Position numbers and translations under genes: made by a program. 43,056 nt of DNA from an uncultured Caulobacterales bacterium (GTDB lineage Bacteria > Pseudomonadota > Alphaproteobacteria > Caulobacterales > Maricaulaceae), in assembly GCA_937924355.1 (NCBI GenBank), contig CALDSY010000173.1, positions 1 through 43,056 on the forward strand, given 5' to 3'. Of this stretch, positions 1 through 43,056 are shown piece after piece. Each line of letters opens with the position of its first letter. Position 1 is the first letter of the stretch. The notes below the pieces were generated by a model. It worked only from the letters and a program-made list of their open reading frames with translations. It did no database searches and was not told where the DNA came from.

Positions 1-287
1 CAACATGTCCACGGATCATATCCATGTTGTTTTTCGGTTCGAAAGGTTGTCGAAAACGGAACTCCATAATATTCTTTCTTAATTTGGCTATTTTTATTAA
101 TCATCCACAAATGCTTCGACAAAAGGAATTCCCCCAAAAAAAGTCTTCCATTTTTTTCTGTCGAAATAACTTGGTTGGGCTTTAAGTTAATAATCCCATT
201 CTTTGCATAAATGTTAACCTCTCCGATTGTCTTTTTTGGCATTGCTACAACTTTATGGAAATGTTTATTGGACTGTATTTGCTTCAT
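1..287 (-). CDS. Partial unknown protein, A+T-rich, runs off left edge
   Basis: A reading frame on the minus strand stays open from at least the ATG at 287-285 (protein begins MKQIQSNKHF) through to base 1, about 95 codons with no stop. I do not recognise the protein. It is rich in Lys, Asn and Ile, and its AAA/AAT-heavy codons are unlike the rest of the window. An in-frame GTG lies upstream, and neither start has a clear ribosome binding site. It begins about 80 bp beyond the 3' end of tRNA-Leu, the place where integrated islands usually sit, so it may be acquired DNA. It shows no recognisable integrase motif, and the C-terminus is missing. Whether it is expressed is uncertain. Confidence 0.5.
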   Translation of the reverse strand, partial: MKQIQSNKHFHKVVAMPKKTIGEVNIYAKNGIINLKPNQVISTEKNGRLFLGEFLLSKHLWMINKNSQIKKEYYGVPFSTTFRTEKQHGYDPWTC

Positions 288-368
288 AGTCCATTGTTCG
301 GCGATTATTCCCACTTGAACGTTTTCGAACCCGAAATAAACATCACGAAACTTCGTGAAACCATCAAG

Positions 369-453
<85 letters not shown>

Positions 454-535
454 ACGATGTGATTGGTGGAGCGCATTTGGCTAAGTTTACGCCTTCCGTC
501 AAGACAAAATTCGGATTAGCGTGTTATTCATAGCT

Positions 536-1939
536 ATGGCAACGGAATCACATATTTCTCACTTATTGAAATCTGCAGCCCAGACCATTCAGGGTTCCTA
601 TGCTGCCCTGCCCTCCGAAGACGACATCAAAGCCTTGTCACAAGACGCGTTAAAAGCGAGCGCGCGGGGCTATTACGATCCCGTTGAGGATGAAAAGCTG
701 CGAGAAATATATACTCGTTATCTGGGCATTCGATCGGCCATATGGGCAGAAATTCAAAACCTGAAACCTATATACCGCGCCTACAAAAAGGGCGGAGGTC
801 TTTCGCAAGCTCAGCTGCAGGCTTTTGGTATCGCTTTCTCTGGTGCTGAGATCATCGTTCGTACCGGTGAGTTCCTTATTGCTCTGGCGCATCAAAAAGA
901 CATGGTTTGGCGAAAACTCGACGAAGCCGAACCTCGGTATGGCCTGGCGCGCAAAAGCTTTACGCGCATATACAGGCAACTCACCTCCGCTTTTAAAATG
1001 TATCCCTTTTATCGGGCTGTCGAATTTTTTGACGTAAATCGTGAGACTGTATTGAGGTCTCTGAAGGATCATGGGTTTGAGCGGAATGCCAAAATCCTCG
1101 AGCGGCTCAATCTGCCTGAAACCTCCCGGGGCGATCATTTACGTCGCTATGGTCGATTTGTTCGGTTCTCTTTGCGGCGACGGCGGAAGTCCGCCCAAAG
1201 GAACATGGTCTTTGCTCTGTTTCAAGGCACCGGAGAAGATATCGCGGATTTAAAGATCCCTTTTGTCAAAGCCCATAAAGCGCCCAAACGGGTGAGCCAG
1301 TCCGTCATCCATGCGCTGCTAGCTGACCTCAAGCCTGGGGACGTTTTTATTACCCGTCATGACGATGCCATGAGCAATCTTTTCCTGCCTGGGTTCTGGC
1401 CGCACGGCGCTTTTTTCATCGGCACACAACAGCAGCGATCTGATCTGGGGATTGGTGAGGCTCATGACGGAATCCGGAGCAGCCATGAGGCGGATATCAC
1501 CATACTAGAATCCAAAAAAGACGGCGTCTTGTTTCGTAAGATCGAAGAGACTTTATATCTGGATGCCTTTGTCGTCCTGCGGCCGCAATTACCGGAGAAG
1601 GCCGTGAAACTCGCCATTGAACGGGGAATGAGTCATGCAGGAAAGCTTTACGATTTTATTTTTGACTTCGGCACGGCCGATCGGCTGGTCTGCACAGAAG
1701 TAATTTTCAGGGCCTTTCAAGGCATTGGCGGAATCGATTTTACACTATCGACCAAGGCGGGCCGAAAATGCCTCAGCGCCGAAGACTTTCTCGATCAGGG
1801 CATCTCAAATGATTGGTTCGAACCCGTGATAACCTATGGCTTGAAAGGCAATACCCGCCAGGACGGGCCCGCAGCGTTTGACGCCCTCCTCGAGAGTTAC
1901 CAAGCCGGATTTAAACGGAACGAGACCCGCGAGGTTTGA
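536..1939 (+). CDS. YiiX/YaeF-like permuted NlpC/P60 cysteine hydrolase
   Basis: A protein of about 467 residues. The N-terminal half (roughly residues 1-255) is helical with no domain I recognise and includes a very basic patch RLRRRRKS-like near residue 220. The C-terminal half matches the YiiX/YaeF (C92, circularly permuted papain-like) fold: a LKPGDVFITR strand, SNLFLPGFWPHGAFFIG carrying the candidate catalytic His, and later RLVCTEVIFRAF carrying the candidate Cys in the usual C-[ST]-E context. Relatives act on peptidoglycan or lipid amide/ester bonds; the substrate here cannot be told. There is no signal peptide. I chose the ATG at 536; an in-frame GTG at 521 is possible, and neither has a strong ribosome binding site. 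It starts about 80 bp from tRNA-Leu, divergently. Confidence 0.75.
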   Translation: MATESHISHLLKSAAQTIQGSYAALPSEDDIKALSQDALKASARGYYDPVEDEKLREIYTRYLGIRSAIWAEIQNLKPIYRAYKKGGGLSQAQLQAFGIAFSGAEIIVRTGEFLIALAHQKDMVWRKLDEAEPRYGLARKSFTRIYRQLTSAFKMYPFYRAVEFFDVNRETVLRSLKDHGFERNAKILERLNLPETSRGDHLRRYGRFVRFSLRRRRKSAQRNMVFALFQGTGEDIADLKIPFVKAHKAPKRVSQSVIHALLADLKPGDVFITRHDDAMSNLFLPGFWPHGAFFIGTQQQRSDLGIGEAHDGIRSSHEADITILESKKDGVLFRKIEETLYLDAFVVLRPQLPEKAVKLAIERGMSHAGKLYDFIFDFGTADRLVCTEVIFRAFQGIGGIDFTLSTKAGRKCLSAEDFLDQGISNDWFEPVITYGLKGNTRQDGPAAFDALLESYQAGFKRNETREV

Positions 1940-2318
1940 ACATGGCGCTGATAAAAAGAGCCAGACCACTACTCAAAGCCAGATAAACGCCCCAATCGAG
2001 GAAGGCTTTGACATTGGAAAAAGCGTCAAAGGGGCTGGAGTTGGTTTTCTGGCCGATAAAAACAAGTCCGCCAATAAAGCCAATGAGCGGCAATAGCCCG
2101 GTCAACATTTGCAAACCGCGTAAGTGGCCTTTCGACATGAGCCTGGAGATCAGAAACAACGCGCTAACAGCCGGGATGACAAAAAGCGCGCCCCCCTGAA
2201 TTTGGGGACTGGTTGCAAGTTCCAGACCCGAGCCTTTGAGACCAAAAAACTTACTCCAAGGCGTAAAAAATGATCCCAGCAAAACCAGCCCCAGAAAAAT
2301 ATCCATGTATCGTTTCAT
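1911..2318 (-). CDS. Small four-helix membrane protein, unknown function
   Basis: A 135-residue hydrophobic protein with four predicted membrane segments: residues about 5-20 (IFLGLVLLGSFFTPW), 43-60, 72-90 and 110-128. The N-terminus is short and the tail is basic (KPRGSRSV). I do not recognise a family; the size and layout resemble small uncharacterised inner-membrane proteins of alphaproteobacteria. Its last 29 bp overlap the end of the YiiX-like gene tail to tail. The ATG at 2318 is the obvious start. The overlapping plus-strand frames here read as low-complexity shadows, so I assign the region to the minus strand. Confidence 0.6.
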   Translation of the reverse strand: MKRYMDIFLGLVLLGSFFTPWSKFFGLKGSGLELATSPQIQGGALFVIPAVSALFLISRLMSKGHLRGLQMLTGLLPLIGFIGGLVFIGQKTNSSPFDAFSNVKAFLDWGVYLALSSGLALFISAMFKPRGSRSV

Positions 2319-2444
2319 TGTTCATGTCCTGTGTAACCTGCGTTTTATAACATCCGCCCAAGATGTAAAAAGCAATAATTCTGTCTGCGCCAAAGACTTG
2401 TGCGACGCGCAGGAGAAGCTAATTTGCTTCAAAGGAGTCTGTCC

Positions 2445-2906
2445 ATGAAAAAGATTATTCTGGCAACCATGTTAGCCATGTCCGTCGCCGCCTGCAGTTC
2501 CACGCCTGATCCAGAAAAGGTCTGTACGACGAACTGGGTCGAAAAGCGCTCCAAGAAAGCTGTCGGTGCGATCTATAAAGACACCAACTCGGCGGTTAAC
2601 TCCCTTCGCAAGGTCGGAACGGCCTATATGGAAGGTAAAACGCCGAATATGTTCAAGCTTTTCTCCCTCGCGCGAAATGTCAGTGCGCTGGACAAAGAAT
2701 TGCGACGGGGCAGCGGTATCAGAGACTTGAAAACTCTGGCCCGGACGTGCGGAGATACTAAAATTCTGACCGATGGATTTAATGCCTATATGAACGGATT
2801 GGAACTTCCCAAACCAATGCAGAGTTTCATCGAAGGCCTACCGCAATTCAAAGACATGATCGCAGGTCATATTAGTGACCTGCAAGATAAGGTTCCGTCA
2901 AATTAA
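2445..2906 (+). CDS. Small lipoprotein, unknown function
   Basis: The start is the ATG at 2445, eight bases after a good ribosome binding site (AAAGGAG at 2431-2437). The 153-residue product has a bacterial lipoprotein signal: MKKIILATMLAMSVAAC with the lipobox Cys at residue 17, then CSSTPDPEKVC. The mature part is mainly helical and basic, with three further cysteines. No family is recognised. It lies 36 bp upstream of trhO on the same strand, so the two could be cotranscribed. It is likely anchored in the outer or inner membrane; no sorting rule can be applied with confidence in this group. Confidence 0.75.
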   Translation: MKKIILATMLAMSVAACSSTPDPEKVCTTNWVEKRSKKAVGAIYKDTNSAVNSLRKVGTAYMEGKTPNMFKLFSLARNVSALDKELRRGSGIRDLKTLARTCGDTKILTDGFNAYMNGLELPKPMQSFIEGLPQFKDMIAGHISDLQDKVPSN

Positions 2907-2942
2907 TTGACCTGACGGGTTCGCAAGCATAAAGGCTCCGCC

Positions 2943-3851
2943 ATGACTTACTGCGTGGCGGCACTCTATCATTTTACCCGTCTGGGGGATTACGAAGCTC
3001 TAAAAGAGCCGCTCCTTGGTATGTGCCAAATGCTCGAAATCAAGGGCACATTACTCCTAGCCTATGAGGGCATTAACGGGACCATTGCCGGAACCGATGC
3101 GGCCATTGCAGAATTATTAGAGTTTCTAAAGGCCGATCCCCGCCTGACCGCGCTGGAGCACAAAGAAAGCCGGGCCAGCGACATGCCGTTTTACCGCATG
3201 AAAGTGCGTCTTAAAAAAGAAATCGTTACCATGGGCGTGGACGGGGTCGACCCCAATGACATTGTGGGGACTTATGTGGACCCGGCCCATTGGAACGAGC
3301 TTATATCTGACCCGGACGTTATTCTGATTGATACGCGCAATGATTATGAAGTTGAAATCGGGAGTTTTGAGGGCGCTGTGAATCCAAACACAGAAACTTT
3401 TCGAGAATTCCCGCAATGGGTTGCCGAGCATGAAGCCGAGCTGCGATCCAAGAAAAAAGTGGCCATGTTCTGTACTGGCGGGATCAGGTGTGAAAAGGCC
3501 AGTTCTTTTATGAAGCAACAAGGCTTTGAGGACGTCTATCACCTCAAGGGCGGAATCCTAAAATATCTGGAACATGTCAAAGAAGAAAACTCGCTCTGGA
3601 ACGGCGATTGTTTCGTTTTTGATCAACGAGTCGCTGTTGGACATGGATTAGCCGAAAGTGAATACGACCAATGTTATGCCTGCCGCTATCCTATTACAGA
3701 AGCAGAAAAGAAACATCCACAATATGTCCGGGGTGTTTCCTGTCCGCGTTGCTATGATTCAATGCAAGACAGTCAACGCGCAGGATTTGCCGAGCGGCAA
3801 AAGCAAATTGACCTGGCCCGAGAACGCGGCGAGACGCATTTAGGGCGCTAA
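2943..3851 (+). CDS. trhO: tRNA uridine(34) hydroxylase TrhO (YceA rhodanese family)
   Basis: A 302-residue protein of normal length for TrhO/YceA, the oxygen-dependent enzyme making 5-hydroxyuridine at tRNA position 34. The N-terminal acylphosphatase-like domain holds [14 protein letters not shown] (about 35-47). The rhodanese domain (about 115-215) contains [12 protein letters not shown] and the active loop CTGGIRCEK with the nucleophile Cys177. The C-terminal part has the paired cysteines CYACRYPI and CPRCYDSM typical of the long form. It ends 3 bp from the convergent methyltransferase gene. Assignment is by family motifs; confidence is high. Confidence 0.93.
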
Positions 3852-3854
3852 GAA

Positions 3855-4475
3855 TTAGGCGACAGTGCATTCCATAATTATGTGCGCATATGGAATGTTG
3901 ATTAAGTCGGTTCGGACGTAGAACTTTACATTCTCATCGCCAAAAGCCTGTTTCGCCAGCTTCGTGTATCCATCGGCAAAACGGACGTTTTGGCCTCGGT
4001 CCTTATTCAGAAAAAAACGGGCGGCAGAAGATTGGTTTTCCGTAAAGACCCCGTCAAACGTAATTACTCGGCCTTTGCTGACTAGCTGGCGTTTTGCAGT
4101 TTCAAAGAGGGCGATACACTCCGCATCTTCGAGGTGATGCAAAAGTCCCAAGGCCATTACGAGGTCAAACTTTTCGTCCCGCGGCGGCAGGGCATCGGCT
4201 GAGCCCACAAAAAATTCGCCCTTGTCGCCATATTTGTTCTTGGCTTCGCTGATATAAGCCTCGGAAAAATCAGCGCCCAGATATTTAACATCTTCAAGAT
4301 GATTTAGAATGTCGGCCGGACCACATCCGATGTCGAATATGCGCATGCCGTCAAAGGGGCGAATATAATCATCGCGCAAGATATTGCGTTTGCGCTTAGC
4401 GCCCAAAACAGACTGCCATGTCGAATAGACGATGGGGGCTTTGAGTATGGAACGTATACCGGAATCTATTTGCAT
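3855..4475 (-). CDS. Class I SAM-dependent methyltransferase (last gene of glycan cassette)
   Basis: A 206-residue protein with a Rossmann methyltransferase core: motif I IFDIGCGPADIL (about 49-60), acidic loop LGADFSEAYI (motif II), SADALPP and FDLVMALGLLHHLED (motif IV/post), as in Methyltransf_11/25 proteins. The acceptor cannot be read from sequence. It is the fifth gene of a tightly packed minus-strand set, 18 bp after the sulfotransferase gene, so a sugar or lipid-linked glycan is a reasonable guess. The N-terminal IVYSTWQSVLG stretch resembles small methyltransferases that act on large glycolipids, but that is weak evidence. There is no signal peptide, so it is cytoplasmic. Confidence 0.8.
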   Translation of the reverse strand: MQIDSGIRSILKAPIVYSTWQSVLGAKRKRNILRDDYIRPFDGMRIFDIGCGPADILNHLEDVKYLGADFSEAYISEAKNKYGDKGEFFVGSADALPPRDEKFDLVMALGLLHHLEDAECIALFETAKRQLVSKGRVITFDGVFTENQSSAARFFLNKDRGQNVRFADGYTKLAKQAFGDENVKFYVRTDLINIPYAHIIMECTVA

Positions 4476-4493
4476 TTTTCTAGCTCAACTTGC

Positions 4494-5363
4494 TCAATGA
4501 TACCCGAATGACGGGTCCAAATGTTCGGAAATCTGGGTATTAATATAATCTATATCGTCTTGATCGAAAAACTCTTTATACTCTCCGATCATCCCTTTTC
4601 GCGACTGGAATGCGTTACTATTGGACTTATCAGAGGTAACCATCCAGGGACTGTCCGCATGACTTTGTTCTTTCTTCTTCATGCGTTCCAAAGTGCAATT
4701 TTCGATAGCCTGAAGAATATGGCTACCGGAAATTTTCAGACCCCAGAAGTCAAACATTTTTATGAGTTCAGCTTCTGTATCCTTCCGCATGTCCTCATAT
4801 GACATCCGAAAGACCTGCTCTGGATAGGTTTCGAAATAGCGCTGCCATTTGTTCATAAAATGGATGATTTTTAAAATTCCAACATTTGGGTTTCTGACCA
4901 AATAGTTTTTGTCAAATTTTTCGTAACCGGTTCGGTGTCGAATATGATGATATTGACTAACCAGAACATCACGAGGATCCCGAACTAGAAAAATGATTTT
5001 GGCGTGATCATATTTTTGCCAGTCATCTTTTTGAACACTTTTATAGTCTCTGACCCATTCTTCCCAAGAGGATCCAGCATGGGTTGATAATATCAATGGA
5101 ATATCGGCATCGGCGGACGCCTCGGTGATGTCCGAAAATTCCTCCGTCTGACCCGTTTCCAGCCGCACGGCCTCAATGATCAGTTTTTGTAACCAGGTCC
5201 GGCCAGACTTGGGATAGCTGACTATTATATTTGGAAACTTTCGCAGCGATCCGTATTTCCGCGCGCGGTCCATATAAAACCTGACAAAAGACGGCTTTTT
5301 AGCAAACAAGGCCGCCTTTTGCGAAACATTCGCCTTGTAAAAATCCAACTTGGTTCCCTTCAT
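4494..5363 (-). CDS. PAPS-dependent sulfotransferase (Sulfotransfer_1 family)
   Basis: A cytosolic-type sulfotransferase of 289 residues that would move a sulfuryl group from PAPS to a hydroxyl. The 5'-phosphosulfate loop is SYPKSGRTW (residues 49-57), the 3'-phosphate motif is VRDPRDVLVSQ (127-137), a candidate catalytic His is in LSTHAGSS (His95), and the C-terminal RKGMIGEYKEFF matches the family's RKGxxGDW motif. I chose the ATG at 5363 because it overlaps the upstream stop as ATGA; an upstream in-frame ATG at 5381 would overlap further. Its place between two methyltransferases and downstream of a glycosyltransferase and epimerase suggests a glycan or glycolipid acceptor. This family is uncommon in bacteria and often linked to surface or signalling molecules. 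Confidence 0.88.
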   Translation of the reverse strand: MKGTKLDFYKANVSQKAALFAKKPSFVRFYMDRARKYGSLRKFPNIIVSYPKSGRTWLQKLIIEAVRLETGQTEEFSDITEASADADIPLILSTHAGSSWEEWVRDYKSVQKDDWQKYDHAKIIFLVRDPRDVLVSQYHHIRHRTGYEKFDKNYLVRNPNVGILKIIHFMNKWQRYFETYPEQVFRMSYEDMRKDTEAELIKMFDFWGLKISGSHILQAIENCTLERMKKKEQSHADSPWMVTSDKSNSNAFQSRKGMIGEYKEFFDQDDIDYINTQISEHLDPSFGYH

Positions 5364-6136
5364 GACGCGGCCTTTTGCCAACTCGTCAAAATGGACACGC
5401 CAAATGGAAACGTTTTACCCCTTAGAACACGCCCGCTTTCGGACGCAAAAAGTCTGTAGATCATTTTTGAGGCAAGTCCGGGTTTTGACATGACGGTCAA
5501 ATCGGAACTAACCTCGTCCTCTGCATGAGTTTTATCGGTCACGCTAAAGAGGTTGTTGATTTTACGAAAAAACCATACCGGAGGAAACAGCCAGAAATTA
5601 AAATATCCCGAATATAAAATGTTAGAGGAGTCGTTAAACAAATCTAGAATTTCGGTATTCCGGTACCGTTTAATATGATGATTAATCACATCATGATTTG
5701 ACCAGAGTGACATAAAGGCCGGAACAGTGATGACGACATGAGCTTGATTTTTGCAAACGCGTTTGAGCTCAGACACGGCTAGCTGATCTTCTTTCACATG
5801 CTCAACAACGTCAAAAGCGCAAACAAGATCGAAACTATTATCGTCAAACGGAAGCTCCAAAATTGAACCGAGCTGCAGACCGATATCTTCTACATTTTCT
5901 TTGACAAAATCGTAGCAGCTCTCTTCATATTCAATGGAGGTAATTTCGCCAAATTCCTTGAGCAAGACGGATGTATAGCCTGTTGCAACCCCCACATTCA
6001 GAATTCTCAAAGGCGCGTCGCTATCACGGTCAGCCAAAAGCTGGCGAATATAGTCCATGATGATCTTGTTGCGGGCGAGAAAGAACCAATGGTTCCGCTC
6101 GGCATGGTAATAATCTTTGTAGTATTCTTTTTTCAC
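5360..6136 (-). CDS. Class I SAM-dependent methyltransferase of glycan cassette
   Basis: A 258-residue product from a GTG at 6136 that overlaps the stop of the upstream epimerase gene as GTGA, which indicates translational coupling. Motif I is ILNVGVATGYTSVLL, motif II TSIEYEESCYD, and FDLVCAFDVVEHVKED is the motif IV region. Further on, SLWSNHDVINHHIKRY resembles the HxxxHHxRRY stretch common in methyltransferases that sit beside polyprenyl-phosphate sugar transferases. A hydrophobic stretch (YFNFWLFPPVWFF) near residue 190 could touch the membrane. The acceptor is unknown. A longer reading frame extends upstream to 6229, inside the epimerase gene; I reject that start because of the GTGA junction. 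Confidence 0.82.
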   Translation of the reverse strand: MKKEYYKDYYHAERNHWFFLARNKIIMDYIRQLLADRDSDAPLRILNVGVATGYTSVLLKEFGEITSIEYEESCYDFVKENVEDIGLQLGSILELPFDDNSFDLVCAFDVVEHVKEDQLAVSELKRVCKNQAHVVITVPAFMSLWSNHDVINHHIKRYRNTEILDLFNDSSNILYSGYFNFWLFPPVWFFRKINNLFSVTDKTHAEDEVSSDLTVMSKPGLASKMIYRLFASESGRVLRGKTFPFGVSILTSWQKAAS

Positions 6137-7038
6137 AGCGTCGCCCCGGATAGTAGATTGCGATAAAGCAAACGGAGATTGGTTGAAAGATCTGAAGGCA
6201 AAAACCCTTTCGCCCTTATATTTTGGCAAAACGACATGTTCGCCGCGTTTGATTTCGTCAGAGTATAGCTCAGATAAATCTTTCTGCTGCTTACAGTCTC
6301 GAGCATGTTCTTTATCTCTGCAATTGAATAGGGTTTGCCATCAATGACAAAAACTGTTCCCGGCAGAGGGTCTTCCAGCATGTCGGCAATATATCGGCCA
6401 ATATCCGCATCTAGAACATAATCTCTTAGCGTCATCTCAGTGCCGTAAATTGACATAAACTCTTGGCGTATTGACTTTAAAACCAAGGTCGAAATAAGCC
6501 CCATGCGAGACCTTAGGTTTGAAATCGAATAGACGGAACTTAGTCGCAGTAATGCGAATTGATCAAAATCCTTGTGGGATTTCACATGGTTTTCCTGAGC
6601 AAGCTTTAGGTGACCATAAGGGCGTTGTGGCAAAGGCTCGGCCGTTTTTGTAATGCCGGTCTGCCCCTCAAAAAGGCCCCCCGCCGAGCTGATCAACACA
6701 AACCGAAGTTTGGCCGACGCGGCATGTTTTTTGATGGTTTTGGACATATGATCAACGAAAGATTTGAAAAACTCCAAATCCCGGTTCGCCTCATCAGTAG
6801 AAGCACTAAAACCCGTTTTCCCCGCACTCCAGATAATATCAATTTGATCAACATCATCGGGGATATGCTGAGAGACAAAATCCGACATCAACACTTTGCA
6901 ATGCTCCAGAGATGACCAATCAAGCTTGTCGCCAGCAATGGTTTGAAACCGGTTTTCAAGCGCTTCGAATGCCGCCCAACCGACGACACCGAGCCCTATG
7001 ATCAGAACATAATGGTTATGACGACGGAGCAATTTCAT
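6133..7038 (-). CDS. NAD(P)-dependent sugar epimerase/dehydratase family protein
   Basis: A 301-residue extended-SDR protein. The dinucleotide loop is GLGVVG (residues 15-20), followed by a segment holding IIWSAGKTGF, a Ser in VLISSAGGLF, and the catalytic YxxxK pair as YGHLK. The C-terminal substrate domain includes LRDYVLDADIGRYIADML, typical of nucleotide-sugar epimerases and reductases. The glycine motif is atypical (GxGxxG rather than GGxGFIG). The start lies 23 bp inside the glycosyltransferase gene, so translation is probably coupled. A role in making or finishing the sugar transferred by the cassette is inferred from context only. Confidence 0.78.
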   Translation of the reverse strand: MKLLRRHNHYVLIIGLGVVGWAAFEALENRFQTIAGDKLDWSSLEHCKVLMSDFVSQHIPDDVDQIDIIWSAGKTGFSASTDEANRDLEFFKSFVDHMSKTIKKHAASAKLRFVLISSAGGLFEGQTGITKTAEPLPQRPYGHLKLAQENHVKSHKDFDQFALLRLSSVYSISNLRSRMGLISTLVLKSIRQEFMSIYGTEMTLRDYVLDADIGRYIADMLEDPLPGTVFVIDGKPYSIAEIKNMLETVSSRKIYLSYTLTKSNAANMSFCQNIRAKGFLPSDLSTNLRLLYRNLLSGATL

Positions 7039-8035
7039 AGTTCAACTTGCTCAAGGCTTCTTTCAATTCATCATCTTTGGATCGATCGACGACGAAAAAT
7101 GTAGGCTTCCCATTTGTACTCAAGACCAAATCCCCAATACTCTCGAGAAGTATGCTCAGCATCGCCAGCGTAATACCGCCGAATAATAGCACCAAAAGAA
7201 TAATCGTGGTCCAGCCGCGCGGGGCGGCGAATTCCAAATCCATTAACGCCGTTATAAACATATATCCGGCGATGAACATGCTGGTCAAAAAGGCGATAAT
7301 TCCCAAAGGAATAGCCAGCCTTAAAAACTTAATCTTGGAGCTCATCACCATGCGTTTGGCGTGTTTGACCAGGCCAAAAAATGAATAACCGCTCTGGCCG
7401 TTATTCTGGTTACGATCATCATAGAGAATGACATCCTGTGTCTGGATGCGTTTTGTAAACCAACTCAAAGCAATATCCAGGTAAGTGTCGTGACGACAAA
7501 TGGAGGCGGCCCCCCTGGCAATTTCACCGCGAACGGCACGAAAGCTATTAAAGTCCCGCGTATGCGGATTGTTTAACATCCGACTCATCATGGATTTGAA
7601 CAGCCGGGCCATGCCGTCGCGCATGAATGAATTATGCGTGTTTTTAGGAGACTTCGCATAACAAATATCAGCGCTACCTTCGACCGCCGACGCAAGTAAA
7701 GACGGAATATATTTGGGGTGATGCTGCAAATCTTCATCGAGCGTGACAACCCAGTCACCCGATGTATACAGCATGCCGGCGATCGTCGCTGGATGCTGAC
7801 CAAAATTGCTCGACAGGGTGATCACCTGCACCCAATCATGCTTTTTAGCGAGTGACCTTATCACGGCTTCTGAATCGTCTATTGCCTCGTCAATCACGAA
7901 GACGCTTTCTCCGAGCTTAAGCGGGCTGTTTTCTTTTTCCAAAGTCGCCCGCAGCTTGCCCAGTTCTGCAACCAGATCTGGCAGATATTTCGCCCCATTA
8001 TAAACAGGCGTGACTGTCGAAATTGAAATAGCCAT
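7016..8035 (-). CDS. GT2 glycosyltransferase, polyprenyl-phosphate sugar type
   Basis: A 339-residue family 2 glycosyltransferase with two C-terminal membrane helices (about 240-262 and 273-298), the layout of DPM1/GtrB-like enzymes that load a sugar on polyprenyl phosphate. The GT-A domain shows ISTVTPVYNGA at the N-terminus, SSNFGQHPATIAGM (about 75-88, a hallmark of this group) and the metal site TLDEDLQHHP (98-107). The first member of the five-gene minus-strand set and probably the step that commits a sugar to a lipid carrier. No ribosome binding site is obvious before the ATG at 8035. Which sugar is moved cannot be told. Confidence 0.87.
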   Translation of the reverse strand: MAISISTVTPVYNGAKYLPDLVAELGKLRATLEKENSPLKLGESVFVIDEAIDDSEAVIRSLAKKHDWVQVITLSSNFGQHPATIAGMLYTSGDWVVTLDEDLQHHPKYIPSLLASAVEGSADICYAKSPKNTHNSFMRDGMARLFKSMMSRMLNNPHTRDFNSFRAVRGEIARGAASICRHDTYLDIALSWFTKRIQTQDVILYDDRNQNNGQSGYSFFGLVKHAKRMVMSSKIKFLRLAIPLGIIAFLTSMFIAGYMFITALMDLEFAAPRGWTTIILLVLLFGGITLAMLSILLESIGDLVLSTNGKPTFFVVDRSKDDELKEALSKLNYEIAPSS

Positions 8036-8102
8036 TCTACGGCGGCTAGCTATTGATTAGGGTCTTAAGAGTCAACGCTTAACCACATTAAAGGTAGATC
8101 CG

Positions 8103-8173
8103 GCATTCACACTCCCTAGACGCGCGCAAACCCATTGGCAGGTGAATATAAGCTGAATTTAGCATTCACGCTC
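8103..8173. promoter_or_regulatory. ATTCAC repeats in divergent intergenic region
   Basis: The 185-bp region between the divergent glycosyltransferase and YbaY-like genes holds a 12-bp direct repeat with one mismatch, GCATTCACACTC at 8103-8114 and GCATTCACGCTC at 8162-8173, spaced 59 bp start to start. An inverted copy of the core (GTGAAT) lies between them near 8141. This could be an operator shared by the two promoters. No regulator is implied. Confidence 0.3.
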
Positions 8174-8220
8174 GGTTGGACTCCTATGTTATACCATGAG
8201 TCTATATTGACGGAGGTCAT

Positions 8221-9075
8221 ATGCGTAAATTCTTGTTGATTTCAGTTGCGTCTTTACTGATGGCGGTGCCGGCTCAGGCCCAATTTGGGGCCATTGAAGA
8301 CCTAATTGAAGATATTATCGTCGACACTCGGCGGCATCCTGGCCCACATCAAAGCGCTATCGAAATGATACCGGTGGACGTAGATATGAATAGCTTGAGG
8401 TCATTCATTGGCCACAGCCTGGTTCTCAATGCCTATAAACCGGTGGAACCCGGTATGACGCAGCCAGAACTCATCGGACAAACGCGGATTTTGCTGACGG
8501 GCATGCCCAATCAACTGGGACTGGCTATTTTTGTACCCGAACCTGTTACGCGCGACCTTGATTTTGCCGTCGTTAACGGAGCTATTCTGGATCCGTCCGG
8601 CAAAGAGGTTTTTATTTCCCGACAGGAAGAGTTTTTCAAAGGCCGCGGATCCGTCAATTTGGAGATGGTTGCTGTTGGTAATCAAGGCACGACGCAAAGC
8701 CCCCAAACGGCGGGAAAAATGGCCGAGCTTGAAGGCAAAGTCTACCTCCCCAAAGATGCCCCGCAACTTATGCGCGGCGCGTCTATGACGGTTGAATTGG
8801 TTGAGGTTGATAACACCCGTCTTGCGGGTGGTTCCGGATACACGGAACGGGTGATCACACAGACATTTGTTGATCTGGACAAGGAAAAATCCCCGTTCAA
8901 ATTCAAGATGGAATATCCCCAAGCTGAGACCAATACATCCAAACAGATTGTTATTCGAACGGAGCTCAAGGATTGGGCTGGGCGGGTGATGTATGAAGAT
9001 TTCCAAGGGCAGCCATTCATGGGCGCCGATAACAAATACAAAATCGAGCTAGAGCCTGCGGGGTATCAGCCTTGA
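8221..9075 (+). CDS. Exported protein with YbaY/YscW-like domain
   Basis: A 284-residue secreted protein. The signal peptide MRKFLLISVASLLMAVPAQAQ should be cut after AQA (about residue 20). An excellent ribosome binding site (GGAGG) precedes the ATG at 8221. The C-terminal portion from about residue 165 (ELEGKVYLPKDAP, MTVELVEVD, PFKFKMEYP, YKIELEP) matches the beta-sandwich of the YbaY/YscW pilotin-like family. The middle domain (about 45-160) is not recognised. It is translationally coupled to the next lipoprotein gene through a TTGA overlap. Envelope location is clear; the role is unknown. Confidence 0.72.
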   Translation: MRKFLLISVASLLMAVPAQAQFGAIEDLIEDIIVDTRRHPGPHQSAIEMIPVDVDMNSLRSFIGHSLVLNAYKPVEPGMTQPELIGQTRILLTGMPNQLGLAIFVPEPVTRDLDFAVVNGAILDPSGKEVFISRQEEFFKGRGSVNLEMVAVGNQGTTQSPQTAGKMAELEGKVYLPKDAPQLMRGASMTVELVEVDNTRLAGGSGYTERVITQTFVDLDKEKSPFKFKMEYPQAETNTSKQIVIRTELKDWAGRVMYEDFQGQPFMGADNKYKIELEPAGYQP

Positions 9076-9551
9076 TTGCACGCCTCGGAGCGGTCGCTAT
9101 CGCGCTGGCCTGCCTAAGCTGCGCGTCGACGCCTACAGATCCTTCAGATCAACCTGCCACAGGCATTGCGGTCCTGAAAAAGGATCCCAGATTGGGTGAA
9201 GAAGTCGGCCGAATTTGTTTTGCCGGCCAGATTGACGGCTTCCGGACATATTCTAAAGATCTGGTCATTGTCGAAAGCGGACTGCGAAAAGAATTCATCG
9301 TAGAGACCACTAGCGGTTGCCAAAACCTTCGACACGCACAAGCTATCGGGCTTCCCAGCGGTTTGAGCTGCCTGAGCGATCTGGATAGAATACTGGTCTA
9401 TGACAGCGCGTTTGGAACCCAGACAACACCATTTTCGGCCGAAAGATGTGCCATCCGGTCTATCCATCGCTGGAATGAAAAAGCCGATCCCGTGGAATTG
9501 GACGGGATCCGGCCCGAGGATATCGAACCGATTATGGAGCCTCTAAAGTAG
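9072..9551 (+). CDS. DUF6491-like lipoprotein
   Basis: A 159-residue lipoprotein with signal MIARLGAVAIALACLSC. The lipobox is LSC with Cys at residue 17 (or an alternative Cys at 14). The mature part contains GRICFAGQIDGFRTYSKDLVIVE and four cysteines (CFAG, GCQN, SCLSD, ERCAIR), a pattern like DUF6491 exported proteins, in which two disulfides are likely. The TTG at 9072 is the only sensible start; it overlaps the stop of the upstream gene as TTGA, so the pair is cotranslated. Function unknown. A hairpin directly follows the stop codon. Confidence 0.65.
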   Translation: MIARLGAVAIALACLSCASTPTDPSDQPATGIAVLKKDPRLGEEVGRICFAGQIDGFRTYSKDLVIVESGLRKEFIVETTSGCQNLRHAQAIGLPSGLSCLSDLDRILVYDSAFGTQTTPFSAERCAIRSIHRWNEKADPVELDGIRPEDIEPIMEPLK

Positions 9552-9854
9552 CGTTTTCATGACCAATTTGTCACGAAAATGAACAATTTCTGACAATCAT
9601 ATTCAGAGAACTTTCAACCACTTTCCCCTACACAGACCTTGCGTGCGTCCCCTCTGTGACGTCCCTACCCCCCAGGGAGGCCGATTTAAACTCCCGGCCC
9701 GCAGAACACGCAGCAGACGCGGAAGGCCTCATTTCCCTCTCTCGATGATGGCCCCGCGTCTGTCTCGTTTATGAACACCCCTCATTCAAATCCAAGTGTT
9801 TGAGTTGCTGCCTGTTTTAGGCTAACTATGCCAGAAATTGCATAGGGGAGAATT
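9552..9854. other. 303-bp gap with several hairpins, no gene
   Basis: No convincing reading frame is present. I see a 10-bp hairpin with one G-T pair directly after the lipoprotein stop (TTTTCATGAC 9554-9563 with GTCACGAAAA 9570-9579), a small TCCCT/AGGGA hairpin (9662-9678), a GGCCG/CGGCC pairing (9679-9699), and a long stem CAGACGCGG/CCGCGTCTG (9714-9722 with 9754-9762) extended by GGCC/GGCC after an AA bulge. None is followed by a long T run. The region may be a structured leader of the beta-helix gene or a small RNA; a good ribosome binding site (GGGGAGA) ends it. Confidence 0.45.
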
Positions 9855-11096
9855 ATGCGCCATTTATTATTCAGTTCAGCCTTGGCGCTAACTTTAATGA
9901 CATCGGCTTGCTCAAAGACAGAAAAAGAGGTTCGCGCAGAACCAACGGCGGATATGTCCGCCTATGCGGCCAGTTTTCAAGAAAAGCTCCTGGATGCCAA
10001 ACCTGGAGATGTCATTGAAATCCCCGCGGGGGTTTACAATTTCGATCGGTCCTTATCCCTCAACATTGATAACGTCACCTTGCGAGGGGCAGGCCACGAC
10101 AAAACAATCCTGTCATTCAAAGGTCAAATCGCCGGCGCCGAAGGGCTGCTTGTGAATGCCAATGATTTCACCATTGAAAACCTGGGCATAGAAGACACCA
10201 AAGGCGACGCGCTGAAAGTCAATGAAGGCAAGAACATAACCATACGCGGTTTGCGCACGGAATGGACAGGCGGCCACAAGACTTCCAATGGTGCCTACGG
10301 GATCTATCCGGTTCAATGTGAAAATGTCCTGATCGAAGACTCCATCGCCATCGGCGCGTCTGATGCCGGTATTTATGTCGGTCAATCGGAAAACATCATT
10401 GTGCGCAATAATCGCGCCGAGTTTAATGTCGCTGGTATCGAGGTCGAAAACTCAGTTTATGCGGACGTCTATGACAATGTCGCTACTAATAATACGGGCG
10501 GCATTCTGGTCTTCAATATGCCCAACCTGCCGCAAGAAGGCCACAGTACCCGAGTCTATAACAATCAAGTTTTCAAGAACAACACCAAGAATTTCGGCCA
10601 TGAAGGTACACCGGTAGCCAGCGTCCCGGCAGGTTCGGGGATTGTGATTAATTCCAATGACAAAGTTGAAGTCTTCGGCAATTCTATCCGAGACAACAAA
10701 ACGGCGAACATCATTATTTCCAGCGTCTATTCAACGGGATATAATGACATGAACAAGGCCGATAACTTTGATCCTTATCCAGAAAGCATTTATATTTATG
10801 ACAATGAGCTTGTGGGCGGCGGAAATTCCCCGGATGGAATGGATATGAAAGCCTTAAAAACGATTATGTTTGGACCAACGGGTTCGTTTCCAGATATTTT
10901 GTGGGATGGGTTTGTGGATGCCAAGAAATATGTGGAGGGCAAGCCGCAAGCCGCGCATCGTATCTGTGTGCAAAATGGCGATGCTAAAATGCTCAACGCG
11001 GATGGTCCAAATGAATTCAAGAACCCGGAGCTATCCGATATGAGCCTTCACAGCTGTGAACTGCCAAAGCTCACGCAGGCGGAATTTTCCAACTAA
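9855..11096 (+). CDS. Parallel beta-helix repeat lipoprotein (TIGR03805-type)
   Basis: A 413-residue lipoprotein: signal MRHLLFSSALALTLMTSAC with lipobox TSAC (Cys19). From about residue 38 it begins as a pectate-lyase-like right-handed beta-helix (LLDAKPGDVIEIPAGVYNF), followed by repeated rungs such as NVTLRGAG, DFTIENLGI, NITIRGL, NVLIEDSIAIGASDAGIYVGQSE, NIIVRNN and DVYDNVATNNTGGILV. The family was defined together with a neighbouring di-heme protein, which is exactly what follows here one codon later. Known relatives are uncharacterised; a role in binding or cutting a polysaccharide is suggested only by the fold. The ribosome binding site GGGGAGA lies just before the ATG. Confidence 0.85.
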   Translation: MRHLLFSSALALTLMTSACSKTEKEVRAEPTADMSAYAASFQEKLLDAKPGDVIEIPAGVYNFDRSLSLNIDNVTLRGAGHDKTILSFKGQIAGAEGLLVNANDFTIENLGIEDTKGDALKVNEGKNITIRGLRTEWTGGHKTSNGAYGIYPVQCENVLIEDSIAIGASDAGIYVGQSENIIVRNNRAEFNVAGIEVENSVYADVYDNVATNNTGGILVFNMPNLPQEGHSTRVYNNQVFKNNTKNFGHEGTPVASVPAGSGIVINSNDKVEVFGNSIRDNKTANIIISSVYSTGYNDMNKADNFDPYPESIYIYDNELVGGGNSPDGMDMKALKTIMFGPTGSFPDILWDGFVDAKKYVEGKPQAAHRICVQNGDAKMLNADGPNEFKNPELSDMSLHSCELPKLTQAEFSN

Positions 11097-12209
11097 GTGC
11101 AATTTGATTTTAGACATATCGGCTTGGCCTTTCTGGCCAGCGTTATCGGGGCTTGCTCATCTCCTAAAACGGAAACGCAATCCTCAACTACGGCAGTAAA
11201 TTTATCCGCGCCGACCCCGGTTTTTCATCATAAGAGCAACCCAAAGAGCCTGTCCGATTGGGGCATTCTAGCCAGCAATGGACATAGTCTACAGCTAGCC
11301 GACGACAGTTTTGTCTATGAGCTCCGCTCGCCTTTGTTTAGCGATTATGCGTTAAAGCTGCGCACTGTGCATATGCCAGCGGGTTCGACGTCTACGCTCG
11401 ATACAGATAATGACCGGATTATTTTTCCTGTCGGAACGATTATCACCAAGTCTTTTTATTACCCCAAAGGCAAAAGTGATACAGAAGTCGTGAAGACCTC
11501 GGTCAAGCCGGGCCTAGACAACGGAACGCTCGATATTGCAAACATAAATCTGGTCGAAACGCGGCTATTGGTTCGCCGGGAAACCGGCTGGGATGCCCTG
11601 CCCTATGTATGGAATGAAGACCAAACCGAAGCCCGCCTGGCGCGCACTGGCGATATTCAAAAGTTTACCCTGAACGGCGAAGGCCGGTTCGCTTATGTGA
11701 TCCCAAATGTGAACCAATGCGCGGGCTGTCACGCGACCAATCATACAACCAAAAAGATCGTCCCAATAGGCCCGCGACTCCGTCACCTGACATCCGCTGA
11801 AAACATGCGGCTGGATAAATTGCCTGAAACTTATCCGGTCAATGCTGTTTGGGATGATGCCGGTACCGATCTCGACGCGCGGGCCCGGGCCTATCTGGAT
11901 ATTAATTGCTCACACTGTCATAACAAGGTCGGTCCGGCCGATACATCTGGATTACATTTGGAGCCGGAAACGCCCATTGGGCCATATCTGGGCATTTGCA
12001 AAACACCGATCGCAGCAGGCACTGGCACAGGCAATCGTAAACACGGCATCGTCCCCGGGAAACCAGAGGACTCGATTTTCACCTATCGGATGGCTTCAAC
12101 CAATCCTGCCGAAATGATGCCGGAATTGGGCCGGTCATTGTCACACACAGAAGGCGTCGCATTGATCGAAGCCTGGATTGACAATTTATCGGGAGAATGT
12201 TCCGGCTAG
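11097..12209 (+). CDS. Di-heme c-type cytochrome lipoprotein (HNE_0200/SO2930 family)
   Basis: A 370-residue exported protein starting at a GTG that follows directly on the stop of the beta-helix gene. The lipoprotein signal ends VIGAC (Cys20). Two haem c sites are visible, CAGCH (about residue 205) and CSHCH (about 270), with Met residues downstream (EMMPELG) that could be a sixth ligand. The pattern and the partner gene match TIGR03806 (HNE_0200 family), known only as the constant companion of the beta-helix protein. The pair suggests a redox or electron-transfer step at a glycan- or surface-binding protein in the periplasm, but no function has been shown as far as I know. Confidence 0.87.
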   Translation: MQFDFRHIGLAFLASVIGACSSPKTETQSSTTAVNLSAPTPVFHHKSNPKSLSDWGILASNGHSLQLADDSFVYELRSPLFSDYALKLRTVHMPAGSTSTLDTDNDRIIFPVGTIITKSFYYPKGKSDTEVVKTSVKPGLDNGTLDIANINLVETRLLVRRETGWDALPYVWNEDQTEARLARTGDIQKFTLNGEGRFAYVIPNVNQCAGCHATNHTTKKIVPIGPRLRHLTSAENMRLDKLPETYPVNAVWDDAGTDLDARARAYLDINCSHCHNKVGPADTSGLHLEPETPIGPYLGICKTPIAAGTGTGNRKHGIVPGKPEDSIFTYRMASTNPAEMMPELGRSLSHTEGVALIEAWIDNLSGECSG

Positions 12210-12940
12210 TCTGCCGCGCTAAAAGCGTAATTTTTACCGCTAATATTGACGTTGGGTGGACGTCCCGTTTCCTCGAACCAGTCCCATCCCGTTTTCAGAT
12301 TTTTCCAAAACGCGATATTAATATTATCCTTGTAATTCGCCATATTGGCTTCGGTCATTGGAAATGGAAAGACATGAACCCTTACAAATGGCTGTCCGTT
12401 CTCAAAGGCTTTTGTCATTAAAGTGTATATCTCTTCTATCACCGGATCAGTCATCGCGTAGCAGCCGATCGACACACAATCTCCATGCACCATTAGAAAA
12501 CTTCCCGTTCGGCCATGGGCCTGATCATACGCATTGGGAAATCCCAGATTGAAACTCAGATGGTAAGAGGAGTTAGGGTTCATACGACCCGGATTGACGA
12601 AATAAAATCCTTCAGGTGACTGACCATCTCCCTCTTTTAATTTAGGGCCCAAATCGCCTGAATAAGTGCAAATCGGCCAGGATTTATAGAGCTGGAAGAC
12701 CCCGTCCTGATTTTGCATAAACAATTCGAGAAATCCGTCCTCAAGACTGCCATCAACAGTTTTCACGATTCGAATGAAAACCGGGCTGCCAAGCTGAACT
12801 TCCGTATTTGCTAGGGCTTGTTCAATTGCGGGTGTTTGTGTTGCGATTGCCCGGTTAGCACGTTTGGAGCTGTCTTGGGCGCACGCCGACTGCGCTAGAA
12901 AAAAGACACCCATGAGCGCAAAATAAAACGCCCGAAACAA
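12206..12940 (-). CDS. Exported L,D-transpeptidase (YkuD/YafK type)
   Basis: An L,D-transpeptidase of the YafK/ErfK group that would cross-link or modify peptidoglycan. The catalytic signature is HGDCVSIGCYAMTD (His, Ser and nucleophile Cys in HGxxxSxGC). Other family stretches are SPVFIRIVKTVDG and GQSPEGFYFVNPG. The start is uncertain. A TTG at 12940 gives a proper signal peptide (LFRAFYFALMGVFFLAQSACA); an ATG at 12913 shortens it too much; an ATG at 13027 would overlap the DUF4177 gene by 59 bp. A terminator hairpin lies over the TTG. The stop codon shares CTAG with that of the convergent cytochrome gene. Confidence 0.82.
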   Translation of the reverse strand: MFRAFYFALMGVFFLAQSACAQDSSKRANRAIATQTPAIEQALANTEVQLGSPVFIRIVKTVDGSLEDGFLELFMQNQDGVFQLYKSWPICTYSGDLGPKLKEGDGQSPEGFYFVNPGRMNPNSSYHLSFNLGFPNAYDQAHGRTGSFLMVHGDCVSIGCYAMTDPVIEEIYTLMTKAFENGQPFVRVHVFPFPMTEANMANYKDNINIAFWKNLKTGWDWFEETGRPPNVNISGKNYAFSAAD

Positions 12941-12948
12941 TCGGGCGC
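12921..12948 (-). terminator. Rho-independent terminator after the LysM-DUF4177 genes
   Basis: Minus-strand CGCCCGA (12947-12941), loop TTGTT, TCGGGCG (12935-12929), followed by TTTTATTT (12928-12921). It lies 20 bp after the DUF4177 stop codon, an ideal place for that operon, yet it covers the likely start and signal-peptide codons of the L,D-transpeptidase. Confidence 0.75.
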
Positions 12949-12968
12949 TACAAAGATATGGATCTATT

Positions 12969-13154
12969 CTACCTATCTTTAGGTCGCTTGAGGTAAAACA
13001 CAGTGGGCATAGTATCCGTCTTCGCATGATAACATTCCCAACCCTCCAGACCGAGTTCGTTTAACAACTGTTCGCTATGGGATCTTATTTTATCCCCCGT
13101 CGCAATATTGAGATGGGACGGCTGAACAATTTTATATTCCCAGCGGGTTCGCAT
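12969..13154 (-). CDS. DUF4177 small protein
   Basis: A 61-residue protein that fits DUF4177: it opens MRTRWEYKIVQ, has the amphipathic EQLLNELGLEGWECYH helix-turn that marks the family, and ends with a strand FYLKRPKDR. The molecular role is unknown. Its ATG overlaps the stop of the LysM gene by one base (TGATG), so the two are probably cotranslated. It is followed by a terminator. No signal peptide, so likely cytoplasmic. Confidence 0.8.
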   Translation of the reverse strand: MRTRWEYKIVQPSHLNIATGDKIRSHSEQLLNELGLEGWECYHAKTDTMPTVFYLKRPKDR

Positions 13155-13606
13155 CAGGCCATTTCAGAGCTGTCGGCCGGAATACGCAGAACCTGACCAA
13201 CATAGATCTTATCCGGGTGACTTAGCATTGGTCGATTGGCCTCGAATATCTCGGGATAGCGCGAGCCTTTGCCGTAATATGTCTTGGCGATCTTCCACAG
13301 CGTATCGCCGGATACAACCGTATGGAATTGCGACTCGGCACCGCCGTCTTTTGCCTTCGCTTTGTCTTCGACTTCTTTGATGCCAAATATATTGCCGACA
13401 GCGAGAATCAGTTTTTCCTTTTCCGCTTGCGACACGGCTTCGCCTGAGACAGTCACCTTGCCAGCGTCATCAACATCAATATCCATGCCGTCAGTCGACA
13501 AGCCTTGATCCTCGACCTCTTTCTCGATTTTTTCCTTGCCGCCCATACCGAGTATTTCGCCCAGTTTGCGCCCTGCCATTTTACCAAAAGCAACCGATCC
13601 AAACAT
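13154..13606 (-). CDS. BON-LysM potassium-binding/peptidoglycan-binding protein (YgaU/Kbp-like)
   Basis: A 150-residue protein with the two-domain layout of E. coli YgaU (Kbp). The BON domain is at about 30-85 (GMDIDVDDAGKVTVSGEAVSQAEKEKLI). The C-terminal LysM domain is at about 95-145 (FHTVVSGDTLWKIAKTYYGKG, YPEIFEANRPML, IYVGQVLRIP). No export signal is seen, as in Kbp, which binds potassium in the cytoplasm. I chose the ATG at 13606 because AAGGGAGA lies just before it; an upstream in-frame start at 13621 lacks this. It is first in a minus-strand set with DUF4177 and perhaps the L,D-transpeptidase. Confidence 0.85.
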   Translation of the reverse strand: MFGSVAFGKMAGRKLGEILGMGGKEKIEKEVEDQGLSTDGMDIDVDDAGKVTVSGEAVSQAEKEKLILAVGNIFGIKEVEDKAKAKDGGAESQFHTVVSGDTLWKIAKTYYGKGSRYPEIFEANRPMLSHPDKIYVGQVLRIPADSSEMA

Positions 13607-13830
13607 TTTGTCTCCCTTCAAATCAGGTTTCTTACCATATTCTATCTTTATCCCCTCAGGGTCAATAAACCAGCCAAAAATACCGAATTTCCGTATGATC
13701 AGGCCCGGTAATTGCAGCCATTTAGTTTTCCTTTACACCGCGGGTCTAAAATGTCGCGCGTTTATAACAACCCTTGGCCTTTACTTCAAAGAGGTCTATA
13801 GGGGTCGCAATCTTAGAATTGGAGTGTCTG

Positions 13831-13959
13831 ATGGACCTGATTTTTGCCAGTGGATTTAGTGTATTTGGAATCGGAATTAATCCAGCTCTTTTTGGGTTCA
13901 TTCTAATCGCTCTGCTTTTCGGCGGACTGAACATCCTTGAGTTTAAGCGCTTCGACTAA
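13831..13959 (+). CDS. 42-residue small membrane protein
   Basis: A short gene starting at ATG 13831, seven bases after GGAG. The product (MDLIFASGFS...) has a single strongly hydrophobic helix (NPALFGFILIALLFGGLNIL, about residues 17-36) and a charged end EFKRFD. The stop is 10 bp before the antiporter ATG. The clean ribosome binding site, hydrophobic design and spacing support a real gene rather than chance. It could be a small partner of the antiporter, or independent; there is no family I recognise. Confidence 0.6.
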   Translation: MDLIFASGFSVFGIGINPALFGFILIALLFGGLNILEFKRFD

Positions 13960-13969
13960 GCTATAATTT

Positions 13970-14944
13970 ATGCTTGTTCCAGCGGGTTTTCTACTAGTTG
14001 TTGGCATCATCGTGCTCGTCATTGGCGGGGACTTAATGGTGCGCGGCGCGGCGTCTCTGGCCCGGCATTGGGGTATACCTGCGCTGATCGTCGGGTTGAC
14101 CATTGTCGCCTTTGGCACATCTGCGCCCGAACTTGTGGTCGCGGTTCAGGCCGTCTGGCAAGGTGCCAGCGAACTTGCAACGGGCAATATCGTCGGCTCA
14201 AATATTGCCAATGTGCTCCTCGCTCTCGGATTGCCGGCTTTGATTATGGCCATTCCGACAAATATGTCCGGTGTCGCCCGCAACGCTTTCGTTTGCGTTT
14301 TGGCCACCGTTATTTTCATGGTTTTGGCATTCATGCAAAACCCCATGCAAATCTGGCAAGGCGCCATATTGTTTGGCGGCATTTTGGTTTATCTGGCCTG
14401 GATGTTCCGTCTGGCCCGTACGGGGGCTGATGATCCAATCCTGGCTGAAATGACGGAAATTGATGAAGGCGAAGATGGCCTGCCTAATCAACAATGGAAA
14501 TCCACCCTATTTTTACTACTAGGGCTTGTCGGTCTGGCCTTTGGCGGCAAATTAATTGTCGACAACGCGACAATCATCGCCCGGACCCTAGAAGTACCTG
14601 AAGCGCTCATCGGTCTAACAATCGTCGCTATTGGAACATCTTTACCGGAAATCGCGACCGTCGTGATCGCCGCCTATCGCGGTCACCCAGAAGTGGCTAT
14701 TGGCAACGTATTGGGGTCCAACGTATTTAACCTCTTTGCCGTTGGCGGCGCCGCGGCCTTAGCCGGTCCTTTGTCGATCAAGAAAGAGTTCTTCGTCTTT
14801 GATATGTGGGTGATGCTCGTCACAACGCTGGCCCTGACCGTCTATATTCTAAGCCGAAACAGCATCGGTAAAAGAACCGGGCTGGTCTTTTTGGTCGCCT
14901 ACCTGTTATATCTGGGGGCGCAAGCCAAATTCGGAATGGCCTAA
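13970..14944 (+). CDS. Calcium/sodium antiporter (CaCA family, YrbG type)
   Basis: A 324-residue inner-membrane exchanger of the YrbG/CaCA group. Both alpha repeats are intact. The first is GLTIVAFGTSAPELVVAV with GNIVGSNIANVLLALG (about 35-85). The second is GLTIVAIGTSLPEIATVV with GNVLGSNVFNLFAVGG (about 210-265). About ten hydrophobic segments are visible, with a charged central loop (EMTEIDEGEDG) between the halves. Predicted role: Ca2+ export driven by Na+ or H+. Ten bases separate it from the small membrane protein upstream, and six from the PTPS-like gene downstream, so it may be read together with the pterin genes. Confidence 0.93.
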   Translation: MLVPAGFLLVVGIIVLVIGGDLMVRGAASLARHWGIPALIVGLTIVAFGTSAPELVVAVQAVWQGASELATGNIVGSNIANVLLALGLPALIMAIPTNMSGVARNAFVCVLATVIFMVLAFMQNPMQIWQGAILFGGILVYLAWMFRLARTGADDPILAEMTEIDEGEDGLPNQQWKSTLFLLLGLVGLAFGGKLIVDNATIIARTLEVPEALIGLTIVAIGTSLPEIATVVIAAYRGHPEVAIGNVLGSNVFNLFAVGGAAALAGPLSIKKEFFVFDMWVMLVTTLALTVYILSRNSIGKRTGLVFLVAYLLYLGAQAKFGMA

Positions 14945-14950
14945 TGGGTT

Positions 14951-15334
14951 ATGAGCGAAAATGATCTGACATTCGAAATTGAAAAAGATTTCCAGTTTGA
15001 GGCCGCTCACTATTTCGGTCATGCGGACGCCAATGATCTCTTCAAAAAAATTCACGGACATTCTTTCAAAGGTATGATCCGCATTGAAGGCAGTGCGCAG
15101 GAAGAAAAAGGCTGGATCCGGGATCTCTGGAAAATCGAACAGATTGTAAGTGAGGTCATAAAACCCCTGGATCATGCGGTTTTAAATGAAGTTCCCGGCC
15201 TAGAACAGCCGGCGTTGGAACAAATTGCCCAATGGATCTTTACACGCCTGGAAGGCCGTTTACCCGGACTGACCACCGTTGAAGTCGGCCGCCCATCTTG
15301 CGGAGAGCGGGCCCGCGTCCGTAAATCCACATGA
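14951..15334 (+). CDS. 6-pyruvoyltetrahydropterin synthase/QueD homologue lacking key catalytic residues
   Basis: A 127-residue member of the PTPS/QueD family. Zinc ligands are conserved: FEAAHYF (His20) and HGHSF (His35, His37). So are WIRDL and PLDHAVLNEV (Asp74-His75). By my alignment to remembered E. coli QueD, the catalytic Cys four residues before HGH is Phe31 here, and the pterin-anchoring Glu near the C-terminus is Arg114 (GRPSCGE). So it is unlikely to be ordinary QueD; PTPS-III would carry Glu near the Cys site and does not fit either. It overlaps the next reductase gene by 4 bp (ATGA) and shares an operon with folB, pointing to a pterin or folate substrate. Confidence 0.8.
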   Translation: MSENDLTFEIEKDFQFEAAHYFGHADANDLFKKIHGHSFKGMIRIEGSAQEEKGWIRDLWKIEQIVSEVIKPLDHAVLNEVPGLEQPALEQIAQWIFTRLEGRLPGLTTVEVGRPSCGERARVRKST

Positions 15335-16071
15335 CGGGTACAATCCTCATAACCGGGGCCGCAGCCCGGATCGGGCGACATTTATCGACGGGCCTGGCAC
15401 AGGATGGATGGACTGTTATCGTTCACTTTAATCGCTCTGCGGATCGCGCCAATTCTCTTGTTTCTGATATTAACGCCAATGGCGGCAAGGCCTTTGCGCT
15501 TGGCGCAAATTTAGCCATACCGTCCGAGCGGGATCAATTGATCGAAGAAGCCCGCCACCTGGCCAAACGTCCCTTGAGCGCGCTCATCAATAATGCCTCA
15601 ACGTTCGAGGATGACCGGGCCCGGGGCTTTTCTCGTGGGACTTATGACCATCATATGGATATAAATCTATATGCGCCAATTTCTCTAACCCGGGACTTTG
15701 CAGAGCAATTACCGGATGGAAAATCAGGGGCCGTGATCAATATGATTGATCAGCGTGTATTGCGGCCCGGACCTGAATACTTCACGTATTCCATTGCGAA
15801 ATCTGCACTTTTTTCTGCCACACAAACTTTGGCGCAAAGTCTGGCGCCGGCTATCCGCGTCAACGGTATAGGCCCTGGGCCCACTTTACAAAACCATGCC
15901 CAGACCGAGGCTGAATTTGACGCCGAGAAAGCATCTACCCTGCTCGGCAAAGGCTCGCCTCCAGATACTATCTTACAGGCTGTTCGTTATCTATTAGCAG
16001 CGGATGCCGTAACGGGCCAAATGATCGCCGTGGATGGAGGTCAACATCTCATTCCTGCGTGGGAGGCTTAA
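15331..16071 (+). CDS. SDR pteridine reductase-like protein (FolM/PTR1 type)
   Basis: A 246-residue short-chain reductase. The N-terminal cofactor motif is TGAAARIGRHL, the TGX3RXG form that separates pteridine reductases (PTR1, FolM) from ordinary TGxxxGxG SDRs. NNAS is present (ALINNASTF), a Tyr-Lys pair lies in YFTYSIAKSAL, and GIGPGPTLQN and AVDGGQHL close the fold. FolM reduces dihydromonapterin and weakly dihydrofolate. Here the gene lies between a PTPS-like gene (4-bp overlap) and folB (adjacent start), which supports a role in reducing a pterin. Cytoplasmic. Confidence 0.82.
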   Translation: MTGTILITGAAARIGRHLSTGLAQDGWTVIVHFNRSADRANSLVSDINANGGKAFALGANLAIPSERDQLIEEARHLAKRPLSALINNASTFEDDRARGFSRGTYDHHMDINLYAPISLTRDFAEQLPDGKSGAVINMIDQRVLRPGPEYFTYSIAKSALFSATQTLAQSLAPAIRVNGIGPGPTLQNHAQTEAEFDAEKASTLLGKGSPPDTILQAVRYLLAADAVTGQMIAVDGGQHLIPAWEA

Positions 16072-16473
16072 TTGACCCGCAAATCTGTGTTTCGCCTGTT
16101 CAAAGGACAGGAACTGCCAAAAACCCGTATATTTGTACGTGGCCTACTTGTTCAAGCTTCGATCGGCGTTCACCCTCATGAACATGAGGAAACGCAACCC
16201 GTTATTATCGATGTAGAACTCGACATGGGCGATATGGCATTGCCGCAGCAGGACCGGCTCAATGAAACACTCGATTATGCCATTGTTGCGGAGAAAGCTG
16301 AGGAGATTGCGCTCGAAGCCCATGTTCAACTGGTTGAAACTTTGGCTGGGCGTATTGCTGATTGGGCGCTTGCCACAGACCCTCGGGTGCAAGCCTGCGC
16401 GGTGCGTATTGCAAAACCGCAGGCTTTATTGAAAGCCGATGCCGCGGGGGTCGAAGTCATACGACGCAGATAA
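16072..16473 (+). CDS. folB: Dihydroneopterin aldolase
   Basis: A 133-residue FolB, which splits 7,8-dihydroneopterin to 6-hydroxymethyl-dihydropterin and glycolaldehyde in folate synthesis. Family stretches: IFVRGLLVQASIGVHPHE (about 21-38), QPVIIDVELDM, the LNETLDYAIVAE strand with the conserved Tyr, LVETLAGRIADW with the pterin-binding Glu, and VRIAKPQAL with the catalytic Lys. The start is a TTG that follows immediately on the stop of the reductase gene; no ATG is available near the domain start. Third gene of the pterin set. Confidence 0.9.
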   Translation: MTRKSVFRLFKGQELPKTRIFVRGLLVQASIGVHPHEHEETQPVIIDVELDMGDMALPQQDRLNETLDYAIVAEKAEEIALEAHVQLVETLAGRIADWALATDPRVQACAVRIAKPQALLKADAAGVEVIRRR

Positions 16474-16556
16474 AGCGCAGTTTAAGTGACGCTATTCAGC
16501 TATTATTCACGCCAAAACGACATATTTTCACCTTCATTCTCAAAATGAGGAATATT

Positions 16557-17006
16557 ATGCGCCACTTTTCCCATCTCTTAATCGGGGCCGTACCCGCTCT
16601 TTTACTGATCTCCGCTTGTTCAACCGTTCCCAGTACCTCTGCTTTGACCGAAGGTATAAAAAAAGATCAAATATCTGAACAGTCACAAATGCGGGTCTCA
16701 AATGATCCGGTCTGCACTGAGTTCTATGAAAATGTCATCATGGCCGCAAACAAATCAGCTAAAGCCAAACGTACGAATGCCAAAATGGCATCGACCGGCG
16801 TGTCGATCGGAACTATTCTCGCCGGGGTCGGTCCATTAGGCTCAATCGCGACCCGGAGCGCAGCCAGCGTTCTCATCAACCGGTCTGTCAAAGATGTGTC
16901 ATCGACCCTGTTCGATCCTGAGCAAAAGTTTGATCGGAAAGTCATTGAAACGGCCGACAAGCTACAATGCCCAGTTCGGGTCAAAGGCCGGACGCAAGCG
17001 CCTTAA
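16557..17006 (+). CDS. Small lipoprotein, unknown function
   Basis: A 149-residue lipoprotein. The start is ATG 16557, with TGAGGA as ribosome binding site; an ATG 12 bp upstream overlaps that site. The signal MRHFSHLLIGAVPALLLISAC ends in lipobox ISAC. The mature part has two cysteines (DPVCTEFYE and LQCPVR), a Lys/Ala-rich helix and a glycine-rich hydrophobic stretch GVSIGTILAGVGPLGSIA that could cross or dip into a membrane. No family is recognised. It is 83 bp after folB and ends before a strong terminator, so it may have its own promoter. Confidence 0.7.
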   Translation: MRHFSHLLIGAVPALLLISACSTVPSTSALTEGIKKDQISEQSQMRVSNDPVCTEFYENVIMAANKSAKAKRTNAKMASTGVSIGTILAGVGPLGSIATRSAASVLINRSVKDVSSTLFDPEQKFDRKVIETADKLQCPVRVKGRTQAP

Positions 17007-17030
17007 CAGGGCCCAAATATTAATGCGTTT

Positions 17031-17057
17031 ACGCGGGCCTTGTGTCCGCGTTTTTTT
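17031..17057 (+). terminator. Rho-independent terminator after the lipoprotein gene
   Basis: ACGCGG (17031-17036) pairs with CCGCGT (17046-17051), followed by a run of seven T. It closes the folB-lipoprotein region and separates it from uvrC. Confidence 0.82.
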
Positions 17058-17102
17058 GTGAAACAGGCTTGTCTCTCTGTTTTATCCGCTTATCCATAAA
17101 CT

Positions 17103-18953
17103 ATGAGCCAAGCCGAACCAAAACTCTTTGGGGCCGACCTGATCGCCGACTACGTCAAGCGTCTGCCGTCCAAACCGGGCGTATACCGAATGATGGATGA
17201 GGCGGAAAACCTGCTCTATGTCGGCAAAGCCAAAGACCTGAAGAAACGGGTTTCGGCATATACAAAATATGATCGCCATTCCATTCGCATCCAGCGCATG
17301 ATCCGGGCGACCCTCTCCATGGAGTTTGTAGTCACGGGCAGTGAGACCGAGGCCTTGCTGCTTGAAGCCAGCCTGATCAAAAAGCTCAAACCGCGCTACA
17401 ATATCCTGTTACGAGATGACAAAAGCTTCCCCTACATCCTTGTTCGCAAAGATCACCCGGCACCGCAGATTAAAAAGCATCGCGGGTCTAAAAAAATAAA
17501 AGGCGATTATTACGGGCCATTCGCTTCGGCGCGGGCCGTCAATCAAACCCTGGATACATTGCAACGAGTCTTTAGATTGCGCAATTGCTCGGACAGTATC
17601 TACGCGTCGCGCACCCGGCCGTGTATGCTTCATCAGATCAAGAGATGCGCTGCCCCCTGTACCGGCGAAATAAAAATGGAAGATTACGGCGAGCTCATCC
17701 AGGACGCCGAAGATTTCCTCAAAGGAAAATCCGATAATCTGCGCACCCGCCTGAAGGAACAGATGCAGACGGCCTCTATTGACCAAAACTATGAAAAGGC
17801 AGCGGAGTACAGGGATCGTCTACAAGCCCTAGCCCATATTTCGGGCGGATCTGGCAGTGCCAGCAGCCGGACGTTTTCCAATGGGGATGTTATTTCCATA
17901 TATTCAGGCGGCGGCCAAAGCTGTGTTCAAGTGTTCTTTTTTCGGGGCGGGCAAAACTGGGGCAATAATGCCTATTTCCCCCGCCACACAAAAGACGACC
18001 ATCCGGAGCAAATTCTCGATACATTTCTGGCCCAATTTTATCTCAATAAACCCATCCCAAAAGAAATTGTGGTCAATCAAATCCTGCCTAATCATGCCTT
18101 ACTGGAAACGGCTTTATCCGAACGCTCCGGGCGCAAGATTTCTATTACCTATCCAAGACGCGGTGAAAAAGTCTCGCTCGTCAAAATGGCTTATAAAAAC
18201 GCCGAAGAATCACTCGCGCGGAAATTGGCTGAAACCGCATCTCAAACACGGTTGCTAAAGCAGATGGCCGAAAGCTTTGAGCTTGACGGGCCGCCAGAGC
18301 GAATCGAGGTTTATGATAACAGTCATATTCAAGGCACAAATGCCGTCGGGGCTTTTATTGTAGCCGGCCCAGAAGGGTTGGAGAAAAAGGAATACCGGAC
18401 ATTTAATATAAAGGATGCAGAGACGGAACCGGGTGATGACTATGCCATGATGCGCGAGGTCATGAGGCGGCGCTTCACGCGATTACTCAAAGACGAGACC
18501 TTGATTTGGCCCGATCTTGTGGTGATTGACGGCGGAAAAGGCCAATTATCGGCTGTATCCAATACTTTAGCGGAAATCGGTGCCCTAGAACGCGTTCCGC
18601 TTTTGGCCATCGCCAAAGGTCCTGACCGAAATGCCGGGCGCGAGGTTTTTCATATGCCAGGAAAGCCGGAATTTATGCTCCCGCCCCGAACGCCGGTTCT
18701 ATACTACTTACAGCGTCTGCGTGATGAGGCGCACCGCTTCGCTATCGGCACCCACAGGGCGAGGCGTAAAAAACAGATGAAAACAAATCCACTTGATGCT
18801 ATTCCGGGGGTAGGACCGGGTCGTAAGAAGGCTTTGCTAGCCCATTTCGGATCAGCAAAAGCCATCAAAAGCGCGACCCAGAAAGAATTAGAACAAGTCG
18901 AGGGGGTCAGCCGAAAAATGGCTGAAACAATATATGAGTTCTTCAATGAATGA
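17103..18953 (+). CDS. uvrC: Excinuclease ABC subunit C
   Basis: A 616-residue UvrC of normal length, the nuclease that makes both cuts in UvrABC nucleotide excision repair. The GIY-YIG domain is at the N-terminus (KPGVYRMMDEAENLLYVGKA). A cysteine-rich segment (CMLHQIKRCAAPC) resembles the iron-sulfur/zinc site seen in UvrC. A UvrB-binding motif follows (DQNYEKAAEYRDRL), then the RNase H-like nuclease (RIEVYDNSHIQGTNAVGAF, with VVIDGGKGQL), and helix-hairpin-helix motifs at the end (IPGVGPGRKKALLAHFGS). Its 3' end overlaps the next gene by 20 bp. Confidence 0.97.
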   Translation: MSQAEPKLFGADLIADYVKRLPSKPGVYRMMDEAENLLYVGKAKDLKKRVSAYTKYDRHSIRIQRMIRATLSMEFVVTGSETEALLLEASLIKKLKPRYNILLRDDKSFPYILVRKDHPAPQIKKHRGSKKIKGDYYGPFASARAVNQTLDTLQRVFRLRNCSDSIYASRTRPCMLHQIKRCAAPCTGEIKMEDYGELIQDAEDFLKGKSDNLRTRLKEQMQTASIDQNYEKAAEYRDRLQALAHISGGSGSASSRTFSNGDVISIYSGGGQSCVQVFFFRGGQNWGNNAYFPRHTKDDHPEQILDTFLAQFYLNKPIPKEIVVNQILPNHALLETALSERSGRKISITYPRRGEKVSLVKMAYKNAEESLARKLAETASQTRLLKQMAESFELDGPPERIEVYDNSHIQGTNAVGAFIVAGPEGLEKKEYRTFNIKDAETEPGDDYAMMREVMRRRFTRLLKDETLIWPDLVVIDGGKGQLSAVSNTLAEIGALERVPLLAIAKGPDRNAGREVFHMPGKPEFMLPPRTPVLYYLQRLRDEAHRFAIGTHRARRKKQMKTNPLDAIPGVGPGRKKALLAHFGSAKAIKSATQKELEQVEGVSRKMAETIYEFFNE

Positions 18954-19680
18954 TTCCGATGCGGGTGTAAGAAGGGTTGGCGGCGCATTTGCCGATGGAC
19001 TGACACTAATAAGGGCCTTGCTAACGCCTGTCGTTATGTACCTGATTATTGCCAAAGGTTGGCCAAGTCAGAATATCGCCATTCTAGTGTCTGTCCTTTT
19101 TGCCATCGCGGCCCTGACCGACTTTTTCGACGATATGACTGGCGGTGCCGAAAATTCTGTCTATCGGAAATTTGGATGGTTTGACGATATAGCTGATACA
19201 GTTCTGATGATCGGAACGCTTTTGGCGATGGCCTATGTATTGTCGTCGCCGTCGGGACCTAATCAATTTAGCGGTGGAGCCCCGACATTATTTCTGGCAC
19301 CTGTCGGTATTATTGTGGCCCGGGAGATCATTGTCGGCCTTGTAAAAGGGTTTGAGCTCAGCCGATCGCGACTGTACGAAACAGGTCTTGGGAATTTGAA
19401 AACCGCTATGATCATGCTTGGCACTTGTATTTTATTGGCCTCACCCTGGCTGTCACCTTGGTTATCTTCTGTGTTTTCAAAAGGCGGCGATGTGCCCAAG
19501 GGACCCGTCGATCTTTCCAATCCCAACCTCTCCGATCCCAGCATATTTGATGCCTATTCCAAGACTTGGGAACTGGTCTGGAACACTGGGTTGGTCATAC
19601 TCTGGATTGGCGCCGTTCTCTCAATAATTACCGGGTTAGCACTATTGACGGGTAAATCCGGCGCGGCGAATGACGGATAA
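18934..19680 (+). CDS. CDP-alcohol phosphatidyltransferase family protein with degenerate motif
   Basis: A 248-residue integral membrane protein with several helices. It has the framework of the CDP-alcohol motif starting at Asp63: DFFDDMTGG and WFDDIAD. All four metal-binding aspartates fall at canonical spacing (63, 66, 84, 88), but the Gly after the second Asp is Asp, the Ala-Arg pair is Gly-Gly, and the mid-motif Gly is Phe. The substrate therefore probably differs from PgsA. A Ser/Pro/Asn-rich insertion (about 190-215) is unusual. It overlaps uvrC by 20 bp (ATG 18934; an ATG at 18946 is possible) and pgsA by 11 bp. Confidence 0.75.
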   Translation: MSSSMNDSDAGVRRVGGAFADGLTLIRALLTPVVMYLIIAKGWPSQNIAILVSVLFAIAALTDFFDDMTGGAENSVYRKFGWFDDIADTVLMIGTLLAMAYVLSSPSGPNQFSGGAPTLFLAPVGIIVAREIIVGLVKGFELSRSRLYETGLGNLKTAMIMLGTCILLASPWLSPWLSSVFSKGGDVPKGPVDLSNPNLSDPSIFDAYSKTWELVWNTGLVILWIGAVLSIITGLALLTGKSGAANDG

Positions 19681-20272
19681 GCCATCTGTGACAGGCTTTC
19701 GGGCTCGCCTTCCCAATTTTCTGACGATTGGGCGCATTCTCAGCATACCTTTGCTGGTGGCTGGGATCATCAGCCTACAAGCCACTCCGGCTTATTGGGT
19801 CGCTGTCGGGACACTGTGTTTATTCGTCCTGGCCTGTATCACGGATTACCTAGACGGCTATTGGGCCCGAAAGTGGAATGTTACATCTGATTTCGGCCGC
19901 ATGATCGATCCGATCGCGGACAAGCTTCTGGTCGCCGCCTGTTTAATCGCCATCGCCATCGCCTTTCGGGGATATGGGCTCATCCTTGCCCCAGCGCTGG
20001 CCATTATCGGGCGGGATATATTAGTGAGCGGCGCCCGCGAACACGCCGCCTTGAAATCCCGGGCCATGCCGCCAACGAAACTCGCCAAATGGAAAACGGC
20101 TTGCGAGATGTTCGCTATCGCGATTTTGATCCTGTATCTGTGCAGGAATATTCTCGGCTTGGGATCCAGCGCAGATATGCTGCGAATAGTTGGCCTGGTA
20201 TTTCTGTGGCTCGCCGCACTTCTATCGGTTTACACGGGTAGCTTATACCTGCGCGCCTCGCTGAAAGATTAA
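19670..20272 (+). CDS. pgsA: CDP-diacylglycerol-glycerol-3-phosphate 3-phosphatidyltransferase
   Basis: A 200-residue PgsA that makes phosphatidylglycerophosphate from CDP-diacylglycerol, the committed step to phosphatidylglycerol and cardiolipin. It starts FLTIGRILSIPLL, typical of PgsA. The full CDP-alcohol motif is present: DYLDGYWARKWNVTSDFG then MIDPIADK, with all conserved positions. About five membrane helices. It follows uvrC as in many alphaproteobacteria but with the degenerate paralogue between them; starts 11 bp inside that gene. Ends 4 bp past the stop of the convergent aminotransferase gene. Confidence 0.94.
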   Translation: MTDKPSVTGFRARLPNFLTIGRILSIPLLVAGIISLQATPAYWVAVGTLCLFVLACITDYLDGYWARKWNVTSDFGRMIDPIADKLLVAACLIAIAIAFRGYGLILAPALAIIGRDILVSGAREHAALKSRAMPPTKLAKWKTACEMFAIAILILYLCRNILGLGSSADMLRIVGLVFLWLAALLSVYTGSLYLRASLKD

Positions 20273-21147
20273 AGTACGATTTTTTCCCTGACAAGCTCGT
20301 CATAGTCTGAAGCCAAGGCATGGCAGATCTCAGCGGGCACATATTTATTGCCTTCTATCTCTCGCACCGGCGTAACCTCAGCCGCTGTACCCACTACAAA
20401 ACACTCGCTGAAATAAGGGAGCTCGGACGGATAAATATCTCGTTTGTGAACTTTATATCCCCGTCGTTCGGCCAGCTTGACCACCGTATCGTGGGTAATG
20501 CCTTCCAGTAGAATATCATTGGTGGGCGTGTGAAGTTCACCGTCTCTGGCGAAGAAAATATGAGCGCCAGTACATTCTGCGACCCGGCCTTTATAATCCA
20601 CCATCAGGGCGTCATCAAATCCTTTGGCCATGGCCGCATCCTTGGACATGGTACAAATCATGTAGAGGCCCGCCCCTTTTGATTTACACGGGATGGTGTC
20701 CGGCGCCGGACGTTTCCAGTCGGCCCAGCACAATCTGATCCCTTTCATCTTATCCGCAAAATAACTCCCCCAGTGCCAAACTGCGACGGCCAAATGGATT
20801 TGATTATTCTTGGAGGCAACCCCCATCATATCAGATCCTCGCCACGCGATGGGTCGTACATAGGCATCGCCCAAACCCGATTTCGCCAACGTATCCCGGC
20901 ATGCCTTGTCGATTTGCTCGATCGTAAAAGGGATTTCGTAGCCCATATGCCCAGCCGATTTTACGAGACGTTCCGAGTGATCTGTGAGGCGAAAAATTTT
21001 CCCTTCATATGCGCGGTCGCCCTCAAAAACGGCCGAGCCATAATGTAGAGAATGGGTCAATATGTGGACTTTGGATTCACGCCAGTCGACAAACTCGCCA
21101 TCCATCCAGATATGTCCGTCGCGGTCATGATATGGTTTTTCGATCAT
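20269..21147 (-). CDS. ilvE: Branched-chain amino acid aminotransferase
   Basis: A 292-residue fold-type IV PLP enzyme that exchanges amino groups between Leu/Ile/Val and 2-oxoglutarate. Seen: HSLHYGSAVFEGDRAY near the N-terminus, the PLP Lys in PCKSKGAGLY (Lys157), the glutamate region GRVAECTGAHIFF, and the phosphate-binding GTAAEVTPV. The length is close to the family norm of about 300. It is divergent from the two-component genes, with 91 bp between starts; ilvE next to an OmpR-type regulator is a recurring arrangement in alphaproteobacteria. Confidence 0.9.
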   Translation of the reverse strand: MIEKPYHDRDGHIWMDGEFVDWRESKVHILTHSLHYGSAVFEGDRAYEGKIFRLTDHSERLVKSAGHMGYEIPFTIEQIDKACRDTLAKSGLGDAYVRPIAWRGSDMMGVASKNNQIHLAVAVWHWGSYFADKMKGIRLCWADWKRPAPDTIPCKSKGAGLYMICTMSKDAAMAKGFDDALMVDYKGRVAECTGAHIFFARDGELHTPTNDILLEGITHDTVVKLAERRGYKVHKRDIYPSELPYFSECFVVGTAAEVTPVREIEGNKYVPAEICHALASDYDELVREKIVL

Positions 21148-21238
21148 TTTCTTGTCCGTTTTGCCCGCAGGCTATGTCTATTTCTTTTTGAGTATTTTTG
21201 ACTATGATAGAGGTAAGTCAACCTATCAATTATGATTT

Positions 21239-21958
21239 GTGAGAAAAAAATTGAGCCTTGAGTCCGATATATTAGAGCGCCATGAATTACATTTGCTCTT
21301 GGTTGATGACGATAACCGAATCAGGGACTTGTTAAAAAAATTCCTAAGCCGACAAGGTTACCGGGTATCAACCGCAAGCAATGCCGCCGAAGCTCGGCGG
21401 CTCATGAAGACGTTGACTTTTGATCTCATGATCCTGGATGTCATGATGCCAGGAGAAGACGGCTTTAGCTTGACCCGCTCACTCCGGGAATCTGATGACA
21501 TTCCCATAATCCTCTTAACAGCCAAAGGTGAACCGGCAGATCGCATTGAGGGCCTAAAAATGGGCGCCGATGATTATCTACCCAAACCTTTTGAACCCGA
21601 AGAACTCGTGCTCAGGATCGAGGCTATTTTCCGCCGGATCGGGAATTCAAAACCCAATGGAAAAGTTGTTTTCGGTCCATGGGAATATGATCTGCAAAGA
21701 CTGGCTCTGACAAAACACGGCGACCGCGTGCGGCTAACAACTGGCGAGGAAGCTCTGCTGACTTTATTGGCCAAATGCGGGGGAGCTGCCGTCAGTCGTT
21801 ATGCTTTGTCAGAAAAAATCAGTGCCCAATCCGAAAGGGCCGTTGATGTGCAGATGACCCGTCTGCGCCGAAAAATCGAGGAAAATCCATCCGAACCCGT
21901 GTTTATTGTAACTGTGCGCGGGCATGGCTATCGCCTCATGACCGATAATCAGCATTGA
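21239..21958 (+). CDS. OmpR-family response regulator (PetR-like)
   Basis: A 239-residue regulator with a receiver domain (LLLVDDDNRI, phospho-acceptor Asp67 in LMILDVMMPGEDG, LLTAKG, YLPKPF) and an OmpR winged-helix domain (RLTTGEEALLTLLA, VQMTRLRRKIEENP, IVTVRGHGYRL). The start is taken as GTG 21239; a TTG 12 bases downstream is an alternative. The neighbouring ilvE and the sequence of the receiver resemble PetR of Rhodobacter and its relatives, but the MarR-type petP gene usually seen there is absent. It overlaps the kinase gene as TTGA. Confidence 0.88.
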   Translation: MRKKLSLESDILERHELHLLLVDDDNRIRDLLKKFLSRQGYRVSTASNAAEARRLMKTLTFDLMILDVMMPGEDGFSLTRSLRESDDIPIILLTAKGEPADRIEGLKMGADDYLPKPFEPEELVLRIEAIFRRIGNSKPNGKVVFGPWEYDLQRLALTKHGDRVRLTTGEEALLTLLAKCGGAAVSRYALSEKISAQSERAVDVQMTRLRRKIEENPSEPVFIVTVRGHGYRLMTDNQH

Positions 21959-23265
21959 AAAAACTGATCAATCGATATCTGCCAAAGTCACTTTTTGGCC
22001 GCGCTCTTTTGATCATCGTCTTGCCGATCGCGATCATGCAGATCGTGGTGGCCTATATATTCTTTAACGCCCATTGGTCGACCGTGACGGCCAGCCTGTC
22101 CGACAGTGTGGCCGCGGATGTTAGCCTTGCCGTCGAACTCTTTAATCAGGCCCCGAGCCCCGAGCGCGCTGCAAAACTCAATGAAATGATGCAGCCCCAT
22201 ATGGAGCTTTCTGTGGATCTGCGTGATGATCATGATTTCCCGACCGCGCAAAGACGGTCCTTTTTCTCCACGCTGGACAAAACCCTACAGCGCTCTTTGA
22301 ATCAAAGTCTGCAGTCTCCTTTTTGGTTCGACACGACCCGTTACCCGAATCATATCGATATTCGGGTAAGAGTGGACGAAGGAACTTTGACATTCATTGC
22401 AGCCAAAGAACGGGTTTTTGCCCGCACCGGGTTTGTATTCATTTTCTGGCTGACCTTGGCCTCCCTGCTTTTGACAATGATCAGTATTCTGTTCATCCGC
22501 AATCAAGCCCGGCCTATTTCCCGCTTGGCTGATGCGGCCGATGCTTTTGGTAAAGGGCAGGATATTGACGGGTTCAGACCGTCTGGGGCAGCCGAAGTGA
22601 GGCTTGCGGGTCAGTCGTTTTTAAAAATGCGACAGCGGATCAGACGGTTTATGGACCAAAGGACCGATTTGTTGGCGGGCGTCAGTCACGATCTCAGAAC
22701 CCCGCTGACCCGATTAAAACTGCATTTTGCAATGCTGGAGAATAACGAGGACAACAGGGCCGCCCGCTCGGATTTGATCGAAATGGAAAAAATGCTGGAT
22801 GGCTATTTGGATTTTGCCAGAGGCCAAACCGACGAAGACACAATGACCGTTGATCTCAATGATTTTCTGAAAGACATTGCCCAGAAGTTTAAACCCAATA
22901 CCCCGCAATTGGATTTGACTGGGAATCAGTCCGTCCAAATCAAACCGGGGATGATGACCAGAGCTTTGAACAATGTTCTGTCAAACGCCGTAAAATATGG
23001 AGAGATTGTAAAAATTTCCTCCCGAACGGATAAACACACCGCAATTATTCAGGTAGAGGATGATGGGCCCGGCATTCCGGAGGAGAATTTCAAAGAGGTC
23101 TTCAAACCTTTTTATCGAATGGATACGGCCCGAAATCAAAATATAGAGGGGACAGGATTAGGTCTGTCTATTGCCCGTGATATTATCCGCAATCACGGCG
23201 GATCGATCACGCTCGGTCAATCGGAACTAGGGGGTTTAAAAGTCGAAATTGCCCTGCCCGACTGA
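21955..23265 (+). CDS. EnvZ-like sensor histidine kinase
   Basis: A 436-residue membrane kinase. First membrane helix about 15-37, periplasmic sensor about 38-157, second helix about 158-182, HAMP (RNQARPISRLADAADAFGKG), dimerisation box with phospho-accepting His245 in GVSHDLRTPLTRLKL, N box NNVLSNAVKYG, G1 VEDDGPGIP, F box and G2 GTGLGLSIARDI. The signal is unknown. TTG start overlapping the stop of the regulator gene, so the two are made together. Eight bases separate its stop from that of rcdA, on the other strand. Confidence 0.92.
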   Translation: MKKLINRYLPKSLFGRALLIIVLPIAIMQIVVAYIFFNAHWSTVTASLSDSVAADVSLAVELFNQAPSPERAAKLNEMMQPHMELSVDLRDDHDFPTAQRRSFFSTLDKTLQRSLNQSLQSPFWFDTTRYPNHIDIRVRVDEGTLTFIAAKERVFARTGFVFIFWLTLASLLLTMISILFIRNQARPISRLADAADAFGKGQDIDGFRPSGAAEVRLAGQSFLKMRQRIRRFMDQRTDLLAGVSHDLRTPLTRLKLHFAMLENNEDNRAARSDLIEMEKMLDGYLDFARGQTDEDTMTVDLNDFLKDIAQKFKPNTPQLDLTGNQSVQIKPGMMTRALNNVLSNAVKYGEIVKISSRTDKHTAIIQVEDDGPGIPEENFKEVFKPFYRMDTARNQNIEGTGLGLSIARDIIRNHGGSITLGQSELGGLKVEIALPD

Positions 23266-23273
23266 TGTACCGG

Positions 23274-23822
23274 TTATTTTTTAAATTCGGAATTTAGCCG
23301 GCTGATTTGATCGGCAACAGAATTTCCTGCCTGGGCGTCAATTGTACTGTAAAGGCTACGGTCCAAACGCGCAATTCTTTCATAAAGCTGTTCCGCGCGG
23401 GCGCACAAATCCAGAAGCGTACCGGGTAACACCAATGAAGCTTTTGCCAGACCATCGAACGACAATTTGTCTTCGGACTTTTTGTCAGCAACAATTCGGT
23501 ATTTGGTCTCGCGCGCTTCTTGGAGTTCCATTTCGTTTTCTTTGATTGCGCGCTGAACCAGCAGCCAGCTCGCCACCTGCATTAATTTCGTCGTGAGACG
23601 CATACTTTGAGAGGCGTAAACCAGCGCATCACCCCTGGACATTTTTCGGCTGTCGGTCCGGCCTGGTCCATCCAGATAGGCAGCCGTCTCCTCTACCAGA
23701 TCCATCCCTTCGCGAAAGGTCTTTTCGAAAAGCTCTGATTTGGCAAATTCGAGCAATCGGCCTTCTGCTTGTGGAATCACCCGGTCGCGACCATTTTCAT
23801 TATTATTGTTATAAGCATTCAT
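23274..23822 (-). CDS. rcdA: RcdA family protein (DUF1465), CtrA degradation adaptor
   Basis: A 182-residue helical protein matching DUF1465, the family of Caulobacter RcdA. RcdA links cargo such as CtrA (via PopA) to CpdR-primed ClpXP. The core stretch is FAKSELFEKTFREGM, LVEETAAYLDGPGR, SMRLTTKLMQVASWLLVQRA, then a variable region and a C-terminal helix LYERIARLDRSLY. I chose the ATG at 23822 (MNAYNNNNENG); the frame extends upstream without a better site. In Caulobacter the disordered C-terminal tail matters for cargo; here the tail is short. Same strand as DUF1192, which lies 90 bp upstream. Confidence 0.85.
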   Translation of the reverse strand: MNAYNNNNENGRDRVIPQAEGRLLEFAKSELFEKTFREGMDLVEETAAYLDGPGRTDSRKMSRGDALVYASQSMRLTTKLMQVASWLLVQRAIKENEMELQEARETKYRIVADKKSEDKLSFDGLAKASLVLPGTLLDLCARAEQLYERIARLDRSLYSTIDAQAGNSVADQISRLNSEFKK

Positions 23823-23912
23823 TACTGCTCTGCTTTCTATTTGCGTCTCTCTTATGCCCTTTTTTTGGGCCCTTTGCGACCTATAAATGCAAAGCAAGGG
23901 CCAAAGAGGGCT

Positions 23913-24086
23913 TCATTTCTTAAATAAGCTGTCTGCGGCGGATCGTTCTGATTTCTTCTTGATTAATTCATCCTGCAAGCGAGATATTTCAGTTTCCAGA
24001 ACCAAAATTCGCGTTTGAAGTTCCTCAATCGAAACCCCATACAGGTCTTCGCCTATTTGAAACTCAACCTCCTGACGATTTTCCAT
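23913..24086 (-). CDS. DUF1192 small coiled-coil protein
   Basis: A 57-residue protein, MENRQEVEFQIGEDLYGVSIEELQ followed by a coiled-coil helix. The short leader then VSxEEL helix with TRILVLETEISRLQDELIKKK is typical of DUF1192, a widespread alphaproteobacterial family that lies next to rcdA. Function unknown. The ATG is at 24086. Same strand as rcdA and 90 bp upstream of it, so probably one transcript, divergent from the trcR side. Confidence 0.85.
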   Translation of the reverse strand: MENRQEVEFQIGEDLYGVSIEELQTRILVLETEISRLQDELIKKKSERSAADSLFKK

Positions 24087-24153
24087 TTGTGCCTCTCGTT
24101 ATAAGAATCGTACTGTATTGAATGAGAACAATCGCTAATTGGGCATTTTTCCC

Positions 24154-24181
24154 TTGTCAAACGGTCGAAAACCCCTATCTT
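24154..24181 (+). promoter_or_regulatory. Candidate sigma-70 promoter ahead of the short RNA
   Basis: TTGTCA (24154-24159) resembles the -35 consensus TTGACA in five of six positions. After 16 bases, TATCTT (24176-24181) resembles TATAAT in four of six. Transcription would start near 24187-24190, pointing to trcR. It is the best promoter-like match I see between the divergent DUF1192 and trcR genes. Confidence 0.5.
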
Positions 24182-24186
24182 TGCCC

Positions 24187-24245
24187 TTGTCGATATTGAT
24201 CACGGGTCAAAACGACAAAGTAACCCGGCGGAGCCGGGTTTTTTT
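24187..24245 (+). ncRNA. Candidate short RNA or leader attenuator upstream of trcR
   Basis: Between a good promoter-like sequence and a strong terminator there is space for a transcript of about 60 nt. It would fold into two hairpins: TTGTCG (24187-24192) with CGACAA (24213-24218), enclosing a smaller TGA/TCA pairing, then the terminator stem. No gene on the plus strand precedes it, so the terminator has no other obvious client. It could be a free small RNA, or a leader whose termination controls trcR, which starts 37 bp further on. Confidence 0.5.
24222..24245 (+). terminator. Strong rho-independent terminator between DUF1192 and trcR
   Basis: Perfect 8-bp stem AACCCGGC (24222-24229), loop GGA, GCCGGGTT (24233-24240), then a T run through 24245. 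It faces towards trcR, so it ends a transcript begun within the preceding 130 bp. Confidence 0.85.
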
Positions 24246-24281
24246 AATGCCTGAATTTGCGGATTTTCCGGGAGCAAGCAA

Positions 24282-24953
24282 ATGACACAGATTTTAATGC
24301 CAAAAGCCACCGCCGTATGGTTGATCGATAACACGGCCTTGACCTTCAAACAGATTTCGGAATTTTGCGGTCTGCATATTCTCGAAGTAGAAGGCATAGC
24401 GGACGGCGATGTCGCCGGCGGTATTCGCGGCGCCGACCCCATCGCCAATGGACAATTGGCCCGGGAAGAAATCGAGCGCGGTGAAAAAGACGCCGACTAT
24501 CAGCTCAAGGCCACGGTTTTTGAAAATGACTCGCTGGCCAAACGTAAAGGCCGCAAGAAAGGCCCTCGCTATACACCTCTTTCCCGTCGTCAGGATCGTC
24601 CCGACGCTATTGCTTGGCTCGTGCGAAACCATCCTGAAATCCCGGACTCAAAAATTGCTAAACTGATCGGAACAACCAAGCCAACGATTACGGCCATTCG
24701 TGAACGGACCCACTGGAAGATGGGTACTATTAATCCAACAGATCCTGTATCTTTGGGGCTTTGCTCTCAAATCGATCTTGATGACGTGGTTCGCAAGGCC
24801 GCCGATAAAAAGGCCCGCATTGACGCTAAAGCCGAAAAGGATGCCAGTGCATCCCTCAAACCCGTTGATGAAACAGTCCCAGCGCCGGCGCCTGAAGCGC
24901 CCGTGGAACAGACACTGGAAAGCCTATTCAAATCTTCCGGTGATAACGACTAA
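24282..24953 (+). CDS. trcR: Cell cycle transcriptional regulator TrcR (DUF1013)
   Basis: A 223-residue DUF1013 protein, the family named TrcR after its cell-cycle role in Caulobacter. The N-terminal HTH-like region reads TAVWLIDNTALTFKQISEFCGLH. The middle has a basic stretch KRKGRKKGPRYTPLSRRQD and a second HTH-like region AWLVRNHPEIPDSKIAKLIGTTKPTI. The C-terminal tail is Ala/Pro/Lys-rich and variable. GGGAG precedes the ATG. In related genomes it associates with RNA polymerase; I infer the same here. The upstream terminator could make expression conditional. Ends 4 bp past the stop of the convergent SDR gene. Confidence 0.9.
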   Translation: MTQILMPKATAVWLIDNTALTFKQISEFCGLHILEVEGIADGDVAGGIRGADPIANGQLAREEIERGEKDADYQLKATVFENDSLAKRKGRKKGPRYTPLSRRQDRPDAIAWLVRNHPEIPDSKIAKLIGTTKPTITAIRERTHWKMGTINPTDPVSLGLCSQIDLDDVVRKAADKKARIDAKAEKDASASLKPVDETVPAPAPEAPVEQTLESLFKSSGDND

Positions 24954-25756
24954 TCTTCTTCTGGCAGCGGCATGGTGTAATTGAGCGCCAGCCGCCCGCC
25001 GTCGACATAAATCACTTGGCCTGTAATATAGCTGGCATCTTTCGAGGCCAGAAATGAACAGACGCTGGCGATTTCTTCTGGGAGCGCCGGACGTCCTAAT
25101 GGGGTTCGACTCCTGATTTTACTTTCGGCCTTGCTGTCCACAACATTGGCCAGCATTTCGGTCTTCACACTCCCCGGACCAATAGCATTTACCCGGATAC
25201 CATAGGGCGCCAATTCAAGGGCCATAGATTTAGTCATTTGACGTAAGCCCCCTTTGGAAACAGAGTAAGCTAGATAGTTTGGCAACGAGACTTCGTCATT
25301 GATGGACGACATATTGATGATACAATAAGGGCGTTCCGATAAACGAGACCGGTCCTCTCTATTTTCAATTTCTTCTAACATGTAATCAACAACGGCTTTG
25401 GACGCCAAGAACGCGCCCCGTAAATTGACCGCCAGAACCTTATCAAACACATGTTCGTCCATATCCGTTATGCCGCCTTGAACGGCAATCCCAGCATTGT
25501 TGACCAGAACATCAATCTGACCAAATTGGCTTAGGGTATCGGCAACAAGATTATGGACCGATAATTTGTCGGAAACATCGCAATCAAAATAAAGGACACG
25601 GTCTTTTTCCGAATCAAATTCGGACATAACAACTTCGCCGGCCTTTTCATCCATATCGGCGATCACCACGTGATAGCCATCATCCAGAAACCGTCTAACA
25701 CAAGCCAGGCCAATCCCTTTGGCCCCGCCAGTGACAATTGCCACACGTTTTTCCAT
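24950..25756 (-). CDS. Short-chain dehydrogenase/reductase, glucose-1-dehydrogenase type
   Basis: A 268-residue classical SDR: cofactor loop TGGAKGIG (residues about 9-16), NNAG (about 88-91), Ser in NMSSINDEV, catalytic Tyr-Lys in YSVSKGG, then GPGSVKTEM and the C-terminal GQVIYVDGGRLA. An insertion (EEIENREDRSRLSERP, near residue 130) lengthens the loop before the Ser strand. Substrate unknown; sugar alcohol or steroid-like hydroxyls are typical for relatives. It has no clear partner here: DUF465 lies upstream on the same strand, 90 bp away. Confidence 0.85.
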   Translation of the reverse strand: MEKRVAIVTGGAKGIGLACVRRFLDDGYHVVIADMDEKAGEVVMSEFDSEKDRVLYFDCDVSDKLSVHNLVADTLSQFGQIDVLVNNAGIAVQGGITDMDEHVFDKVLAVNLRGAFLASKAVVDYMLEEIENREDRSRLSERPYCIINMSSINDEVSLPNYLAYSVSKGGLRQMTKSMALELAPYGIRVNAIGPGSVKTEMLANVVDSKAESKIRSRTPLGRPALPEEIASVCSFLASKDASYITGQVIYVDGGRLALNYTMPLPEED

Positions 25757-25846
25757 ATCCGTGTCCCTCAGTTCAGCGAACTCAGTAAGACAAACGATCT
25801 AAAAAATATAGGTGTTTTACAGACTTAAGCGATATTCGAGAATATT

Positions 25847-26014
25847 CTAAGCTGTCTTCGCCGCAATGATTTGGTCTTTAATTTGAAGCTTTTTACGCTT
25901 TAACATACTAAGTCTAAGGGTGTCGGGGAGCGGGCTTTTCATTTCCTGTTTGATTTCCCGGTCAATTTTATGGTGCCTGTTTCGAAGCTCCAGTAAATGA
26001 GACTCAACCGCCAT
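25847..26014 (-). CDS. DUF465 (YdcH-like) small helical protein
   Basis: A 55-residue protein (MAVESHLLELRNRHHKIDREI...) with the two-helix DUF465 pattern: an L-x2-L-x3-H-x3-D-x2-I helix, a loop with PLPDT, then a basic helix LSMLKRKKLQIKDQI. Function unknown; it may pair into antiparallel coiled coils. The ATG is at 26014. Divergent from a second DUF465 gene starting at 26139, with 124 bp between. Confidence 0.85.
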   Translation of the reverse strand: MAVESHLLELRNRHHKIDREIKQEMKSPLPDTLRLSMLKRKKLQIKDQIIAAKTA

Positions 26015-26138
26015 TCCTTCCTCCTCTGATGTGTAACTCCTTATAGCACAATCTTAGGCATAAGTCACTTCTCCAAAAACATGTCTTTGAGATATAGGAA
26101 ATTTACGGTAAAATAGTGTAATCGAGAGAATCCTATTC

Positions 26139-26375
26139 GTGACCGATACGCCTGATGACAACCTGGAGGACCAGGCCGCCGAAGAAGCAGAAATGCATGC
26201 TTTATTGGCGAGCCTAAAAGAAGAGCACCGGCGGGTGGATATTGAAATTGGAGCTTTGGAAGAAACGGGCGCCGTCGATGTTTTAAAGGTGCGCCGCCTA
26301 AAAAAAATTAAACTCGCGATGAAAGACCAGATTGTATTTCTGGAAAATCAGTTAACTCCGGATATTATCGCTTAA
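26139..26375 (+). CDS. DUF465 family protein with acidic N-terminal extension
   Basis: A 78-residue protein from a GTG at 26139, preceded by GAGAGAA. After an acidic leader (TPDDNLEDQAAEEAEM) it follows the DUF465 pattern: LLASLKEEHRRVDIEI, then VDVLKVRRLKKIKLAMKDQIVFLENQL. It is a paralogue of the divergent 55-residue gene, differing by the leader and by the loop. A 7-bp inverted repeat overlaps its stop codon. The neighbours beyond are a GGDEF gene and purEK. Confidence 0.82.
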   Translation: MTDTPDDNLEDQAAEEAEMHALLASLKEEHRRVDIEIGALEETGAVDVLKVRRLKKIKLAMKDQIVFLENQLTPDIIA

Positions 26376-26388
26376 GCACATTGCTTAA
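26372..26388. other. Inverted repeat over the DUF465 stop codon
   Basis: TTAAGCA (26372-26378), loop CAT, TGCTTAA (26382-26388). A perfect 7-bp stem spanning the TAA stop at 26373-26375. There is no T tract, so it may protect the 3' end of the message rather than terminate it, between convergent DUF465 and GGDEF genes. Confidence 0.4.
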
Positions 26389-26401
26389 AGGCTTGTCGAC
26401 G

Positions 26402-27016
26402 TCACTCAGCTCGCTTTTTTGAACGTTTGTTCTGCGCCAGCTTCTCGCCCGCATTGGACATAATCCGTTCCGGTGTCATGCCGCTGGCCACTCGGGCCAA
26501 CCCAAATGACGCCTCAACAAACAGGGAATTAGACGGCATGTCGATACCAACCGTCTCCAAAGCCTTGACCAATTCTTTCGCTTTTTCTCTGGCTTGTTCC
26601 ATTTCGCACTTGAAAAGCAAAACCGCGAAATCGTCGCTCCCTAACCGAGCAACTAAGTCACAATCCCGGATATTGGTTTGCAAGACCTGGCCCACTTGAA
26701 TGAGTAATTCATCGCCCATGACGGGCCCGTACCGATCATTGATGCTTTTAAACCCGTCAAGATCAAACAAAACAAGCGATGTTGGTATCTCATATCGTTG
26801 AAAGACTGATTGCGCTTTCACCAATTCGCGTAAAAAGGCGCGGCGGTTATAAACCGGTGCCAGAGCGTCCGCATCGGCAGCCAATTCAAGTTCTTTGACA
26901 TAGGCCCGCAATCGGATGATTTCGGCCATTAAAGCTTCGCGGCTTTCGTCCTTTCCGATATCCGCTCTGAAACGCGTCGGTTCGGATACATCAATTTTTC
27001 TGACGGCATTTTCCAT
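26402..27016 (-). CDS. GGDEF-domain protein with degenerate active site (GSDDF) and intact I-site
   Basis: A 204-residue protein: a short N-terminal helical part (about 1-50) and one GGDEF domain. DLDGFKSINDRYGPVMGDELL is normal in layout, but the signature is GSDDF (126-130) in place of GG[DE]EF. The inhibitory site RxxD is present as Arg117-Asp120, five residues before. It may bind c-di-GMP as an effector or be a weak cyclase. I chose the ATG at 27016 because AAGGA lies eight bases before it; a longer frame reaches into purE at 27142. It is divergent from purE. Confidence 0.85.
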   Translation of the reverse strand: MENAVRKIDVSEPTRFRADIGKDESREALMAEIIRLRAYVKELELAADADALAPVYNRRAFLRELVKAQSVFQRYEIPTSLVLFDLDGFKSINDRYGPVMGDELLIQVGQVLQTNIRDCDLVARLGSDDFAVLLFKCEMEQAREKAKELVKALETVGIDMPSNSLFVEASFGLARVASGMTPERIMSNAGEKLAQNKRSKKRAE

Positions 27017-27157
27017 AAATTGATTCCTTATGTAGGTTAAAGATAAGCCACGGACGTTAAAAAAGATTTTCCAAACGCCGATTTTAGATTTGACCTTGGG
27101 TTGGAAACGCTTAAATTCCTTCGCTTTCCTTGAATGTTTCAATGTGATTGGGAAGAC

Positions 27158-27643
27158 ATGAGCAAAACATCAAAAGTTGCAATCGTTATGGGATCCAAAT
27201 CGGATTGGCCTACCATGGAACATGCCGCGGAAATTTTGGACGCGCTGGATATATCTTACGAGGCCAAAGTCGTTTCCGCACACCGGACACCACAGCGTCT
27301 TTATGATTTCGCCAAATCCGCCAAAGCGCTGGGATATCAGGTTGTCATAGCTGGCGCTGGCGGCGCGGCTCACCTGCCAGGTATGGTGGCGTCCATGACC
27401 ACATTGCCGGTTTTGGGCGTGCCGGTTCAAAGCAAAGCACTTTCTGGATTAGACAGTTTATTATCAATCGCTCAAATGCCCGGCGGTGTCCCCGTGGGCA
27501 CTCTGGCCATCGGAAAATCCGGCGCGAAAAACGCGGCCCTTCTGGCCGCCTCTATCATCGCACTCAATGACAAGTCCGTCGACAAAGCTCTGACCGTGTG
27601 GCGCGCCAAGCAGACAGAAAGCGTCAAAGAAGACGTATCTTGA
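27158..27643 (+). CDS. purE: N5-carboxyaminoimidazole ribonucleotide mutase
   Basis: A 161-residue PurE, converting N5-CAIR to CAIR in purine synthesis. Family stretches: [17 protein letters not shown] (substrate loop), [13 protein letters not shown], and [15 protein letters not shown], with [23 protein letters not shown] chose ATG 27158 (MSKTSK), with GGGAAG seven bases before it; an in-frame ATG at 27134 adds an unconserved leader. Only one base separates it from the purK start, so the two are one operon. Confidence 0.96.
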
Positions 27644-27644
27644 T

Positions 27645-28715
27645 ATGACAACGAGCCATGTTTTGCCGCGCGGCGCGGTTATCGGTATTTTTGGCGGCGG
27701 ACAGCTTGGTCGCATGTTATCTTTGGCTGCCGCGCGGCTGGATTTTAAAACACATGTATTCGCGCCGGATGCCGAATGCCCGGCTTCGCAGGTTGCGTGG
27801 AAACACACGCTGGCAGACTATGATGATTTAGCGGCTGTCAGATCCTTTTCAAATTCGGTTGATGTCATCACTTATGAGTTTGAAAACATTCCGACCGCAA
27901 CGGTGATCGCCGCATCGCCCGGCGCCCCTGTCTTGCCCCCCATAGAGGCACTGCATAATGGTCAAGACCGGCTGACCGAGAAAACCTTTATCTCTGAAAC
28001 GGCGGGTGTAGCTGTCGCGCCCTTTTATCCAGTCAACAATGAGTTTGACGCCAAGCGGGCGTTAAAGGCCCTTGGCGGAAAATGTGTGATTAAAACCCGG
28101 CGCATGGGATATGACGGCAAAGGCCAGGTCATCGCGTCAAGCGAACAGGCCGCCATGGACGGGACTAAGTCGCTAGGCGGAGTACCCTGCATTGCCGAAG
28201 GATTTATTCCTTTTAGACGAGAAGTCTCAATTGTGTGCGCCCGCAACCGACACGGCGATACAGCCGCCTTTCCTTTGATCGAAAACCAACACAAAAACCA
28301 TATTTTGCATACATCCATTTGCCCCGCAGACGGCGACACTGGCCAGGCACGGGAGCTCGCATTTAAAATTCTAGAAGCTCTGGATTATGTCGGCGTTTTG
28401 GCGGTGGAGTTTTTCGAACTGGATGATGGCACATTGCTCGTCAACGAGATCGCCCCGCGGGTACACAATTCCGGGCATTGGACACAGGATGCAGGGTGTA
28501 CCGACCAATTTGAACTCCATATTCGCGCCATTGCCGGCTGGCCGCTCGGTGACACACAGCCGAAATACCGTGTTGAAATGACAAATTTATTAGGCGACGA
28601 TGTGGATCAGATACCGGAACTCGCGGCGGATCCGGCTGTGAAGTTTCATCTCTATGGGAAAGTAGACGCCCGCGCCGGGCGAAAAATGGGCCATATCAAC
28701 CGAATTATCAGTTAG
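27645..28715 (+). CDS. purK: 5-(carboxyamino)imidazole ribonucleotide synthase
   Basis: A 356-residue ATP-grasp enzyme of normal PurK length, joining bicarbonate to AIR with ATP. Seen: GGGQLGRMLSLAAARL near the N-terminus, EFENIPTATV, the ATP-grasp KTRRMGYDGKGQ and EGFIPFRREVS, and the metal-site EIAPRVHNSGHWTQDAG. The product N5-CAIR passes to PurE, encoded immediately upstream with one base between. Ends 4 bp past the stop of the convergent COQ9 gene. Confidence 0.96.
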   Translation: MTTSHVLPRGAVIGIFGGGQLGRMLSLAAARLDFKTHVFAPDAECPASQVAWKHTLADYDDLAAVRSFSNSVDVITYEFENIPTATVIAASPGAPVLPPIEALHNGQDRLTEKTFISETAGVAVAPFYPVNNEFDAKRALKALGGKCVIKTRRMGYDGKGQVIASSEQAAMDGTKSLGGVPCIAEGFIPFRREVSIVCARNRHGDTAAFPLIENQHKNHILHTSICPADGDTGQARELAFKILEALDYVGVLAVEFFELDDGTLLVNEIAPRVHNSGHWTQDAGCTDQFELHIRAIAGWPLGDTQPKYRVEMTNLLGDDVDQIPELAADPAVKFHLYGKVDARAGRKMGHINRIIS

Positions 28716-29386
28716 CGATAGCGTCGCCGGCGGCGACCATATCTAAGGCGGCCTGCCAATCTGGCCGGGTCGGGCCATTTCTCTCTTTGTTTGCGAAGGG
28801 AAAACTTGGCTTTTTCAAACTGCATTACATTTTCAATACGGGACTCGAGAAAAGCCCGTGCCTTGGCCTTGTCATCCGTGTCATCGGACAGCCAGGCTAG
28901 GATCGATGACCCAATGACACCCGAAAGGATCGCCCGTTTGGAATAGTAATTGCCGTCTGTGCTCGTGTCTCCGATGGCGCGCCAGATCATATCGGCCGAT
29001 TGCCAAAGTTGTCCAGGTCCTTGCCCCAAAGCATCGGGCAAAGTTAATCGGGACATAGCGCGCCGGGCGGCCTGTTCCTGACCAGCCATTTCAGACAGGC
29101 GAATCCAGACGCATTCCGTGATTTTGTCCCGGATGCGCATATTGGATAGACCTCTTGCGTTGATTGTCGCCAGAGCAGATTGGTCGCCTTGTTCGGACCA
29201 ATAAGAGATGAGTTCCAATGGCCCTCCGGGAAAGTAAAGCTCAGCGGATCCGGCAGGCAGATCGGTCATAGCGACGGCAGCGGTTAGAGATTTTTGTGTC
29301 CAGCCATCAAATGGAATATGCGCCATCGCAGCATCTAAAATCTGCGCCCGCGCTGCATCTGACGGATTATGTGTCTGGGACTCCAT
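28712..29386 (-). CDS. COQ9 family ubiquinone biosynthesis protein
   Basis: A 224-residue protein of the COQ9 family, which in eukaryotes presents ubiquinone precursors to COQ7. The N-terminal half is a TetR-like helical part (ARAQILDAAMAHIPFDGWTQKSLTAAVAM), and the C-terminal half is the COQ9 domain (AARRAMSRLTLP, SADMIWRAIGDTSTDGNYYSKRAILSGVIGSSILAWL). The tail is very basic (RYGRRRRRYR). The ATG at 29386 is chosen; an earlier frame continues into the ABC permease gene end. Convergent with purK. Confidence 0.87.
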   Translation of the reverse strand: MESQTHNPSDAARAQILDAAMAHIPFDGWTQKSLTAAVAMTDLPAGSAELYFPGGPLELISYWSEQGDQSALATINARGLSNMRIRDKITECVWIRLSEMAGQEQAARRAMSRLTLPDALGQGPGQLWQSADMIWRAIGDTSTDGNYYSKRAILSGVIGSSILAWLSDDTDDKAKARAFLESRIENVMQFEKAKFSLRKQREKWPDPARLAGRLRYGRRRRRYR

Positions 29387-29423
29387 GGTATTGCTATAGT
29401 CGTCCTCGGCCGCCTTGTCACCT

Positions 29424-30758
29424 TTAGGCCTTGCGGCGTAAAACCGCGCGTTTAAACCAGTCAGAAACACCTTTGACACCGGCGCCTGACAAGATGCCAT
29501 ATCTGAATATGCGACCGGCGATCCAGATTACGAGGAGTGACATCAAGAATAAAAACGACGCTGACAAAAGCAGCTCCCACCACGGCGGATCCAAGTGTAA
29601 CCGGGCGATTGCCGCAAAGGGCGCACTGAGTGGAAACCACGTCGCGAAGGTCAGAAGCGGTGAGTCCGGTGAATTCAAACTGAGCGGGATGACCATGACA
29701 CAGGCCGATAGCACCAACATTATGGGGGTTGTCAACGTCTGCGCGTCTTGCATGGACTCGGCCAAGGAGCCCATTGCAATAAACAGGGCCCCATAAAAAA
29801 GATAACCCAATGCCAAGAAGAGAATAAAGAAGAAAATTAGCTTGGGCGTTATCGCCTGCAGCACGGCGGCGCCGACGGGGGATGCCAAAAAGAATACAGC
29901 TCCGGCTAACATCAACACAATGTAGGGCAACATGGCTGTGATCGTCAGTGCCGCGACTCCAATGAGTTTTCCAATCATTATTTCCGAGAGCCGTGTTGTG
30001 GAGAGCATCATCTCCAACAACTTGTTCAGCTTCTCTTCAAGCATTGAGGTGAGCAGCATGTAGGCGCCTGAGAAAATTGTCAGCCAGAGCAGCATCGTTG
30101 CGGCCACTGAAACAAGATTAGGAATCCGGTCAATAAACGTAACGGCCTGCCCGCCTTCGCCCGATTTTCCCGGGTCAAAGACGTTGACTTTAATCGCCGC
30201 GGCGCGGGCCTCACTCAATCCATCAGATGATAGTCCAGCCGCCCCCAAATATTTGCCCTCAGCGATTTTTCGAAAATAGCGGTTGGAGACGTTTTTGAGG
30301 CGTTGATTATTGATGTTATCGGCCCAGTAATCGGCTTTTACCCCTGACGGACCTTCATAGATATGCAAGAGCGCGGAGAGCTTCACAGCCTTGCCATCCA
30401 CTTCAAATTTATTCTGACCGGTAAGATAGTTCTTAAGCGCATCAATGTTATCGGCGGGCGGGCTGACATATATGTTTTTGTTTGCCGGCATCTGCCCCTG
30501 TGGGAGCTCGATCGGAAGCTCAGGTCTTTGAGCCTGATCATAGTCACGAATAGCCATTTCATGCTGGCCCGTTTCATCTAAAATGGCCTCATATCTTACC
30601 GGATCCACATTGATGTCTAAACGCGCAGCAAAAAAAGCGACGGTGAACAAGACGAAGGGCATTAAAAAGGAAATCCAAAAACCCCATGTCTTGATATATC
30701 CGAGAAAGTCTCTGCGGGCGATAAGATAAACCCGGCGCAAATTGAGTTGCGGAATCAT
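29424..30758 (-). CDS. ABC-2 type exporter permease (NatB-like)
   Basis: A 444-residue permease with one N-terminal helix (about 21-45, WGFWISFLMPFVLFTVAFFAA), a large extracytoplasmic domain (about 46-220) and a C-terminal block of five to six helices (from about 225), including LEEKLNKLLEMMLSTTRLSEIMIGK. This is the layout of NatB/YhaP-type exporters. Substrate unknown; NatAB in Bacillus exports sodium. Its start codon region touches the stop of the ATPase gene, so they form a pair. Confidence 0.87.
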   Translation of the reverse strand: MIPQLNLRRVYLIARRDFLGYIKTWGFWISFLMPFVLFTVAFFAARLDINVDPVRYEAILDETGQHEMAIRDYDQAQRPELPIELPQGQMPANKNIYVSPPADNIDALKNYLTGQNKFEVDGKAVKLSALLHIYEGPSGVKADYWADNINNQRLKNVSNRYFRKIAEGKYLGAAGLSSDGLSEARAAAIKVNVFDPGKSGEGGQAVTFIDRIPNLVSVAATMLLWLTIFSGAYMLLTSMLEEKLNKLLEMMLSTTRLSEIMIGKLIGVAALTITAMLPYIVLMLAGAVFFLASPVGAAVLQAITPKLIFFFILFLALGYLFYGALFIAMGSLAESMQDAQTLTTPIMLVLSACVMVIPLSLNSPDSPLLTFATWFPLSAPFAAIARLHLDPPWWELLLSASFLFLMSLLVIWIAGRIFRYGILSGAGVKGVSDWFKRAVLRRKA

Positions 30759-31693
30759 TAGACAACTCCCTCTTGCATTTTTTCTGCTTCATCGCGTCCA
30801 ACAAGGGCGACAAACGCCTCGTGTAACGACGCCGCCTTAGGCTCAAAACGTTTGAGTTTGATCTTGCTATTGACGCATTTTTCCAAAATCGCATGATTGT
30901 CCGCATCACGTTTCAGGACAACACTGATCGAACCGTCCTCTCGAACTTCCATGTTTTCAGCAAATGCCGTTACAGTTTCCTTTAATCGGCCATCTTCTGA
31001 ACTAATAACCAGCCGCCTTGGGGCCTGAGCCAATGCTTCGTCCGTCGAGCCATCAAAGACTTTGCGGCCACGAGACATAAGGATAATACGGTCACAAAGG
31101 CGCTCGGCATGTTCCATCACATGGGTCGAAAATATGATCGTTCGGCCCCTATCCGCAATTTCCCGAACCATGTTTTCAAGCACTTGCTGATTGACGGGAT
31201 CCAAACCTGAAAATGGCTCATCCAGAACATAGAATTCTGGATCATGGGCGATAGCGGATAATAACTGAACTTTCTGAGCCATCCCTTTTGACATGTCTTT
31301 ATTTTTCTTTCGTTTGGCATCGCCTAAACCGTATTTGTCCAAAAGCCGATCTGCCAGCGGAAAAGCCTCTTTGGCTTTCATGCCATTGAGGCGGGCCATA
31401 TGGGCAATAGATTCGCGGGCCGTCTGCTTTTTATAAAGCCCTCGCTCTTCCGGTAGGAAAGCAAGCCGCCCAAATGAATGGGGGCTCGGCGCGGCTCCAA
31501 AAAGCTCGACGAGGCCAGAATCTGGTTTGATCAAACCCAGCGCCATGCGGATGGTCGTGGTTTTCCCGGCCCCGTTTGGCCCCAAAAACCCAATGATTTC
31601 ACCGGGCTGAACATCAAAGGACACATCTTCGACCGCAACCTTCCCGGCAAAAGATTTCGATATATTTCTCAGAGATAGAGGAAATTCAGACAT
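30758..31693 (-). CDS. ABC transporter ATP-binding protein (NatA-like)
   Basis: A 311-residue ATPase of the exporter pair. Walker A is GPNGAGKTT (about 37-45); the signature is MSKGMAQKVQLL rather than LSGGQ, common in NatA-like proteins; Walker B is FYVLDEPFSGLDP; the switch His is in FSTHVMEHAE. The C-terminal extension of about 90 residues (from 220) is of the DUF4162 type, often seen in these transporters. Drives the permease encoded downstream. Confidence 0.92.
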   Translation of the reverse strand: MSEFPLSLRNISKSFAGKVAVEDVSFDVQPGEIIGFLGPNGAGKTTTIRMALGLIKPDSGLVELFGAAPSPHSFGRLAFLPEERGLYKKQTARESIAHMARLNGMKAKEAFPLADRLLDKYGLGDAKRKKNKDMSKGMAQKVQLLSAIAHDPEFYVLDEPFSGLDPVNQQVLENMVREIADRGRTIIFSTHVMEHAERLCDRIILMSRGRKVFDGSTDEALAQAPRRLVISSEDGRLKETVTAFAENMEVREDGSISVVLKRDADNHAILEKCVNSKIKLKRFEPKAASLHEAFVALVGRDEAEKMQEGVV

Positions 31694-31833
31694 AAAGGTC
31701 CACGATTGTTTTGATGGACCAAAATTGCATGAAGACGTTGGTGTTTGCTAGGCTTTTCTTATGAAAATAGAGAGAAAGTTAAAAAGCTGAGTATGGTGAC
31801 TATCTAACCGCCCATGGCCATTGACTTCGGACC

Positions 31834-32631
31834 CTAAGATTTAAAAAAAGCCGTGATGGCTTCGCGGCCGCCGGAAATCCAGAGATCACTATGGTCCCCG
31901 CCTTTAACGATGAAACTTTGCTTTGGTCCTTGGTAGCTGTCATAAAGCTTGCGACCCTGTGCGATGGGTATTACTTGGTCATGGGTTCCGTGTAACCAGA
32001 GCATGGGAACGGATTTCCCCTCCAGGGCTTTATCGCTCTCATATTTATCTTTGATCAAAGGCGGGAAAGCAAAAAACGGCATACGGAGACGCACCATATC
32101 CATCATCGAATTAAAGGGGGCTTCCATGACTATTTTAGCAACCGCTTTGCGCGACGCCAGTTGCGCGGCCACACCAGCCCCAAGCGATGTACCATAGAGA
32201 TATATTTGCTCCGGCGTAACGCCTTTGGCGCGGATAAAATCATATTGCGCCAAAGCCGCATGGATGATCCCTCTTTGGGTCGGCGATCCTGTGGCACCTG
32301 GATACCCAGGATATTCTGCCGCTATAACGCCAAAGCCCTGCTCAATAAAGTGTTTATAGATAAAACGTCCATCATATGCCGAGGAGCCATTCCCATGGAA
32401 AAATATGACGACGGGCTGTTCGCTATCCGGAGGATGCCACCAGACGGGAACCGTTTCACCGGTTTCAAGCGTTAGTGCAATCGCCTGCATATCCTGTTCT
32501 GTTGATGACAGATCCGGCTGGTTTTCAGGCGGGAAATACATAAAAGAGCGCTGCAGGATAAAAAGCGCAATCATCGCCAAGACATAGGCGATGATTAAAA
32601 TTACTAAGGCCTTGATCAGAAATTTACCCAT
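31834..32631 (-). CDS. Membrane-anchored alpha/beta hydrolase (BEM46/ABHD13-like)
   Basis: A 265-residue protein with one N-terminal helix (about 8-28) and an alpha/beta hydrolase domain. The nucleophile elbow is GTSLGAG (Ser about 147), the oxyanion region FFHGNGSSAYDG, the acid in LHGTHDQVIP and the His in KGGDHSDLW. The FMYFPPENQPD stretch just after the helix is typical of BEM46/YfhR-like hydrolases. Substrate unknown. Seventeen bases downstream of pntB on the same strand, so it may be transcribed with the transhydrogenase. Confidence 0.88.
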   Translation of the reverse strand: MGKFLIKALVILIIAYVLAMIALFILQRSFMYFPPENQPDLSSTEQDMQAIALTLETGETVPVWWHPPDSEQPVVIFFHGNGSSAYDGRFIYKHFIEQGFGVIAAEYPGYPGATGSPTQRGIIHAALAQYDFIRAKGVTPEQIYLYGTSLGAGVAAQLASRKAVAKIVMEAPFNSMMDMVRLRMPFFAFPPLIKDKYESDKALEGKSVPMLWLHGTHDQVIPIAQGRKLYDSYQGPKQSFIVKGGDHSDLWISGGREAITAFFKS

Positions 32632-32648
32632 CGGTGTTTCGTCAATTC

Positions 32649-34058
32649 CTAAAGGGCTTTGATGATCTCCTCGACCATTTTCTTGGCGTCGGACAATAGC
32701 ATCATGGTCTTGTCATCATAAAAGAGATCATTGTCGATCCCGGCATATCCTGGTGACAGTGAACGCTTCACAAACAGGATGGTACTCGCCTTGTCCACAT
32801 CCAAAATGGGCATACCGGCGATCGGGCTTTGGGGATCCGTCTTAGCCGCCGGATTTGTCACGTCATTGGCGCCAATAACAAAAGCCACATCTGCATTGGC
32901 AAACTCGGAATTGATGTCTTCCAGTTCAAACACCTCATCATAAGGCACATTGGCTTCAGCCAGGAGTACATTCATATGACCGGGCATACGTCCCGCCACA
33001 GGGTGAATAGCATAGGCAACATCCACGCCTTCTTCCTTAAGGGTATCGACCATTTCGCGCGTTGCGTGTTGGGCCTGCGCCACCGCCAAACCATAGCCAG
33101 GCACGATTATGACTTTGGAGGCATTCTTCATGATAAAGGCCGCGTCTTCAGCTGAGCCCCGTTTCACCGGACGATCCTCGCGTTCACCAGAGCTAACAGC
33201 CGCGTCTCCGCCAAAGCCCCCAAGAATAACAGAGAAGAAATTCCGGTTCATGCCCTTACACATAATATAGGACAAAATCGCGCCCGATGATCCGACGAGC
33301 GCACCAACAATAATCAGCGCCAGATTAGACAGCGTAAAACCAAGCGCAGCGGCGGCCCAGCCTGAATAGGAATTCAACATGGAAACCACGACCGGCATAT
33401 CTGCCCCGCCGATTGGAATAATAAGCGTGATCCCGAGAATAAGCGTCAGCGCGATAATGCCCCAAAGGAGCGTATCATTGCTGCCGCCTGATTTCATGAG
33501 CATACCGATCAGAACAGCGACCCCTATGCCCATGCCAATATTGAGGAAATGCCGGGCCGGTAAAAGGATCGGCGCGCCTTTCATATTTCCATTAAGCTTG
33601 GCAAAGGCAATGACTGACCCGGTAAAGGTAATCGCCCCAATACCGGCACCTAACGCTAACTCTAGGAGACTATAACCTTTGATAGGGGCACCAACAGACT
33701 CGGCGATTCCAAATGCCACTGGGCTCTTAAATGCCGCGACAGCGACGAGTACAGCCGCCAAGCCAACTAAAGAGTGAAAGGCTGCTACAAGCTGCGGCAT
33801 GTCCGTCATAGGGATTTTTCGGGCGATAATCGCGCCTGCTATACCACCGACGGCCAGACCACCGACGATAATCGGCAGGGCCATTCCGCTTAGGTCAATG
33901 GTCAGAAGTGTTGTGACAATGGCGATTAACATCCCAACCATGCCAAACAAATTACCCCGTCTGGATGTCTCAGGAGATGACAAGCCCCGAAGAGCAAGAA
34001 TAAAGAGAACCGCAGAAACTGTATAAAGACCGGCGGCGAGATTTGCTGATAAAGTCAT
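32649..34058 (-). CDS. pntB: NAD(P) transhydrogenase subunit beta
   Basis: A 469-residue PntB: about nine membrane helices in the first 260 residues (proton channel domain II) and an NADP(H)-binding domain III at the C-terminus with VIIVPGYGLAVAQAQHA, ADVAFVIGANDVTNPAAK, and KRSLSPGYAGIDNDLF. Together with PntAA and PntAB it uses the proton gradient to make NADPH from NADH. Third gene of a three-gene operon (9 bp after pntAB). Confidence 0.97.
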   Translation of the reverse strand: MTLSANLAAGLYTVSAVLFILALRGLSSPETSRRGNLFGMVGMLIAIVTTLLTIDLSGMALPIIVGGLAVGGIAGAIIARKIPMTDMPQLVAAFHSLVGLAAVLVAVAAFKSPVAFGIAESVGAPIKGYSLLELALGAGIGAITFTGSVIAFAKLNGNMKGAPILLPARHFLNIGMGIGVAVLIGMLMKSGGSNDTLLWGIIALTLILGITLIIPIGGADMPVVVSMLNSYSGWAAAALGFTLSNLALIIVGALVGSSGAILSYIMCKGMNRNFFSVILGGFGGDAAVSSGEREDRPVKRGSAEDAAFIMKNASKVIIVPGYGLAVAQAQHATREMVDTLKEEGVDVAYAIHPVAGRMPGHMNVLLAEANVPYDEVFELEDINSEFANADVAFVIGANDVTNPAAKTDPQSPIAGMPILDVDKASTILFVKRSLSPGYAGIDNDLFYDDKTMMLLSDAKKMVEEIIKAL

Positions 34059-34067
34059 TTGGCGGCC

Positions 34068-34397
34068 CTACTTTTGTTTCTTCTTATACATGGCGAGCAT
34101 GCGCTGGGTGACCAAAAAGCCCCCAAATATATTGACGGCGCAAAGCGCTACTGCCAGTGCGCCCGTCCAGGTCGACATGCCAGAGCCGCTGCCCACGCCG
34201 GCGGCGACAGCTACCAAGGCCCCGACGATAATTACGGATGAGATTGCATTGGTCACGGCCATCAACGGTGTATGGAGCGCCGGTGTCACAGACCAAACAA
34301 CATAGTAGCCCACGAAAATCGCCAACACAAAAATGGCCATTTGAAAAATAAAGGGGCTGACACCGCCAGCGCCCGCTAAAATCAACATTGATAACAT
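34068..34397 (-). CDS. pntAB: NAD(P) transhydrogenase subunit alpha 2
   Basis: A 109-residue membrane subunit corresponding to the C-terminal helices of E. coli PntA, here encoded separately as is usual in alphaproteobacteria. Three helices are seen, with YYVVWSVTPALHTPLMAVTNAISSVIIVGAL carrying the conserved TPALHTPLMAVTNAIS motif. Ten bases follow pntAA, nine precede pntB. Confidence 0.95.
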   Translation of the reverse strand: MLSMLILAGAGGVSPFIFQMAIFVLAIFVGYYVVWSVTPALHTPLMAVTNAISSVIIVGALVAVAAGVGSGSGMSTWTGALAVALCAVNIFGGFLVTQRMLAMYKKKQK

Positions 34398-34406
34398 ATT
34401 GCCCTC

Positions 34407-35534
34407 CTATTTCAGGCGTTCATGGACGACGTCGCCGTCCCGGGTCAGCGCGCAGCCCTGGATAATTTCATCATCCCAATTCGGTGCGTAGCTGCCATCT
34501 TCCGCCGTCACCAGCGGGAGGAAGTTTTTCAAATTCCGTGCAAACATATTGGACGCATCGGCCGCCATACGAGACGGCCAGTTCAGAAGGCCAACAAGTT
34601 TGACTCCGTTTTTCGTAATGACGATTTCGCCCGCTTTGGAGCCTTCAACATTGCCGCCGCGTTCCACCGCCATGTCAACAATGACGGAGCCAGCTTTCAT
34701 AGTATCGATCATAGCTTTGTCGATCAGACGCGGCGCCGGACGGCCCGGTATAAGCGCGGTTGTCACCACGATATCTTGTTTTGTTAGATGGGACGCCGTG
34801 AGCTCAGCTTGCAGCTTTTGATACTCTGCTGACATCTGTTTGGCATACCCACCTGCTGTTTCGGCTTCTTTAAACTCTTCATTCTCGACAGCGATAAACT
34901 TCGCTCCCAAAGAGCCCACTTGCTCTTTGGCTGCCGGACGGACATCGGTCGCTGTCGTAACAGCACCCAGACGCCGGGCAGTTGCAATCGCTTGCAGGCC
35001 TGCAACACCCGCGCCCATAATAAAGACCTTGGCAGGCGCGACCGTACCCGCCGCTGTCATCATCATTGGAAATGCGCGGCCATATATAGAACCCGCCTCA
35101 ATCACAGCCCGGTAACCTGCCAAATTGGATTGGCTGGACAAGACATCCATGCTTTGAGCCCGGGAAATACGCGGGATATATTCCAAAGCATAAGCTGTCA
35201 CCCCGGCTTTAGCACAGGCTTTGGCGTAATCAGGGTTATCCGTCGGGTTTAAAAGCCCCGTAATCCCAGCGCCCTTGTTTAGGCTCGATAGTAATTTTTT
35301 GGTCCCGCCTGTAATCGACATTACCAAATCGGCGTCTTTGACAGCCGACGGGTTATCCTTCGAAAGCGTTGCGCCCACATCTTTATAGTCGGCATCGGAA
35401 AAATCCGCCGCCGCACCGGCACCTTTTACAACGGACACTTTATGCCCGGCATTTATATAGCCTTTGACCGTTTCTGGTGTCGCGGCCACGCGAGCTTCAT
35501 TTCCGCTCGCATCATTCAATACAGCAATCTTCAC
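34407..35534 (-). CDS. pntAA: NAD(P) transhydrogenase subunit alpha 1 (NAD-binding)
   Basis: A 375-residue soluble domain I homologous to alanine dehydrogenase. Seen: DASGNEARVAATPETVKGY near the start, EYIPRISRAQSMDVLSSQSNLAGY, the NAD loop IMGAGVAGLQAIATARRLGA, then the mobile loop TAGGYAKQMS and the C-terminal VDMAVERGGNVEGS. It binds NAD(H) and transfers hydride to PntB. First gene of the transhydrogenase operon, 57 bp after the subunit IV-like gene. Confidence 0.96.
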   Translation of the reverse strand: MKIAVLNDASGNEARVAATPETVKGYINAGHKVSVVKGAGAAADFSDADYKDVGATLSKDNPSAVKDADLVMSITGGTKKLLSSLNKGAGITGLLNPTDNPDYAKACAKAGVTAYALEYIPRISRAQSMDVLSSQSNLAGYRAVIEAGSIYGRAFPMMMTAAGTVAPAKVFIMGAGVAGLQAIATARRLGAVTTATDVRPAAKEQVGSLGAKFIAVENEEFKEAETAGGYAKQMSAEYQKLQAELTASHLTKQDIVVTTALIPGRPAPRLIDKAMIDTMKAGSVIVDMAVERGGNVEGSKAGEIVITKNGVKLVGLLNWPSRMAADASNMFARNLKNFLPLVTAEDGSYAPNWDDEIIQGCALTRDGDVVHERLK

Positions 35535-35591
35535 CCGGTTATCCTGTTATTGGGAAGGTTTATTTTGTCATGCGCTGTATGTTTTTTATTT

Positions 35592-35897
35592 TTAGCCTGC
35601 GAAAAGCCCCACAATCGCGCAGACAATCGCTGTTGCAATAGCTAGCCCCGTAATAGAGGCGAAATATGTGCCATTCAATTTAAGGCCAATTCCGACAACA
35701 ATGCCTAATACCAGTGTGATCACGAGCGCTGGCAACCAAGATAGGCCAACGCCGCCAACGGTCAGTATCGCGAAGATCAGCATTAAGGCGATCACCGTTC
35801 CGCCATAAACAGTGAAACCCATAAATCCATCGAAAGTATGTTTTTGCGCGCCAATTTTCATCTTGCCACGCTTATAATCTGAAGGTGCTCCGCCCAT
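35592..35897 (-). CDS. Three-helix membrane protein with cytochrome aa3 subunit IV-like N-terminus
   Basis: A 101-residue protein. Residues about 8-32 (YKRGKMKIGAQKHTFDGFMGFTVYG) match the HGxMDIxEQxxTFxGFMxxT motif of the small aa3-type cytochrome oxidase subunit IV family, followed by a helix. Unlike the usual one-helix 45-60-residue subunit, two more helices follow (about 55-73 and 84-100). I chose the ATG at 35897; an upstream ATG at 35918 is less likely since GGGAA lies in the right place for 35897. It lies upstream of pntAA on the same strand, as in several relatives. Confidence 0.7.
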   Translation of the reverse strand: MGGAPSDYKRGKMKIGAQKHTFDGFMGFTVYGGTVIALMLIFAILTVGGVGLSWLPALVITLVLGIVVGIGLKLNGTYFASITGLAIATAIVCAIVGLFAG

Positions 35898-36096
35898 GAT
35901 TAATTCCCTGTCAAACAAATCAGTTTAGGCGTCCTATCACGGTCGATTTGGGGCCTCAAGCGTCGTGCTGTCACATTCGTGAGTTTTATTTGCGACTTTA
36001 ACATCAAATTTACGGATTTGTCCCATATTGCGACGCTCAATGACCGGGGAAAACCTCGGCAAGGGCCAAAACGGCTCAAAATATGGTGAATGAAAT

Positions 36097-37548
36097 ATGG
36101 GTAAAACGGTTCTCATCGTTGACGATGATCCGACTCAACGACGTCTGATACAGGCTGTTGTCGAGAAAAGCGGGTTTTCCACATTACAGGCTGATAGCGG
36201 TGACTCTGCGCTTTCAATGATCTTTGGCGCTGATGGGCAAAACATCCACGTCGTTTTACTGGATTTGGTGATGCCAGGTCTGGACGGCATGGACACACTT
36301 AAGGCCATTGCCGATAAACGCCGCGAGCTTCCCGTCATCGTTTTAACCGGCAAAGGTAGCATCGATACGGTGGTTAACGCCATGCAAACTGGGGCGCGAG
36401 ACTTTATCGTCAAGCCCGCCAGCCCGGAACGCATTATCGTGTCTATTCGCAATGCGCTGGAGCTGAACACGCTCGCCGGCGAAGTAACGCGCCTAAAGAA
36501 AACCACCGAAGGCAGCCTTACCTTTAAGGATCTCGTCGGAAGCGCCTCGTCTATGCGGTCCGTCGTTGCCATGGGCGAACGCGGGGCACGCGCCAATATA
36601 CCCATTCTAATTACCGGTGAGTCAGGCGTCGGTAAAGAAGTTATCGCCCGCGCCATTCAAGGAGCCTCAGAACGTTCGGACCGTCCCTTTGTAACTGTTA
36701 ACTGCGGCGCCATTCCGGAGAATCTTGTCGAAAGCATTCTCTTCGGACATGAAAAAGGCTCTTTTACGGGCGCGAATGCCAAACACTTAGGTAAATTCCA
36801 GGAAGCTGATACAGGAACTTTATTCCTCGACGAAGTTGGGGAATTACCTCTGGATATGCAGGTAAAACTGCTGCGGGTCTTGCAAGAAGGCGAAGTCGAC
36901 CCGATCGGGTCCAAACGCCCCGTTCCTGTCGACGTCAGAATTATTTCTGCCACAAACAGGGATTTAGCGGAAAGCGTGAAACTCGGATCATTCCGCGAAG
37001 ACCTGTATTATCGTCTGAATGTTTTTCCTGTTCAGGTCCCAGCGCTGCGCGAACGACGGGAAGATATCCCCGCCTTGTTGAACCACTTTGTTAAACGGTT
37101 TAATGCCCAAGAGCGCATGAGCGTGAACGGCGCGGCCCACGAAACCATCGATATGCTGAAAACTTTTGATTGGCCGGGTAATGTCCGTCAGCTGGAAAAC
37201 TCAATTTTCCGCGCCATGATTTTATCAGACGGACAATTATTGCAACCTCAGGATTTTCCTCAAATTTCCGGGGAATTACCGAATTTCACAACCAAAGCGG
37301 ACGGCGGATTTTCTGCCCTATTGAGCAATGCCAGCGCGCAATTACCCGATGAGAAAGTGCGCTTCCTTGATCGGGAAGGTCATTTGCGAACGCTTGACGA
37401 AATCGAAAGAGATTTAATCGAATTCGCCATAAATAATTATGGCGGTCACATGTCTGAAATCGCCCGGCGGTTAGGGATCGGACGATCAACTTTATACCGA
37501 AAAGTTCGGGAACACGGCGTGGACGTCGATAACGTCCGCAGTGCATAG
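36097..37548 (+). CDS. tacA: Sigma-54-dependent response regulator, TacA-like
   Basis: A 483-residue NtrC-family activator. Receiver: LIVDDDPTQRRLIQ, phospho-acceptor Asp56, LTGKGS, VKPASPERI. AAA+ domain: Walker A GESGVGKE (174-181), sigma-54 loop GSFTGA (221-226), Walker B TLFLDE (241-246), and the arginine region REDLYYRLNVFP. C-terminal Fis-type HTH: HMSEIARRLGIGRSTLYRKV. DPTQRRLIQAVVEKSGF and the PASPERI stretch look like Caulobacter TacA, which drives stalk and polar development genes; assignment to tacA is by resemblance from memory. A porin gene follows 13 bp on. Confidence 0.82.
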   Translation: MGKTVLIVDDDPTQRRLIQAVVEKSGFSTLQADSGDSALSMIFGADGQNIHVVLLDLVMPGLDGMDTLKAIADKRRELPVIVLTGKGSIDTVVNAMQTGARDFIVKPASPERIIVSIRNALELNTLAGEVTRLKKTTEGSLTFKDLVGSASSMRSVVAMGERGARANIPILITGESGVGKEVIARAIQGASERSDRPFVTVNCGAIPENLVESILFGHEKGSFTGANAKHLGKFQEADTGTLFLDEVGELPLDMQVKLLRVLQEGEVDPIGSKRPVPVDVRIISATNRDLAESVKLGSFREDLYYRLNVFPVQVPALRERREDIPALLNHFVKRFNAQERMSVNGAAHETIDMLKTFDWPGNVRQLENSIFRAMILSDGQLLQPQDFPQISGELPNFTTKADGGFSALLSNASAQLPDEKVRFLDREGHLRTLDEIERDLIEFAINNYGGHMSEIARRLGIGRSTLYRKVREHGVDVDNVRSA

Positions 37549-37561
37549 GAAGGGGACTACC

Positions 37562-39283
37562 ATGAAACTTCGCACAAAATTATCAATGTTTGCAGGGGCC
37601 GCAGTAATTGCTGTCGCGCTGCCCGTAACAGCGTCGCATAACGACTCAAATCTGCGCGGATATTTCCCGGCACAGTATGGGTCGGCAGCCTCGCAATATG
37701 TTTATTCACAGCCAACACAAAATCAAGGTTACTCGGTGGCTGCACCAACGCAAAGCTATCCAGTAGCGGCGCCAAGTCAACCGGTTCAATACCAAACCGC
37801 AACTATGCAGCCGTCGCAACCTGTTTATTATCAAATGCCGGACGGAAGTTATACTTACGTGTCGTCCGAGACCAACAGCCAGGGCCTTCGCGGCCTCGCT
37901 GCTCCGCATGGTGTCACCTATAGTCAAGAAGCGGCCAATCGCTTCCACTCAGACATCGGACGGCACATGAATTTTGGCGACGTCACCATTCAGACCAATC
38001 CATATCACACAGCGGATATGCTGGATTGGCAGGAGAACACGACGGGCAAAACGCTGACACTTCTCGCTAATCGCGCGACGGGCGTTCTACCGGAGAATTC
38101 CTTGACAATCGGCGCCGGGGTTAAAGGTGGATTTATGTGGCAAAAAACCAGTGATCCAGGTAAATTCCCGATCTTGTCGCGCTTCCCGTTTTTGTCCCCC
38201 AATACAGATACAGAATCGGGCGTGTTTGCGATTAACAATGTGGCCCTTTCCTTTACGGGTGCATTTGGTGATTGGACGACCGTCTACATGCAGCCTGAAT
38301 ACTCCGAGACTGAGTATCCGGGAGAGCAGGAAGAATTCCAGCTTCGCAAGGCCTTTGTTGTTCTTGGTAACCTAAAGAAAATGCCTTTTTACGCCGCCTT
38401 TGGTCGCAAGACGATCGATTTCGGTAACTTCGATGGCTACAACCCATTTACCCACACAGAGGCACAGCATTACTTCTGGGCCGTTTCCGATCAACCTGTT
38501 TTGGAGCTGGGTTACTATAAGGACGGCTTGAAAATCACGGGCTCTGCCTTCTCTGGTGGTCGCCAGCTTCGCGTGGCTTATGCCGAAGAAGAGAACAACA
38601 TCCAAAACTACGCGTTTAATATCGAAAAGGAATTCCTGCTTGATAAGGGTGCCTTCACGGTCGGAGGTGGTTATCTCCACGATTCAATCTATCGCAATAA
38701 CTGGACCGCGCATACATTCCGCGGCATTCAGGACGGAAATCCACCGGCAAACTTTATTGAATACCGTAATAGCGTTGTCACAGGGTTTGCCGAATATAAC
38801 AGCGATTTCTTCGATGCTATGGTTGAGTATTCGACGACCTTGGAACCTTGGGCCGCCGCAATCCCTCAAACACCGGATGGAACGCCCTTTCCGCAATATT
38901 TGAATGACCCAACAGGCTCAACGATTGATCGAGACAATATCAACTTCGATCAAAACCTGGAAGTTATTGTCGCTCAGGCCCGGATTAAACCAATGCTACC
39001 AAACGGCAAGCGACTGGCTATTTCAGCTGTCGGCACCTGGGGCACAATCGGTGACGATTTCGTTGGAAGAAGCATTTTGGACCCATCTGGGCAAACTCAG
39101 ACGAGCTGGAAGAAAAATCAGCAACACGTTCTGGGTGTCGAGTATCCGATCTCACCTTATCTCGAAGTCGGCGCGGAATATGTCTACAATAAAGGCTTCA
39201 TACCTTTTGTTAATCCGCAGAATGTATCGAGTAATGATACGGAAGCGCACGCAATCAACATTGGTCTGAAAGCGCGCTTCTAA
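37562..39283 (+). CDS. LbtU-like outer-membrane beta-barrel with Q/P/S/Y-rich N-terminal segment
   Basis: A 573-residue exported protein from ATG 37562 with ribosome binding site AGGAAGGGG. Signal peptide about 1-24 (ending PVTAS). Then a low-complexity region to about residue 110, rich in Gln, Pro, Ser and Tyr, with a repeated VAAPxQ unit. From about 160 it is a beta-barrel: alternating strands, LSFTGAFGDWTTVYMQPEY, KAFVVLGNLKKMPFYAAFGRKTIDFGNFDGY, and a final aromatic residue (LKARF). The middle resembles LbtU siderophore porins. Cotranscribed with the TacA-like regulator and ended by a strong terminator. The ligand is not known. Confidence 0.72.
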   Translation: MKLRTKLSMFAGAAVIAVALPVTASHNDSNLRGYFPAQYGSAASQYVYSQPTQNQGYSVAAPTQSYPVAAPSQPVQYQTATMQPSQPVYYQMPDGSYTYVSSETNSQGLRGLAAPHGVTYSQEAANRFHSDIGRHMNFGDVTIQTNPYHTADMLDWQENTTGKTLTLLANRATGVLPENSLTIGAGVKGGFMWQKTSDPGKFPILSRFPFLSPNTDTESGVFAINNVALSFTGAFGDWTTVYMQPEYSETEYPGEQEEFQLRKAFVVLGNLKKMPFYAAFGRKTIDFGNFDGYNPFTHTEAQHYFWAVSDQPVLELGYYKDGLKITGSAFSGGRQLRVAYAEEENNIQNYAFNIEKEFLLDKGAFTVGGGYLHDSIYRNNWTAHTFRGIQDGNPPANFIEYRNSVVTGFAEYNSDFFDAMVEYSTTLEPWAAAIPQTPDGTPFPQYLNDPTGSTIDRDNINFDQNLEVIVAQARIKPMLPNGKRLAISAVGTWGTIGDDFVGRSILDPSGQTQTSWKKNQQHVLGVEYPISPYLEVGAEYVYNKGFIPFVNPQNVSSNDTEAHAINIGLKARF

Positions 39284-39376
39284 AAGGTAAACAAAGGTAA
39301 ACGATTTTATTCAGAATTATTACCAGACATTTACCGGATAAACGCATCGGAGGTGCGTTCACGCATTGAACAGTTA

Positions 39377-39405
39377 AACCCGCGCTTTTAGGCGCGGGTT
39401 TTTTC
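39377..39405 (+). terminator. Rho-independent terminator after the porin gene
   Basis: AACCCGCGC (39377-39385) pairs with GCGCGGGTT (39392-39400) across loop TTTTAG, followed by T's to 39404. Strong on the plus strand; the opposite strand also carries a short T run, so it may serve the convergent mdh as well. Confidence 0.88.
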
Positions 39406-39430
39406 GTAATTCAAGTTGACCTTTTGCGGT

Positions 39431-40507
<1,077 letters not shown>

Positions 40508-40598
40508 TTATTTGGTTTATCCCGCGTTCAGTTAACTATTGTTAAGTTTTCTCGATTCGAATATCGTAATCACGCAACATCTTAGGGGAGGAAATCTT

Positions 40599-41285
40599 AT
40601 GAAAAAAATGGTTGCAGAAATCATCGGCACAGCAGCGCTGGTGATATTTGGTTGTGGCGCCGCCGTATTGGCGGGTGCTGAAATTGGACATGCTGGTATT
40701 GCGGCAGCCTTTGGTTTGGCCATCGTGGCCATGGCCTACGGCATCGGCGCAATCTCTGGATGTCACATTAATCCGGCTGTTTCGTTTGGCGCTTTTGTCG
40801 CCGGACGGATGAATGCGGGCGAAATGATACAGTACTGGATCGCGCAGTTTATCGGCGGTGTATTGGGTGCAGGTGTCGTTTATCTAATCGCAACAGGTAA
40901 AACGGGTTATAGCGTTGCCGAAAACGGTCTTGGCCAAAATGGCTGGGGTGCCGGGTATCTCGGGGAATATAGTATGCAAGCGGCCTTCATCTTTGAAGTC
41001 GTCGCCACATTCTTGTTCCTTGTGACAATTCTTGGCGTCACTCACAAAAAAGGCGGACATCCCGCGATTGCCGGTTTGGCTATCGGTTTGACTCTCTGGG
41101 TCATTCACCTTTTGGGTATCCAGGTCACAGGCGTATCTGTGAACCCGGCGCGTTCTGCTGGCCCAGCTCTATTTGCTGGTAGCGGCGCAATTTCGCAGCT
41201 TTGGTTATTCTTCGTTGCACCTTTGATCGGTGCCGGACTGGCGGGCCTGTTGTTCCGTTCAGGTCTTCTGGAAGACAACGACTAA
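40599..41285 (+). CDS. aqpZ: Aquaporin Z (water channel)
   Basis: A 228-residue major intrinsic protein with six helices and both half-helix motifs: SGCHINPAVSFG (about 60-71) and TGVSVNPARSAGPAL (about 183-197). The residues before the second NPA and HLLGI are typical of water-selective AqpZ rather than GlpF (which has a Gly/Asp-containing second motif NPARDxGPR). Start ATG 40599 with a strong ribosome binding site (GGGGAGGAAA). Followed by a terminator. Divergent from mdh with about 200 bp between. Confidence 0.94.
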   Translation: MKKMVAEIIGTAALVIFGCGAAVLAGAEIGHAGIAAAFGLAIVAMAYGIGAISGCHINPAVSFGAFVAGRMNAGEMIQYWIAQFIGGVLGAGVVYLIATGKTGYSVAENGLGQNGWGAGYLGEYSMQAAFIFEVVATFLFLVTILGVTHKKGGHPAIAGLAIGLTLWVIHLLGIQVTGVSVNPARSAGPALFAGSGAISQLWLFFVAPLIGAGLAGLLFRSGLLEDND

Positions 41286-41305
41286 TTAGACATCCAATTT
41301 GGATT

Positions 41306-41336
41306 AACGCGCAGGCCTCGTGCCTGCGTTTTTTTA
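41306..41336 (+). terminator. Rho-independent terminator after aqpZ
   Basis: GCAGGC (41311-41316) pairs with GCCTGC (41322-41327) with AAC/GTT extension, followed by seven T. It overlaps the end of the convergent TPR-like gene by a few bases. Confidence 0.85.
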
Positions 41337-41873
41337 TGGGCGTATCGGGAAGTAAGCGAGTTCACCGGTCGCCATATCGCCGTCGCCCTCTTCCTGCAGA
41401 TCCTGCATTTCCGGATGATCCCGTAGAAAGCGCTTGAGTAGTTTATTCTGCGTTTCGACGCGCGCCGCATCACCCATTTTTTCATAGAGCCGGACCGACA
41501 TAGCCAAATATGGGCCCATAGGCGCTCCGTTCGCCTCAGCTTTCTCGAAGGCGTCAACAGCTTTCACGGTCATAATCGGGGCATAGAGTATCGCAGCCTG
41601 GCGAAACAGGCATCCGGCCAAATCTGGCGAGCGAGTGGCCTCAAACTCCAAAGAGCAGGCTACATCAAACAAATTTCCATTCATCAAAGCCGGTTTCATG
41701 TCTGCGTAAATGGAATCCACGCTGTCGAGCAATTCAAACACCAGTGTCTTTACCGCCTTGATGTCAGCCGGATGACACCCAGCCAAACTCTCTGGGATAG
41801 CAGCATTCAGCAGATATTTAGCTCGCTGAATATCCCGCTCGGGAATTTCTGTATGTCGTGTAGATTGTTTCAT
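41334..41873 (-). CDS. Unknown protein with TPR-like helical repeats
   Basis: A 179-residue mostly helical protein. Residues about 85-145 form helix pairs resembling tetratricopeptide repeats (LAGCLFRQAAILYAPIMTVKAVDAFEKAEANG, YLAMSVRLYEKMGDAARVETQNKLL). No signal peptide. Family not recognised. Two starts are possible: ATG 41873 (chosen, GGG in place) and GTG 41879. Stands alone between the aqpZ terminator and the PBP gene; the 15-bp repeat lies upstream of it. Confidence 0.65.
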   Translation of the reverse strand: MKQSTRHTEIPERDIQRAKYLLNAAIPESLAGCHPADIKAVKTLVFELLDSVDSIYADMKPALMNGNLFDVACSLEFEATRSPDLAGCLFRQAAILYAPIMTVKAVDAFEKAEANGAPMGPYLAMSVRLYEKMGDAARVETQNKLLKRFLRDHPEMQDLQEEGDGDMATGELAYFPIRP

Positions 41874-41937
41874 CGGCACCCAATTTTAGGGAACTCAATG
41901 CCAGAGGAGCGTTAAGAAGAGATTTCTGAAGTCTTAC

Positions 41938-41997
41938 CGAAAGCTTACGACACGAAAGCTTACGACACGAATGCTTACGCCCCGAAAGCCTACAATC
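41938..41997. repeat. 15-bp tandem repeat, four copies
   Basis: Unit CGAAAGCTTACGACA occurs at 41938-41952 and 41953-41967 identically, then CGAATGCTTACGCCC (41968-41982) and CGAAAGCCTACAATC (41983-41997). Each unit contains a near-palindrome around AAGCTT. On the minus strand the array is in frame with the end of the PBP gene, just past its TAA stop (42005-42003), and would read as V-V-S-F-R repeats until a second stop at 41936-41934. Confidence 0.85.
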
Positions 41998-42002
41998 GGG
42001 TT

Positions 42003-43056
42003 TTATTCGCCTGCATTGCCTTCCGCGCGGCCACCCACAGCTTCGTCTTCAACGGGCATGCCGATGGTCGGCACCGTAATACCCGCCGCCAGATTGCGCT
42101 CTGTTGTCAGCTCCTGGATCAAACCGGCATAGTAATCCATCCGGCGTCGGTTCCTTTGGTCATCGGGATCATCACTACGCACTAAGAGCGGCTTATATGT
42201 AATGTCCTTGTGGATGGCCAACATGAAAGCCTTCCAGACATCGGCCGGCAACAATCCGCCTGTAACCTTATACATCGATGAATTATCATCATTGCCCATC
42301 CAGACCCCCGCCGTATAGTCGGATGTAAACCCAATAAACCAGCCATCTATATAGTCCTGAGATGTCCCGGTCTTGCCCGCGACCTCGCGCTTTCCTAGCG
42401 CCGCGCCGCGACCTGTGCCCGAGCGAATAGTTTCACGCATCATCTCCACCATCTGGTCAGAATAGGCTTTTGCATAGACGCGCTCGGGCGTGGCGGTTTT
42501 ACGCTTATAGAGGACTTCGCCCGACGTATTGCGGATCTCCGTGATGAAATAGGGCAGCTTTTTCAAACCACCATTCGCAAAAACGGTGTAAGCGCCGGTC
42601 AATTCCAGCAAATTGACCTCTGAGGTTCCCAGAGACAATGAATATGTGCTCTTTAAATTACTCTTTATGCCAAAGCGTTTTGACAGTTTGACAATATTAC
42701 TGGGCCCGATTTCTGCGCCAACTTGAGCCGCCACCGTATTGATAGAGTGTTTCAAGGCCTCAGCAATAGTCATCGGTCCCCGATACCGCTTGGTATAATT
42801 TTCCGGTGACCAGTTCTGATCGCCGATGACCACCCGGCGGTCATTGCGCTGCGTGCCTGGCGAGAACCCCTGCTCCAGCGCTGTGGCATAGACAAAGACT
42901 TTGAAAGATGAGCCCGGCTGACGCTGTGCCTGTATCGCCCGATTAAAAAAGTTCGGGTCGTAGTCTTTCCCGCCAACCATGGTTTTGATGGCGCCGGTTT
43001 GATTATCAATCAGTATCACAGCCCCGTCTGAGACTCTTCGGTTCTTGCCTTGCTTA
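42003..43056 (-). CDS. Class A penicillin-binding protein (PBP1A), C-terminal part
   Basis: The window holds about 350 residues of the transpeptidase end; the N-terminal glycosyltransferase lies beyond the right edge, and the frame is open to base 43055. All three penicillin-binding motifs are present: SxxK in PGSSFKVFVYA, SxN in KHSINTVAAQ, and KTGTSQDYIDGW. GAIKTMVGGKDYDPN at the domain start and LSLGTSEVNLLELTGAYTVFANGG are typical of PBP1A (mrcA). The enzyme polymerises and cross-links peptidoglycan at the inner membrane. Partial; 15-bp repeats follow the stop. Confidence 0.92.
   Translation of the reverse strand, partial: KQGKNRRVSDGAVILIDNQTGAIKTMVGGKDYDPNFFNRAIQAQRQPGSSFKVFVYATALEQGFSPGTQRNDRRVVIGDQNWSPENYTKRYRGPMTIAEALKHSINTVAAQVGAEIGPSNIVKLSKRFGIKSNLKSTYSLSLGTSEVNLLELTGAYTVFANGGLKKLPYFITEIRNTSGEVLYKRKTATPERVYAKAYSDQMVEMMRETIRSGTGRGAALGKREVAGKTGTSQDYIDGWFIGFTSDYTAGVWMGNDDNSSMYKVTGGLLPADVWKAFMLAIHKDITYKPLLVRSDDPDDQRNRRRMDYYAGLIQELTTERNLAAGITVPTIGMPVEDEAVGGRAEGNAGE

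Follow-up and report, generated by a model that had tools for sequence, protein, structure and literature searches.

What do five tightly packed genes for a glycosyltransferase, an epimerase-like protein, two methyltransferases and a sulfotransferase build together, and with which partners would they do so? The question is raised by a locus in a 43,056-nt stretch of DNA (the window) from an uncultured bacterium of the Caulobacterales. A first-pass annotation of the locus, made from the DNA letters, had proposed a compact tailoring set that decorates one sugar on a carrier. We analyzed the cassette, its flanks and its relatives, and the features that bear on the question are listed here.

2943..3851, plus strand: trhO/UPF0176 rhodanese gene, left edge of the replaced site (conservation in genus, gene order)
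3855..4475, minus strand: MT2, class I SAM methyltransferase, 206 aa (PF13649)
4494..5363, minus strand: ST, PAPS-type sulfotransferase of cytosolic SULT architecture, 289 aa, ATG start at 5363 (PF00685)
5360..6136, minus strand: MT1, class I SAM methyltransferase, 258 aa, GTG start at 6136 (PF08241)
6133..7038, minus strand: Epi, extended-SDR epimerase-like protein, 301 aa (PF01370, invariant motifs)
7016..8035, minus strand: GT2 glycosyltransferase of GtrB/ArnC type, 339 aa (PF00535, PDB matches, TM scan)
8221..9075, plus strand: YscW-domain gene, right edge of the replaced site (PF09619; adjoins trhO-GST in six congeners)

Gene content and family assignments

ORF coordinates and Pfam searches confirmed the five gene classes and the junctions that had been claimed for them. 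On the minus strand, from 8035 to 3855, all five ORFs are intact and follow the order GT2, Epi, MT1, ST, MT2. GT2 and Epi overlap by 23 bp, Epi and MT1 by GTGA, and MT1 and ST by ATGA; 18 bp separate ST from MT2, and 3 bp lie between the end of MT2 and trhO, which is convergent with it. Pfam E-values were 3e-19 for GT2 (PF00535), 4e-8 for Epi (Epimerase, PF01370), 1e-15 for MT1 (Methyltransf_11), 2e-26 for ST (Sulfotransfer_1, PF00685) and 5e-15 for MT2 (Methyltransf_25). Since the 23-bp GT2/Epi and 4-bp Epi/MT1 overlaps recur in a congener whose proteins are 53-71% identical, the arrangement is not due to chance. Co-expression of the five genes, which had been regarded as almost certain, is likely. 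Codon usage of the cassette resembles that of neighboring genes, and scans for promoters and terminators gave no clear excess over shuffled sequences.

The polyprenyl-type assignment of GT2 is supported by its best full-length PDB matches, ArnC (9hwj, 84.5 bits) and GtrB (5ekp, 77 bits). The protein has a DED motif (D100-E-D102) and two C-terminal TM segments (246-264 and 278-296 in a TM scan); it is thus a polyprenyl-phosphate-type GT2 with C-terminal TM helices, one of the marks of a three-component system. Among NCBIfam models PgfS scored best (117 bits; cut-off 500). Membership in the ArnC/lipid A pathway was rejected because the ArnC score (97 bits; cut-off 529) was, like that of PgfS, far below its cut-off and no arn-like partner genes occurred among the flanking genes scanned.

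Epi carries GxGxxG at 15-20, SSAGGLFEG at 117-125 and Y141xxxK145, and the NAD-binding GxGxxG and catalytic S...YxxxK are invariant in an alignment of eight GT2-linked Epi homologues. Its PDB matches, to the 4-epimerase-like proteins 6zl6 and 6wjb, are weak, and the structure predicted from a two-sequence alignment has a mean pLDDT of only 59. At the level of family, Epi is presumed to act as a sugar epimerase rather than as a dehydratase or reductase.

ST matches PDB structures of SULTs at E 4e-12, and its motifs YPKSGRTW (50-57), RDPRDVLVSQ (128-137) and RKGxxG (255-260, RKGMIG) align to SULTs and are conserved in a congener, G006. The 5'-phosphosulfate loop, the 3'-phosphate motif and RKGxxG, i.e., the SULT donor motifs, are therefore all in ST together with a candidate catalytic histidine, which we take to be H95 from its position and from what is known of SULTs. 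The notion that sulfotransferases are uncommon in bacteria did not hold here, as four PF00685 loci besides ST were counted in this incomplete genome and one in a Caulobacter control.

Site replacement and distribution in relatives

The gene trhO is present in nine of ten genomes of the genus. At the cassette's site, six congeners have trhO, then one or two genes that include a glutathione S-transferase (GST) gene, and then the YscW-domain gene. Because these six congeners have the GST gene at the window's site, the cassette is a replacement island, which took the place of the GST gene in this lineage. Such a site swap, in which no phage was seen, would be a small-scale means of changing surface chemistry within a genus. 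A phage origin was considered and rejected, as searches of 50,697 phage records and of viral contigs gave no match to Epi or ST.

Comparing gene order in relatives had been proposed as a check, and the full order proved not to be conserved. A close ST homologue (59% identity) was present in only one of 119 relatives searched, the same-genus G006, which carries four of the five genes (ST-GT2-Epi-MT1) in another order, at another locus and with no counterpart of MT2. The G006 set does show that the cassette genes travel together. A conserved operon at the level of family, order or class was rejected: with scoring that covered the five best first-look candidates of each genome, an Epi profile matched only the window's genome (G000) and G009 among 398 genomes of the order, and only the former among 386 of the class. 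More distant ST relatives (30% identity), at ten loci in other genera of the class, have no GT2 or Epi neighbors.

The GT2-Epi pair itself is adjacent in eight loci, from Alphaproteobacteria to Deltaproteobacteria. On Paracoccus plasmids (L047-L049), translationally coupled GT2-Epi is followed by a multi-TM protein of ~530 aa and GtrA; in a Deltaproteobacteria MAG (L015), GtrA-GT2-Epi adjoins a YfhO gene. GtrA is thus encoded with GT2 in these loci and not at the cassette locus. MT1 has copies in two congeners (71 and 70% identity), and its relatives in other loci occur as GT2-MT1-GtrA/multi-TM fusion, GtrA-MT1 and MT1-GT39-GtrA-GT2. A relative of MT2 (45% identity) adjoins an MT1-like gene in a glycan locus of a Rhizobium plasmid.

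Partner genes and the probable pathway

By ORF list and Pfam, no polymerase, flippase, ligase or GT-C gene is among the cassette genes. The claim that polymerase and flippase are lacking thus stands for the cassette; for flippases it needs correction at the level of the genome, which has one gene of this type, a GtrA gene on contig C113, unlinked to the cassette. The compact tailoring set was described correctly in what it lacks; rather than free-standing, it is more plausibly a portion of a three-component system, since close GT2-Epi pairs and MT1 relatives elsewhere have GtrA and large membrane proteins as neighbors. For this reason, we consider that the cassette probably supplies the cytoplasmic half of a three-component (GtrB/GtrA/GT-C) system for glycosylation, supplemented with enzymes of methylation and sulfation. 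GT2 would transfer one sugar from a nucleotide sugar onto undecaprenyl phosphate at the inner membrane face, and the coupled SDR would alter its configuration before or after transfer. Also in the cytoplasm, MT1 and MT2 would O-methylate the sugar and ST would add sulfate from PAPS, after which an unlinked flippase, perhaps the C113 GtrA, and a GT-C transferase would place the finished sugar on a surface glycan or protein.

Counted in favor of the three-component reading, besides the GT2 matches and TM segments, the settings of GT2-Epi and MT1 relatives and the site replacement, were the intact SULT donor motifs and the joining of ST to GT2-Epi-MT1 in a second genome, at another locus and in another order. 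Counted against it were the lack of GtrA or GT-C in or beside the cassette and the state of C113, where the multi-TM ORF beside the unlinked GtrA is interrupted and has no Pfam match. That ORF was also tried as a homologue of the Paracoccus membrane protein, and no match was found. GtrA had no match in G006 (91% complete), which was likewise counted against. The absence of flippase, GT-C and ligase genes from the cassette, and the lack of a GtrA match in this congener with a related cassette, would suit a self-contained pathway in which GT2 glycosylates a membrane lipid that is then methylated and sulfated, yielding a polar sulfoglycolipid with no need of flippase or GT-C. We regard this as unlikely, since the nearest characterized relatives of GT2 by full-length match, ArnC and GtrB, are polyprenyl-phosphate enzymes and since GtrA and multi-TM proteins accompany close homologues of GT2-Epi.

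Two further points were counted against the three-component reading: the 30%-identity ST relatives do not adjoin GT2 or Epi genes, and a search of the window's genome (82% complete) yielded no gene for APS kinase or PF01507. In G006 both were found, ~2 kb apart on one contig; this pair is consistent with cysD and cysNC and was counted in favor. Partner genes that are unlinked or missing, an interrupted membrane ORF by the only GtrA and undetected PAPS genes could also mean that the cassette is an orphan fragment of a glycan island, which lost its flippase and transferase and no longer functions. Decay of this kind is very improbable given five intact ORFs, tight junctions, retained catalytic motifs, neighbor-like codon usage and a related set that stays intact in a second genome.

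Alternatively, the sugar tailored by the cassette could be destined for an ordinary polymer (O-antigen, capsule or exopolysaccharide). A Wzy- or ABC-type pathway encoded elsewhere in the genome would make this polymer, and its repeat units would be sulfated and methylated while linked to a nucleotide or a lipid. GT2s of GtrB/ArnC type make single-sugar donors for periplasmic transfer and are not needed for repeat-unit assembly, and the ORF list and Pfam gave no Wzx, Wzy, Wzz or initiating transferase at the cassette locus, which makes such a role distinctly unlikely. It is favored by a Wzy_C gene (O-antigen ligase/polymerase family) elsewhere in the window's genome, by the rfbFG-type genes that adjoin a Desulfolutivibrio GT2-Epi pair, and by the sulfated capsules of marine bacteria, which have cysNDC and sulfotransferase genes (PMC11641403).

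If the three-component reading is true, such systems are able to supply the bacterial surface with a sugar that bears sulfate and methyl groups, and a GtrB-like GT2 with a coupled SDR and optional methyl- and sulfotransferases would be a rule for recognizing these units in unannotated genomes. Only tentatively do we go further, to an undescribed branch in which the sugar is epimerized, methylated and sulfated on its polyprenyl carrier at the inner face, the sulfated sugar is the unit flipped and transferred, and the cassette moves between chromosomal sites, without phage, as a surface-switching unit.

Comparison with known systems

The first-pass annotation knew of no named pathway in which the genes have this order, and we found none. 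Nor did the literature yield a system in which an epimerase and a sulfotransferase accompany a GtrB-type enzyme, or a paper on a sulfotransferase in an O-polysaccharide side-chain system. In the lipid A L-Ara4N branch, ArnC structures are the closest in sequence to GT2; however, ArnA, ArnB, ArnD, ArnT and the formyltransferase are not beside the cassette GT2. The sulfated capsule loci of Vibrio KMM 8419 also have a PAPS sulfotransferase among surface-glycan genes, but these clusters are large, with cysNDC, an ABC transporter and several GTs, whereas the cassette has five genes and none for export or PAPS (PMC11641403). The Pgf operon of Streptococcus mutans (pgfS-pgfM1-pgfE-pgfM2) likewise joins a GT2 and a sugar epimerase in one operon; unlike the cassette, it includes genes for two membrane proteins, lacks methyl- and sulfotransferases and acts on adhesin proteins (PMC5856776).

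A precedent for epimerases in three-component systems, counted in favor of the reading above, comes from a pentofuranose system of Citrobacter youngae O2, which has its own SDR epimerase, ORF13; the authors of this 2024 study were aware of no further epimerases among the side-chain systems of O-polysaccharides (PMC11127046). ORF13 resembles Epi in its motifs, a glycine-rich nucleotide-binding motif and YxxxK. Unlike the product predicted for the cassette, its lipid-linked pentofuranose is made from PRPP without a GtrB-type GT2 and is not reported to be sulfated or methylated, steps for which the cassette has predicted enzymes (PMC11127046). Compared with GtrA/GtrB/Gtr of Shigella and CsbB-GtcA-YfhO of Gram-positives, the cassette lacks flippase and GT-C and adds an epimerase, two methyltransferases and a sulfotransferase. 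It shares with both systems a GtrB-type GT2 with a C-terminal TM pair, and the relatives of its GT2-Epi and MT1 likewise have GtrA and large multi-TM proteins as neighbors.

The cassette and its proteins

The cassette consists of five minus-strand ORFs whose coordinates and junctions match those described in the first-pass annotation. The family assignments made there were also sound, as judged by Pfam profile matches, of which the strongest was that of the sulfotransferase (PF00685, E 2e-26).

7016-8035, minus strand: GT2, glycosyltransferase
6133-7038, minus strand: Epi, epimerase-like SDR
5360-6136, minus strand: MT1, methyltransferase
4494-5363, minus strand: ST, sulfotransferase
3855-4475, minus strand: MT2, methyltransferase
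2943-3851, plus strand: trhO, left boundary
8221-9075, plus strand: YscW-domain gene, right boundary
1911-2318, minus strand: 135-aa protein

For MT1, the best candidate start is GTG at 6136, in a GTGA overlap with the epimerase stop, which was preferred over the mechanical TTG at 6229 because it reproduces the MKKEYYKDY N-terminus of two congener copies.

Nearly the whole length of GT2 matched ArnC (PDB 9hwj, 84.5 bits) and GtrB (5ekp, 77 bits); the protein ends in two predicted membrane segments and carries a DED motif that was invariant across eight aligned homologues; it scored below the equivalog cut-offs for ArnC (97 of 529 bits) and PgfS (117 of 500 bits). At about residues 48-55, DEAIDDS stands in place of the usual DDGSxD nucleotide-binding motif, and GT2-Epi homologues have DDAIDDS, DDHSIDNS or DDAAIDQS there (alignment A2). 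The altered motif may mark a different sugar-nucleotide donor. Motifs GxGxxG, SSAGGLFEG and YxxxK of the epimerase-like protein were nearly all kept across eight loci, and epimerase, reductase or another SDR activity would be compatible with its sequence. ST aligns with cytosolic SULTs; the alignment takes in RKGxxG and the PAPS-binding motifs, all of which are also present in the copy of congener G006. Both MT1 and MT2 are of an ordinary class I methyltransferase type, and their sequences indicate no substrate.

Genomic site and related cassettes

The cassette is flanked by trhO and the YscW-domain gene (2943-9075). Six congeners (G001, G003, G004, G006, G007 and G008; loci L098-L103) have trhO, a glutathione S-transferase (GST) gene and the YscW-domain gene, sometimes with one or two extra genes at the GST site and with conserved gene order downstream. 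Since the window has the cassette and no GST gene between the same flanking genes, the cassette has replaced GST here. With 45.3%, its GC content is the third lowest among 195 segments of equal size, against 49.6% in the window as a whole; codon usage was not unusual, and a gene scan, phage records and viral contigs revealed no mobile-element gene or phage link. The 135-aa protein at 1911-2318 is GtrA-sized, with at least three TM segments and no Pfam match; G004 has a 34% identical copy near trhO.

In G006, the order ST-GT2-Epi-MT1 occurs between ttcA and lon, with the 23-bp GT2/Epi overlap of the window and a 4-bp Epi/MT1 overlap; MT2 is absent from this cassette. Identities to the window were 59% (ST), 67% (GT2), 53% (Epi) and 71% (MT1), versus 79% for the core gene trhO. 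In G007, Epi and MT1 adjoin lon at a contig end. In G004 and G009, the identity of the GT2-Epi pair to that of the window falls to 46% and 30%, and a second GT2, a methyltransferase gene and GtrA lie convergent to it. In two congeners, such facing sets (L028, 7243-10941; L027, 7783-11603) are bordered by a cell-wall hydrolase-like gene on one side and gpsA-tsaD on the other. Considering that trhO of G004 and G009 is about 82% identical to the window's copy while their pairs are no closer to it than Paracoccus or Deltaproteobacteria copies, we infer that these pairs were probably acquired separately. The pair was matched only in the window's genome and G009 among 398 genomes of the order, and only in the window's genome among 386 of the class, both lower bounds since the first-look step was lossy; by these searches, it is rare outside the genus.

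Proposed function and possible partners

We favor the cassette as a cytoplasmic GtrB-type half-module, which would make a polyprenyl-linked sugar on the cytoplasmic side and decorate it with methyl and sulfate, at a nucleotide- or lipid-linked stage; this stage, the enzymatic order, flippase, transferase and acceptor are all inferred. A sulfated glycolipid or a decorated ordinary polysaccharide is another possible product. In the window's genome, a single GtrA gene was detected, on contig C113 and next to a multi-TM ORF that is interrupted, as was one Wzy_C gene; both are linked to the cassette by co-presence in the genome alone. On C113 (L051, 103-1708), the multi-TM ORF preceding GtrA changes from one frame to another at about 528-618, through a frameshift or an assembly error. 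The assembly of the window's genome, which is 82% complete, yielded neither an APS kinase nor a PF01507 gene; in G006, contig C147 carries both, separated by about 2 kb, as would fit cysD and cysNC. In the window's genome, four other PF00685 loci (L002-L005; C199, C15, C56 and C205) have open frames of 521, 674, 682 and 299 residues, three of them long (521-682).

Comparison with known systems

In three-component glycosylation, YfhO acts as the GT-C. Paracoccus plasmids carry a compact four-gene unit, GT2-Epi-(~530-aa protein with nine predicted TM segments)-GtrA, and in a Deltaproteobacteria MAG (L015), GtrA-GT2-Epi precedes a YfhO-family gene in convergent orientation; three-component glycosylation of lipoteichoic acid has YfhO proteins as partners (PMC5836110, PMC7389260). 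MT1 relatives (24-33% identity) occur in GT2-MT1-GtrA/multi-TM fusion (Novosphingobium), GtrA-MT1 (Sphingomonas), GT2-MT1 (Sphingobium) and MT1-GT39-GtrA-GT2 (Cupriavidus) arrangements, and MT2 relatives have MT1-like neighbors in glycan loci of Rhizobium and Neorhizobium. In the Novosphingobium plasmid (L088, 7744-9591), an N-terminal GtrA domain is fused to a long multi-TM region adjoining GT2-MT1, a possible flippase/GT-C fusion. Since relatives of GT2, Epi and MT1 accompany GtrA or membrane-protein genes, each would indicate the same, three-component kind of system, to which ST is, on this comparison, an unusual addition. A literature search covering few subscription journals found no precedent for a sulfotransferase joined with GtrA and a glycosyltransferase; one paper on Actinoplanes puts the sulfotransferases there within a Wzx/Wzy cluster, apart from the GtrA cluster. 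For a dedicated SDR epimerase, the closest precedent is ORF13 in the pentofuranose system of Citrobacter; the authors of that study were aware of no further epimerases serving O-polysaccharide side-chain systems (PMC11127046). The Pgf operon is also a GT2 and epimerase set (PMC5856776).
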